Below are positions 1-64,000 of a stretch of DNA of 64,000 nt, in pieces; positions within the stretch are counted from its first letter, which is position 1, and each line of letters starts with the position of its first letter. Source of the stretch: Artemia franciscana (taxonomy: Eukaryota; Arthropoda; Branchiopoda; Anostraca; Artemiidae); the NCBI RefSeq assembly GCF_032884065.1, contig NC_088873.1:6153011-6217010 (forward strand), given 5' to 3'. A model generated the notes under the pieces. That model was not told the DNA's origin and did not search any database. It was given only the letters and a program-made list of their open reading frames with translations. The position numbers and the translations under genes were made by a program.

Positions 1-1211
1 AGTTTTTTAGATGAAATTTTTTTTTGTTTTTTTCCTTTTTTTCTTTTTAGTTTTTTATTGGTTTTTACCTTTATTTTAGCTTATTTTTCAGTTTTTTCCT
101 TTTTTTAGTTTTTTTTTATTTTTTTTAGTTTTTTACCTTTTTTTAGTTTTTTTTAGTTTTTTTAGTTTTTTAGCTTTTTTACTTTTTTTATTAGTTTTTA
201 GTTTTTTTTGTAGTTTTTGCCTTTTTTTAAGTTTTGTTTTTCTCCTTTATTTTTTTCCTTTTTTTTTCTTTTTTAGTTTATTTAGATTTTTAGATTTTTT
301 AGTTTTTTTTATTAGTTTTTAGTTTTTTTTTTCTTTTTAGTTTTTTTGTAGTTTTTACCTTCTTTTTAGTTTTGTTAGTTTTTTTTTTACTTATATCCTG
401 GTCGTCATTTATACTCCCTGTGTCCCGGTGCTTTGTTGATTGCTAATCGAACATTCCTTTTGTCCTGGTCGTTTTCTCTTTGAGTGTCGTCATTTATTTT
501 TTTCTTTTTTAGTTCTTTTAGTTTTTACCTTTTTTAGTTTTTTTTAGTTTTTTAGATGACATTTTTTTTTAGTTTTTTCCTTTTTTTCTTTTTAATTTTT
601 TATTGGTTTTTACCTTTATTTTAGCTTATTTTTCAGTTTTTTCCTTTTTTTTAGTTTTTTTTATTTTTTATTTTTTTTAGTTTTTTTACCTTTTTTTAGT
701 TTTTTTAGTTTTTTTTTAGTTTTTTAGCTTTTTTACTTTTTTTTATTAGTTTTTAGTTTTTTTTTGTAGTTTTTGCCTTTTTTTAGTTTTTTCAGTTTTT
801 TTTTTAGTTTTTTATTGGTTTTTACCTTTATTTTAGCTTATTTTTCAGTTTTTTCCTTTTTTTTAGTTTTTTTTAGTTTTTAGTTTTTTTAGTTTTTTAC
901 CTTTTTTTAGTTTTTTTGTTTTTTTTAGTTTTTTAGCTTTTTTATTTTTTTTTATTAGTTTTTAGTTTTTTTTGTAGTTTTTGCCTTTTTTTAGTTTTTT
1001 TTAGTTTTTTAGCTTTTTTATTAGTTTTTAGTTTTTTTTGTAGTTTTTGCCTTTTTTTTAGTTTTTTTAGTTTTTTAGCTTTTTTATTTTTTTTATTAGT
1101 TTTTAGTTTTTTTGTAGTTTTTGCCTTTTTTTAGTTTTTTCAGTTTTGACGTCACCTCATCCAGTTTTTTCAGGTGACGTCACCTGATCCACAGATCCAC
1201 ACACAGACAAC

Positions 1212-1220
<9 letters not shown>
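1..1220 (-). mobile_element. T-rich non-autonomous Helitron body, 5' end at right
   Basis: The stretch is a degenerate array of T-runs broken by AG (units such as TTTTTTAG, TTTTTACC, TTTTTGTAG). On the minus strand it reads as the same CTAAAAAA-type array seen at 5160-5500 and 27640-30000. At about 1145-1215 it carries the Helitron 5' subterminal signature in minus orientation: GGTGACGTCACC palindromes followed by the complement of AAATAAGTTGTCTGTG. At 390-500 there is a short island of the GGTCGTCATTTATACTCCC minisatellite and the GATTGCTAATCGAACATTCC motif common to the family. The left part is cut off by the window edge. No gene is visible here; long reading frames through it are low-complexity artefacts. 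Confidence 0.7.

Positions 1221-1292
<72 letters not shown>
1216..1292. repeat. (AT)n microsatellite between Helitron ends
   Basis: An uninterrupted TA dinucleotide run joins the 5' end of the left T-rich Helitron to the 3' CTAG terminus of the next one. The 5' consensus of this family itself begins TCTATATATATA, so the run may have grown out of a Helitron terminus. Confidence 0.9.
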
Positions 1293-2619
<1,327 letters not shown>

Positions 2620-3020
2620 TAGATATATATATTAGTGTCGCGGTCGTCATTTATATTCCCTGTGTCCCGGTTGTCATTTGTGTCCCGGTGTCCCAGTCTG
2701 TAATTTCTCTTTGAGTGTCCTGTTCGTCATTTATATTCCCTGTGTCCCGGTCGTCATTTGTGTCCCGGTGCTTTGTTGATGGTGATTGCTAATCGAACAT
2801 TACTTGTGTCCCAGTCACTTTCTCTTTGAGTGTCCCGGTCGTCATTTATATTCCCTATGTTCCTTTATTAGTTTTTATATATATTGATAGATGTCCTGGT
2901 CGTCATTTGTGTCCCGATGTATCGGTCTGTAATTTCCTCACTCGACAAACATGACGTCAGTCGAAACACAAACATAACGCCACTCGATAGACACACAGAC
3001 AACTTATTTTTATATATACA
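2620..3020 (-). mobile_element. Helitron 5' part with minisatellite
   Basis: Minus-orientation 5' fragment. It carries AAATAAGTTGTCTGTGTG at about 2990-3012, TGACGTCA-type sites near 2950, and the GGTCGTCATTTATATTCCC minisatellite from 2640 to 2920. No 3' terminus is visible at its left side; it runs into the 5' end of the neighbouring copy at about 2619. Its own 5' end abuts the CTAG terminus of the array that begins at 3021. Confidence 0.65.
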
Positions 3021-3890
3021 CTAGCTAGTTAGTGGGGCGCTTCGCGCCCCCCCAAGCCCCCCCCCCCGCGCGCGTAAGTCGTTACGCGCCATATTAGTTA
3101 CGCGCCATTGTAGCTGTGTCCCTGTGTCCCACCTGTGAATACAGATAGATTTAAATATATATTTTTAACTACGTAAAACATGCGAATATACAACATTCTT
3201 CGCTATCCCATTGTCTGTGCATATAAATAGCATTTATATTTATATGTCTGTGCATATACAAAGCCTTATGTACTAATAATTACGTCATATGCAAACGCTC
3301 TTTTTACAAACAAACAAACATGCATACACACAACTCGCTTCGTGCCACCCCAACACCTAGTTGGTGGGGCGCTTAACCCCCCCCCCCCCCCAAGCCCCCC
3401 CCCCGTGCGCGTAAGTCGTTACGCTCCATATTAGTTACGCGCCATTGTAGCTGTGTCCCTGTGTCCCACCTGTGAATACAGATAGATATAAATATATATT
3501 TTTAACTACGTAAAACATGCGAATATACAACATTCTTCGCTGTCCCATTGTCTGTGCATATAAATAGCATTTATATTTATATGTCTGTGCATATACAAAG
3601 CCTTATGTACTAATAATGACGTCATATGCAAACGCTCTTTTTACAAACAAACAAACATGCATACACACAACTCGCTTCGTGCCACCCCAACACCTAGTTG
3701 GTGGGGCGCTTCGCGCCCCCCAAGCCCCCCCGCGCGCGTAAGTCGTTACGCGCCATATTAGTTACGCGCCATTGTAGCTGTGTCCCACCCGTGAATAGAG
3801 ATATATATAAATATATATTTTTAACTACGTAAAACATGCGAATATACAACATTCTTCGCTGTCCCATTGTCTGTGCATATAAATAGCATT
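3021..3890 (-). mobile_element. Head-to-tail array of short Helitrons, 337-bp period
   Basis: The minus-strand 3' end is CTAG at 3021-3024. The same unit then repeats: the junction CTCGCTTCGTGCCACC occurs at 3334 and again at 3671, a period of 337 bp. Each unit holds the G-rich 3' terminal region, an ACGTAGTTAAAAA block, a TGACGTCATATGC site and the 5' motif GTTGTGTGTATGCATGTTTG. At each junction the 3' hairpin is cut near its loop and fused directly to the 5' motif. A single copy of the same short element stands at 34140-34486. The third unit grades into the next element at about 3890. Confidence 0.75.
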
Positions 3891-4361
3891 TATATTCCCT
3901 GTGTCCCGGTCGTCATTTGTATTCTAGTGTCCCAGTTTGTATTTTCTCTTTGAGTGTCCCGTTCGTCATTTATATTCCCTGTGTCCCATTGTCCCGGTTG
4001 TCATTTGTGTCCCGGTCTGTAATTTCTATTCAAACAATCCCTGTGTCTCAGTCGTCAATTATATATCCCGCCTGTGCCCCCGGCGTCCATGTTGTAGTTG
4101 TTTCCCTGCTTCCCGGTCGTCATTTATATTCCCGGTCGTGATTTGTGTCCGGGTGTCCCAGTCTGGAATTTTTCTTTGAGGTTCCTGGTCGTCATTTATA
4201 TTCCCTCTGTGTCGGTCGTCATTTGTGTCCCGGTCTGTAATTTATTTTTGAGTGTTTCTTCTTTTTAGTTTTTTTAGTTTTTTACATTTTTTCAGTTTTT
4301 TTTCTTCTTTATTTTTCAGCGTCACTATGAAGTACATATCGCCAAACCTTTGTTTTTTAAC
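3891..4361 (-). repeat. Helitron-internal GGTCGTCATTTATATTCCC minisatellite
   Basis: Degenerate tandem units of about 25-50 bp built from GTGTCCCGGTCGTCATTTATATTCCCTG and variants run from 3891 to about 4250. They are followed by a short T-rich TTTTTAG stretch. The same minisatellite is present at 2100-2520, 19940-20250, 25080-25270 and 53080-53390. Apparent reading frames through it rich in CPGRHLYSLCPG are repeat artefacts. Confidence 0.85.
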
Positions 4362-4886
4362 TTAAATCTGGTAGGCATTGATGACCTTATCCAAGTCAAA
4401 ATCCCAAACCCAATCATCATCGCTATCATTTTCAGTTTTGATATGTTTTGACTCTTGCTTTCCAGGTGGATTTTCATCTAACTGCGTGGTTTTGCGTTCT
4501 TTAGCCGCAAGCCTGTTTTCTTGCTGTTCTTGTGATTCCTCGGCACGCTTTCTTTTCTTACTTTCTCTATAAGCTGCAATCCTGTTTTCTTGCTGTTCTT
4601 GTGATTCCTCGGCACGCTTTCTTTTCTTACTTTCTCTATAAGCTGCAATCCTGTTTTCTTGCTGTTCTTGTGATTCCTCGGTACGCTTTCTTTTCTTACT
4701 TTCTCTATCAGCAGCAAGTTTTTTGGCATAGACTCTTTGAGCAGCTTCCTCGGCTGTTACCATTGTAGGTTCTTCATTCACTTTACAATTAAACATTTTT
4801 CCGTGAACGCATGTCTTAAATACCATTAATGACGTCACCGTCAAAGCAAAAATGACGACAACTAATTTCATGACGTCAGTCAACAC
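4362..4886 (-). CDS. Helitron-associated N-terminal repeat protein (174 aa)
   Basis: An open frame starting at ATG 4886 inside a Helitron whose 5' end lies at about 4941. Residues 5-25 are hydrophobic (LVVVIFALTVTSLMVF) and could be a signal or anchor segment. From about residue 57 there are three near-identical 23-residue repeats with the core RESKKRKRAEESQEQQENR, encoded by 69-bp tandem DNA repeats. The C-terminus is acidic (ENDSDDDWVWDFD). Basic EE-QQ-RKR repeats of this kind are typical of the N-terminal part of Helitron Rep-helicase proteins, and two matching diverged repeats occur at 32046-32198 in the autonomous-type copy here. No nuclease or helicase motif is present. It may be a truncated N-terminal exon or an independently kept small protein; I cannot tell which. 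Confidence 0.55.
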   Translation of the reverse strand: MLTDVMKLVVVIFALTVTSLMVFKTCVHGKMFNCKVNEEPTMVTAEEAAQRVYAKKLAADRESKKRKRTEESQEQQENRIAAYRESKKRKRAEESQEQQENRIAAYRESKKRKRAEESQEQQENRLAAKERKTTQLDENPPGKQESKHIKTENDSDDDWVWDFDLDKVINAYQI

Positions 4887-4941
4887 AGAAATATGACGTC
4901 ACCTGATCCACAGACAGACAGACAACTTATTTTTATATAGA

Positions 4942-8265
<3,324 letters not shown>

Positions 8266-8877
8266 TTATTTATTTGGTTTGCACCTTCTAGAGCCAAAAT
8301 ATAATTTTGTACTCAAAGTACATTTTATTTCAGGCATTTGAGACCTTGTTGTTTTCCCCCGTCCTTCAAAAAGCTCTTTGCTAACATCAGTGACGATGCT
8401 CAAAAAGTCTTCGTTTGAACTCTTGAGTATAGCAAATAAAGTTGGAATGAGCCCTGCCTCTTTTGAAAAGTAGCGTTCACACTGGGAGGAAAGAATCAGG
8501 AATTCAGCATTAAGGGAGGTTTTTGGCCATGTATTTAGGTTTATTTTACGCTCTGTGTAAGATACTTTTTTACATGAACAAGGAGCAGGACCTTGGTTTC
8601 TCTTGAGTGCTATATATTGTCCATTCATACTTCTTCCACCTCTACAGGCATCAAATACAAAGATTTTTGGCTTTCCCACAAGCGTAGGGTAGTATTTTTG
8701 GTTATTCCGAAAAGGTTCAATAATCACTTCGTATCTATTATATGTAGTATCAAATGATGCAATTTGGCCTTTTTCACCTCCGTGACTATTTATGTATACT
8801 AGGACACTCTGATCCTCGGTAAAATCTCCTTTTAAGAAATTCAATAGAGTATTTTTGATTTGCGATTTTAAACCCAT
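8266..8877 (-). CDS. Caspase-like cysteine protease domain (C14), possibly retrocopy or partial gene
   Basis: The 203-residue frame matches the caspase fold in order. A catalytic-histidine motif, VYINSHGG, has His at residue 32. The beta-strand and active-site motif FVFDACRGG has Cys at residue 78, equivalent to QACRG of classic caspases. The small-subunit part AEFLILSSQCERYFS and the closing strand STLSTKLYF-like segment (CTLSTKLYFG) precede the stop. Caspases cleave after aspartate in cell death or signalling. The N-terminal third of a p20 subunit and any prodomain are absent: a TAA sits directly before the ATG at 8875-8877. An acceptor-like TTTCTTAAAAG before 8828 could instead join an upstream exon. 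The aspartate replacing Gln before ACRG and changes in the substrate loop (SSQCERYFS) make normal activity uncertain. No introns interrupt the p10 part. Confidence 0.7.
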   Translation of the reverse strand: MGLKSQIKNTLLNFLKGDFTEDQSVLVYINSHGGEKGQIASFDTTYNRYEVIIEPFRNNQKYYPTLVGKPKIFVFDACRGGRSMNGQYIALKRNQGPAPCSCKKVSYTERKINLNTWPKTSLNAEFLILSSQCERYFSKEAGLIPTLFAILKSSNEDFLSIVTDVSKELFEGRGKTTRSQMPEIKCTLSTKLYFGSRRCKPNK

Positions 8878-9372
8878 TTACAGCAAATAACTGTCCAGGG
8901 TTAGTGGGCAAACAAAAAATCTTTCTTTTGGAAAGAATGACGTCATTCCAGCAGAATATACAAATACAGGATTAATTATGTCGTCTTTCAAGCAAAATGG
9001 ACAGATTAATTTATCATGACGTCAATCAGTTAATAAAACTAGCTGCACTGATCAAATTGGTTCAATATCATTTAGCAAATAGGAGGATGAATTCATTTTA
9101 TAAAATCGCGATTCCTGTAGTCTGTACGGGAGTACAAAAAAAATTGATACAGATAAATTGATACAAAATAAGATAATTAATTTCAAAAAATGTTTTATCA
9201 CAAGCCCCAAAGGAACAAGTTCACATTTTGGTGGCATAAAACCAAACAAATAAAAAAAAATAATATTAAAAGTAGCACAACAACTGAAAAGCAGGCCAAA
9301 CACTGCCAAAAACAACAAAATTAGAAAGGCAAAGCCATTCATTAGTCACCACTACCCTAATTTATTCACTAG
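8878..9372. other. Unique sequence with an unrecognised hydrophobic frame
   Basis: A minus-strand frame at 9052-9342 would encode 96 residues rich in Phe, Leu and Ile, with two or three possible membrane spans (LILLFLAVFGLLFSCC near the start). I recognise no family, and composition alone in AT-rich DNA can produce such frames. A TGACGTCA palindrome lies at about 9017-9024. Confidence 0.3.
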
Positions 9373-9785
9373 TTGTTAACTTTGAACTTAGATTCTCTCT
9401 TAGTAAATATTGTTATATCGTTTCTTTCAAATAGATCTCAAGTTGTAAAATACAAAAACATTTTCTCTAACCCCCTCCCTATATACTGTAGAATTCCTCA
9501 AGGAACCTTATTGGGACCACTTTTATTTCTAGTTATGATTAACGATATTGGTAAGGAATTCCCCCAAAGTTGGAAATTCGTGAATGATCTTTCGATCCTT
9601 GAAGTATGTAACAACAATGTTAAAAGTTACCCCTCGAAATCCTAACTCGTATTTCGGATGAAGCTAAGAACCTAAATATGAAAGTGAGTTCCTCTAAATC
9701 AAATATAATAACGATAAATCTCTTGAAATCCACTCCTGTGTTTCTTCACCCTATCCCACCCGAAATGCTTGTGAAACATTTTAAA
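9373..9785 (+). pseudogene. Non-LTR retrotransposon RT fragment
   Basis: Translation shows the reverse-transcriptase palm motif IPQGTLLGPLLFLVMINDIG, followed by FVNDLSILEV, a decayed version of the catalytic F-DD box, then a thumb-like segment after a frame change near 9640. This corresponds to CR1/Jockey-type elements. The fragment starts without the upstream fingers and ends at a tail-to-tail junction with an endonuclease fragment on the other strand near 9785. The same composite occurs inverted at 16755-17290. Confidence 0.7.
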
Positions 9786-10410
9786 CTTGTTGCTGGGGGT
9801 TTGGTAATATGTCTCACAGTTGCTCAGGACTAAATTCAGTATCCTGCCGGATTCATGTTTTAGGAAATTTACAACCTGATTGAGGGAGAGGCACGATGCT
9901 AGCCAGCTTTTCTTAAAGTCCCCAGTTTGTTTAAAGTCCCCAGCCGGAATAATACAAGGGTTTCAATAAAAAGCACGACGGTGGTCGACAGTCTTTTGGA
10001 GGTATGTCACTAGATTACGGCAGTTTTTAGCACTTTCTGGGTAGTAGATTGAAACAAAGATGATGCATGAGCAACCACGCGGCATGGCTGATGGTTTACA
10101 CCAAACACAAACAGCCTCATGTTTAGTACTTTCGAGTTCACGTAGCTCCTTCATAGGGATATCTTCACGCACGTAAATAGCTACACCACCGCCGAGTCTC
10201 TGGTCACCGAGAGCTTGTCTTGTTCTGACATATAGGGCACAACTAGTGGGTTTTCTTGTCACTTCAGTCAGGTTCCAAGTTTCTGTTATGGCTGCGACGG
10301 CAACATTGTTCTGCCGTAATACTGCGTCAATCTCATTTGTTTTATTGCAAACAGCACGGGCGTTACAAAGCAGGAATGTGGGAAAACGCTTCTTTGCATT
10401 GTACACGACG
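9786..10410 (-). pseudogene. Non-LTR retrotransposon endonuclease fragment
   Basis: On the minus strand the frame 10406 to 9963 encodes an apurinic-type endonuclease N-terminal half: LLCNARAVCNKTNEID (the strand with the metal-binding Asn), AAITETWN (the conserved ET-W catalytic Glu), and RLGGGVAIYVRED (GGG-A/V-Y). After an interruption near 9960 it continues through GDF (metal-binding Asp) and SLNQVVNF-like sequence to about 9790. Such endonucleases nick target DNA for target-primed reverse transcription. Frame breaks and truncation make it non-functional. Confidence 0.75.
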
Positions 10411-10769
10411 GGAGACAGAGTTGGTGGGGACAGCCTCGAGCTTTCTGGACGTTGGTCTGCGTCATATCTTGCGAGATAGAGCGGAAGTTTCTGATTTGAA
10501 ACGTTTACTTCTATGTAGAACCTGTCTCTTTATTGTCGGCAATTGGGCGTTCTGGCAGAGACAATTGTCTCTATCACTTTACTGGGGTGGTCCCTTTGTC
10601 TAGTTTTAATTCGTGTTCCAGCTCTTTTCTCGCACCGCCTTGTTCTTTTCTGTCCGTACTGAGTAACGCATCCTGGTGGAGCCCTCAGCGGTCCAAGTTC
10701 GTCTAAACGAATGAAGGTAGATGGCGATAATGGTGAAAATGGATGAAGTCTCATGTTAATGAGCGTTTT
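10411..10769 (-). pseudogene. Retrotransposon sequence upstream of the endonuclease
   Basis: Continuation of the same element on the minus strand. A frame at 10530-10802 overlaps it (basic, Arg- and Pro-rich) but has no domain I recognise. It probably represents the decayed 5' part between an upstream reading frame and the endonuclease domain. Confidence 0.4.
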
Positions 10770-11045
10770 CATGGTCTGCTGCATCAACAGCGCAATGACC
10801 ATCTATATGACTGTAGATAGTCATAAATGTAGATGGCGCTGATACCTGTCGAAGTGAATAAACTCGTAAATCGCCGATTTTTCGTTCATAACAGGCATGA
10901 ATATTGCACAAAACAAAGCCAAAAGGGTCAAATCTTTAATTACTTAAATTTTCAGGGAAAGAAACTAGGAACACTAGCACTAACAAGCTAATCTAGGCAT
11001 GGGTTTGAAGCAGCTATTAAACGCTTGCTATGGCATTTGAACGGA
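10770..11045. repeat. 270-bp dispersed repeat, copy 1
   Basis: The segment beginning ATGGTCTGCTGCATCAACAG and running through GTAGATGGCGCTG to CTTGCTATGGCATTTG is repeated in the same orientation at 15309-15581 with roughly 90 percent visual identity. It contains a short inverted repeat around CATCTATATGACTG and GTAGATG. It sits at the presumed 5' end of the endonuclease-bearing retroelement, so it may be that element's 5' leader. Confidence 0.75.
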
Positions 11046-12377
11046 ATGTTGAACTATGTGTTCGGAATTTTTGCACAACTATTTTTGGCTATTCTATAGT
11101 TCTCATCAGTTGCTCATGCACTTCAAAAGGATCCAAACTTATCGCAAATGCCGGCAGGCTTGTCGCTGAAAGTTTCATGTAGCCTACAAAGAGGCAGAAT
11201 AAGATACCATTGTTTTTTATTTATTTTTCCTCGCCTACTTTTGTTAAACTTTTTAAGGACAATATTGAAGAAAATGAAGCTACAAACTTATTATTGCTAT
11301 AGTTTCGATTCATAAGCCTGTATTCAATACGAGTCACAAGTAAGAAAACTCAAGCAGTACGTTCCTGTACATGTGGAAGTATTCGATATACTAATTTCTA
11401 TTTCTTCTTACAAAGAGAGCCTTTATTAACTTTCAAAGTTAAAATCTTGTAAATATTTTTGGAACACTCGAAAACTCATCCGCAGGCATTTTAAACAAAT
11501 GAAGAAATTAAAACTACTAAAGACAAAAATATTAAAAATATATTCGATGACGTTGTAAATAGCCTATATATATTAGATTTAACGAATGATATAAAACCCA
11601 TTTTTCATGATACGTTACAAAGGATTACAAATAGAAGTAGCCTATTAGGTATTACTAGAGGTAATGTTACTTAGAGGTATTTTTATTTATAAATACAGTA
11701 GGTTTTCCTTCTTTTTATTGTCGTGTTTCGGCACAAAGAGTCCTTAGCGGATTTTAAACGGACGTGTTTTCAAACTATTGATTTAGATGCAAATTGAAAA
11801 AAAAAATATTATCTAGAAATCGAGAGCCTGTATCTTTTTTTTGGGAATTACACATTTCTTAATGAGCGTACAAAATTAACTCAATCAAGTTTCTTGTGAT
11901 GAAGCCTCGAAAACATGATTAAGCTTAAAGTTTTTGCGCTTGAAAAGTTTATTGTCATTAAAATCACCCATTAAAAGAGAATTTGAACTTGGTCTTCCTT
12001 TACCTTTTATGGTACAACATAATTTTGTCGTTTACCATTACTTAAACAGTCAATTGTGGTTTTGATTTTATATTGGTTTGTTAATGCAACATAATTTTAA
12101 CACATAGAAGGGTGAGAAAATTCGCAAAACATTGCATTAATGTTGATACTAAACATGTACAAAAATATAATACTTTTTTTTCCAAATACAAAACTTTTTT
12201 GATTAAATAAATAAATAAAAGACTCCCGAATGTAAATATCAAATTTGAAAGTCGAAAGAAAAAGTTGAGAAGTTTGACTTTTATCTCACAACCATTGGAG
12301 ACAAAAATCAGTTTTCTTTGTCTCAAAACTACAGATAAAATAAAAAACCGAGTGAAAAATTAGAATTTGGACTGAAC
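11046..12377. other. AT-rich sequence, nothing recognised
   Basis: No long frame, repeat or RNA gene is evident. If the downstream Vps26-like exon (12378-12525, minus strand) belongs to a gene, this would be its following intron, but I could not find the next expected exon. Confidence 0.4.
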
Positions 12378-12525
12378 CTGTTGCCTGTTGCTATATCCCT
12401 CATGGTCGGTGTAAGACCATAACCAGATAAACATACACGGATAGGTATTGATTCTCCACCAACAGGGGCTCCATCCATTATAGCATACTTTGCAAGAGTC
12501 TCGTTTTCAGTGAAGACATTTGGTC
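12378..12525 (-). CDS. Single Vps26-like exon (retromer subunit)
   Basis: The 148-bp minus-strand segment has a clean acceptor (TATTTTTTTCAG before GACC) and a possible donor (AACAG/GTTCAG). Its frame reads FTENETLAKYAIMDGAPVGG then ESIPIRVCLSGYGLTPTMRD. This matches the middle of Vps26, where ETETIAKYEIMDGAPVKGES and RLFLAGY-LTPTMRD are nearly invariant. Vps26 is the arrestin-like subunit of retromer, which sorts cargo from endosomes to the Golgi and plasma membrane. Both borders are in phase 1/2 (2 + 144 + 2 bases). Substitutions (YAIMD, GGES, VCLSGYG) and the ATGN tail in place of INKKFS are unusual, and no flanking exons were found, so this could be a real exon with long introns or a captured, decaying one. 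Confidence 0.65.
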
Positions 12526-13190
12526 CTGAAAAAAATACCAATAATTTATAAAACGAATGAGACCTATGACAGACCTATGGTGACTCCAGGCTTGTATTTA
12601 GGTCCAAAAATTAGCATTTCGAACAGGGCCTTTGGACTGCTTTTGGTAGAATTGCCGTTTCTTTGCCCTTGACAAAATCTGCCTACTAAGAGGTCTCTGA
12701 AAAATGAGATTTCTGCGAATTCTCCACCGATATTTTCGGCATAATATACTTATTTTTCCAAGTTGTAGTCATTCTTCAATCGACAATCTATTAGATAATA
12801 TCCTATGTATACACCTCATCGAAGTTAGAGTTGTAGTTTTACTTCTAATCTAGGAATTCCAATATACTTCGGGAATTTGCAAATCGGCCAAAAAATATTG
12901 CTGCAAAACTGACTAAAGATTTTTTTCTTATTTCATTGACGCATTGAGAATAGCAAGCGTTCTTAACTTTGCAGATGAGAAAAAAATGAATGAAGAACAA
13001 TCTGCCTTAAATTACAGTTTACAAAACACTGAATGTAAAGCAGCAATAATTCTTTTATAATTAAATTAACCTGCCATTACCAGCACAATAGCGGTGCCAA
13101 GTAAAGAACAATAAAAATTAAATACTTTTTTTTCGTTAGGATACTTCGTATGGAAGAAACTATCATAAGAACTTCAAATGAAACTTATTT
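12526..13190. other. AT-rich sequence, nothing recognised
   Basis: No coding or repeat signal stands out. It lies upstream of the Vps26-like exon on the minus strand and would be intronic if that gene is real. Confidence 0.35.
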
Positions 13191-13485
13191 GATTTAAAAT
13201 TGGAAGTTCTATTACCCCTTTTAAGAGTCAAACGTAACTGGAATGCAACCAGCGCTCTCTCCTGGTCCCTTTTTACTACTCACCCCAAAAAGACATCTGA
13301 TCAAAATTTTAAGATATCTATTTTATTCAAAATAGTCGAAAAGTTCAACAACTATGTCTCTAGGGATAAAAAGAATTTCCATAGTCCATATGGGAAGGGC
13401 TTTAAGTGATACAAGTGGCCAAATTTTTGAACTGTATATAGGAACCTCTAATGATGTTGCATTGGAGCTCTCAGAGCATGTCGTC
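13191..13485 (+). repeat. Dispersed repeat family R, partial diverged copy
   Basis: It contains GAAGTTCTATTACCCCTTTTAAGAG, a T(G)ATCAAAATTTTAAGATA module and CAACTATGTCTCTAGGGA. These modules appear in the same order at 37400-37590, 43770-43960, 47600-47770 and 54530-54720. No protein function is evident. Confidence 0.6.
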
Positions 13486-14034
13486 GGGATGCTGAACTAA
13501 ATCAAAAGACACCATGTGCATCCAAGGTTATCAAAGGAATGTGTATGTGACATCTAGGGAATGCTCAAGCCCATTGAATCTAAGCAGTTACGGCATGCTG
13601 AGAGGTATGTTTCACTTAATCACAAGAAAATATGTGGTTTTCAAATATCTGAAAACCAAATATTTAAAATAAGTTAAATTTAAAGTTAAAACGAAGATCT
13701 ATCTTACAAAACGAGCGATGCTTTTCTATGCGCATGTACATTTTTCTCAAAAACGACGCTGTAGCTTTTTTATGAAAATTGACAGTCTACCAGTTCCTGG
13801 TGTGAAAAAAAAACGATCTAGACTTGGGAAAATTGGCTAACAGCCTTAACTTTGGAAAAATAAAAAAAAATCCCATATTTATTTCAATGGTTATTTTTAC
13901 ACCACCTATAAAAACAGTCATTTTCAAAATTACTGACAGATGTTTACACTTTAAACAAATGTTTATACGTGTGCCTACATAACATGTGTCATGATACAGC
14001 AGACGCTCAGTGTTATATGTGGTAAATATTTGAA
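13486..14034. other. AT-rich sequence, nothing recognised
   Basis: No feature supported. Confidence 0.35.
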
Positions 14035-14705
14035 ATGCACATTAAAATTTCATATAACTATTCAGAATATCTCGGTATAAGCATGCACAAAGATTTGCCG
14101 AATAAAATAAAACGACCTGTAAAGCACAATCGGATCATAAGGCAGTATCACCAATCCGACTGGGCAGAATTGCAAAACTGCTCGTCGGCAATGCCATGGA
14201 GTAAATATACAAAAGACGACCCAGTTAAAGCAGTGTCACTCTCCGAAAAAGCTATTACAAAAGCTATTGAGCAATGTGTCCCATCAAAGACAATTCAAGT
14301 CACTTCCCCAGATAAACTATCAGCCCTGTCAGCTGGATGTCACTAAAGCTTTAGGGCCCGATACGATATACAATATCATCCTCAACAGGTGTATACCTTA
14401 AATCGCAGGTCTTCCCACCTGTTTCGAAATCGCTTTCCAGCAGGAATTTTTCCAAAGGCCTGCAAAAATGCCCGTGCAGTCTCTGGCCCTAAGGAAGATG
14501 ATGCCCTACTAATGCAGGATCATGAGTCAAACAACTTATTGGCTGACACAAAATACAGTTTTCGTAAAAAATGGTCTACATTAGACTGTCTAATTGCACA
14601 GTACCAAGAGTGGGTCGAGCTCTTGCCTCAGGGACATGACATTCGCCATGTCTCTTTTGACATCACAAAATCCTTTGATCGTAATAACGTAATATCGTAA
14701 ACGTA
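14035..14705 (+). pseudogene. Non-LTR retrotransposon linker and RT N-terminal fragment
   Basis: The plus-strand frames carry QNCSSAMPWSKYTKDDPVKA and IEQCVPSKTIQ, the conserved linker between endonuclease and RT domains of CR1/Jockey-like elements. After frame breaks there is RNRFPAGIFPKACKNA, KYSFRKKWSTLDCLIAQ and VSFDITKSFDR, equivalent to the RT fingers and the first catalytic Asp motif. An inverted second copy of the linker lies at 17473-17778. The frames are broken and the palm is missing. Confidence 0.65.
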
Positions 14706-14945
14706 ATATTTGTTTGGATTGATTCAATTCGTTTTCCTGTACTATCTTTTTTCTCAAGAAAACTAGTGTCATTGTTGTCTAATACACGTTTTACTAGTGA
14801 AAAAATTGTCTAGTGAAAAAAAATTGTGAAAAAAAAACTCATTTGACTCAATTAATCCCCTTTGAGAAAGAATTTTAAGAAAAAACACGTTTTATTCGAC
14901 TTTTACTTAATTAAAAAAAAATACTCATCTATTTTCTCTCCTATG
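14695..14945. repeat. Inverted repeat, left arm
   Basis: From TATTTGTTTGGATTGATTC through CTCATCTATTTTCTC this segment is the reverse complement of 15890-16115, with small indels. The two arms are about 0.95 kb apart and are part of the larger inverted arrangement of retroelement pieces between 9.4 and 17.8 kb. Confidence 0.75.
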
Positions 14946-14992
14946 TCTCTAGGAATGTCTCAGTACCATTATGCTACAGCAACTAAAAAATT

Positions 14993-15062
14993 GCACCGAC
15001 CGGGATTCGATTCCAGACCTATTACCAGCGAGCAAGCACTCTACCATTTAAACCATCGGTAC
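14993..15062 (-). other. tRNA-like sequence (tRNA pseudogene or SINE head)
   Basis: Read on the minus strand, GTACCGA and TCGGTGC pair at all seven acceptor positions, one by G-U. TGGTTTAAATGGTAG fits a D-arm/A-box, and GGAATCGAATCC fits a T-arm/B-box. The anticodon stem pairs poorly and the length is 70 nt, so a working tRNA is doubtful. It overlaps no coding sequence. Confidence 0.5.
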
Positions 15063-15308
15063 TATACATGAAGAAATGATATACCATGTACTTGAATAGC
15101 CAAAATTGTTATTTATGCACTGGCATACTTTGAAGACGTGAATATTCTCCAAAAGAGAATAGCTTTCCTGAATAGAGAATAGAGAAATAGAAAGAGAATA
15201 GAGAATCCTGAGCGTTTGAGGGGATAATCCGACTAACCTCTGACGTCATATGTGTCTAAAAAAACGCTGGGATTAATCAGATTAGTATTCGGACAAGTAA
15301 ACAAACGC
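15063..15308. other. Short AT-rich spacer
   Basis: Contains AGAGAATAG microduplications near 15155-15205 and a TGACGTCATATG site at 15241. No gene seen. Confidence 0.4.
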
Positions 15309-15581
15309 ATCCATGGTCTGCTGCATCAACAGCGCAATAACCATCTATATGACTGTAAATAGTTATAAATGTAGATGGCGCTGAACCTGTCGAAGAATAA
15401 ACTCGTAAATCGCCGATTTTCCGTTCATCATAGACATGAATACTGCACAAAACAAAGCCAAAAGGATCAAATCTTTAATTACTTAAATTGTCAGTGAAAA
15501 AAAACTAGAAACACTAGCACTAACAAGCTAATTTAGGCATGGGTTTGAAGCAGCTATTCGACGCTTGCTATGGCATTTGTG
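15309..15581. repeat. 270-bp dispersed repeat, copy 2
   Basis: Same-orientation copy of 10770-11045, ending at CGCTTGCTATGGCATTTG. Here it stands alone, without the adjoining endonuclease sequence. Confidence 0.75.
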
Positions 15582-15889
15582 ATCAAAATGGTTTTCTTTT
15601 AAAGCTTTTGGAATTGCCGTTATCCCTTGTTAAAAAAGAAAAAAATATTATTACCGAATTTCTTTTCTTATAACTATGAGCAGTGTCTTTTCAAGACATG
15701 AATAAAAGTGGAATTTTTTTTAAGTTTAGTTCAGAATCGCTAAACTGATTTGTAAACTGCAAAAATGTTCACTAAGCCTAGTCAAAAATTTTAATGTTTT
15801 GATAACATTAAATACCAATGTCGTTGTTAGAAATACGACTAGCTTCAATAATCAAATATTTTGAAAAGAAATCAGTAGGAAATGACCAT
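15582..15889. other. AT-rich sequence, nothing recognised
   Basis: No feature supported. Confidence 0.3.
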
Positions 15890-16115
15890 CAAATAGAAAA
15901 TAGATGAGTATTTCTTTCAATTAAGTAAAAGTCGAACAATGCGTGTTTTTCTCTTAAAATTTCTTTCTCAAAAGGGATAAATCGAGTCAAATGAGTTAGA
16001 CATATTTTCACTAGTAAAATGTGTATTAGACAACAATGACACTAATTTTCTTGAGAAAAAAGATGGTACGGGAAAACGAATTGAATCAATCCAAATAAAT
16101 ATTACGTTTAACGCT
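15890..16115. repeat. Inverted repeat, right arm
   Basis: Reverse complement of 14695-14945 (GAAAATAGATGAGTATTTC through AATATTACGTTTAACG). Confidence 0.75.
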
Positions 16116-16754
16116 ATGAGCTATAAGTATCACGTTTACAATAAAATAGCACATACCTTTTTTTGAATGCACACGGCCGAGCTGTAGAGCACCAAATTTT
16201 TTTTTCTTGGGCTCAAAATGCTAAAGCTGTGCTTTTTCTTTTGCCTGGGCCTGTTGCAATACAGTTCTTGATGAAGAACTGATAATAAGCTAATTTAGCT
16301 GGTAATTGTTTTTCTGAACAAGTTTGAAAACCAGATTTTAAATCTTGATATACGCCTTATATCTCCCATTTGTTTTGATGAAATTATGAAGCATTATTCC
16401 ATGTTATTTTACTCCAGAATGGGCCAAAAATTGTATTTTTTGATCAGCTCACAACCCTGGTTTGTTAAATGGGCAAGAGTGGATTGTTGCTCTGACTTGT
16501 TAAAACGTATACTCCAGGCCAAGTAGATTTAATTTATAAGAAAAAAGAACCTCCATGTTTTTTTTGGGATATTTGTATATGATAAAAACATGATCAATCT
16601 AGTGTTTGGACCACATGTATTTTTTTATATTTTTTATTTTACCTGGGCACTTTCTACATCAGGGCATTAGGTGTATCCATTTTGTTCAGCTGGGGTGAAA
16701 GATTCAGTAATTGTGTCTTTGAAGATTTCAATCCCTCACAGCCCTTAGGACCAC
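16116..16754. other. AT-rich sequence, nothing recognised
   Basis: No coding signal. It adjoins the second endonuclease fragment. Confidence 0.3.
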
Positions 16755-16990
16755 CGTCGTGCTTTTTATTGAAACCCTTGTATTATTCCGGCTGGTGACT
16801 TTAAACAAACTAAGAAAAGCTGATTAGCATCGTGTCTCTCCCTCAATCAGGTTGTAAATTTCCTAGAACATGAATCCGGCAGGATACTGAATTTAGTCCT
16901 GAGCAACTGTGAGACATATTACCAAACCCCCAGCAACAAGTTTAAATGTTTCACAAGCATATCGGGTGGGATAGGGTGAAAAAACACAGC
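16755..16990 (+). pseudogene. Non-LTR endonuclease C-terminal fragment, second copy
   Basis: Plus-strand translation gives AGDFKQTKKS, LASCLSLNQVVNFLEHESG and RILNLVLSNCETYYQTP, matching the decayed endonuclease end at 9790-9960. GDF and the LNLVLSN stretch are conserved endonuclease features. It meets an RT fragment on the other strand at about 16990, the same unnatural junction as in copy 1. Confidence 0.65.
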
Positions 16991-17290
16991 AGTGGATTTC
17001 AAGAGATTTATCGTTATTATATTTGATTTAGTGGAATTTACTTTCATATTTAGGTTCTTAGCTTCATCCGAAATACGAGTTAGGATTTTGAGGGGTAATT
17101 TTTAACATTGTTGTGACATACTTCAAGGATCAAAAGATCATTCACGAATTTCCAACTTTGGGGGAATTCCTTACCAATATTGTTAATCATAACTAGAAAT
17201 GAAAGTGGTCCCAATAAGGTTCCTTGAGGAATTCTACAGTTTCTAAGAGAATCCGCTATTTCCTGGCCAGAATGCATCATCACCCCTTCA
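16991..17290 (-). pseudogene. Non-LTR RT fragment, second copy
   Basis: Minus-strand frame with IPQGTLLGPLSFLVMINNIG and FVNDLLILEV, nearly identical to 9480-9640. The catalytic Asp-Asp box is ND, so it cannot be active. Confidence 0.7.
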
Positions 17291-17778
17291 ACATGAAGTG
17301 TTGGAATTTAAGTTAGTTCGGACGAGGGTAGGGCTTTTTCGAATATCCTCCACCATTGCTTTACAGGGGTGTTTTTTTAGCTTTATTTCAAAATTGCGTT
17401 TATAATCAGTTCTAGCTGGGCGAGATTAATTCTGAGCTCAAATAGAAATATCCCGATTCTCATCCGATTTTGTCAAGCGCCATTTCTGATGGGTCTTCTT
17501 TCTGTCCCTAGTCGCCTTTCTACAAGCAGCATTGAACCATAGTTTATTTGGGAAGTGACTTGAATTGTCTTTGATAGGACACATTGCTCAATAGCTTTTG
17601 TAATAGCTTTTTCGAAGAGTGACACTGCTTTAACTGGGTCATCTTTTGTATATTTACTCCATGGCATTGCCGACGAGCAGTTTCGCAATTCTGCCCATTC
17701 GGATTGGTGATACAGCCTTATGATCCGATTGTTCTTTACAGGTCATTTTATTTTATTCGGCAAATCTTTGTGCATGCT
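17291..17778 (-). pseudogene. Non-LTR linker fragment, second copy
   Basis: Minus-strand frame containing NCSSAMPWSKYTKDDPVKA and AITKAIEQCVLSKTIQV followed, after a frame change, by KLWFNAACRKATRDRKK-like sequence, typical of the linker before the RT. It is the inverted duplicate of 14080-14340. It ends at 17778, where the 3' tail of the next retroelement begins. Confidence 0.65.
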
Positions 17779-17922
17779 TAGATGAATAGATAAATAGATA
17801 GATACTTTATTTCGTGATTAAACCGAAAACAGGCATTTACAGAAACAAAAACAAAAAAAAACTACAATAAGAAAAAAGGAGAAAAAGAGTACACACTATC
17901 TAAAGCAAAACATAAACACTAA
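17779..17922 (-). other. 3' UTR and (TATC)n tail of the retrotransposon
   Basis: On the minus strand the sequence downstream of the RT stop runs through an A/T-rich leader to AAATAAAGTATCTATCTATTTATC. The simple-repeat tail replaces a poly(A), as is common in several non-LTR clades. A similar AAATAAAGTATCTATC end occurs at 35746-35768. Confidence 0.65.
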
Positions 17923-19635
17923 CTAAAAGTCAAGCCTCTTTGTGCGGGATAAAAATCTGTTTACACTAGTCCGAACTCTATTATTTCTAATTATCAGTGA
18001 TAAAGGAAACGGCACACTTATTTCATGTTCACTTAACTCAAACTCCATTGCTAAACCTGCTCTACAATAAACAGGGCAATCAAATAGAAGATGACTACAT
18101 GTTTCCATTAGACCGCACAAGCACAATGGAGAGTCAGCTTTCCCGATCCTATTTAAAAAGTGAGGCAATCTACTATGACCTGTAATAAGCTGTGTTAATC
18201 TACTATTTGGGGGAATTTTTGATGCAGAGATAAGGTCATCCTTATTTTCTAAAAAGTTAGCCCGCCATGTGCTAACAGAATTTTTAAACTCAGCAAACCA
18301 TTTTGCATACAAAAACTCATTTAAAGATTTACGGTTAATATGAAAGGGCTGATATACACCAAGGTCATTAAAAGAAAGACCCAAAAAATTTGCAATAATT
18401 TGGTCAGTATAATGGCTATGATGTGCCGAATAACTAATTCCATTCAAGGTAGGACTCAAAACCCTCGGCCAATTTTGAGGTCGACCATTTTTTCCATATC
18501 TTAATATACGTAATTCCAATGCTCTTAAATCCATTGGAAGAACTCCTGCGAGATCGGTTACTACATGCGCTGTATTGAAAGATTTAGAGATTATGATCAT
18601 AGAAGATTTTTGCGCCGACCGTAGCATTGTCTGAATATTCTTTTTTCTCAGTGCAGAGATCCAAATAGGACACGCGTATAAAATATGGCTTTCGATTACT
18701 GATTTATATAGCATCCGCAATGCATTAGGATTCAGGTTCCAAGTACTCTTGGCAACCGTTAAAAGACGAGCAGAATATTGTTTTGTAGAGTTAATTTTAT
18801 GTCTAACATGGTCAGTCCATAATAACTTTCTATCAAGAATAACACCCAAATATTTAACCTTATTTTTAACAGGTATCTCAATTCCATCATACATTAGCTT
18901 TACAGTCGGAAGCTGATGCTTCCTTGAAAATAAAATTGTTTCTGTCTTGGATTTATCAAACACGAGCTTGTTATCAACTGACCAAATTTGGAAGTACGAA
19001 AATACCCTTGATGCCAAGGATTCTAAAGTTGATATTTTGCTTGATGTGATAATTGCACAAACATCATCAGCATATGCCTGAATTTTTACATTAGGAATAT
19101 TTATTTCTAGAAGATCATTTATATTAGCCGACCATAACAAGGGGGATAATATTCCACCTTGAGGACATGATCGCTCCAAAATGCACGAATATTCACCCTT
19201 ATACGTAACAACTCTATCAGAAAAGTAACTATAAATTAAATTTAAAAGCCCATCCGGGCACGATTTAGCCTTTAACTTTTTCAGTATTCCAGGGTGCCAC
19301 GCGGAGTCAAATGCGCCTTTTATATAAAAAAATGTGCATAAAGTAAAAAAAATTTTCCGCATATTCTCCTCCGCCGTGGTAACAATACCATCAATTGCAT
19401 CAATAGTACTTTTCCCTCTACGGAAGCCAAACTGCAGGGGCGAAAGCCAACTATATTCATTGCTAATCGCAATCATTCTATTCGCAATGGCACGCTCATA
19501 TATTTTACCGAGATTTGAGAGTAGGCTAATCGGACGATACGAAGCTGGATTGCCATCATTCTTTTTGCCATTTTTTTTTAAACCATTATATTTGCATTTT
19601 TCCAACTTTTCGGGAAATATGAAATTTTTAAGCAA
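17923..19635 (-). CDS. Non-LTR retrotransposon reverse transcriptase (570 aa, 5' truncated)
   Basis: A long open minus-strand frame. RT motifs appear in order: [20 protein letters not shown] (fingers, residues about 31-50), [14 protein letters not shown], a degenerate first Asp motif [24 protein letters not shown] (about 170-180), AYADDV (catalytic, about 200) and [13 protein letters not shown] (thumb). The C-terminus carries a CCHC-like cluster, LCLCG followed by CSHLLFDCP, typical of R1/I/Jockey-type ORF2 ends. It reverse-transcribes element RNA at the nicked target. The endonuclease half is missing: the left part of the frame stops at a Helitron 3'-like segment at about 19640, which suggests truncation by a Helitron insertion or deletion. 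The frame itself is intact, so this is a relatively young copy. Confidence 0.85.
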
Positions 19636-19745
19636 CTATTCACTGGGGCGCTTCGCGCCCACCCAAGCCCCCGCGCGCGTAAGTCGTTACGCGCCATATT
19701 AGTTACGCGCCATTGTAGTTGTGTCCCTGTGTCCCACCTGTGAAT

Positions 19746-19851
<106 letters not shown>

Positions 19852-20249
19852 CATATAAATAGATTGTCAGGTTTACTGACTCTGTATTCAATCCGTATTC
19901 AGATCATTATCCGTATTCAGATCTATACCTCATTATTCTAATAATGTGTCCCTGTGTCCCGGTCGTCATTTATATTCCCTGTGTCCCAGTCGTCATTTGT
20001 GTCCCGGTTTCCTAGTTTGTAATTTCTCTTTTAGTGTCCCGGTCGTCATTTATATATCCTGCCTGCGCCCCCGACGCCCCCGTTGTAGCTGTGTCCCTGT
20101 GTCCCGGTCATCATTTATATTCCCTGTGTCCCGGTCGTGATTTGTCTCCGGGTGTCCCAGTCTGTAATTTATCTTTGAGGTTCCCGGTCGTCATTTATAT
20201 TCCCTGTGTCCCGGTCGTCATTTGTGTCCCGGTGTCCCGGTATGTAATT

Positions 20250-20400
20250 TCATCAATTGACAAACATGACGTCAGTCGACAAACAACTTCATGACGCATA
20301 CAGCTCAATCCTTATAATGACGTCAGTCGACAAACATGACGTCAGTCGACACACAAACATGACGTCAGTCGACACAGAAACATGACGTCACCTGACAGAC
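20250..20400. repeat. TGACGTCA minisatellite near Helitron 5' end
   Basis: At least five copies of an ACATGACGTCAGTCGACA unit, roughly 24-30 bp apart. TGACGTCA is a perfect palindrome equal to the CRE/ATF-CREB binding core, and GTCGAC beside it is also palindromic. The position, just inside the 5' end of the Helitron, recurs at 2530-2570, 24860-25010 and 31270-31320. Confidence 0.8.
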
Positions 20401-20438
20401 AGATCCACAGACAGACAACTTATTTTTATATATATAGA

Positions 20439-21060
20439 AGATTAAATGGCTAAGTGAAAGAGCGATTCTTGCACCCAAAAATATAGACGTCCTTGAAATC
20501 AACAATATTGTTTTGACCAAGATTCGAGACCAGGCAGTCCTTTACAAGTCAGTCGACAGAGTTTTGGAACCAAATGAGGCGGTTAATTATCCATCTGAAT
20601 TTTTAAATTCCGTGGATCTTTCAGGGTTTCCACCACACGTGCTACAACCAAAAATAGGCGTACCAATAATACTGTTAAGAAATATCAGCCCACCAAAGCT
20701 TTGCAATGGCACGCGACTTGCCGTAAAAAAAACAATGGAAAACGTAATAGAGGCCACAATCTTGACCTGGCCTTTTGAGGTTGAGGCTGTTCTTATTCCT
20801 CGCATTCCCATGATTCCATCGGATCTGCCTTTTCAATTTAAAAGATTGCAATTCCCAATTCGATTAGCATTTGCAATCACCATCAACAAAGCTCAAGGTC
20901 AATCATTAAAAAAATGTGGTATAGATCTTAACACTGATGCTTTTCCCATGGACAGTTGTACGTTGCATGTTCGAGGGTCGGTAAACCTGACAATCTACGT
21001 ATATGCAGCGACAATTGGACAGCGAAGAATGTTGTATATTCGCAAGTTTTACACTTGTAT
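20439..21060 (+). pseudogene. Helitron Pif1-like helicase C-terminal fragment
   Basis: The plus-strand frame begins inside the helicase at WLSERAILAPKN and continues through INNIVLTKIRDQAVLYKSVD, GFPPHVLQPKIGVPIILLRN, CNGTRLAVKK and FAITINKAQGQSL (motif V). Helitron helicases unwind DNA during rolling-circle transposition. Relative to the copy at 33950-34133, one base is missing near 20938, so DLNTDAFPMD replaces [19 protein letters not shown] and the end is out of frame. The N-terminal helicase motifs and Rep domain are absent; the left side is broken by the Helitron at 19640-20438. It retains the CAA codon where the other copy has a stop. Confidence 0.8.
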
Positions 21061-21079
21061 TTTAACACTTGTTAATTTG

Positions 21080-21422
21080 TATTGTATCTATCTATCTATC
21101 TATCTATATAAAAGCGAGTTGTGTGTATGCTTGTTTGTTTGTTTGTAAAAAGAGCGTTAGTATATGACGTCATTATTAGTATATAAGGCTTTATATATGC
21201 CCAGACAATGGGAAAGCCAAGAATGTTGTATATTCGCAAGTTTTACGTAGTTCAAAACACAAATATAAATATATCTATATTTATAGGTGGTACACAGGGA
21301 CACAACTACAATGGCGCGTAGCTAATATGGCGCGTAACGACTTAAGTGCACGGGGAGCTTGGTGGGGGGGTTGCGCGAAACGCCCCCACCAACTAACCCA
21401 ACACTACGCCACCAACAGCTGG
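21080..21422 (+). mobile_element. Short Helitron with (TCTA)n 5' end
   Basis: It starts with TCTATCTATCTATCTATATA and AAAGCGAGTTGTGTGTATGC, contains ACGTCATTATTAGTATATAAGG and CCAAGAATGTTGTATATTCGC, and ends with a decayed G-rich 3' region closing in CAGCTGG before T. CTGG fits the CTRR rule. Same family as 34140-34486 and the array at 3021-3890. Confidence 0.7.
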
Positions 21423-21609
21423 TGTAGGATATATGCAGAAAGATTTGTATAAAATGTGCAGTGTGCCTCAAGAGTCGCCCCCTTCCCAACGCCCTCATGC
21501 ATGCCCATACTTTGGTGTTGTAACGCCCAGTTTGAGAAGTATCTTTTTAATTAGCAAGTGAGCTGAGTATTCTGCTTCTTAAAATATTTACAATATTAAG
21601 AATTTCACC
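21423..21609. other. Unique sequence, nothing recognised
   Basis: No feature supported. Confidence 0.3.
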
Positions 21610-21800
21610 GTTTTTTCAATTTTTCATTCCGTTTTTGTTCCACATCATAAGTTACGAGCCTGGGTAAATTTGCCTAATTTTGAAAAAGGGGGGAAACAAC
21701 CCACAAAATATAAAGTGATACTATTAAATTCACACCATCAGATTCAGCACATCAGAGCCTTGTTATAGAGGTTTCAAAACCCGTCGAAAACATTACAGAA
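21610..21800 (+). repeat. Dispersed repeat family R, diverged copy
   Basis: AAGTTACGAGCCTGGGTAAA, ATTTGCCTAATTTTGAAAAA, ACACCATCAGATTCAGCACA and the following TCAGAGCC line up with 43490-43620, 54230-54360 and 61940-62080. Confidence 0.65.
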
Positions 21801-23164
21801 CAGGCTAGCTTATCTCTTACTCTACTAAAGCTCCTTTCTGAATTTAGCTTCTCATTTAGCATTAGAGGGTTGAGGTACATCTTACTTCACTTTTGACCTC
21901 TTTTACGGGGGAAGTTACGATACTTCAAGGGTTGAGAAAAGATATATTAAGGTTTTTAGCGAAAAACTTCACTGAAACAGCAATTTAAATTATATATGTA
22001 ATAATAATATTGTATAATAATTTGTTATTGCCTGAAATAGTAGAGGGATCTCACGTAATATGGCAATATGTGAGCCATTTCTAGACAAGTCAAAGGGTGA
22101 AAGAAACCGCATGCTTTGCTTCAAAGAAAATGTATTCCAGCAATATTTTTTATATACTGAACGTACAAAAAACAATAACTAAAAACTCGTGAATTTATAC
22201 TTATATATGTCTTTATTGGGTATTGTGTTGATGTTCCTTGTGGTCCTTATCATCAGCGTTTTCTGTTTAGGCTAGGCTAAGACCCTTGTAAGGTTTACTT
22301 CAAAATTACCGACAATTTTTTTTTATTTAGTTGTTTATATATCCATAGTATCCGGCTACCCCACCCCCTCATATTTTTCGAGCATATTTTAAATCTTTGA
22401 AGGAGTACCCTGGACTGAACCCACAAAAAAGAAAATAGTTGCTTACGATTCAAACAGCGTCTATTTAAAGAGGAATCCTAATTATTTTTATTAAGTTCAG
22501 ATGCAGCTTAAGCCTTTATGTGAGAGTAAGTGAGTTCTCTTATCTACTATAATTTCTACTCTTTTTTGACAATAAGCGCTAATGCTAGGTTCAGACGCAT
22601 AGAGTTTTCCTTGAAGGTTGAAAGAAAATCCTTAAAATGTGAAATTATAAGACTATGTGATATCTACTATCTTTTATTCTAATAGATATTTTTAGAAGAA
22701 AACTAAAATTTTAGTGCATATCTGCAATTGAGTTAAATAAATGAAACCATAAACTAAAGACTAAAAAAAACCCTGAAAACGAAATAAAAAGCATCAACGA
22801 ATGGTATTGATATCGTTAGCATGTTTAAGTCGATCCAAAAGTCTTTTTTTTTTTGCTTTGATTGAATAAAACCACCCAGAATTGTTTCTTGGTAATGTTT
22901 CTATTTATTGAAGATATCTGTATTTATCTGAAGTATCTATAGAATATCGCATATCTACGATGACTTTGTTGGCTGTTGACGGAGACAAAATCTGAGGTGC
23001 ATCTTGTACAATTTCTCTTTGTGGTCATATACAAGCTTAACATTATAGGTCTAGCTATACCTAATTAATTTTACAGGCTATCACTAGCTTAGTGTTTTCT
23101 CAAGAGATGTTCGACAGGAGCTTATAACCATAGTGAGTGACATAGTCGACAACTATTATATCAA
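21801..23164. other. AT-rich sequence, nothing recognised
   Basis: No exon with convincing splice borders and no family repeat found on either strand. Confidence 0.35.
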
Positions 23165-23560
23165 ACGCTAGATAGCTCTTACTAGCCCTAGCTTCAAGAC
23201 ACGATCGAAAATCCGAAAATGTGCCTGCCTCGTGAACCAGCTAATCATCTCCTCGCCAGCTTGATTGTGCCAATCGTTCTGTATGTGTCTGATACTTGCA
23301 CCCTGAAGACAGAAAACGACAGTAATCTCATCACATTTGAGATGCTGTGTCTCTGCCTCGTTGCTAAGATAAGTTCCGCCGACCCTGTGATAAACGGGAA
23401 GATGGAAAGACGGCTGAAATCTCAAGACGCAATCTCAGATAAAATCAAAAGGCAGCAACTACGCTGGTTTGTATAGGTGAGAGTAACTCCCTGGAATTTC
23501 TCGAAATAACTGAAGGAACTAGATAAACGATAATCGCAAGAAATGTGAGAAAGATGCTGA
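23165..23560 (+). pseudogene. RTE-like RT C-terminal fragment
   Basis: The plus-strand frame 23219-23476 reads LIVPIVLYVSDTCTLKTEND then ITFEMLCLCLVAKISSADPV and ISDKIKRQQLRWFV. This is the characteristic post-thumb region of RTE/CR1-type retroelements, where VLYG-ETWTL, FEM-CLR-I and IKRRQLRWFGHV are conserved. The frame stops after RWFV and the rest is decayed. No promoter or tail is seen. Confidence 0.7.
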
Positions 23561-24439
23561 TTAAAGCTTCAGCCATGAACGTATTGTAGGGCTATCTAGA
23601 AGAGTACTGGACATATCGTCATAACCAGCCTTAGCTTAGACCCTGTTGAAAGAAGTCGCGCCCCGACATTTCCTCTGAGAATGAACGGGTCTTAAGCATA
23701 AATGCTAGAACAAACAACAAGGCAATTTGTTGTAAACTAAAGAAATTTCTTGCCATCTTATGTAAAACCTTCGTAACAATACTGATTTAATGGGATCTTT
23801 TTTTCTTCGTTCTTGTTTGTGTTTTTGTTTGTAATAATTACTGATCGCGTTTCATTGGTGATGTTTTACGAAAACATGTGTTTCAGGCCTTGGTATTTTG
23901 AGAAATTTTGATCAAACCGATCTTGTCTCCAAAGAGAATTCATTAGAGTCCCATGACTCTTTATTTGTCTACGACAATTTTTGAATCAATTTGTGATTAC
24001 AAACTTAACTCTATAGGAGTGAAGAGGAACAGGAAGCAGTGAACAGGAAACCAAATAAAACCTAAGAAGAATTGATTTGATGTGGTTGTAAAATGAAGTA
24101 AGACATTTAAGGATCTAATTATGACTTGGGAAAGTAGATTTGACTGCAAGGTTAGCGGTGGAGAAGACCATTCCGGCAGTAAAATCAACAGCAAAAAGCA
24201 TGCCGGTAAAGTCTTGCTGGATAAAGTGGTGTCCATGACTGAGAACTATGTCCATTATGATGTCCATTACGGTAAATACACCCTTTGGTGTACTTTAAAG
24301 AATTCTGAATGAAATACTGTACCTTCATTGCTTATTAAAACTACTTACCTGAAAGGAACCTTACCAAAACAACCTTGAAAGGTTATCACTTTTAAAATCT
24401 ATCGAGGAAAAAAATCGACTGCATAAGATAAAAATGAAA
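23561..24439. other. Unique sequence with a short unrecognised frame
   Basis: A 63-residue plus-strand frame at 24121-24312 and its antisense shadow show no known domain. Nothing else supported. Confidence 0.3.
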
Positions 24440-24824
24440 TACCCCTCAACTCAGAGGGTACAGTGATTCGAAAATTATAAAAATTTGCTGGTTAAAATTC
24501 TGAGAACCAGTGAACAAATTTATTATGAAAATTCATTTAAAAATCTGATTTACCTCGGACTACATGGAAAATAATCAAGGAAGAAATTGGAAACAATACT
24601 AAGACCCCACACTCTGAAGTGATCCTAAATAAAAATGGTGTTGAGTTGAAGGGGAAGGATGCTGTTGCAGATTATTTTTGTAATTATTTTTCTCATATTA
24701 GTACTACTGTTGAACAGGAATCCCCTGAATCTCTATTTTATTTATTTGAAGATTCTCCCCTGCCATAAGAAAATTCTATTATGTTCCTGACCCCTGTTAC
24801 TTTTGGTGAATTCCAAAAAAGTAA
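24440..24824 (+). pseudogene. Non-LTR retrotransposon linker fragment, interrupted by Helitron
   Basis: The frame from about 24567 reads WKIIKEEIGNNTKTPHSEVI, then LKGKDAVADYFCNYFSHIST to a stop near 24769, with VTFGEFQKSN in another frame beyond. The pattern W-II-E, a short loop, then A--FN-FF--- is the conserved lead into the RT domain of CR1/Jockey elements. The sequence breaks off at AGTAA where a Helitron 5' end begins (24825). Confidence 0.65.
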
Positions 24825-25380
24825 TCTATATATATATAAATAAGTCGTTTGTCTGTGTGTCTGTCTACTGACGTCATGTTTGTGTGTCGACTGACGTCAT
24901 GTTTGTCAACTGACGTATTCTATATATATAAAAATAAGTTGTCTGTGTGTGTGTGTGTGTCGACTGACGTCATGTTTGTCGACTGACGTCATTATAAGGA
25001 TTGAGCTGTATGCGCCATGAAGTTGTTTGTCACAGGGACACAACTACAACGGGGAAGCCAGGGGTACAGGCGCGCTATATAAATGACGACCGGGACACAG
25101 GGATTGTTCGAATAGAAATTACAGACCGGGACACAAATGACGACCAGGACACCGGGACATAGGGAATATAAATGACGACCGGGACACTCAAAGAGAAATT
25201 ACAGACTGGGACACCGGGACACAAATGACGACCGGGACACAGGGAATATAAATGACAACCGGGACACAGGGACACATCATTAGAATAATGAGGTATAGAT
25301 CTGAATACGGATTGTTTTTCTCATGGACAATTATATGTTGCATGTTCAAGAGTCAGTAAACCTGACAGTATATTTATATG

Positions 25381-25384
<4 letters not shown>
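24825..25384 (+). mobile_element. Helitron 5' parts, two tandem copies
   Basis: TCTATATATATATAAATAAG starts at 24825 after AGTAA, the expected A/T insertion. A second 5' end, TCTATATATATAAAAATAAG, starts at 24919. TGACGTCA units follow (24860-25005), then the GACGACCGGGACACAGGG minisatellite (25075-25275) and a helicase-tail relic (25275-25384). No plus-strand 3' terminus follows; the piece runs into an (AT)n tract and then an oppositely oriented Helitron. Confidence 0.7.
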
Positions 25385-27467
<2,083 letters not shown>

Positions 27468-27551
<84 letters not shown>

Positions 27552-27561
27552 TATATATATA
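27468..27561. repeat. (AT)n run at head-to-head Helitron junction
   Basis: TA repeats separate a minus-oriented 5' end at 27467 from a plus-oriented one at 27562. Beyond the TA run the two sides mirror one another for well over 150 bp (GTTGTCTGTC, GATCAGGTGACGTCACC, ACTGGATCAGG and the A-rich array). Confidence 0.85.
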
Positions 27562-31226
<3,665 letters not shown>

Positions 31227-32045
31227 TATATATATATATATAAGTTGTCTGTCTGTGGATCTGTGTCTGTCTGTCAGATGACGTCATGTTTCTGTGTCGA
31301 CTGACGTCATGTTTTCGACTGACGAAATTACAGACCGGGACATCGGACACAAATGACGACCGGAACACCGGCACATAGGAAATATAAATTACGACCGGGA
31401 CACAAGGAATGTTCGATTAGCAATCACCATCAACAAAGCACCGGGACACAAATGACGACCGGGACACAGGGAGTATAAATGACGACCAGGACATAAGTAA
31501 AAAAATTAAAAGCTAAAAAAAGGTAAAAACTACAAAAAAACTAAAAAGAAAAAAAACAACTAAAAACTAATAAGAAACTGAAAAAGCTAAAAAGCTAAAA
31601 AAAAACTAAAAAAGAAAATAAAATGAAAACGGAAAAAAAATAAAAAATAAAGGAGAAAAACAAAACTAAAAAAAGAAAAAAAACTAAAAAAAAGTAAAAA
31701 ACTAAAACCTAAAAAAAGACCAATTCAAAAACGAATGTATATACAGACCGGGACACAAAGGACGACCGGGACACCGGGACATGACGACCGGGACACAGGG
31801 ACACAACTACAACAGGGACGCCTGGGGGCTCAGGGGGATATATAAATGACGATGGCGACACAGGGAATCGTCGATTAGCAATCACCATCAACAAAGCTCA
31901 AGGGCAATCATTAGAATCATGAGGTATAGATCTGAATACGGATTGTTTTCCCATGGACCATTATATTTTGTATGTTCAAGAGTCGTTAAACCTGACATTC
32001 TATTTATATGCACAGACAATGGGACAGCAAAGAATGTTGTATATT
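31227..32045 (+). mobile_element. Helitron 5' region, minisatellite and helicase tail
   Basis: Directly after the CTAG at 31226 a new 5' region begins (TATATATATATAAGTTGTCTGTCTGTGG), with TGACGTCA sites (31270-31320), short A-rich array (31495-31720), minisatellite (31735-31870) and the helicase-tail relic (31870-32045). At about 32046 it is fused to the N-terminal Helitron coding region. Confidence 0.65.
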
Positions 32046-32435
32046 CTTGCCGAGGAATCACAAGAGCAGCAAGAAAACAGGCTTGCGGCTGATAGAGAAA
32101 GTAGGAAAAGAAAGCGTACCGAGGAATCCCAACAACAGCGTGAAATTAGGCTTGCGTCTGAAAGAGAATTCACCAAAAGAAAGCGTGCCGAGGAATAACA
32201 AGAGCAACCTGAAAATTGTCGCCTAGCATTCAGGTACAGCCCAGTCGATGATTATAGCTTGAGTAGATCTGTTCAAATCGGGACTATGTCTAAAATTTGT
32301 CCCTATTGCAAGGCCTTGAAATTTAATGGTGAAACAATGGGAATGTGTTGCGCCTCAGGAAAAGTTAAACTTCTTCTACTGGCTGCACCACCAGAGCCAT
32401 TGAAGACTTTGCTTGCTAGAACTACGTCATAATCT
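32046..32435 (+). pseudogene. Helitron protein N-terminal region (repeats and zinc-knuckle-like motif)
   Basis: Two diverged copies of the RESRKRKRTEESQQQ repeat (32050-32195) are followed by a stop near 32196 and then FRYSPVDDYSLSRSVQIGTM, ICPYCKALKF and MGMCCASGKVKL. The CPYC and CC spacing is the conserved zinc-binding lead-in of Helitron Rep-helicase proteins. It continues to PEPLKTLLARTTS and a stop near 32431. The stop and missing upstream start mark it as a relic. Confidence 0.75.
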
Positions 32436-32439
32436 AAGC

Positions 32440-33075
32440 ATTTTTTTATCACAGATCAGAAAATATAACTCACGTTTCTAAATGACGTCGTTTGGTGCCC
32501 AAATCGAAAATCCAGATCAATTTATGCCTACTTTCAAAGTAAAAGGGCAAATTTATCATAGAGCAGGGTCCCTACTACCATTCTCAGGGGAAAATCATAA
32601 ATTTTTACAATTGTACTTCATCAGTGATAGAAATTCAGAATTGAATGCACGTTGCGAAATTTCTCCCGACGTTGAAAGGACAATCGTTTCCCAATTGTAA
32701 CATCTTTTCCACGAAAATAATAATTTAGTTCGTCTGTTCAAAACAGCCATCGATTTGATGCCTACTGATACGCATAAAATTGTTATTTCCGCTGACAAAA
32801 CGCCTCCTGGCTAACATGTGCGTAGATACAATGCTCCAACTATCGACGAAGTGGCAATCGTTATGGTCGGTGATCAGTTTTTACCTCGAAATATTATTCT
32901 TCATAAGCGAAACGCTCAGTTGGTAAGAATTGCTGTAACTCATCGATGCCCTAAAGCACTACAATGCCCTACAATATCCTATCATTTTTTGGGATGGAGT
33001 CGACGGCTATCACTTTAATATTAAATTGATAAATCCAGCCACTAACAAAGAAATGAATAAGAAATGTAGTCGATG
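32440..33075 (+). pseudogene. Helitron N-terminal domain (Helitron_like_N type)
   Basis: The frame includes FKVKGQIYHRAGSLLPFSGE, FISDRNSELNARCEIS and IVSQLQHLFHENNNLVRLFK, then a stop (about 32812) and YNAPTIDEVAIVMVGDQF and LHKRNAQLVRIAVTHRCPKAL. These match the domain preceding the HUH-type Rep nuclease in Helitrons (IYH--G-L-P and D-E-R). A frame change near 32965-33000 precedes INPATNKEMNKKC. The HUH nuclease that should follow is absent: the sequence passes straight into helicase motif II. Confidence 0.75.
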
Positions 33076-33720
33076 CAAACTTATTATTTGGGACGAGTGC
33101 ACAATGGCACACAAAAAATCGCTCAAGGCTCTGGATCAATGTTTGAAAGATTTGCGAGGGAATTCGAAACTCTTTGGCAACACATTAATATTGCTCACGG
33201 AAGATTTCAGGCAAACATTACCTATAAAACCTAGATCAACCCCTGCAGACGAAATGAATGCTTGCCCGAAAAATTCTAATTTATGGGCACACGTAAAAAT
33301 ATTAAAATTAACTACAAATATGCGTGTCCGATTGCAAAACGATGACTCTGGTCAAACATTTTCAGATCAATTGCTGGCAATTGGAAACGGAAAGCTCCCA
33401 GTAGACTCAATTTCAGGACGTATACAACTACCTGCTGAATTCTGTAATTTAGTGATGTCCAAAAATGAATTGATTGAAAAAGTATTGACGAATATTCTAA
33501 ACAATTATAAAAATAATAAATGGCTAAGTGAAAGAGCGATTCTTCCACCCAAAAATATAGATGTCCACAAAATCAACAATATTGTTTTGACCAAGATTCG
33601 AGACCAGGCAGTCCTTTACAAGTCAGTCGACACAGTTTTGGAACCGAGTGAGGAGGTTAATTATCCATCTGGGTTTTTAAATTCCGTGTATCTTTCAGGG
33701 TTTCCACCACACGTGCTATA
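33076..33720 (+). pseudogene. Helitron Pif1-like helicase, internally deleted
   Basis: The open frame carries LIIWDECTMAHK (motif II, Walker B), LILLTEDFRQTLPI (motif III region, normally GDFRQ), NSNLWAHVKILKLTTNMRV, WLSERAILPPKNIDVHKINN and ends FPPHVL with a TAA at about 33719. The P-loop (motif I) and all of Rep are missing; the preceding residues NKEMNKKCS belong to the N-terminal domain. This makes a Rep-less, Walker-A-less fusion. It could not catalyse rolling-circle transposition itself. The TAA corresponds to a CAA in the copy at 20640. Confidence 0.8.
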
Positions 33721-34133
33721 ACTAAAACTAGGCGTACGTATAATACTGTTAAGAAATATCAACCCACCAAAGCTTTGCAATGGCACGCGACTCGCCATAG
33801 AAAACAATGGAAAACGTAATAGAGGCCAAAATCTTGACAGGGCCTTTTGAGGGTGAGGCTGTTAATATTCCTCGCATTGCCATGATTCCAACGGATCTGT
33901 CTTTCCAATTTAAAAGATTACAATTCCCAATTCGATTAGTATTTGCAATCACCATCAACAAAGCTCAAGGTCAATCATTAGAAAAATGTGGTATAGATCT
34001 TAATACTGATTGTTTTTCCCATGGACAGTTGTACGTTGCATGTTCGAGGGTGGGTAAACCTGACAATCTATTTATATGCGGCGACAATTGGACAGCGAAG
34101 AATGTTGTATATTCGCAAGTTTTACGCAGTTAA
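33721..34133 (+). pseudogene. Helitron helicase C-terminal part, frameshifted
   Basis: Continues the helicase after the stop: LLRNINPPKLCNGTRLAI, a two-base frameshift near 33797 compared with the other copy, then ILTGPFEGEAVNIPRIAMIP, FAITINKAQGQSLEKCGIDL (motif V), [20 protein letters not shown] (motif VI) and [10 protein letters not shown] before the stop. This segment is the source of the helicase-tail relic kept in the non-autonomous copies, although those diverge from it. Confidence 0.8.
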
Positions 34134-34139
34134 TTTGTA

Positions 34140-34486
34140 TTGTATCTATCTATCTATCTATCTATATAAAAACGAGTTGTGTGTATGCATGTTTGTTTGT
34201 TTTTAAAAAGAGCGTTTGCATATGACGTCATTATAAGTACATAAAGCTTTGTATATGCACAGACAATGGGAAAGCCAAGAATGTTGTATATTCGCAAGTT
34301 TTACGTAGTTCAAAACACATGTATAAATCTATCTATATTCGTAGGTGGTACACAGGGACACAACTACAATGGCGCGTAACTAATATGGCACGTAACGACT
34401 TACGCGCGCGGGGGGGCTTGGGGGGGTTCGAAGCGCCCCCACCAACTAGGTGTTGGGTTGGCGGGAAGTGCCACCCCAACAGCTAG
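34140..34486 (+). mobile_element. Short Helitron (about 345 bp) with (TCTA)n 5' end
   Basis: It begins with TCTATCTATCTATCTATATA and AAAACGAGTTGTGTGTATGC, holds CATATGACGTCATTATAAG and a second copy of the AATGTTGTATATTCGCAAG helicase-end motif, then the G-rich 3' region and the hairpin ending AGCTAG at 34486 before T. It directly follows the helicase stop, so it may supply the 3' terminus of the longer element. Confidence 0.7.
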
Positions 34487-35770
34487 TTACGAATAAAATC
34501 TTACCTGCATGGTCGAAAAATTCAGGTAGAAATAAATGAGCACATGTCAAGCCATATTATTATTGATGATATTGGAGTACCCTAGGGATCACTATCGGGG
34601 CCATTACTGTTTTTGATTTATATAAATGACCTTCCGAGGTGTTTACCCCAAAATAATAGCTTAGCACCAATTTTTGCAGATGATACGGCGGTGACAGTAA
34701 AAGCTATCTTTGTTAGCTGAGAAAATGGTGACAGCTATGAAATTTTTAAATAAATGGTTTGTATGTAACTGCCTAGCTCCGAACTTTTCTAAAACTGAAT
34801 TCATGATTTTCAGGCGGTCACAACGGGTGGTAAATAAAATTACCATAGATAAGTTAATTGTAAATCTAAGTAGGATAAAAAGAGTAAATTCATTTCGTTA
34901 CCATGAAATTATTCTCGATGAGCTTTTATCTTTCCATAAGCATTCTGATTATTTCAGATTGAAACTTCCCCATAGCTTTGGTTGTCTTCATATATTATAA
35001 CATGTGTTTCCTTTTTCCACCCTTAAAATTTTATACCATTCTCTAATTGAGTCATATCTTAATTATTGCCCTTTAATTTATCTTGGCACATTTATGGTCC
35101 ATCTGCAACCTCTTCGGATAATTCAAAATAAGGCAATTGGAATTTTGGGTACTTCATATGCTTAATATCAAAAACTGAAGGACGTGTATACAGCAATGTA
35201 GTGTAATGATCTCCAGTCCTCAACAAATTGTTTCCATGATTTGTGTATAACTGAGACTCCCATTTCTCCTGCCCACCACGTCCACTCCAAGAAGTATCGC
35301 CTTCCTCCAATCTAATCAGAAAGAGCTCGATTCTCAATCAGATATCAGATTTCTCATATTGTAAATAAATTTAATTCGGTAGAAATGCCCTCAAGTTTCA
35401 AGAGTCGATTTTCTTTGAAAAAACATATTTCAAAATAATTTTTTGTCAGGATGATGCGATTGATGAATAATAGATTTTAGTATGAATTTTGTTGTGGTGT
35501 TCTTGTGCCTGGATGGCCTCCACTATTATCTCCGACTTTGTGTGATTTTTTTATTATTCTGGCATTTTCTTACCTCTCTTTTATGGCCGACACATCGAGC
35601 CCTGATCCCCGTCGTTCAGTTTAGAAAATTATTTATTATGTAATTTGATCAATAAAGATCTTATCTTGTGTATGTCCTTACACACCCAACCTTACGAGCT
35701 CTGCTTTCTGTTAGGAGTTAATGTTTTTGTATTTCTAATTATATTAAATAAAGTATCTATCTATCTATCA
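34487..35770 (+). pseudogene. Degenerate CR1/Jockey-like RT with (TATC)n tail
   Basis: After the Helitron terminus the plus strand reads GPLLFLIYINDLPRCLPQ and APIFADDTAVTV (catalytic ADD box), then in another frame MKFLNKWFVCNCLAPNFSKT and FRRSQRVV, the RT thumb. Many stops follow. The element ends near 35746-35768 with AAATAAAGTATCTATCTATC. Its left side is cut by the Helitron cluster, so the fingers are missing. Confidence 0.7.
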
Positions 35771-36424
35771 AAGATTGTTCTTTCTTTGTCTTCCAAAACT
35801 GCATTTTTTGACAATTTTTTAACTCTAGGTAAATGTGTTATGGAGAGCTAAATAAAGGGAAAAAATCAATAAAAAAAAAACAATAATGGAAAAATACCAT
35901 CATATTCTAGAACAAATTTATAGTTTATGGGGGCATTTTTATGATATCAAAGAAACAATACTATGGTGTCTTTTCTTAAAACATATATTTTTTTCTTATA
36001 TAAAGAGTGAAATGACAAGAAAACAATTCAGCAAAACAGTAACTACAAAAAAAATACTTCAGTGTTGCTTTTTGAATCTTAATTGTTTATATGAATATTT
36101 TCATCAACCCCTTCGAAGTTTTACAATGTCAAGTAAAGCTTTTAAAATAGTCTGAAAGGTCTCTAAGAAGTGAGAAAATAAGAATCTTTGAAATTAATTT
36201 GGTTTCTTCTTATTGTTTAAATTTTTAGCTTTTGGTTTATGCATTAGAGATTAGCGAAGTAAATTATAGACAATAGCGCTACCTAAGTAAAGAGTGAATT
36301 GGCTTCCGTGTATTTTTAATTTATTGTTGTTGTTATTTTTTTTTTTTTTTACTTGGCCACTTCGTCCGGATGGAGCGGTTATAGGAACTTTATTTGATTG
36401 TAAATAAAAAGTTCTTGTGTCCTT
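35771..36424. other. AT-rich sequence, nothing recognised
   Basis: A short plus-strand frame at 35886-36155 has no recognisable domain. Nothing else supported. Confidence 0.3.
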
Positions 36425-38195
36425 TTTAAGAGTCAAAATAGTTGAAGGGTACCCAGCCCCCTCCTCTGCCCTTTTGCTAGGGTGTCCCCCTAATCCCTAA
36501 AGACATCCCGTCAGAATTTTGAGAATTTTGCCGTCAGAATTTTTCCGAATTTAATGTTGGGGGAAGGGGTAAACAATTTTTGTCTTGAATCTTGACAACA
36601 ATAATTTATTTGCCCTAAGACCTCTTATGAAGCATAATTTGTTGATGGTTAAACAGTGAGGTAAATTAAGAGATAATATGTGCTGCCAGGTTGTCAAAAT
36701 GGCGTAGGCTCTAAGTTAAAATTTTTAGGTAATGTTGAAGGATGTGTTGAACTAAATCAAAAGACGCTATATGCATCCAGGTTATCAAAATACCATATCT
36801 GTAATGAGTCGGGTACAAAAATTAACAGCTTAAGAAATCAAGTCAAAATATTGAAGGAATATAGGAAGGAGCGATCGCGGGGGGGGGGGGATAAATCCAT
36901 AGACGCCTGTGTGAATCCAGGTCATCGAAATAGTAGGTCTGCAAAATCTTGAGAACGGCTGCTGAATGGAGTTGGAGCTTTCGAGTACTATTGTAGAAAG
37001 GAAGGTGAAGATTGGGTCAAATTAACTTCAAAATCAGTGTCGGTTGAAGGGGCTAAACAATTTTCTTGTGTAGTTCAGATAAAAATAAAGTTTTGCAATA
37101 TAAGCTCCTTTGTGACTTATAATTTATGCACGGTAAAGTAACATGGAAATCTGAAAGACACTACATCCTGCCAGGTTGTAAAAACGGCGTATTTTGAAAA
37201 TCTAACTAATGGCTTTGATTATTAAGTTGAAACTTTAAGGGAATGTTGATGGGACAAGTCTACATTTAATTATGACTTAAGGTTAAAGGTATAGCGTAAT
37301 TGATACTAAAAAACTGGATTTGGGTTATCAAAACACCATATTTGTAATATCCCGAAAAAGGGATTGATCTATTGAAACGAGAAACTCATAATCCTAATGC
37401 TCTTTTTAATAGTCAAGAGCAATCGGAAGGCAACAAGCCACCCTCCATGCCCTCTTTATGATTCGCCACCACAACCTCAAAGACATCTGATAAGAAATTG
37501 AGACAACCATTTTTTCCCAAAAAAGTCGAAAAACTAAACAAATATGTCTCTGGAAATGACTTTACCTCCGCAGCTCCTGGAAAAAGCAATGTAAGTTGCG
37601 CAAGGTATCCATTGTTTACACATGGAGTTTATATAATAGAAACAGGGGTATATTTGATCCTGGATGTCTTAATTAAGCTTGGAACTTTCAAAAATCATTC
37701 TCTGAGCCAAGAAAATCATACATTTTGTTTTGAGCAAGGGAGGAGGCTTGAAATGGGGCCGAAAACTTTTTATTCCCAATTAGTTGTATTTCGAGTCATT
37801 TTTCATTGTTCATTCGCCATGCCAAGATTCCCGGAGTTTTCCAAGAGTATACTTCGGAAACGACGCAGATACCTGTGTGATCAAAAAGACTTTATGTGCT
37901 CCTAATTTTTCAAATTATTTAGAATACCTTGATAACGGCTTAAAAGACCGAGTCGAAACTTTGAGGTAGTGCTGAAGGATAAAAGGGTCAATTTATAATT
38001 TTTATTTGGGGGGAGGGATAAATCGAAAGATACCATTTGTATTCAGGTCGCCGAAATAGCGTGTCTGCAATAACTTGCGAATGACATAAGGGATGGAGTT
38101 GAAACTTTCAGGTACAGTTTGAGGAAAGAAGACGTGAGGGTTGAAGAAGTAAAATTTAAATTCAATTTTGTGTATGAGGGGGAAAGGTGAATCAG
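36425..38195 (+). repeat. Dispersed repeat family R, several degenerate modules
   Basis: Modules of the family recur here: a CCTTTTTAAGAGTCAAAATA start at 36420, CCCTAAAGACATC(C)CGTCAG near 36495, GTTGAAACTTT-(C/A)GG blocks at 36970, 37225, 37955 and 38105, and AAACAAATATGTCTCTGGAAAT at 37537. Order and spacing differ from the fuller copies at 43330 and 54065. The short frames across it show no domain. Confidence 0.55.
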
Positions 38196-39395
38196 TTTTG
38201 ACGAATAACCTTATCGATTATGCTATTGCAAACCGAAGACTGGTAAGATCGATACAAGAAACTAGGTCATATAGGAGTGCTGTTCTGTTATTGATGTTAA
38301 AAGTAAAGACCACCATTTAGTAGTGTCTTCGGTTGATCTAAATCTGAAATTTAGAAAGGATAAATACCTGCCGGAAGGTTATGACGTTGGAAGACTCCAG
38401 GATGAGAATTTAAGAGACACTTTGCAGGTACAGTCGGATACTAAACCGGGGAGTCTAAAATTTCACAATGTAGAAGATGGATGCAATAATGTCAGGAGAA
38501 TAGTTTGTGAAGTAACAGATGGTGTCTCAGGGAGAAAAGTTAGAACGCAGCTAGGAATATTAGTTAAAAGTTTTAAGTATAGTGGAGAGAAGGAGGGGCT
38601 TGTAAAAGAAATATTTGAGTAATAGATCATATGAAAATAAGAAGAATGTAAGGAAAGTGGAGAAATCATTAAAATGCGAATTTTGGAGGGGCAAAGTGGA
38701 GGTCATGCATAAATTGCTGAAGATCTAGAAGAAGCAGCCAGACGGCATAATAGTAAAATTCGTTCTCGCGTGTTAAAACATTGAGAGAGAACAGTCAATC
38801 TGAACTTGTCTCAGTTAAAGATAGGGACCATCATCGCCGTTCCTATCTTATGTAAGAAAAGAGTGAAAGAGCGATGGCCAGAACATTTTGAGAATTTTCT
38901 AAACCGTGATAAAGTTACAGGAATAGATATAGAAAAACTAAAAAGTTTTTCTAACTTCGAAAGTGAAGGAAGTTTTATTTTGCTAAGGAAGGAAATATTT
39001 AAATTCTTCACCTGAACTCTGCAGTCCCCCCCACGTGTATCCTCCTCCTCCCAGCTCCGTTAGTAAGTGAAAACTAATCTTTTTTGAATTTTCCATTTAT
39101 ACATGTCAGTTATTTATTTTCGTTTTAGTTTCGTTTCAGTTGAAAATTTCAGTTATTTATTAAACTTATTTAATTCCATATCTACTACTTCTCAAAGATA
39201 CCCGTGACAGGTCGTCCTCGTCTGGGTTGGGAGGATGTCATAAATAAAGATTTAAAGGAAATGGGAACTTCCTGGGAGGGTGTAAAGAGGGAGGCCTTGA
39301 ATAGGTTAGGTTGGAAGAGGAGCGTGTGTAGCTACGTTGGCCTCAGGTGGCTTGGTGCTGCAGTGAGTTATTATTAGTAGTAGTAGTAGTAGTAA
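38196..39395 (+). pseudogene. RTE-like retroelement: endonuclease end, linker and 3' end
   Basis: Translation in shifting frames gives IDYAIANRRL, SKDHHLVVSSVDLNLKFRKD (endonuclease C-terminal DHHLV motif), YDVGRLQDENLRDTL and SLKFHNVEDGCNNVRR (linker), then VKERWPEHFENFLNRDKV. A deletion removes the RT core. The 3' part resumes at 39205 with GRPRLGWEDVINKDLKEMGT and WLGAAVS and ends in a TAG-repeat tail (39373-39396). This arrangement is that of RTE-type elements often annotated as craniofacial-development-protein-2-like. Frameshifts and the deletion make it inactive. Confidence 0.75.
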
Positions 39396-39396
39396 A

Positions 39397-40381
39397 AAAA
39401 ATATTATATTGACCACAAATCAAATATAAAGGTATTAATACATCAATATTAAGGTTTATTTAAAATAAATGTAGACAATCCATCTGAATTTGAATGACAC
39501 TTATAATATTCAAAAAAGATCAATCGTTTTACACCTTAAAAGTAAAAATAATAATACACTTTTCAGTTGTACCGTCAACACTTGCTGAAAATTTCCCACA
39601 AAAAGCTCTTTAACTAATTACCGAAAACGCCCCTGGCGATATAAAATAGGATAGCTACAATATGTTTGTTAATCTTGTTGTAAAACAACGGATTGATGTT
39701 CTACTTGGCAAAACATGACCCAGAGTTCGTTCCCCACAGCAGCAAGGCATAGTTTTTTTTATTATGTTTGTTGTTACACGCATAGTTGCCAAAAGTTGCA
39801 TGCTAGTGATAGTTTCACTTGCATCTTGGAAATTATGTATGGTCTATAGAAGCACTTCCGTTTCCAAGTTCAACATTCGCTAAAGCCCGATAGAAAAAAA
39901 ACAAATCTCAATTGTAATTCAGGTTCTCTTTTGGGCTAAAGGTTACTCTAAGTATTAATGCAGGTATAATTTGTTATGCATGGTAGCCCGAATTTCAAGC
40001 CTGAAAATCCCAGTTCTTGTTAAAAAAAAACACAACTTTTAAAGTAATTCGACTTCCAAATATACTATTTTTTCGAAAAAAAATGCTTATTAAATGCAGT
40101 AAAGTGAAAGGCTTCATTCAGATACACCTACAAGTGTCAGGGTTACAGTAAAAAAAAAAACTCGACGTTAGAGGTCTGCTTGTACAATTCCTAAAAAATT
40201 CACACGAGAAATTAAAAGGCCCTCAAGAAATATTTATCGGTAGTACTCATTATCTAGCATCAAAGTCTCCCGTTATATCTGAAACGTAAAAATATTCTGA
40301 AATAACACCTATAAAAATTTTGGATATAATTTTTCCTGGGATAAAGGTAGTAAAGCTCAGTTTAAAACTTAGAAATAAAAA
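39397..40381. other. Probable 3' flank or 3' UTR of the Eps8-like gene
   Basis: The sequence lies just downstream, on the minus strand, of the Eps8-like stop codon. AATAAA-type hexamers on the minus strand occur at about 39455-39460, but I cannot say where the transcript ends. No other gene seen. Confidence 0.35.
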
Positions 40382-40464
40382 TCATTTGGCAGAACCTAGT
40401 CGTTTTCTTTGCTTGAGTATCTGCTCACGAAGTGTCCCAGGAGCTGGTGGTTCTGCGTCACTAT
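40382..40464 (-). CDS. Eps8-like gene, terminal exon
   Basis: Acceptor ACTATTCCAG precedes ATAGTG at 40464. Read with one base from the upstream exon, the frame gives DSDAEPPAPGTLREQILKQR then KRLGSAK and TGA at 40382-40384. The splice phase (1 + 2) matches the donor at 45655/45656. The short basic helix REQILKQRKRL is amphipathic and may interact with actin or other partners. No Eps8 paralogue comparison was possible here, so the assignment of this exon rests on phase, splice borders and the clean stop. Confidence 0.7.
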
Positions 40465-43400
40465 CTGGAATAGTAAAAGGCATTCAGTCAAAAGCATTAG
40501 TTTTTTCTTAAAAAATTTTTTTCGTTTGTTACAAGGTACTATTCTTTGCACTTTGATGATATATTAATCCAATTTCTCCTTTCTTTTCACTTTTTATTTT
40601 CTTTCTTCCTTCCTCCCTTTTTCATTTTTGAATTAAAGCTTTAAACAAGCATGTTTTCCATTTCCCTTATCTTACAAGCTTCAATATGTCTGTTGGCAAC
40701 TGCTGTTTATTGTCACCAACTGTTTATGAATTAAGCTTTATTATTACTATGGATCACATTAATCCAATAAAATTGATCGAAGGGGGAGGGGACACTAATT
40801 CAGGCTTTCATTCATTTCATTTCACTTATTAAGCACTAAATACACTATACAGCATACGTAAAACAATATCTCCTGAAATTAACGCAAATTTGCAACGCAC
40901 ATAAGAAGATTGCAAATTTGTGAATTCCTATACAATTTTGGGGTGGAATAAAACTGTATCCAAAGAAACACTTCAAAATTAAATAAAACTTCCAGGAATT
41001 TTTTTTTTGCAATAGTATGAAATTTTCATTCGTCAAATATATTTTTTCTTTAGTCCCAGGGGCCAAAGGTAATGTATCGATAGCTAAAAATACCGCGGAT
41101 ATTCTCTTAGAATACTAACTAAAATATTAGAAAGTTTAATTTAAACACGGCAAACTGATGGCGAAAAGTAACAGATCCCTGGGAATTACACGAATATTAG
41201 CAGCGTTTTAGTAGTCGAACTCTAGGACCAGAATCAAATTTCGTAATAAAATTTATTATTGAAGTAATAATAAATTTTTCAAGTTTCTAGGTTGACAGTA
41301 TCAAGGTCAAACCAGTAAGAATGATATTATCTAAAATTCTAATTCCAAGAATTCCAAGAAAAAAAAAATGTTTTAGTCTAAATAAATTTTAGTCTATCTA
41401 TGATTTGATAAACTTGTGCAGAAAATGGAAATACTTACTTACTTAGAATCAGGTTCTCCTAAGTCTGGAGGTGCAAAAGGAAACATCAGTGGTTTTTATC
41501 AATAACCTTTTCTGAATTTTCGACCTAAGCTTCCCCATCAAAGTCTGTCAGATTCGCCTCCTTTCCCAGCGATCTGGCAAGGATTTTTTTTGGTCCTTCT
41601 GATTCGTGGAGACCAGAGGGGTTAAGAAATCATCTATCATATTGGGTTGTGAAATAAAATATTGTAAAGTAAATTGCAATCACAATAGCAACACTGTTGA
41701 TTGACCTAGTTGAATCAAAAGCATGCCGGCTCCTAATTTTTACGGGTTTCTTTTCTTTTCAAAAAACATGACGTTAACTTTTGGTCCATCTTCATTTTTA
41801 TTTCGTCTCGTAAGTTCTGTGGTAAAAAAAAAATAATAAGGAAACATTAGTTAAAATGGGCCGTTTTCAAATTCGTCACATTGAAATTTGTGACTGTCGG
41901 ATATACGATCATCATTTTATTTAAAGTTGCCTACTAAAGCCACCTACTCTGCTTTAAGACAGGTACCCCCGCAAGGATCATCACGGATTCAATTCATTTC
42001 TATTCATCAGAAAATGGGTGGAAAAAATCGATGGAAGCCACGTACTAGATGAAATAACTCACTATCTTTTAAGCCGTAATATGAGCCCCATGCCTGGCAC
42101 TGAACAGAGCTGTTTGAAGAAGACTGGTGGCACTGCAAACGAGTACCCTCTACACTGCTGATTCTACTAATTATGAGTCTAAGTAATTAACTAATTAAGT
42201 GCTAAGTCAACTCAAGTTAAGTCAAAGTAGCACCGACACGCATGTCTACCTAGATTTTTATGCCAAGATCCTTTTCCTAAGCACTAGTGTCCACATAACG
42301 TCCGTTTAAAGGTATGACTCGTTGCTTGGTTACAAAATTTGCAGTAAGGAATCCCGTTCTCAAGGAAACCTCACTAAAGTATAAATCCCATCAGTGTGGG
42401 ATGCGAAGACTCGTAAAATGTGGTTGGCATTTATACTATACACTTGGAAGCCAATCGGATTGCTTAAAAACATGACATTTTTTGTAAAGTGTAGATTGTA
42501 AATTCATAGTCTGGATGGTAAATATGCCGTTCCACTGGAAATATAGATCATAAAAATACTATCAACGCAACAATGAGGATCGTGAATTCATTATCCAGAT
42601 TATGGGTTCGACAACCTCACTTGAAAAAAAAGCGCATGGTGGAATTGTGGATTTCGCCAGGTCGTGGGTCGGGTTAATAAGTTTTTTTGGTTCCCAATTT
42701 GTAACTCATCAATTTATTTTTGTAAATTAGTTTTATTAATTTATTGTTCTCCTAATAATTTTGAGTTTTCTTTCAAGAGTCTGGCTAGCCAATTGAGAAG
42801 GCCTAGCGTCAAAGTATAATGTCTCTTTGACGGATGACCAAAGCAGAAGGTTTAATGACATCGGTTGACAGGGTAATACACCATCAAGAATTGATACCCC
42901 AAAGGCCAGTGATTACGTTTCACAAAGAAAGACCAGAATTATTATGGTAGCAGACGTGTATTTTAGCAGATATCTGAGCAGGCATCTCCCTTTAAAATAT
43001 AAGATTCAGTGCTTGGCTTGCAGCCAAATATTGAGTCTTGTCTCCGTGTGTAAGATTTCAAATTCGGCTAGGCAGTAACCATTGTTGTCCTCATTTTTAT
43101 CATCTTCAATTAAGCGTAAGGCTTACAAATATTCTTGGTTAGACTTCCGTATCCAAACCCATGCCTAGCACAACATTCTTTTTTAGGGATAAAAGTCTAC
43201 CTTGGCTTGCATATGAGTAGCGCTGAACTATCCGCGTGTTTTTTCACGGATTTGTTTGTTGGAGCATATAAATTCTGCTGAATTTCAAAGCTTTCATGTA
43301 GGAAGAATGTCTATCAGACCACCTCTTTTCAAACGGTTCGTGGTAACGAACTATAGTAAGGAGCGACCCGGCTCAATAGTAAACGAAACTCTAAAAAACG

Positions 43401-45655
43401 GAATTTTGATGCTAAAATATACATCAAAAGAATCAGATTTTCATGCTGATTTTAAATATACAAGTTTCATCCAATGTAGTCTTTGTCGTCAAAAGTTACG
43501 AGCCTGAAAAAATTTGCCTTATTTTAGAAAATAGGGGAAAATACCCCCTAAAGTCACAGAATCTTAACGAAAATCACACCATCGCATTCGCGTATCAGAG
43601 AACCCTATAGCAGAATTTTCAAGCTCCTATCTACAAAAATGTGGAATTTCGTATTTTTTGCCAGAAGACAAATCATGGGTGCGTGTTTTTTTTTTTGTTT
43701 TTTTTTTCAGGGGTCATCGTATCGACCAAGTGGTTCTAGAATGTCGCAAGAGGGCTCATTCTAACGGAAATGAAAAGTTCTAGTGCCCTTTTTAAGTGAT
43801 CAGAAAAATTGGAGGGCACCTACACCCCCTCCCACGCTCATTTTTTCTCCAAAGTCAACAGATCAAAATTTTGAGATAGCCATTTTGTTCCACATAGTCA
43901 AAAACCATAATAACTATGTCTTTGGGAATGACTTACACCCCCACAGTCCCTGGGGGAGGGGCTGCAAGTTACAAACTTCGACCAGTGTTTACATATAATA
44001 ATGGTTATTGGCAAGTGTACAGTCGTTTTCAGGGGATTTTTTTTTTTGGTTTTGGGGGTGGGGTTGAGGAAAGGGGGCTATGTGGGAGGATCTTTCCTTG
44101 GAGAAATATGTCATGAGGGAACAGAAATTCAATGAAAAGGGCGCAGAATTTTTTAAAATTACTATATAAAAAAAAACAATAAAAAAATAAACATGGAAAA
44201 GTTTTTTCAATTGAAAGTAAAGAGTAGCATTGAAACTTAAAACGAACAGAGATTATTACGCATATGAGAGGTTCTAAAAATACTTTAGCATAAAGAGTGA
44301 GGTATTTAGGAGGAAATAAATACCTCGCTCTTTATGCTATAGTATTTTTAGTAATTTCAACTATTTATTCTACGGCCTTTCTGATTCAGGGGTCATTCTT
44401 AAAGAATTGGGACAAAACTTACGATTTACTGTAAAGAACGAGGGTACAAACCCCCTCATATACATAATAAAAATTAAAGAATATAAAAGTTTGTTACGTA
44501 AGTTAATTCTTAAGTTACGTATATTTTTTACTAATAAAAAAATTCGTTAAAAATTAAAATTTATAGTTGCCTTTTTATGTAACCGAAAAAAATTGCATGG
44601 CAACTAGGCCTCCTTCCCCATCCCTTATTTCTCAAAATCGTCTGATCAAAACTAAGAGAAAGCCATTTAGCCAAAAAAGGAATTAATATGCAAATTTCAT
44701 TTTAACAATTTATGTGTGGAGAGCCAAAATCAAACATGCATTAATTCAAAAACGTTCAGAAATTACATAAAAAAACTAGTTTTTTTAACTGAAAGTAAGG
44801 AGCAACATTAAAACTTAAAACGAACAGAAATTACTCCATATATGAAATGGGTTGTCCCCTCCGCAATCCCTCGCTCTTTACGCTAAAGTTTGACTCTTTG
44901 CCACAATTCTGCTTTTTAAAACAATTAAAAGCTTTAGCGTAAAGAGCGAGGGATCGCGGAGGGGCGAAAAACCCCCTCAAGCGAGGAAAAACCCCCTCAT
45001 ATACATAATAAAAAAATAAGAATATAAAAGTTTGTTACGTAAGTTAATTCTTAAGTTACGTATATTTTTTACTAATAAAAACGTTCGTTAAAAATTAAAA
45101 GTTCTAGTTGCCTTTATAAGTAACCGAAAAATTGGAGGGCAACTAGGCCTCCTTTCCCACCCCTTATTTTTCCAAATCGTCTGATCAAAACTAAGAGAAA
45201 GCCATTTAGCCAAAAAAAGAATTGATATGCAAATTTCATTTTAATAATTTATGGGCGTAGAGCCAAAATCAAACATGCATTAATACAAAAACGTTCAGAA
45301 ATTAAATAAAAAAAACTAGTTTTTTCAACTGAAAGTAAGGAGCGACATTAAAACTTAAAACGAACAGAGATTACTCCGTATATGAAATGGGTTGACACCT
45401 CCTTAATCCCTCACTCTTTACGCTAAAGTTTGACTCTTTACCACAATTCTATTGTTTAAAACAATTAAAAACTAATAATGTTTTGTTCATTTTAATAAAT
45501 TAATATTACTTGGACTTTTCTTAGTATTAACTGGTTTTCTGAAATAAAGAAGAAATATCTAAAATATTAAAAAATAAAATCCAAAATATAGAAATAGCTA
45601 AAATCTTGAAAACAGGGAAAGATAGAGAATGTAAATACAGTCATTAAAGACTTAC
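40465..45655 (-). other. Eps8-like gene, last intron (5.2 kb)
   Basis: Bounded by GTAAG at 45655 and CCAG at 40465 on the minus strand. The right half, 43.3-45.5 kb, is filled by a copy of dispersed repeat family R. The rest (40.5-43.3 kb) is AT-rich with no recognised element. Confidence 0.6.
43331..45480 (+). repeat. Dispersed repeat family R, longest copy, with 540-bp tandem
   Basis: It starts AACGGTTCGTGGTAACGAAC and runs through GTTACGAGCCTGAAAAAATT, CACACCATCGCATTCGCGTA, TCAAGCTCCTATCTACAAAA, AACTATGTCTTTGGGAATGA and AAAGTAAGGAGCGACATTAAA. A block from CATATACATAATAAAAA to CGCTAAAGTTTGACTC is duplicated in tandem (44458 and 44998). Fold-back pairs around CTTTACGCTAAAG occur at 44285-44345 and 44860-44965. 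I know no family name for it, and it has no long reading frame. Confidence 0.75.
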
Positions 45656-46214
45656 CTGAAAAATCCATATTTGGAGCAGGTGGTACTTTCTCACGCTTCT
45701 CTTCTCTTCGAGGCGCTTGCACCTTGCCAGGTTTTTTTGGGCTCATTCCTCGTTCTCTAGATTCATCAAAGCCATTAGCCACTGAAGCTTGTCTATATTC
45801 ATTCTTGCTCGAAGGGGGTTGACGTATAGCAGCTGGTGGGTCTGGAACTTTTGCACGAACAGGCTGACTATTTTGCTTACTAACTTTCCCTCTATTATTA
45901 TTATTATTATTTCCTGTTTTTTTCTGTGAAGACTGATGGGTGTTCAATTCGTCATCCAAAGATTTTAATGCGTTTCTTATATTTTCAGGAGGAGGGGGTA
46001 AGGGAGAAGAAGGGGTTGAAGAAGCATACCCGTTGTGGCGCATTGGGTTGCTTGACGAACTGTCAGAATCGACTTCATATTCGAACAGCTTTTTAGGCTG
46101 AGGTAGTATGGCCGGCCTTGGATTCCTGACCGGAGATGGTGAACGTGACACCCCTGACCGGACTCGTGCTCTTGCCAAAGCTTGCTTTAATTCACTCGTG
46201 CGCATCGTTTTGTA
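45656..46214 (-). CDS. Eps8-like gene, C-terminal proline- and serine-rich exon
   Basis: Acceptor AAATTTTCTAG precedes TACAAAACG at 46214, and donor TTCAG/GTAAG lies at 45656/45655. The 559-bp exon starts in phase 0 and ends in phase 1. It encodes KTMRTSELKQALARARVRSG, an SPSPVR segment, EYEVDSDSSSS, SSPLPPPPENIRNALKSLDD, an Asn-rich run (six AAT-type codons, a TTATTA microsatellite on the plus strand at 45894-45911), and REEKREKVPPAPNMDF. The opening TSEL-Q/K helix resembles the end of the vertebrate Eps8 C-terminal region. The rest is probably disordered and may bind SH3 proteins through PLPPPPE. The frame opens into the intron at its 3' side, which is not coding. Confidence 0.75.
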
Positions 46215-47589
46215 CTAGAAAATTTGAAAAAATCATTAAGAGCAAATTAAGCATCGAAGTCTTTTGAGCAAATCAATTTTTTTACATATAAGTACTTATT
46301 AGAGAGTAATTTTTTATTTAACACAATAAAAGTATAACAAAAAGAAACAATACAAGAATTATGGAATCACAAAACCTAAAATACATAAAGAAGCCCAACA
46401 AGATGCTAAAAAGCCTGTCTAACAAAAGGATAAATTGGCAAAGAACAAATAAAAAAAATAAATATAAAAAAGAGTTAATAAAATAAATATAAAAAATATA
46501 AAAAAGAGTATAAAAGAAGCAAATTTCCCACTCCTTTGAAAGGTGTTAAGTAGGTATAACGCAAGCCACATTTTTAATTATTCTTTTTTCCGTATTATTT
46601 TAGTATATTTTCTCAAATTCAAAATACGCTAACATGCATCAAGATTGTTTCAAGTGAAATTATTTTTTCTTCGTTTGGTACGTATCTGGGGTTTTAGTAT
46701 TATCTATAAATATAGACATACTTTAAATTATAACTTTTAAACTGGAGACAGTAAATATTTTTTGGAAGATTTCCAGAAATAAAATTTAAGTTGATAGCAT
46801 ATCTTGCATACATACAGATCACGGCTTTAAGTTTTGAGGAATATCAGACGGTTTTAAAGGGGGGAAAGGGGGCCAAAAACGTAAGAAAAGCTTCCTAAGC
46901 CTCAATTTTAAATCTCAAAAACTTTTTAGAAAACACTTGGACTATCATTCTCGCAAGTAAATCTGAGACTCATTTTTGGACCCCTGTCTTAGTGTTTATC
47001 CCTCTACTCAAAATATGATGACTCATGACAAGCGGGAGGAATAACGCAGTTTTGCTCTCGGTTTTGGAGGTGAATTCATTCTTGTTTTGAATTTTTCTCT
47101 GTTTGAAAAAGTTCGTCAAAACTTTCAGCGTGTGTTGAAGGGAATTTTGGAGAAAGAAAAGGAGTTATGTGCATACTGCTACTAATGCAGCTACAACTAT
47201 TGCTACTGCGCAAGCTAAATGTATTAAGGTGAAGCTTTTACGGAATATTTAGGTAGATGTTGAATCAGAACAAACTATAAGCATGTTGACTTTCAAATAG
47301 GTGACAAAGTAATATCTGAAGAACAACGTATTTTAAGTTACATCTTTAAGGGTAAGTTGTGGGTGATTTTGAACTACGCAGAAAGCACTATGTGTATACT
47401 TTTAATGCTACAATTTCAGTTACTATAACTGTTGACGCTAATGGCATTAAGGTGGAACTTTTAGGGAACGTTTTGGAGGAGTTTCTATTAAACGAAAAAA
47501 CTGTATGCATACAGGTTTTCAAAAGGCCATATAAGTAATATCATAGGCAAAAACGCTCTATAATAGCTACAGATATCATTGAAACTTTT

Positions 47590-47790
47590 AAAGGAGCTAA
47601 TTCGATTCAAAATTAAAAGTTCTGGTGCACTTTTAAGAGTGAAAAGTGATTGGAGGGCAGGCAGCTCATCTCTCAAGACATTCATTTTCCAAACGCATCC
47701 AGTCAAAATTTTGAGACAGCCATTTTGTTCAGCATAGTAGAACGGTTCAGCAACTATGTCTTTAGGTATATAAGGCATGTCAACCCCCCA
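47590..47790 (+). repeat. Dispersed repeat family R, single module
   Basis: AAATTAAAAGTTCTGGTGCA, TGGAGGGCAGGCAG, TCAAAATTTTGAGACAGCCA, TTTTGTTCAGCATAGTAGAA and CAACTATGTCTTTAGGTA match 43775-43935 and 54530-54690 in order. Confidence 0.7.
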
Positions 47791-48574
47791 AAATTAGGCA
47801 ATTGGCCCATTATACTTTAAAACTGAATGTTGCTTTAAAATATACCGAAAAGCGTTGTATTTATAGTTGCGAATAAGACACCTCAGCAATACATCGAGAA
47901 CGACAGGGGGTATTAAGTTGAAACTTTTGGGGATACTACTATTACTACTTCTGTTCTTATAATTTGAATAAATAAAAAGAGTGCAAGTTTATCCAGGTTG
48001 TCAAAGATCATAGAAATAAAATCTTTTGGGAATTATAATAAGTTTTATTTTTTAGGTCTACTTCAGGAGATCTAAAATTAAGTTAAAAATGTTGTTTGCA
48101 GGATTAAAAATACTGAAAAGTTTCTCCAACATACAAAAAACAACCCAAACTACGGATTCTTAAAGAGAAAAATGGAAAAGATAGAAATTGTTTTCCCATG
48201 AAATAGACTATGTCAATAAAAAACGAACATAAATTATTTAAAAAACCTTTTCCACAAAACATGTTTTTCAAAGAAAAGTAAAGAATCCATTAAGCCGAAA
48301 ATGAGCAAAAACACAGTGAAATAATCTTTCAGGTGTGAAACTACCATAAATTACTATCAATAAATAAATGAACCTCAAAACGGACAGAAATTACAATAAA
48401 TTGCCAAGTCAAACTCAAAAAGAGGAAAAATTAACATGCGTAGGGCTGATAACTCCCATGCCTTCTCAAGACCAGAATGTAATCTGTGCTTTCCTGAGAA
48501 TAAAATACATTTTAAATGCTCTCACTTTTTTATTTTCATAAATAAAAAATTATTAAAGTTTTAAGGAATAAATA

Positions 48575-48865
48575 TCAGTGAAAATAAAGGTTGAGATGGC
48601 TGGGCTACGTTTTGCGGATGAAGGGCGACAGATTGCCGAAGATTGTCCTTTTTGGCCAACCATCTGGGGCTACACAAAAAGCAGGTGTCCTTGTCTGGGG
48701 TGGGAAGATTTCATAAATAGAGATTTAAAGGAAATGGGAACTTCCTGGGAGTGTGTAAAGGGGCCTTGCATAGATCAGGTTGAAGGAGGAGAGTGCGTAG
48801 CTATGTTGGTCTCAGGCGGCTTGGGGCTGCAGTGAGTTGTTAGTAGTAGCAGTTGTAATAAATAT
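48575..48865 (+). pseudogene. RTE-like retroelement 3' end
   Basis: The plus strand reads MAGLRFADEGRQIAEDCPFW, then LGWEDFINRDLKEMGTSWEC, matching 39205-39300, and continues past a frame change to GLRRLGAAVS-like sequence and a short TAG-repeat tail (48839-48852). It is a 5'-truncated insertion within an intron of the Eps8-like gene, opposite in strand to the gene. Confidence 0.7.
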
Positions 48866-49568
48866 CAGTATGTGTCAATTAAACTGAGAATACACGGTCA
48901 TTGGTTTTTTTTTTATTTGTTTTTTCAGTGAAACGAAAAAATTATGTTCTGGCCTTGAGAAGGCATGGGGGCTAACAGCCCTACGCATATTAATTTTAGC
49001 TCTTTTTTAGTTATAACTATAAAGATGAACAAATCCTTAGCTATTACACGAAACCCCCCAAAAAATACAAATACTGCACATAGTATAAGATGGTAAGGGT
49101 TTCCAGCATCCTTTATCTAAGAAAAATACCAAAATCAGAGGTTAAAGAGGGGGTAAAAATTTGAGAGACCCGCTTAACTTCAAGAAGTTGAGTTACAAAT
49201 CACCTTTGCTCACATCAAACCTTAGTTCTCTGTGTTTTGTGGTCTGGCTTAAAAATAAATATTTAAATTTATAATTATTTATAATTATTTATTAAATAAA
49301 TATTTAAATATTTATGCGGCCTCCTCCAGGAGGCCGCACTTGAAGCTTCCAGGTCTAATTTTCTCTCCTTTCTCCTATGTACAATCAACGAACATCCATG
49401 TAAATAGAGGCCAACTTTCTGCCCGTCAAGCCATGTAAAACTGTTACTATCTATTGACCTGTCGCTGTCTCGGTAGGAAAAAGGTCCATACTAAAATTCC
49501 GCAGGTTATACGTTTTTTTCCAATACAGTTTTTAATATTTTTATTAAAATGTGATGGAAAAACATTAC

Positions 49569-49704
49569 CTCAGTTACATTCTTTTGTATAGTGATGTATG
49601 AATCCAGTCTGTGACCTTCCACTTTGCCAAGCTTTTTCTCAAAATCTAATTTATTCATATTAAATAAGTCTTTTCCACTGTAACCGTTGAATTTTCTTCT
49701 TTGC
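49569..49704 (-). CDS. Eps8-like gene, SAM-like domain exon (second half)
   Basis: Acceptor ATATTCTTTAG precedes GCAAAG at 49704; donor ACTGAG/GTAATG is at 49569. The exon encodes QRRKFNGYSGKDLFNMNKLD and FEKKLGKVEGHRLDSYITIQ followed by KNVTE. In Eps8 the equivalent segment is a helical repeat ending in RVYSQITVQ, with GAQLFSLNKDEL ahead of it; the pattern G--LF-(L/M)NK is clear here. This half of the domain bundles and caps actin filaments in Eps8. Phases (1 base carried in, phase 0 out) fit both neighbours. Confidence 0.85.
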
Positions 49705-51478
49705 CTAAAGAATATTTATCTTCTGTTAAAAATATCTCTATCCTTCTAGCTATATGTTTCACTATGAGGCTAAAAAGCTAAGAAATAATTAGCGAGCATT
49801 TGACTAAAAATTAATGAGAATAATGTCTTTTTGAAGAATGGGAAGATACGTCAAAAATTAATCAACGAAACTGCTTAAAACATCACCAGAAACATTGCCG
49901 TTCCCAGGGTTGGTGGTGCTCGGGGAAAAATAAATTACAGGGATCCCAACTCAAATATAAGCAAAAAAAGCCATGTGAAAAATATGATCAAAGTGGGCAA
50001 CTTCTCGGTTACTCTCCTTAGCCACGGCACCCGGGACCCCCCCCCCTCCCTCTTTGATTCTGACTAGAAACACCGACCACCCAAATCTTGGTAGATCAGA
50101 CTCTTTCAAAGAGTGTATAACTGGAAATGTTCAGTCTCTTATTTAAGTACTAATAGGAAAAAGCGCAATTTAAACAAATCTAGATTTGTGGCTAAATGTA
50201 CAGCAAGGCTAAATAGTGAAAGGGCTGAATAGTGTAATTTTGAAAACCCATAATCCAGAAGAAGAAAAAACAATTTAAAAAAAATGTTTTGAGTTGGGTA
50301 GCTGAAATACATTAGATTAATGAAAATCGGACCACCTTATCGCGGTGAAGGCAAAGAGGTTGAACAAGACGGTCTGAAACTATAAACAGTATGAACCCTT
50401 ACCAAGGGTCCAAAAAACATTGGATTCATTCAAGTATAGGAGGCATAGGTTATAGCAGGCAGATTTAAGCAATCCTAAATGGACTGGACTCACCTGAGGC
50501 GTCATAGAGCTATGAAAATAAATGGGGAGTGAGTATTAACTTCAAAAGGGACCTAAAGAAAAACTTGAAATCGAACGTTTTTGTGGTCTAGTCCCCCCTT
50601 ATTTCAAAAAACGTTGGCTATCTTCTGCCACCTCCCCCCTTCATATTGAAAAATTTGGTAAGGCCATCAATCAGATTGGGTATTCCCTTTATTACTTCAA
50701 GGGCCCTTTTTCTGAGAGGGGAAGAGAGTTGGCTATTTAGCTTAAGGCACAAAAATCTTTATTAAACTACAAACTAAAATAGTTAGTACAGCTTTCAAAG
50801 AAAATATTCCACAGTTATAAAATTTTGATATGTTTTTTCTTTCAATAAGAAATTCAAAGGCATTTCTATGTCATCAGTATGACCGAATGCTCACAGCAGA
50901 TAAATTTTCAGCATTCTTTCTAAATGTTAAAAAGACAAAACCATTCCCTTTCCCAGAGGGAAAATCGAGAAAAAACTGTCTTAAAAACTAACTCGGATAA
51001 CACAAGTGGATTACAGAGAAAGTTGATAAACATCAAGGGCAATAAGTATGTTGAGACCCGTCAGAGCGGATTTTTTTGTTAACCATTTCTTGAATTAGAA
51101 ACGCTTATTTTAAACTAAGAGCAAATTATCATTCTAAGTACAAAGCAGTTTGCACCATTAAACTAGACTAACACGGGGTCATGCTTTAAGTTTCGAACAT
51201 AAAAATTCTAGTTTGAATATTTTTTTTCCACGGAACAATTGCCAACAAACACACAGTTCGCGTGTGCATGTTCCTATGTTTCCACAACTTACACACCAGC
51301 GCGGCAGCACATTCGTAAATAATCGACGTAATTTTTGAATCTACTTTAAATTTTTTGATTTAGAATGAATTTTGAATTTATTTTTGAATTTACTTTGAAT
51401 TTACAACGCTACTTTTGAAGTCTTTTGAATTTACTTCAGCATATGTGTTTGGAAGAAAAATTCTTATAATTTACTTAC
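49705..51478 (-). other. Eps8-like gene, intron (1.8 kb)
   Basis: Bounded by GTAAGTAA and TTTAG on the minus strand. No element of the local repeat families stands out and there is no other coding signal. Confidence 0.6.
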
Positions 51479-51635
51479 TCTTCACTAAATTTTTTGGTAG
51501 TCAGAAATTTTTGAACTTCAGCAGGGCTCGAACGATGATCTAAGTACGCAGTCTGGGTTTTCCTTATTTTGAGACCTATACCGCTATCTCTTTTCAGAGT
51601 TGATTTCAATTCGTCAAGCAGGTTCTCTTGAGAGG
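51479..51635 (-). CDS. Eps8-like gene, SAM-like domain exon (first half)
   Basis: Acceptor CAACTTCCAG precedes CCTCTC at 51635; donor GAAGA/GTAAGT is at 51479. The exon encodes SQENLLDELKSTLKRDSGIG, TQTAYLDHRSSPAEVQKFLT and TKKFSE. DEL at the start of an amphipathic helix and SSPAEV--FL--K-F correspond to the Eps8 signature DEL---L followed by STPEDVKTWLQSKGF. This region begins the actin-capping effector domain. Its 157 bp (2 + 153 + 2) continue the frame of the exon at 59905 and pass into the exon at 49704. Confidence 0.85.
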
Positions 51636-51951
51636 CTGGAAGTTGAAGCATTTATTTAAGAATAAATAACTAAAATAATGCAACTGCGGAAACGGTTTTT
51701 TCTGCAGTTTCCTCACTTTGAGCATTTGTTTAGGAATACAAAAGTTTCATAGATGGATGTTCAGAATTTAAGAGAGAAAAATTATTTTTCTCTCTCAATT
51801 TATTAAAAAAAAAACATATTTTTCTCTCTTAATCCTTAACTTTCATCGTATGCAAAATAAAAGTCTTATGAAACATTTTCATAAGGTGAAGCTGAATATC
51901 AGTTTTATTCTTAAAATTATTCTTAAAATTATAAGCCAATTATTGGTATAA

Positions 51952-53877
<1,926 letters not shown>

Positions 53878-54064
53878 TATTTTATTAAGTCTAATATATG
53901 TCTTTTAAAGTTTTATATCTGTTTTTTCATAGGGGGCAACTTCCCAGTTCATACATCTAGTAATTTCTGTTCTTTTGTGTTTGAGTTGAATGTGAGTTGT
54001 TTTAAGTATAACAGTTCAAAATAGGGATGAAATCATTTAATACAGTATTCATCATCAGCAGTAA

Positions 54065-55560
54065 AGTTTCAAACAGTTCGTGGTAACGAACTGTAGTAAG
54101 GAGCGACCCGGCTCAATAGTAACCAAAATTCTAAAAAATGGAATTTTGATACCAATAGCTACATCAAAAGAATCGCATTTTAATGCTGGTTTAAAATATA
54201 TAAGTTTCATCAAGTCTAGTCTTACCCATCAAAAGTTACGAGCCTGAGAAAATTTGCGTTATTTTAGAAAATAGGGGGAAACGCCCCCTAAAAGTTATAG
54301 AATCTTAACGAAAATCACACCATCAGATTCAGCGTATCAGAGAACCCTACTGTAGAAGTTTCAAGCTCCTATCTACAAAAATGTGGAATTTTGCATTTTT
54401 TGCCAGAAGGCAGATCACGGATGCGTGTTTATTTGTTTTTTTGTTTTTTTGTTGTTTTTTTTCTTTTTCCCAGGGGTGATCGTATCGACCCAGCTGTCCT
54501 AGAATGTTGCAAGAGGGCTCATTCTAACGGAAATGAAAAGTTCTAGTGCCCTTTTTAAGTGACCAAAAAAATTGGAGGGCAACTAGGCCCCCTCCCACGC
54601 TAATTATTTTCCCAAAGTCAACGAATCAAAATTCTGAGATAGCCATTTTATTCAGCGTAGTCGAAAAACCTTATAACTATGTCTTTGGGGACGACTTACT
54701 CCCCCACAGTCCCCGTGGGAGGGGTAACAAGTTACAAACTTTGACCTGTGCTTACATATAGTAATGGTTATTGGGAAGTATACAGGCGTTTTCAGGAGGA
54801 TTTTTTTTGGTTTGGGGGAGGGGTTGAGAAGAGGGGGATATGCTGGGGGAACTTTCCTTAGAGAATTTGTAATGGGAGAAGAAAATTTCCATGAAGGGAG
54901 AGCAGGATATAGGCTACTAGCATTATTTAAAAAAAAAACAATTAAAAAATAAAAGTGAAAAAGCTTTTTCAGCTGGAAGTAAGGAACAGCAATAAAACTT
55001 AAAACAAACAGAAATTATTACCCATATGAGGGGCTCACCTCCCTCAGGAAAAACAATTAAAAAATAAAAGTGAAAAAGCTTTTTCAGCTGGAAGTAAGGA
55101 ACAGCAATAAAACTTAAAACAAACAGAAATTATTACCCATATGAGGGGCTCACCTCCTTCTAATACCTCGCTCTTTACGCTAAAGTATTTTCAGTAATTT
55201 CAACTACTTATTCTACGGCTTTTGTGATTCAGGGGGTCATTCTTAATGAATTGGGATAAAATTTAAGCTTTAGTGTAAAGAGCGAGGTACTGACGATGGG
55301 GCGAATCCCCTCATATATGTAATAAAAACATGAGAATACAAAAGTTTTTTACGTAAGCTAATTTATAAGTTACGTAAATCTTTTACCAATAAAAAGATTC
55401 GTAAAAAATTAAAAGTTCTAGTTGCCTTTTTAATTAACCGAAAAATCGGGGGGCAACTAGGTTTCGTCCCCCGCTCTTTTTTTCTCAAAATCATTCGATC
55501 AAAATTATGAGAAAGCCATTAAGCCAAAAAAAAAAAATATGTAAATTTCGTTTTGATTAT
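54065..55560 (+). repeat. Dispersed repeat family R, second long copy
   Basis: It starts CAAACAGTTCGTGGTAACGAACTG and follows 43331-44700 module by module (GTTACGAGCCTGAGAAAATT, TCAAGCTCCTATCTACAAAA, AACTATGTCTTTGGGGACGA). A segment of about 115 bp, AAAAACAATTAAAAAATAAAA to ATGAGGGGCTCACCTCC, is duplicated almost perfectly in tandem at about 54936-55165. Confidence 0.75.
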
Positions 55561-55613
55561 TCCTCTGCGGAGAGCCAAAATCAAAACATGCATTGATTCA
55601 AAAACGTTCAGAA

Positions 55614-55914
55614 ATTAAATAAAAAAAAACAAGTTTTTTTAACTGAAAGTAAGGAGCGACATTAAAACTTAAAACGCACAGAAATTACTTCGTATATGAA
55701 AGAGGCTGCTTCCTCATCAACGCCCCGCTCTTTACGCTAAAGTTTTTTACTGTTTTAAAAAGAAGAATTGAGAGAAAGAGTCAAACTTTAGCGTAAAGAG
55801 CGGGGCGTTGATGAGGAAGCAGCCTCTTTCATATACGAAGTAATTTCTGTGCGTTTTAAGTTTTAATGTCGCTCCTTACTTTCAGTTAAAAAAACTTGTT
55901 TTTTTTATTTAATT
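55614..55914. repeat. Foldback palindrome, 130-bp arms
   Basis: The arms 55614-55745 and 55783-55914 are reverse complements with hardly a mismatch beyond an A-run indel; the spacer is 37 bp. The arm contains AAAGTAAGGAGCGACATTAA and GCTCTTTACGCTAAAG, which are also in other copies of repeat R. A transcript through it would form a long hairpin. Confidence 0.9.
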
Positions 55915-56068
55915 ACTACATATGATGAACACTATATATGTGTTCGAAATATCCAATTAAAAAATTTGTATCTGTTCACTGTCGATTAAAAGGTTTCATC
56001 CCTATTTTGAACTGTTATACTTTCGTCATGGAAAGGCAGTTTGGTCTTCGAAGTTATCTACGTCAGTT

Positions 56069-56069
<1 letters not shown>

Positions 56070-56123
<54 letters not shown>
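56070..56123. repeat. 54-nt T homopolymer
   Basis: An unbroken T run following CTACGTCAGTTG. It may be the poly(A) tail of a minus-strand retroposed sequence, but no source element is evident next to it. Confidence 0.9.
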
Positions 56124-56124
<1 letters not shown>

Positions 56125-56439
56125 GCGAATTATGAGTCATTCCTTGTTGAGCCTAATATCTGTTTCTTCTAACTTTTAGTTCATTGTTCATTACAATTTC
56201 TGTCAGATTTTTTACTCTGCTCAATAGCTTCCTTATTTACTTTTGCAATAAAAAACAAACTTGTTTATTTTATTTAATCAAAAAGAAAAAAACCATTCAT
56301 TAGGAAAGGTCTAAAAGGAAATAAAAAAGAATTTTGTTTCACCAAACCGTTTTTCATTTTTTCTTTCTCGTTGCACACATGGGAAGTCTTATTAGCTCAC
56401 ATCAAACTTCAAATCAGACTTTCTTATGCTTACTCTCTC

Positions 56440-59400
56440 ACAAATAAAATATGTTTTGGCTGGTGTCTTCCTTTAAAACTTTTTAATTTTGTTGAACTAC
56501 CGCTTTATTTATATATAGCTCAGTTATGAGAAGTTCTTCCAAATTATCATGCATAAAAACTCTAGTAAGTCTATCCCCTTTGCAAAATTGATGTGGCCGG
56601 TGTCTCCCTTTGAAACTTTTTAAGTCCAATAGTCTATCCACTTTGCGAAATTGGTGTGGCCGGTGTCTTCCTCTAAAACTTTAATTTCGTTGCACTACCG
56701 CGTTAAAACTCCAGTAAGTCAATCCCCTTTGCAACATTGGTGTGGCCGGTGTCTCCCTTTGAAACTTTTTAAATTCGTTGCACTACCGCGTTATTTGTAT
56801 ATATAGCTCCGTTATGGAAAGTTCTTCCAAATTATGATAAAAAACAACTCCAATAGTTTATCCACTTTGCAACATTTGTGTGGCCGGTGTCTTCCTTTGA
56901 AACTTTAATTTCGTTGCACTACCGCGTTATTTATATACAGCTCCGTTAAGAAAAGTTCTTCTAAATTATCATGCATAAAAACTCCAGTAAGTCAATCCCC
57001 TTCGCAACATTGGTGTGGCCGGTGTCTCCCTTTGAAACTTTTTAAATTCGTTGCACTACCGCGTTATTTGTATATATAGCTCGGTTATGGAAAGTTCTTC
57101 CAAATTATGATAAAAAAAACTCCAATAGTTTATCTACTTTGCAACATTTGTGTGGCCGGTGTCTTCCTTTGAAACTTTAATTTCGTTACACTACCGCGTT
57201 ATTTATATACAGCTCCGTTAAGAAAAGTTCTTCTAAATTATCATGCATAAAAACTCCAGTAAGTCAATCCCCTTTGCAACATTGGTGTGGCCGGTGTCTC
57301 CCTTTGAAACTTTTTAAATTCGTTGCACTACCGCGTTATTTGTATATATAGCTCTGTTATGGAAAGTTCTTCCAAATTATGATAAAAAAAAACTCCAATA
57401 GTTTATCCACTTTGCAACATTTGTGTGGCCGGTGTCTTCCTTTGAAACTTTAATTTCGTTGCACTACCGCGTTATTTATATACAGCTCCGTTAAGAAAAG
57501 TTCTTCTAAATTATCATGCATAAAAACTCCAGTAAGTCAATCCCCTTCGCAATATTGGTGTGGCCGGTGTCTCCCTTTGAAACTTTTTAAATTCGTTGCA
57601 CTACCGCGTTATTTGTATATATAGCTCGGTTATGGAAAGTTCTTCCAAATTATGATAAAAAAAAACTCCAATAGTTTATCCACTTTGCAACATTTGTGTG
57701 GCCGGTGTCTTCCTTTGAAACTTTAATTTCGTTGCACTACCGCGTTATTTATATACAGCTCCGTTAAGAAAAGTTCTTCTAAATTATCATGCATAAAAAC
57801 TCCAGTAAGTCAATCCCCTTTGCAACATTGGTGTGGCTGGTGTCTCCCTTTGAAACTTTTTAAATTCGTTGCACTACCGCGTTATTTGTATATATAGCTC
57901 TGTTATGGAAAGTTCTTCCAAATTATGATAAAAAAAAACTCCAATAGTCTATCCACTTTGCAATATTGGTGTGGCCGGTTTCTGCGTTTGAAACTTTTTA
58001 ATATCGTTGCACTACCGCTTTATTTATACATACCTCCGTTACGAAAAGTTCTTCCAAGTTATAATAAATAAAAATTTCAATAAGTCTATCCACTTTGCAA
58101 CATAGGTGTGACCGGTGTCTCCCTTTAAAACTTTTTAATTCCGTTGCACCACCGCGTTATTTATATATAGCTCCGTCATGAAAAGTTCTTCCAAATTATA
58201 ATAGGTAAAAACTCCAATAAGTCTATCCACTTTCCAACATTGGTGTAGCCGGTGTCTTCCTTTGAAACTTTTAAATTTTGTTGAATTACCGCGTTATTTA
58301 AATATAGCTCCGTTATGAAAAATTTTTCCAAATTGTGATAAATAAAAACTCCAATAAGTCTACCCACTTTGCAAAATTGGTGTGACCGGTGTCTCTCTTT
58401 AAAACTTTTTAATTTCGTTGGACTACCGCGTTGTTCATATGTTGCTCCGTTATGAAAGTGGCCGGTGTCTTCCTTTGAAATTTTCTAATTTGGTTGCACT
58501 ACCGCGTTATTTACATAAAGCTCTGTTATGAAAAGTTATTCAAAATTATGATAAATAAAACTCAAATAAGTCTATCCACTTCGTAATATTGGTAAGGCCG
58601 GCGTCTTCCTTTGAAAATTTTTAGTTTCATTAAACTACCGCGTTATTTACATATAGAACTGTTATGAAAAGTTATTTAAATTTATGATGAATAAAAACTC
58701 CAATAAGTCTATCTACTTTGCAATATTACTGTAGCTTGTGTCTTCCTTTGAAACTGTTCAAGTTCGTTGGGCTACCAACTTATTTGTATGTTGCTCCGTT
58801 ATGAAAAGGTCTTCCTTATTATGATCAATAAAAACTACAATAAGTCTATCCACTTTGCAACATTGGTGTGGCTGGTGTCTTCCTTCCTTTGAAACTTTTT
58901 AATTTCATCGAACTACCGCGTTATTTACATACAGATCCATTAGGAAAGGTTTTTCCAAATTATGATAAATAAAAATTCAAATAAGTCTATCCGCTTTGCA
59001 ACATCGGTGTAGCCGGTGTCTTCCTTTGAAACTTTTTAATTTCGTTAAACTACCGCGTTATTTACATTACACTGTTATGAAAAGTTCTTCAACTTTATGA
59101 TGAATAAAAACTTCAGTAAGTCTATCCACTTTGCAACAATGGTGTGGCCGGTATCTTCCTTTGAAAATTTTAATTAGGTTGCACTATCGCGTGATTTATA
59201 AATAGCTCCGTTATGAAAAGTTCTTCCAAATTATAATAAATAAAAATTCAAATAAGTCTATCCACTTTCCAACATCGGTGTGGCCTGGCCGGTGTCTTCC
59301 TTTGAAACTTTTTAATTTCGTTAAACTGCCGCGTTATTTAAATTACACTGTTATGAAAATTTCTTCAAATTTATGATAAATAAAAATTCCAATATGTCTA

Positions 59401-59800
59401 TCCATTTTGCAGCACTTTGATTAAATAAAAAAAAACATTTTTTTTTAAACTGAAAGTAAGGAGCGATAATAAAACAAAAAGAAATTATTGAGGCTGTCCC
59501 CTTCTCAATACCCCGTTCTTTACGCCAAAGTTTGACTCTTTCTCACATTCTACTTTATAAAACAATAAAAGCTTTAGCATAAAGAACGGGGCACTAAGGA
59601 GGGTACAATAAGTTTATCCACATTGTAACGTTTGTGTGGCCGGTGTCCTTGTTCCTTTGAAACGTTTTAATTTCATTGCACTACCGCGTTATTTACATAT
59701 AGATTCGTTATTAAAAGTTTTTCCGAATCATAATAAATAAAAACTCCAGTAAGTCTATCCACTTTGCAATATTGGTGTGGCAGGGGTCTGCCTTTGATTA
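56440..59800. repeat. Satellite array, 136-bp monomer with 272-bp dimer core
   Basis: The motif TGTGGCCGGTGTCT recurs at 56742, 56881, 57016, 57153, 57288, 57425, 57561, 57699, 57834 and 57972, spaced 135-139 bp. Two alternating monomer types differ in diagnostic words (TCATGCATAAAAACTCCAGT against ATGATAAAAAAAACTCCAAT, and GTCTCCC against GTCTTCC). This gives a 272-bp higher-order unit of about 4.5 copies. Flanking monomers on both sides (56440-56740 and 57970-59800) are diverged. Another sequence with CTTTACGCCAAAG and AAAGTAAGGAGCGATAATAA (repeat R end) interrupts it at 59410-59605. Confidence 0.9.
59410..59605. repeat. Foldback fragment of repeat R inside the satellite
   Basis: AACTGAAAGTAAGGAGCGAT, then CCCCGTTCTTTACGCCAAAG and AGCTTTAGCATAAAGAACGG form a short inverted repeat, as in 44860-44965 and 55614-55914. 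Satellite sequence resumes afterwards, so this is an insertion into an existing array. A similar end fragment lies at 59800-59865. Confidence 0.7.
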
Positions 59801-59904
59801 AATAAAAGAAAGCAGTCTTTCTTTAACTGAAAATAAGGAGCGACATTAAAACTTAAAACGAATATAAAGTTCAACGGACATAATAAGTCATTGAATTAAC
59901 TTAC

Positions 59905-60105
59905 ATGCTGAAGACATTCTTTCATTTACGCCCGATTCTTCATCTGATGATTCCGGTACTTGACGCCTATTTACCACTGGTGGAGGAGGAGGTGGTGGTG
60001 AAGTCTCTTTAATTGGTGTAGACTTAATAACATGAGCAACTTTCTGTCTAGAGCTTGATTTGGGAAGTCCATCTTCATCTTCGCTTAAACTTTCATCAAA
60101 GAAAT
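59905..60105 (-). CDS. Eps8-like gene, acidic and proline-rich exon
   Basis: Acceptor CTTAAATTGCAG precedes ATTTCT at 60105; donor TCAGCAT/GTAAGTTA is at 59905. In the only open frame (2 bases carried in, 1 out) it encodes FFDESLSEDEDGLPKSSSRQ, HVIKSTPIKETSPPPPPPPV and ESSDEESGVNERMSSA. The PPPPPPP run is a potential profilin, EVH1 or SH3 ligand; Eps8 proteins carry such a proline-rich part between the SH3 domain and the C-terminal effector region. Its outgoing phase fits the exon at 51635. Confidence 0.75.
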
Positions 60106-63100
60106 CTGCAATTTAAGCGATTAATGAATGTAAATATCCAGTGTAATAAGTGTAAATGTAAGCGATTAATTGAAGTGTGAAAGTAAAGGAGCTCATCAAA
60201 ACAACGGACTTGATTATCTCACTATCTGTCGAGCGTACATAGTAAAAACAAAAACAAAAAAAAAAAAAAAAAAAACATGGATATAATTAAAACATCGTTC
60301 AAGTACGAAGGCTCACCCTTGAGGGACCAGAGATGTTTGAGGGCCCGATTTTTTCTGTACATTAATCAAAAAAATATATTTTGGCAACGGGTACAGGAAG
60401 CCATCGCACATCTTAAGCACTTTTAAATTTAATGTAACTTCATTTTGAGTATTTCGCCACTACACTTGGCTTAGGCTCCTCAAATGGAGTTTTCAGTTTG
60501 AAAGCAGAAACATGGCTTGAAGAAACAAAAGCTTTCCAGAACAACTTCAGATTGCCCTCTTAGACACAGACTAACTCCACTTTAGCTCTCATATTGTAGA
60601 TTCTGGATGAAGGACAAATGAAAACAATCCTTTTCACTCTTCGCAAAGATTATAAAAAGGTTTCAAAATTTAGTACCATATTCAACAAATCGGTCTGATG
60701 TCCATATTTTCCGTAAAAAAAAACATAAAAGTTAGATCCTTACTAATTTTTTTTTTAATAAACTGAAATTGGAGGCTTTAAAAAATATAAAGAGGGCAAA
60801 ACCAAAGTGTTGCTTCCGCAACACAATGAGCTTATCAGCTTTGAACTCAGTAATCTAAAAGGCATTATAGGACTTTCTGCAAAACTTACATCTATAGCGA
60901 CTCAGGTATGCAAGTTATTTCGATTGGTTTAATCCATTTCCTCCTCTCTTATTTCGTTTTTTTCTCCTAAAATCCTTTATATCCTCGTGAGTTGCCGGAA
61001 AATTTGGGGAATAGAGCTATTAATTGTACTGTCATTTTTGCTACATGTTAGATACCTAAAAGAAAATTCCTTGTACGAAAAAATTTTACGAGCATTTTTC
61101 AATTTCCCCTTTCAATTTTTATAAAACAGAACAATATTCATGATCCAAAAAAAAATATCTTTCGTTACAGTTAATAAACTATAGGAAGATTTTTCAATTT
61201 TTTCTCTGCTGTAAAGTTTGTTCCCTTTGAATTACCACAGATAAGCATTAGCTCCTAAGCATTATCTTACACACTTTCTTTGAGAATTTTGTAACTGTAT
61301 CCATTTTGAACGTACCGTTGGCATTTCAAATTCAAAACATAACAGCAAAATAGATTAGACTAAAGCGCCATGCATGAAAGTTGGTCTTGTTCTTCTGATT
61401 GATATTGCCTCATCCTCAAAAAAATATAAGTGACATGTCTTCTTTAAATTCCTCCTTTATGGATGCAATACATTGCCTTAAAAATAGCAAAATAAAACAT
61501 CCTGAAATTAATTTAGACACAGTTGCCTCCAAAAGCAAATATGCTGAAATAAATAAATAAATATGCTTTGAAATGGTGAAATACGCCGAATGTGCAGCAC
61601 CAAGATGTTCTACTCCTTTTTTAAGAGCCATCTTTCACGGAAATCTCCTGACTGTATATAACAAAAAAATTTTTTTGGCTGAGCCACATACTCTGTGGTG
61701 TGACACCAAGAAAACGAGTTGGCGGAACCAAGTAAGGCTTTGAAGATAACTTCACAGAACTAGGCAACGTTTGCACTATCAAACAGTTCGTGGTAAAGAA
61801 CTGTAGCAAGGAGCAGCCTGGCTCAGTAGTAACCGAAACTCTAAAAAATGGAATTTTGATACCAATAGTTACATCAAAAGAATCGCATTTTAATGCTGAT
61901 TTTAAATATATAAGTTTTATCAAGATCAGTTATACCCATCAAAAGTAACGAGCCTGAAAAAATTTGCCTCATTTTAGAAAATAGGGGGAAACATCCCCCT
62001 AAAAGTCATGTAATCTTAACAAAAATCACACCATCGGATTCAACGTATCAGAGAACCTTATTGTAGAAGTTTCAAGCTCCTATCTACAAAAATGTGGAAT
62101 TTCGCATTTTTTGCCAGAAGATTACTACAAAGTCGACATTATTTCGACATTTTGCTCTTCCGCTTTTAATTTGTGCCTTTTAATGTCGACTTGGAAAGCA
62201 ATTCAAACACATTTTTTCGCAGTAACTTCAAATATAATACGGTTTAATGCTGAACTGTCAGCTATTATTTAGTTAATTAAACGATTCTAATGCTCCTATT
62301 ATTGAACACAAACAAGCCATCATATTAAAATTTTGACTTTATAGTTTGTACACGAAAATAGAAAGAAACTGACTTTTTTATTCTGTCGTCAGAAGACCAC
62401 AAAATGTCGACTTAATGTCAAAATTTGATAAATCGAACGCCCACTGTGCCGAAAGAGAATCAAATAAAATGACACAGTTAATCGGTGTGTCAACAGAAAT
62501 GTTCGTTCAAAATCGGCTTGTTGTTTTTAATGCAAAAAATGACCTTATTTATTCAATAAAGGCGTATTTTACGTCAGCCTTCAAACAAGGTTTTTTCAGT
62601 TAACACTCAATTTAAGCGTTTCTTACACATTTTTTGCTCGGTTTTCTCGGTATATTGGTATCGATTAAAGCATGTTTTACCATTACAAAAAAAACATTTA
62701 TTGGGAGTGGGGAGATAATTTATTTTTTTACTTTTTTTTATTATTATTGTTAGCCTTCATTTATGTATATTCTAGTATCAAGGGGTAATTGAGTGAGAGT
62801 GCTTTTTCCTTCTTTATTTTTTAAATAAATAGGTTGAGAATCATAGGACTGCAGCCGTCCAACATCAGACTGTTTGAACCTTCCCGGGCGGTTGTGTTTA
62901 TGTATAGTTTTATAATTTACTATTTAATAAAACATTCATTCATCCAAAAAAAAATTGGACTCTTACTTATTGGATTTGCGAAGTTTGCTTACTACCTCAC
63001 TTAATATGCTAATTTCTGGCTTGGTGAAGCATATTTTCGCTGTTGAGTGTTAATATTTTACAAATTTAAAATAGTTTGCTATCTATTCTTTGCAAAAGCC

Positions 63101-63986
63101 AGCTTATAATTTGCGCACGCACACACCTAAAAAGCTGGAAGAAAATGACACGTTGTCTAGCCCTTAACGGTGCATCACGGTGGCTGGGGAAAAGAGAAAA
63201 CTCTCGAGAGAAAGACATAACTTTCGGCACAAGTGAGAGTTTTCTGTACCTTTGTTCAAAATGCAACATTTACTCTCATTTCACATGCAAAGTATTTATT
63301 TCACTCTGCAATTATTTAAAACCCATTTTTATTTGGTTTTGGGCCATCTTATAGCTTGAAAATTAAATTAATAGTTTGGTGAATCAAATGTATTTGAGTC
63401 AGCTCTCATTTTATGTTATGTGCCAATTAAAAAAGGAAAATAAAAAAGTTATAAAGTTTTTATTTATATCAAGTTGATCTGAATGGACAGAATTCACACT
63501 TTTTTTCCCTTTTTTTTTAAAATATCCATTGGCAATGGATATTTGGCAATTGGCAATGGTTGACTAAGCTATATTTCGCCCAAAATTGGATGCTAAATCT
63601 AACGAACAGAAGATTTTTCACACATAACCAACTTGTGAAATAACTACAAATAATAAAAGCGAAAATAAAAAATTGAAATCTACGCTAAAAAAATCTTTTA
63701 TTCGATCTTACCAATTCGTTACTTTACCCTTTCGCACTATTCCTTGTATATGAAGCTTCTTGTTGTTACTCGTGATATGCTCATTGATCATCGAACTTTT
63801 TCGCATTATTTTTCACCAATCATTATTCCTCAGTCCAAATTTCCAGAGTTCGGAGCACACAACAAGAAGTAATTAATTATAGCCCTCATTCTATAATTAC
63901 ACTACCCATTCCACTTAGTTTACTCTTTCAGAAATGGAAATCATGAGCAAAACAAGAATTTATAAACCTTTATTAAATATATTTAC
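60106..63986 (-). other. Probable Eps8-like intron
   Basis: Sequence upstream of the exon at 60105. It holds an A homopolymer (about 60258-60276) and a repeat R copy (61780-62125). Several short frames (61416-61631, 62415-62603, 63066-63354) have no recognisable domain. I found no SH3-type exon here. Confidence 0.4.
61780..62125 (+). repeat. Dispersed repeat family R, 5' part only
   Basis: CAAACAGTTCGTGGTAAAGAAC, CAAAAGTAACGAGCCTGAAA, CACACCATCGGATTCAACG and TCAAGCTCCTATCTACAAAA match 43331-43670 and 54065-54410. It ends at TTTTTTGCCAGAAGA. Confidence 0.75.
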
Positions 63987-64000
63987 CTTTAAAAAAGTCG
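63987..64000 (-). CDS. Possible upstream Eps8-like exon end at window edge
   Basis: On the minus strand the last 14 bases read CGACTTTTTTAAAG followed by GTAAATAT, a plausible donor. The frame C GAC TTT TTT AAA G ends in phase 1, which is what the exon at 60105 needs. Too little is visible to be sure. Confidence 0.3.

Follow-up and report, generated by a model that had tools for sequence, protein, structure and literature searches.

Introduction

Helitrons with more than one 3′ end are well represented in maize, where multiple termini are found in 28.7% of the helA elements and an intact CTAG is absent from 99 of the 100 internal 3′ ends sampled (PMC3288121). Head-to-tail neighbours joined by a precise CTAG-TC junction are known in maize and bats (PMC2267711, citing Pritham and Feschotte), and the head-to-tail joins in Helraiser circles are of the same precise kind (PMC4778049). 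The insertion of a Helitron at A/T in front of a resident Helitron yields a CTAG-TC join as well (PMC2267711). When the hairpin of Helraiser is deleted, the broken terminator is bypassed, and read-through leads to the use of downstream ends (PMC4778049). In fungi, joined ends or tandem copies of Helitrons have been reported (PMC5148889).

Here, we analysed a 64,000-nucleotide stretch of Artemia franciscana DNA (the window), in which the original prediction placed short Helitrons joined head to tail with a 337-bp period and tentatively attributed them to rolling-circle read-through of a damaged terminator. Our preferred reading, to which we give a probability of about 0.7, is that the array represents a duplication of the 3′ end of N1, a non-autonomous Helitron, that its junction, J1, arose once, and that the composite moves as one. 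Such a structure fits the published Helitrons with multiple 3′ termini. A search of the literature on tandem and head-to-tail Helitrons, with subscription journals mostly outside its range, found no description of this very structure in the accessible portions of the papers.

Structure of the array

Tandem Repeats Finder, run on the window, reported a 337-bp period over positions 3025-3896 (2.6 copies, 92% matches, score 1502), in agreement with the predicted head-to-tail array. The two junctions, predicted at 3334 and 3671, were refined to 3335/3336 and 3672/3673, with a spacing of exactly 337 bp; the shift is within the 2-nt ambiguity (CG) of the join position at both junctions. The sense strand of the array is the minus strand, on which the hairpins followed by CTAG, and a TCTATATATATAAAAATAAG-type 5′ end, are read. 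In sense order, the first 3′ end copy is followed by a full unit and a truncated unit (Table 1).

The terminal hairpin is represented at each junction by its 5′ arm and loop (GTTGGGGTGGCaCGAAGCG), which are directly joined to AGTTGTGTGTATGCATG, and the predicted fusion of a 3′ hairpin to a 5′ motif with no flanking DNA is thereby confirmed. The hairpin is also cut near its loop, as predicted: the sequence ends after GAAGCG, and the 3′ arm and the terminal CTAG are lost before AGTTGTGTGTATGCATG begins. The first copy of the array is not free-standing and runs on into a longer Helitron body as far as 4945, while the last unit is without the entire terminal hairpin and terminates with CTAGCTAG at 3021.

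Table 1. Positions of the array, of the element that carries it and of related features in the window. A slash marks a join or an insertion point.
Feature	Position	Strand	Remark
N1, non-autonomous Helitron copy, 1,925 bp	3021..4945	-	A/TCTATCTATATAAAAATAAG ... CTAGCTAG/T
Open frame of 178 aa (stop to stop)	4362..4898	-	69-bp (23-residue) KRKRAEES-type repeats in the N1 body
First 3′ end copy (unit positions 96-337)	3673..3896	-	Continuous with the element body; terminal hairpin cut
Inner hairpin GGGGCGCGAAGCGCCCC in the first copy of the 3′ end	3703..3719	-	Intact; its own CTAG is next on the sense strand
Junction J1	3672..3673	-	Terminal-hairpin loop GAAGCG joined to AGTTGTGTG of the 5′-end-like segment
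Unit 1, full 337 bp	3336..3672	-	Tandem Repeats Finder and junction mapping
95-bp segment of unit 1	3578..3672	-	Matches the internal 5′-end-like segment of helicase-bearing Helitrons, without its first 14 nt (TCTATATAAAAACG)
Second J1 junction	3335..3336	-	Junction mapping
Unit 2, truncated (positions 1-316)	3025..3335	-	One private base in common with unit 1; probably its duplicate
3′ terminus CTAGCTAG	3021..3028	-	What is left once the terminal hairpin is lost
5′ end of the next Helitron	2999..3018	-	Same strand; abuts the array-bearing element
Intact two-hairpin 3′ end of another Helitron	7495..7558	+	Reference showing what J1 is missing
Relative of the 95-bp segment at the usual location	34175..34486	+	After a helicase C-terminus (34068-34151); 3′ terminus CTAG/T

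The hairpin motif GGGGCGCTTCGCGCCCC has 15 matches in the window at up to two mismatches, one site being counted on both strands, and was expected 0.00 times in 100 shuffles. The reference 3′ end in Table 1 and a second one at 31163-31226, also on the plus strand, carry two hairpins each. The inner hairpin, GGGGCGCGAAGCGCCCC, is followed about one base on by ACCAACTAG, and the terminal hairpin, GTTGGGGTGGCGCGAAGCGCCACCCCAAC, is followed by AGCTAG and then by T. In predictions of DNA folding, the intact terminal hairpin reaches -20.7 kcal/mol (z -8.5) and the equivalent stretch at the junction only -1.8 kcal/mol (z 0.25), with the inner hairpin retained. Owing to this loss of folding, it is fair to infer that the internal terminator is bypassed. 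The predicted read-through of a damaged terminator is thus reasonable for the internal end, and the damaged terminator explains the joint movement of the fused element better than the origin of the tandem.

Among 120 distinct 3′ ends, a sample picked for J1, 64 are intact, 44 carry J1 and 12 are otherwise altered. At three loci (L060, L070 and L073), a single hairpin has formed by loop-to-loop fusion of the inner and the terminal one, with deletion of the intervening stretch. At L014 (2240-2330), two Helitron 3′ ends are joined tail to tail via the terminal hairpin.

Composition of the 337-bp unit

The unit consists of 95 bp from a 5′-end-like segment followed by a second copy of the last 242 bp of N1; 14 nt are missing from the start of the 5′ end, and 16 nt from the close of the 3′ end. 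In the 44 arrays that we read, these missing termini leave no precise CTAG-TC junction within the 337-bp repeats. In larger Helitrons, the 95-bp segment is usually found directly behind the helicase C-terminus and has there the full 5′ end TCTATATAAAAACG-AGTTGTGTG; its relatives in the window lie at 21117-21395 and 34175-34468.

We collected 85 distinct contexts of this segment, a sample biased by the probes used: 47 have J1 and 38 an intact 5′ end. All 47 J1 contexts continue into the N1 3′ end, versus none of the 38 with an intact 5′ end, of which 36 follow a helicase end (the other two are L046 and L093). A chimeric probe favouring a short Helitron, with an intact 5′ end and the N1 3′ end, gave 621 first-look candidates; this combination was absent from the best 40, which were scored, and the start of all 40 matches is probe position 36, which is five bases short of the junction. 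Since no free-standing 337-bp Helitron with both ends intact was found among these contexts and scored candidates, the unit is, on the sequences compared, most likely not an independent Helitron. The predicted "short Helitrons" are Helitron sequence, as proposed, but do not look like short complete units.

The helicase-bearing Helitrons have an arrangement of their own. A complete internal 5′-end-like segment (TCTATATAAAAACGAGTTGTG or close to it) directly follows the helicase C-terminus, and is itself followed by a second C-terminus-like stretch and, where the sequence was read that far, by the 3′ end. This arrangement occurs in the window (21000-21395 and 34068-34486) and at L012, L014, L017, L018, L019, L022, L092 and L094. 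It is a second composite 3′ architecture, distinct from J1.

Distribution of junction J1 in the genome

Two sets of loci were read in the 1.27-Gb genome. For the 337-bp unit probe, there were 2,705 first-look candidates; 40 were scored, and 20 stretches were read. For the 107-bp junction probe, there were 630; 40 were scored, all matching end to end, and 20 further stretches were read. The loci were picked by array similarity, and the frequencies given here are not genome-wide rates.

With the window included, 44 arrays were read at 41 loci, and J1 is identical in all of them, bar point changes. Hundreds of J1 copies are plausible from the first-look counts of 621-630, most of them unscored. 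The first copy starts at unit position 96 in 36 of the 44 arrays, generally after the same body (GGGACACAGGG/AATATAAATGC), and it or its upstream part is rearranged in L013, L017, L026, L065, L068, L070, L073 and L077. There is one position-1 unit in 40 arrays (truncated in some), two in the window, L010 and L028, and three in L027. The probe of the first sample favours longer arrays, and in the second sample all 20 have a single position-1 unit.

Thirty-seven of the 41 loci are on contigs above 34 Mb, and four (L011, L013, L014 and L059) are on contigs below 32 kb. Two points could suggest that the repeated junction is an assembly artefact or a segmental duplication, namely the four short contigs and the common flanks of L013 and L017, which are probably one locus assembled twice. 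Set against the chromosome-sized contigs of the other 37 loci, 3′ flanks that differ between loci and the precise empty site of L016 described below, such an explanation is very improbable for the arrays as a whole. Segmental duplication is rejected for L016 by its empty sites, is unlikely for L020, whose flanks differ, and is likely for L013 and L017. The comparison with other genomic copies, which had been proposed as a check, thus returned the same J1 in 44 of 44 arrays, and the shared flanks named as a sign of segmental duplication were seen at L013 and L017.

Structure and insertion of element N1

The window copy of N1 is preceded by A at its 5′ end at 4945 and followed by T at its 3′ end at 3021. 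Its body aligns with those of L009-L028, and the common upstream body starts with a Helitron 5′ end. The 178-aa frame had no Pfam match at E 0.01, and L016 carries a related frame of 87 aa. Both element ends were located by pattern in 13 of 24 arrays, with lengths from 1,349 to 4,121 bp, the upper values of which also cover additional units, larger tandems or a 5′ end farther away.

Larger tandems were observed at two loci. At L019 (2051-5260), nearly the whole junction-bearing element is repeated, with offsets of 1,268 and 1,351 bp, and the terminal hairpin (GGGGTG) is joined to the start of the small open frame. At L020 (1976-3163), the 3′ part forms a 591-bp tandem, with its junction in the terminal hairpin (GGGGTGGCA).

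The L016 copy, a junction-bearing element of 1,497 bp, is inserted precisely in an older repeat. When its flanks were joined and used as a probe, 38 other places matched across the join in one piece, at 71-78% identity, among the best 40 of 291 first-look candidates, which were scored; the other two of the 40 are the L016 flanks themselves. In the six empty sites that we aligned, nothing is inserted or missing at the join, which reads A/T in five and A/C in one. These precise empty sites show that, at least in L016, a complete junction-bearing element inserted as a unit.

The features of N1 are those of Helitron1. The ends are 5′ TC and 3′ CTRR, and insertion is between A and T without target duplication (L016, six empty sites). 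A hairpin lies just upstream of the 3′ terminus in the family and is missing from the last unit in the window. The genome also holds a RepHel partner, with a PIF1 helicase frame at 32939-33721 and Helitron_like_N in L085. Judging from the shared ends, these helicase- and Rep-bearing elements would be the ones that mobilise N1. Helentrons, or Helitron2 (HINE), have asymmetric terminal inverted repeats and insert between T and T rather than between A and T; the A/T insertion and TC/CTAG ends of N1 set it apart from them.

The composite has canonical A/TC...CTAG/T ends. Its internal 3′ end is without the hairpin 3′ arm and the terminal CTAG, and the distal 3′ end follows after 95 bp, with the terminal CTAG retained in 31 of the 44 arrays. 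An internal pseudo 3′ end and an intact distal end moved as a unit are the marks of a Helitron with multiple 3′ termini; in N1, unit movement is seen for one copy (L016), and an inner CTAG upstream of the lost hairpin persists.

Because J1 is common to dispersed copies, mostly with the same body, and because the L016 element inserted as a unit, J1 most likely arose once and then spread by transposition. An origin in situ in the window is rejected, as all 44 arrays, from 41 loci, have this junction. With the junction shared among dispersed copies, Helitrons that lie head to tail at a single locus should not be read as evidence for rolling-circle concatemers.

Age and order of the duplications

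In an alignment of 44 copies, from which nine copies without an exact anchor were omitted, an 8-bp deletion is present in 13 of 18 first copies versus none of 26 later copies. First and later copies therefore form separate lineages, which indicates that the duplication predates the dispersal. Overall, within-locus identity (0.970) is barely above the 0.965-0.969 measured between loci, which is what joint travel of the copies would produce. In a rerun with a larger database, which has 42 arrays because L013 and L017 fall out on E-value, later units are on average about 1% off their consensus.

The second unit of the window has a history of its own. A C-to-G change occurs in two of 109 scorable copies, with overlapping loci retained, and these two are units 1 and 2 of the window. 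From this one shared private base, unit 2 was probably made from unit 1, in that copy or in a direct ancestor. Outside the G-run, the two units are 96.9% identical, below the between-locus mean of 98.1%, and the units of L010 and L028 are no closer within the locus than to other loci. Both observations, like the small margin of within-locus over between-locus identity, count against a recent local expansion.

Outer ends of the arrays

Among the 31 arrays with a terminal CTAG, 10 have a 5′ end within 75 nt, although L078 proved to be a false match on visual inspection. The distal CTAG of L067 and of L071 (2 of 44 arrays) is joined precisely to the TCTATATATAT of a neighbour similar to the N1 body, at 92-93% over 128 and 315 bp. 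The two joins may be rolling-circle tandems or consecutive insertions at A/T before a resident Helitron.

The precise outer joins, being the mark of rolling-circle tandems, bear on the proposal that read-through, or a circle with an aberrant end junction, made short Helitrons in tandem. The head-to-tail order at J1, where a 3′ hairpin meets a 5′-end-like segment, accords with this proposal, as does the report that about half of the Helraiser circles had aberrant junctions before DpnI selection (PMC5876387). However, the 3′ and 5′ ends at the 337-bp junctions come from different lineages and both termini are missing, so that the precise CTAG-TC join between complete copies expected of a rolling-circle tandem (PMC4778049, PMC2267711) is absent there. 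The unit was not seen as a complete Helitron (0/38 contexts; 0/40 scored of 621), the breakpoint is the same everywhere rather than recurrent, and 40 of 44 arrays have one position-1 unit rather than a long array. We consider a rolling-circle origin of the 337-bp repeats improbable, and the predicted mechanism is not upheld for them: J1 is shared by 44 of 44 arrays and is carried in a larger element, as the L016 empty site indicates.

Origin of the junction

Under the preferred reading, duplication of the N1 3′ end, the founding event would be an illegitimate duplication of the last 242 bp of N1. Synthesis or repair would have halted within the terminal hairpin, about 90 bp would then have been copied from the 5′-end-like segment of a related helicase-bearing Helitron at a 2-nt CG microhomology, and copying would have rejoined N1 just before its 3′ region. 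Neither the internal terminator, which can no longer fold, nor the inner hairpin that survives with its CTAG would halt the transposase, which would stop at the distal end. The use of the distal terminator instead of the internal one would make the composite move as one. The inner hairpin and CTAG of the first copy are intact, so bypass is not explained by the loss of the terminal hairpin alone. Unequal exchange between the 242-bp repeats may have produced the longer arrays, that of the window included, either in the copy itself or in its direct ancestor.

No intermediate of the founding step was observed. Downstream stretches were read at 16 of the 36 places that match the N1 5′ half, and an un-duplicated N1, with one intact 3′ end, was in none of them. 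Four of the 16 match the unit, L092 and L094 in the helicase-end arrangement and L083 and L093 as fragments, and none has J1 or a plain N1 3′ end. This search was fruitless because the N1 5′ half is common to other and longer elements, and its probe may have led to these instead.

Nearly the same junction would be left if the boundary of two neighbouring Helitrons had been deleted. In such a case, N1 would have stood head to tail with a short Helitron with an intact 5′ end, a deletion would have taken the hairpin end and CTAG of N1 together with 14 nt at the start of the neighbour, and the two, once fused, would have moved as one. Head-to-tail neighbours are common, as shown by the 10 of 31 CTAG arrays with a close 5′ end (less the false match at L078, and with L013 and L017 probably one locus), and L067 and L071 are joined precisely to a family member; in maize, nested or adjacent insertion is the explanation given for multiple 3′ termini (PMC3288121). 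The short Helitron that the deletion requires was nevertheless not seen in 38 contexts or in the 40 scored of 621 candidates, and may be extinct or outside the scored set. We regard this course of events as possible but doubtful.

To return to a duplication arising within N1, the terminal hairpin might tentatively be regarded as a recurrent site of breakage and template switching that duplicates element ends. Four tandem duplications (J1, L019, L020 and L035) have their left breakpoint in the same 31-nt terminal hairpin, L019 at GGGGTG/AACTTACC and L020 at GGGGTGGCA/ATGGGACACC, and the loop-to-loop fused 3′ ends of L060, L070 and L073 are suggestive of the same. Tandem joins outside the hairpin also exist, for example in L014/L038/L043, in L032/L034/L058, in L022 and at 6644-7176 of the window; a count made by eye, at loci that had been selected on their 3′ ends, places 4 of roughly 13 distinct tandem joins in the hairpin. 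If the hairpin is such a hotspot, multi-terminus Helitrons would be by-products of hairpin-stalled synthesis and not of nested insertion, and the multi-terminus Helitrons of maize would have a testable origin. The N1 composite suggests that a Helitron may survive damage to its terminator, in that a duplicated end keeps it mobile and the scar is then amplified.

Comparison with described systems

N1 resembles maize helA in having several 3′ ends, of which the internal ones are without a terminal CTAG and the distal one is complete, and in being amplified as a unit (PMC3288121). Unlike helA, it has its break inside the terminal hairpin and a 95-bp 5′-end-like segment between the 3′ ends, and the module occurs with two to three units at 4 of 41 loci (window, L010, L027 and L028). 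With the de novo 3′ ends of bat Helibat elements and the bypass in Helraiser (PMC4778049), N1 shares a damaged hairpin that is passed over in favour of a downstream 3′ end. In N1, by contrast, the downstream end comes from the same family and is found in a multicopy lineage, and the bypass itself is inferred.

The head-to-tail Helitrons of bats and maize (PMC2267711) and the N1 arrays alike have no host DNA between the copies, and the outer joins of L067 and L071 are precise. The bat and maize CTAG-TC joins are nonetheless between whole elements, whereas both termini are missing at the 337-bp junctions. In the satellite-like arrays of the oyster Cg_HINE (PMC7492417), as in N1, tandem repeats are dispersed by a rolling-circle transposon; the Cg_HINE repeats are central and lie in a Helentron, while the N1 array is terminal and lies in a canonical TC/CTAG Helitron.

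Other features of the window

A 261-bp tandem duplication is present in the body of another Helitron, with similar sequence at 6644-7176 and 30229-30753 of the window and in L022 (3645-4168). This tandem may be inherited too. On the minus strand, an open frame at 8266-8877 contains a caspase (Peptidase_C14) domain (E 3.9e-17), and a 570-aa reverse transcriptase frame (RVT_1) at 17923-19635 probably belongs to a non-LTR retrotransposon.
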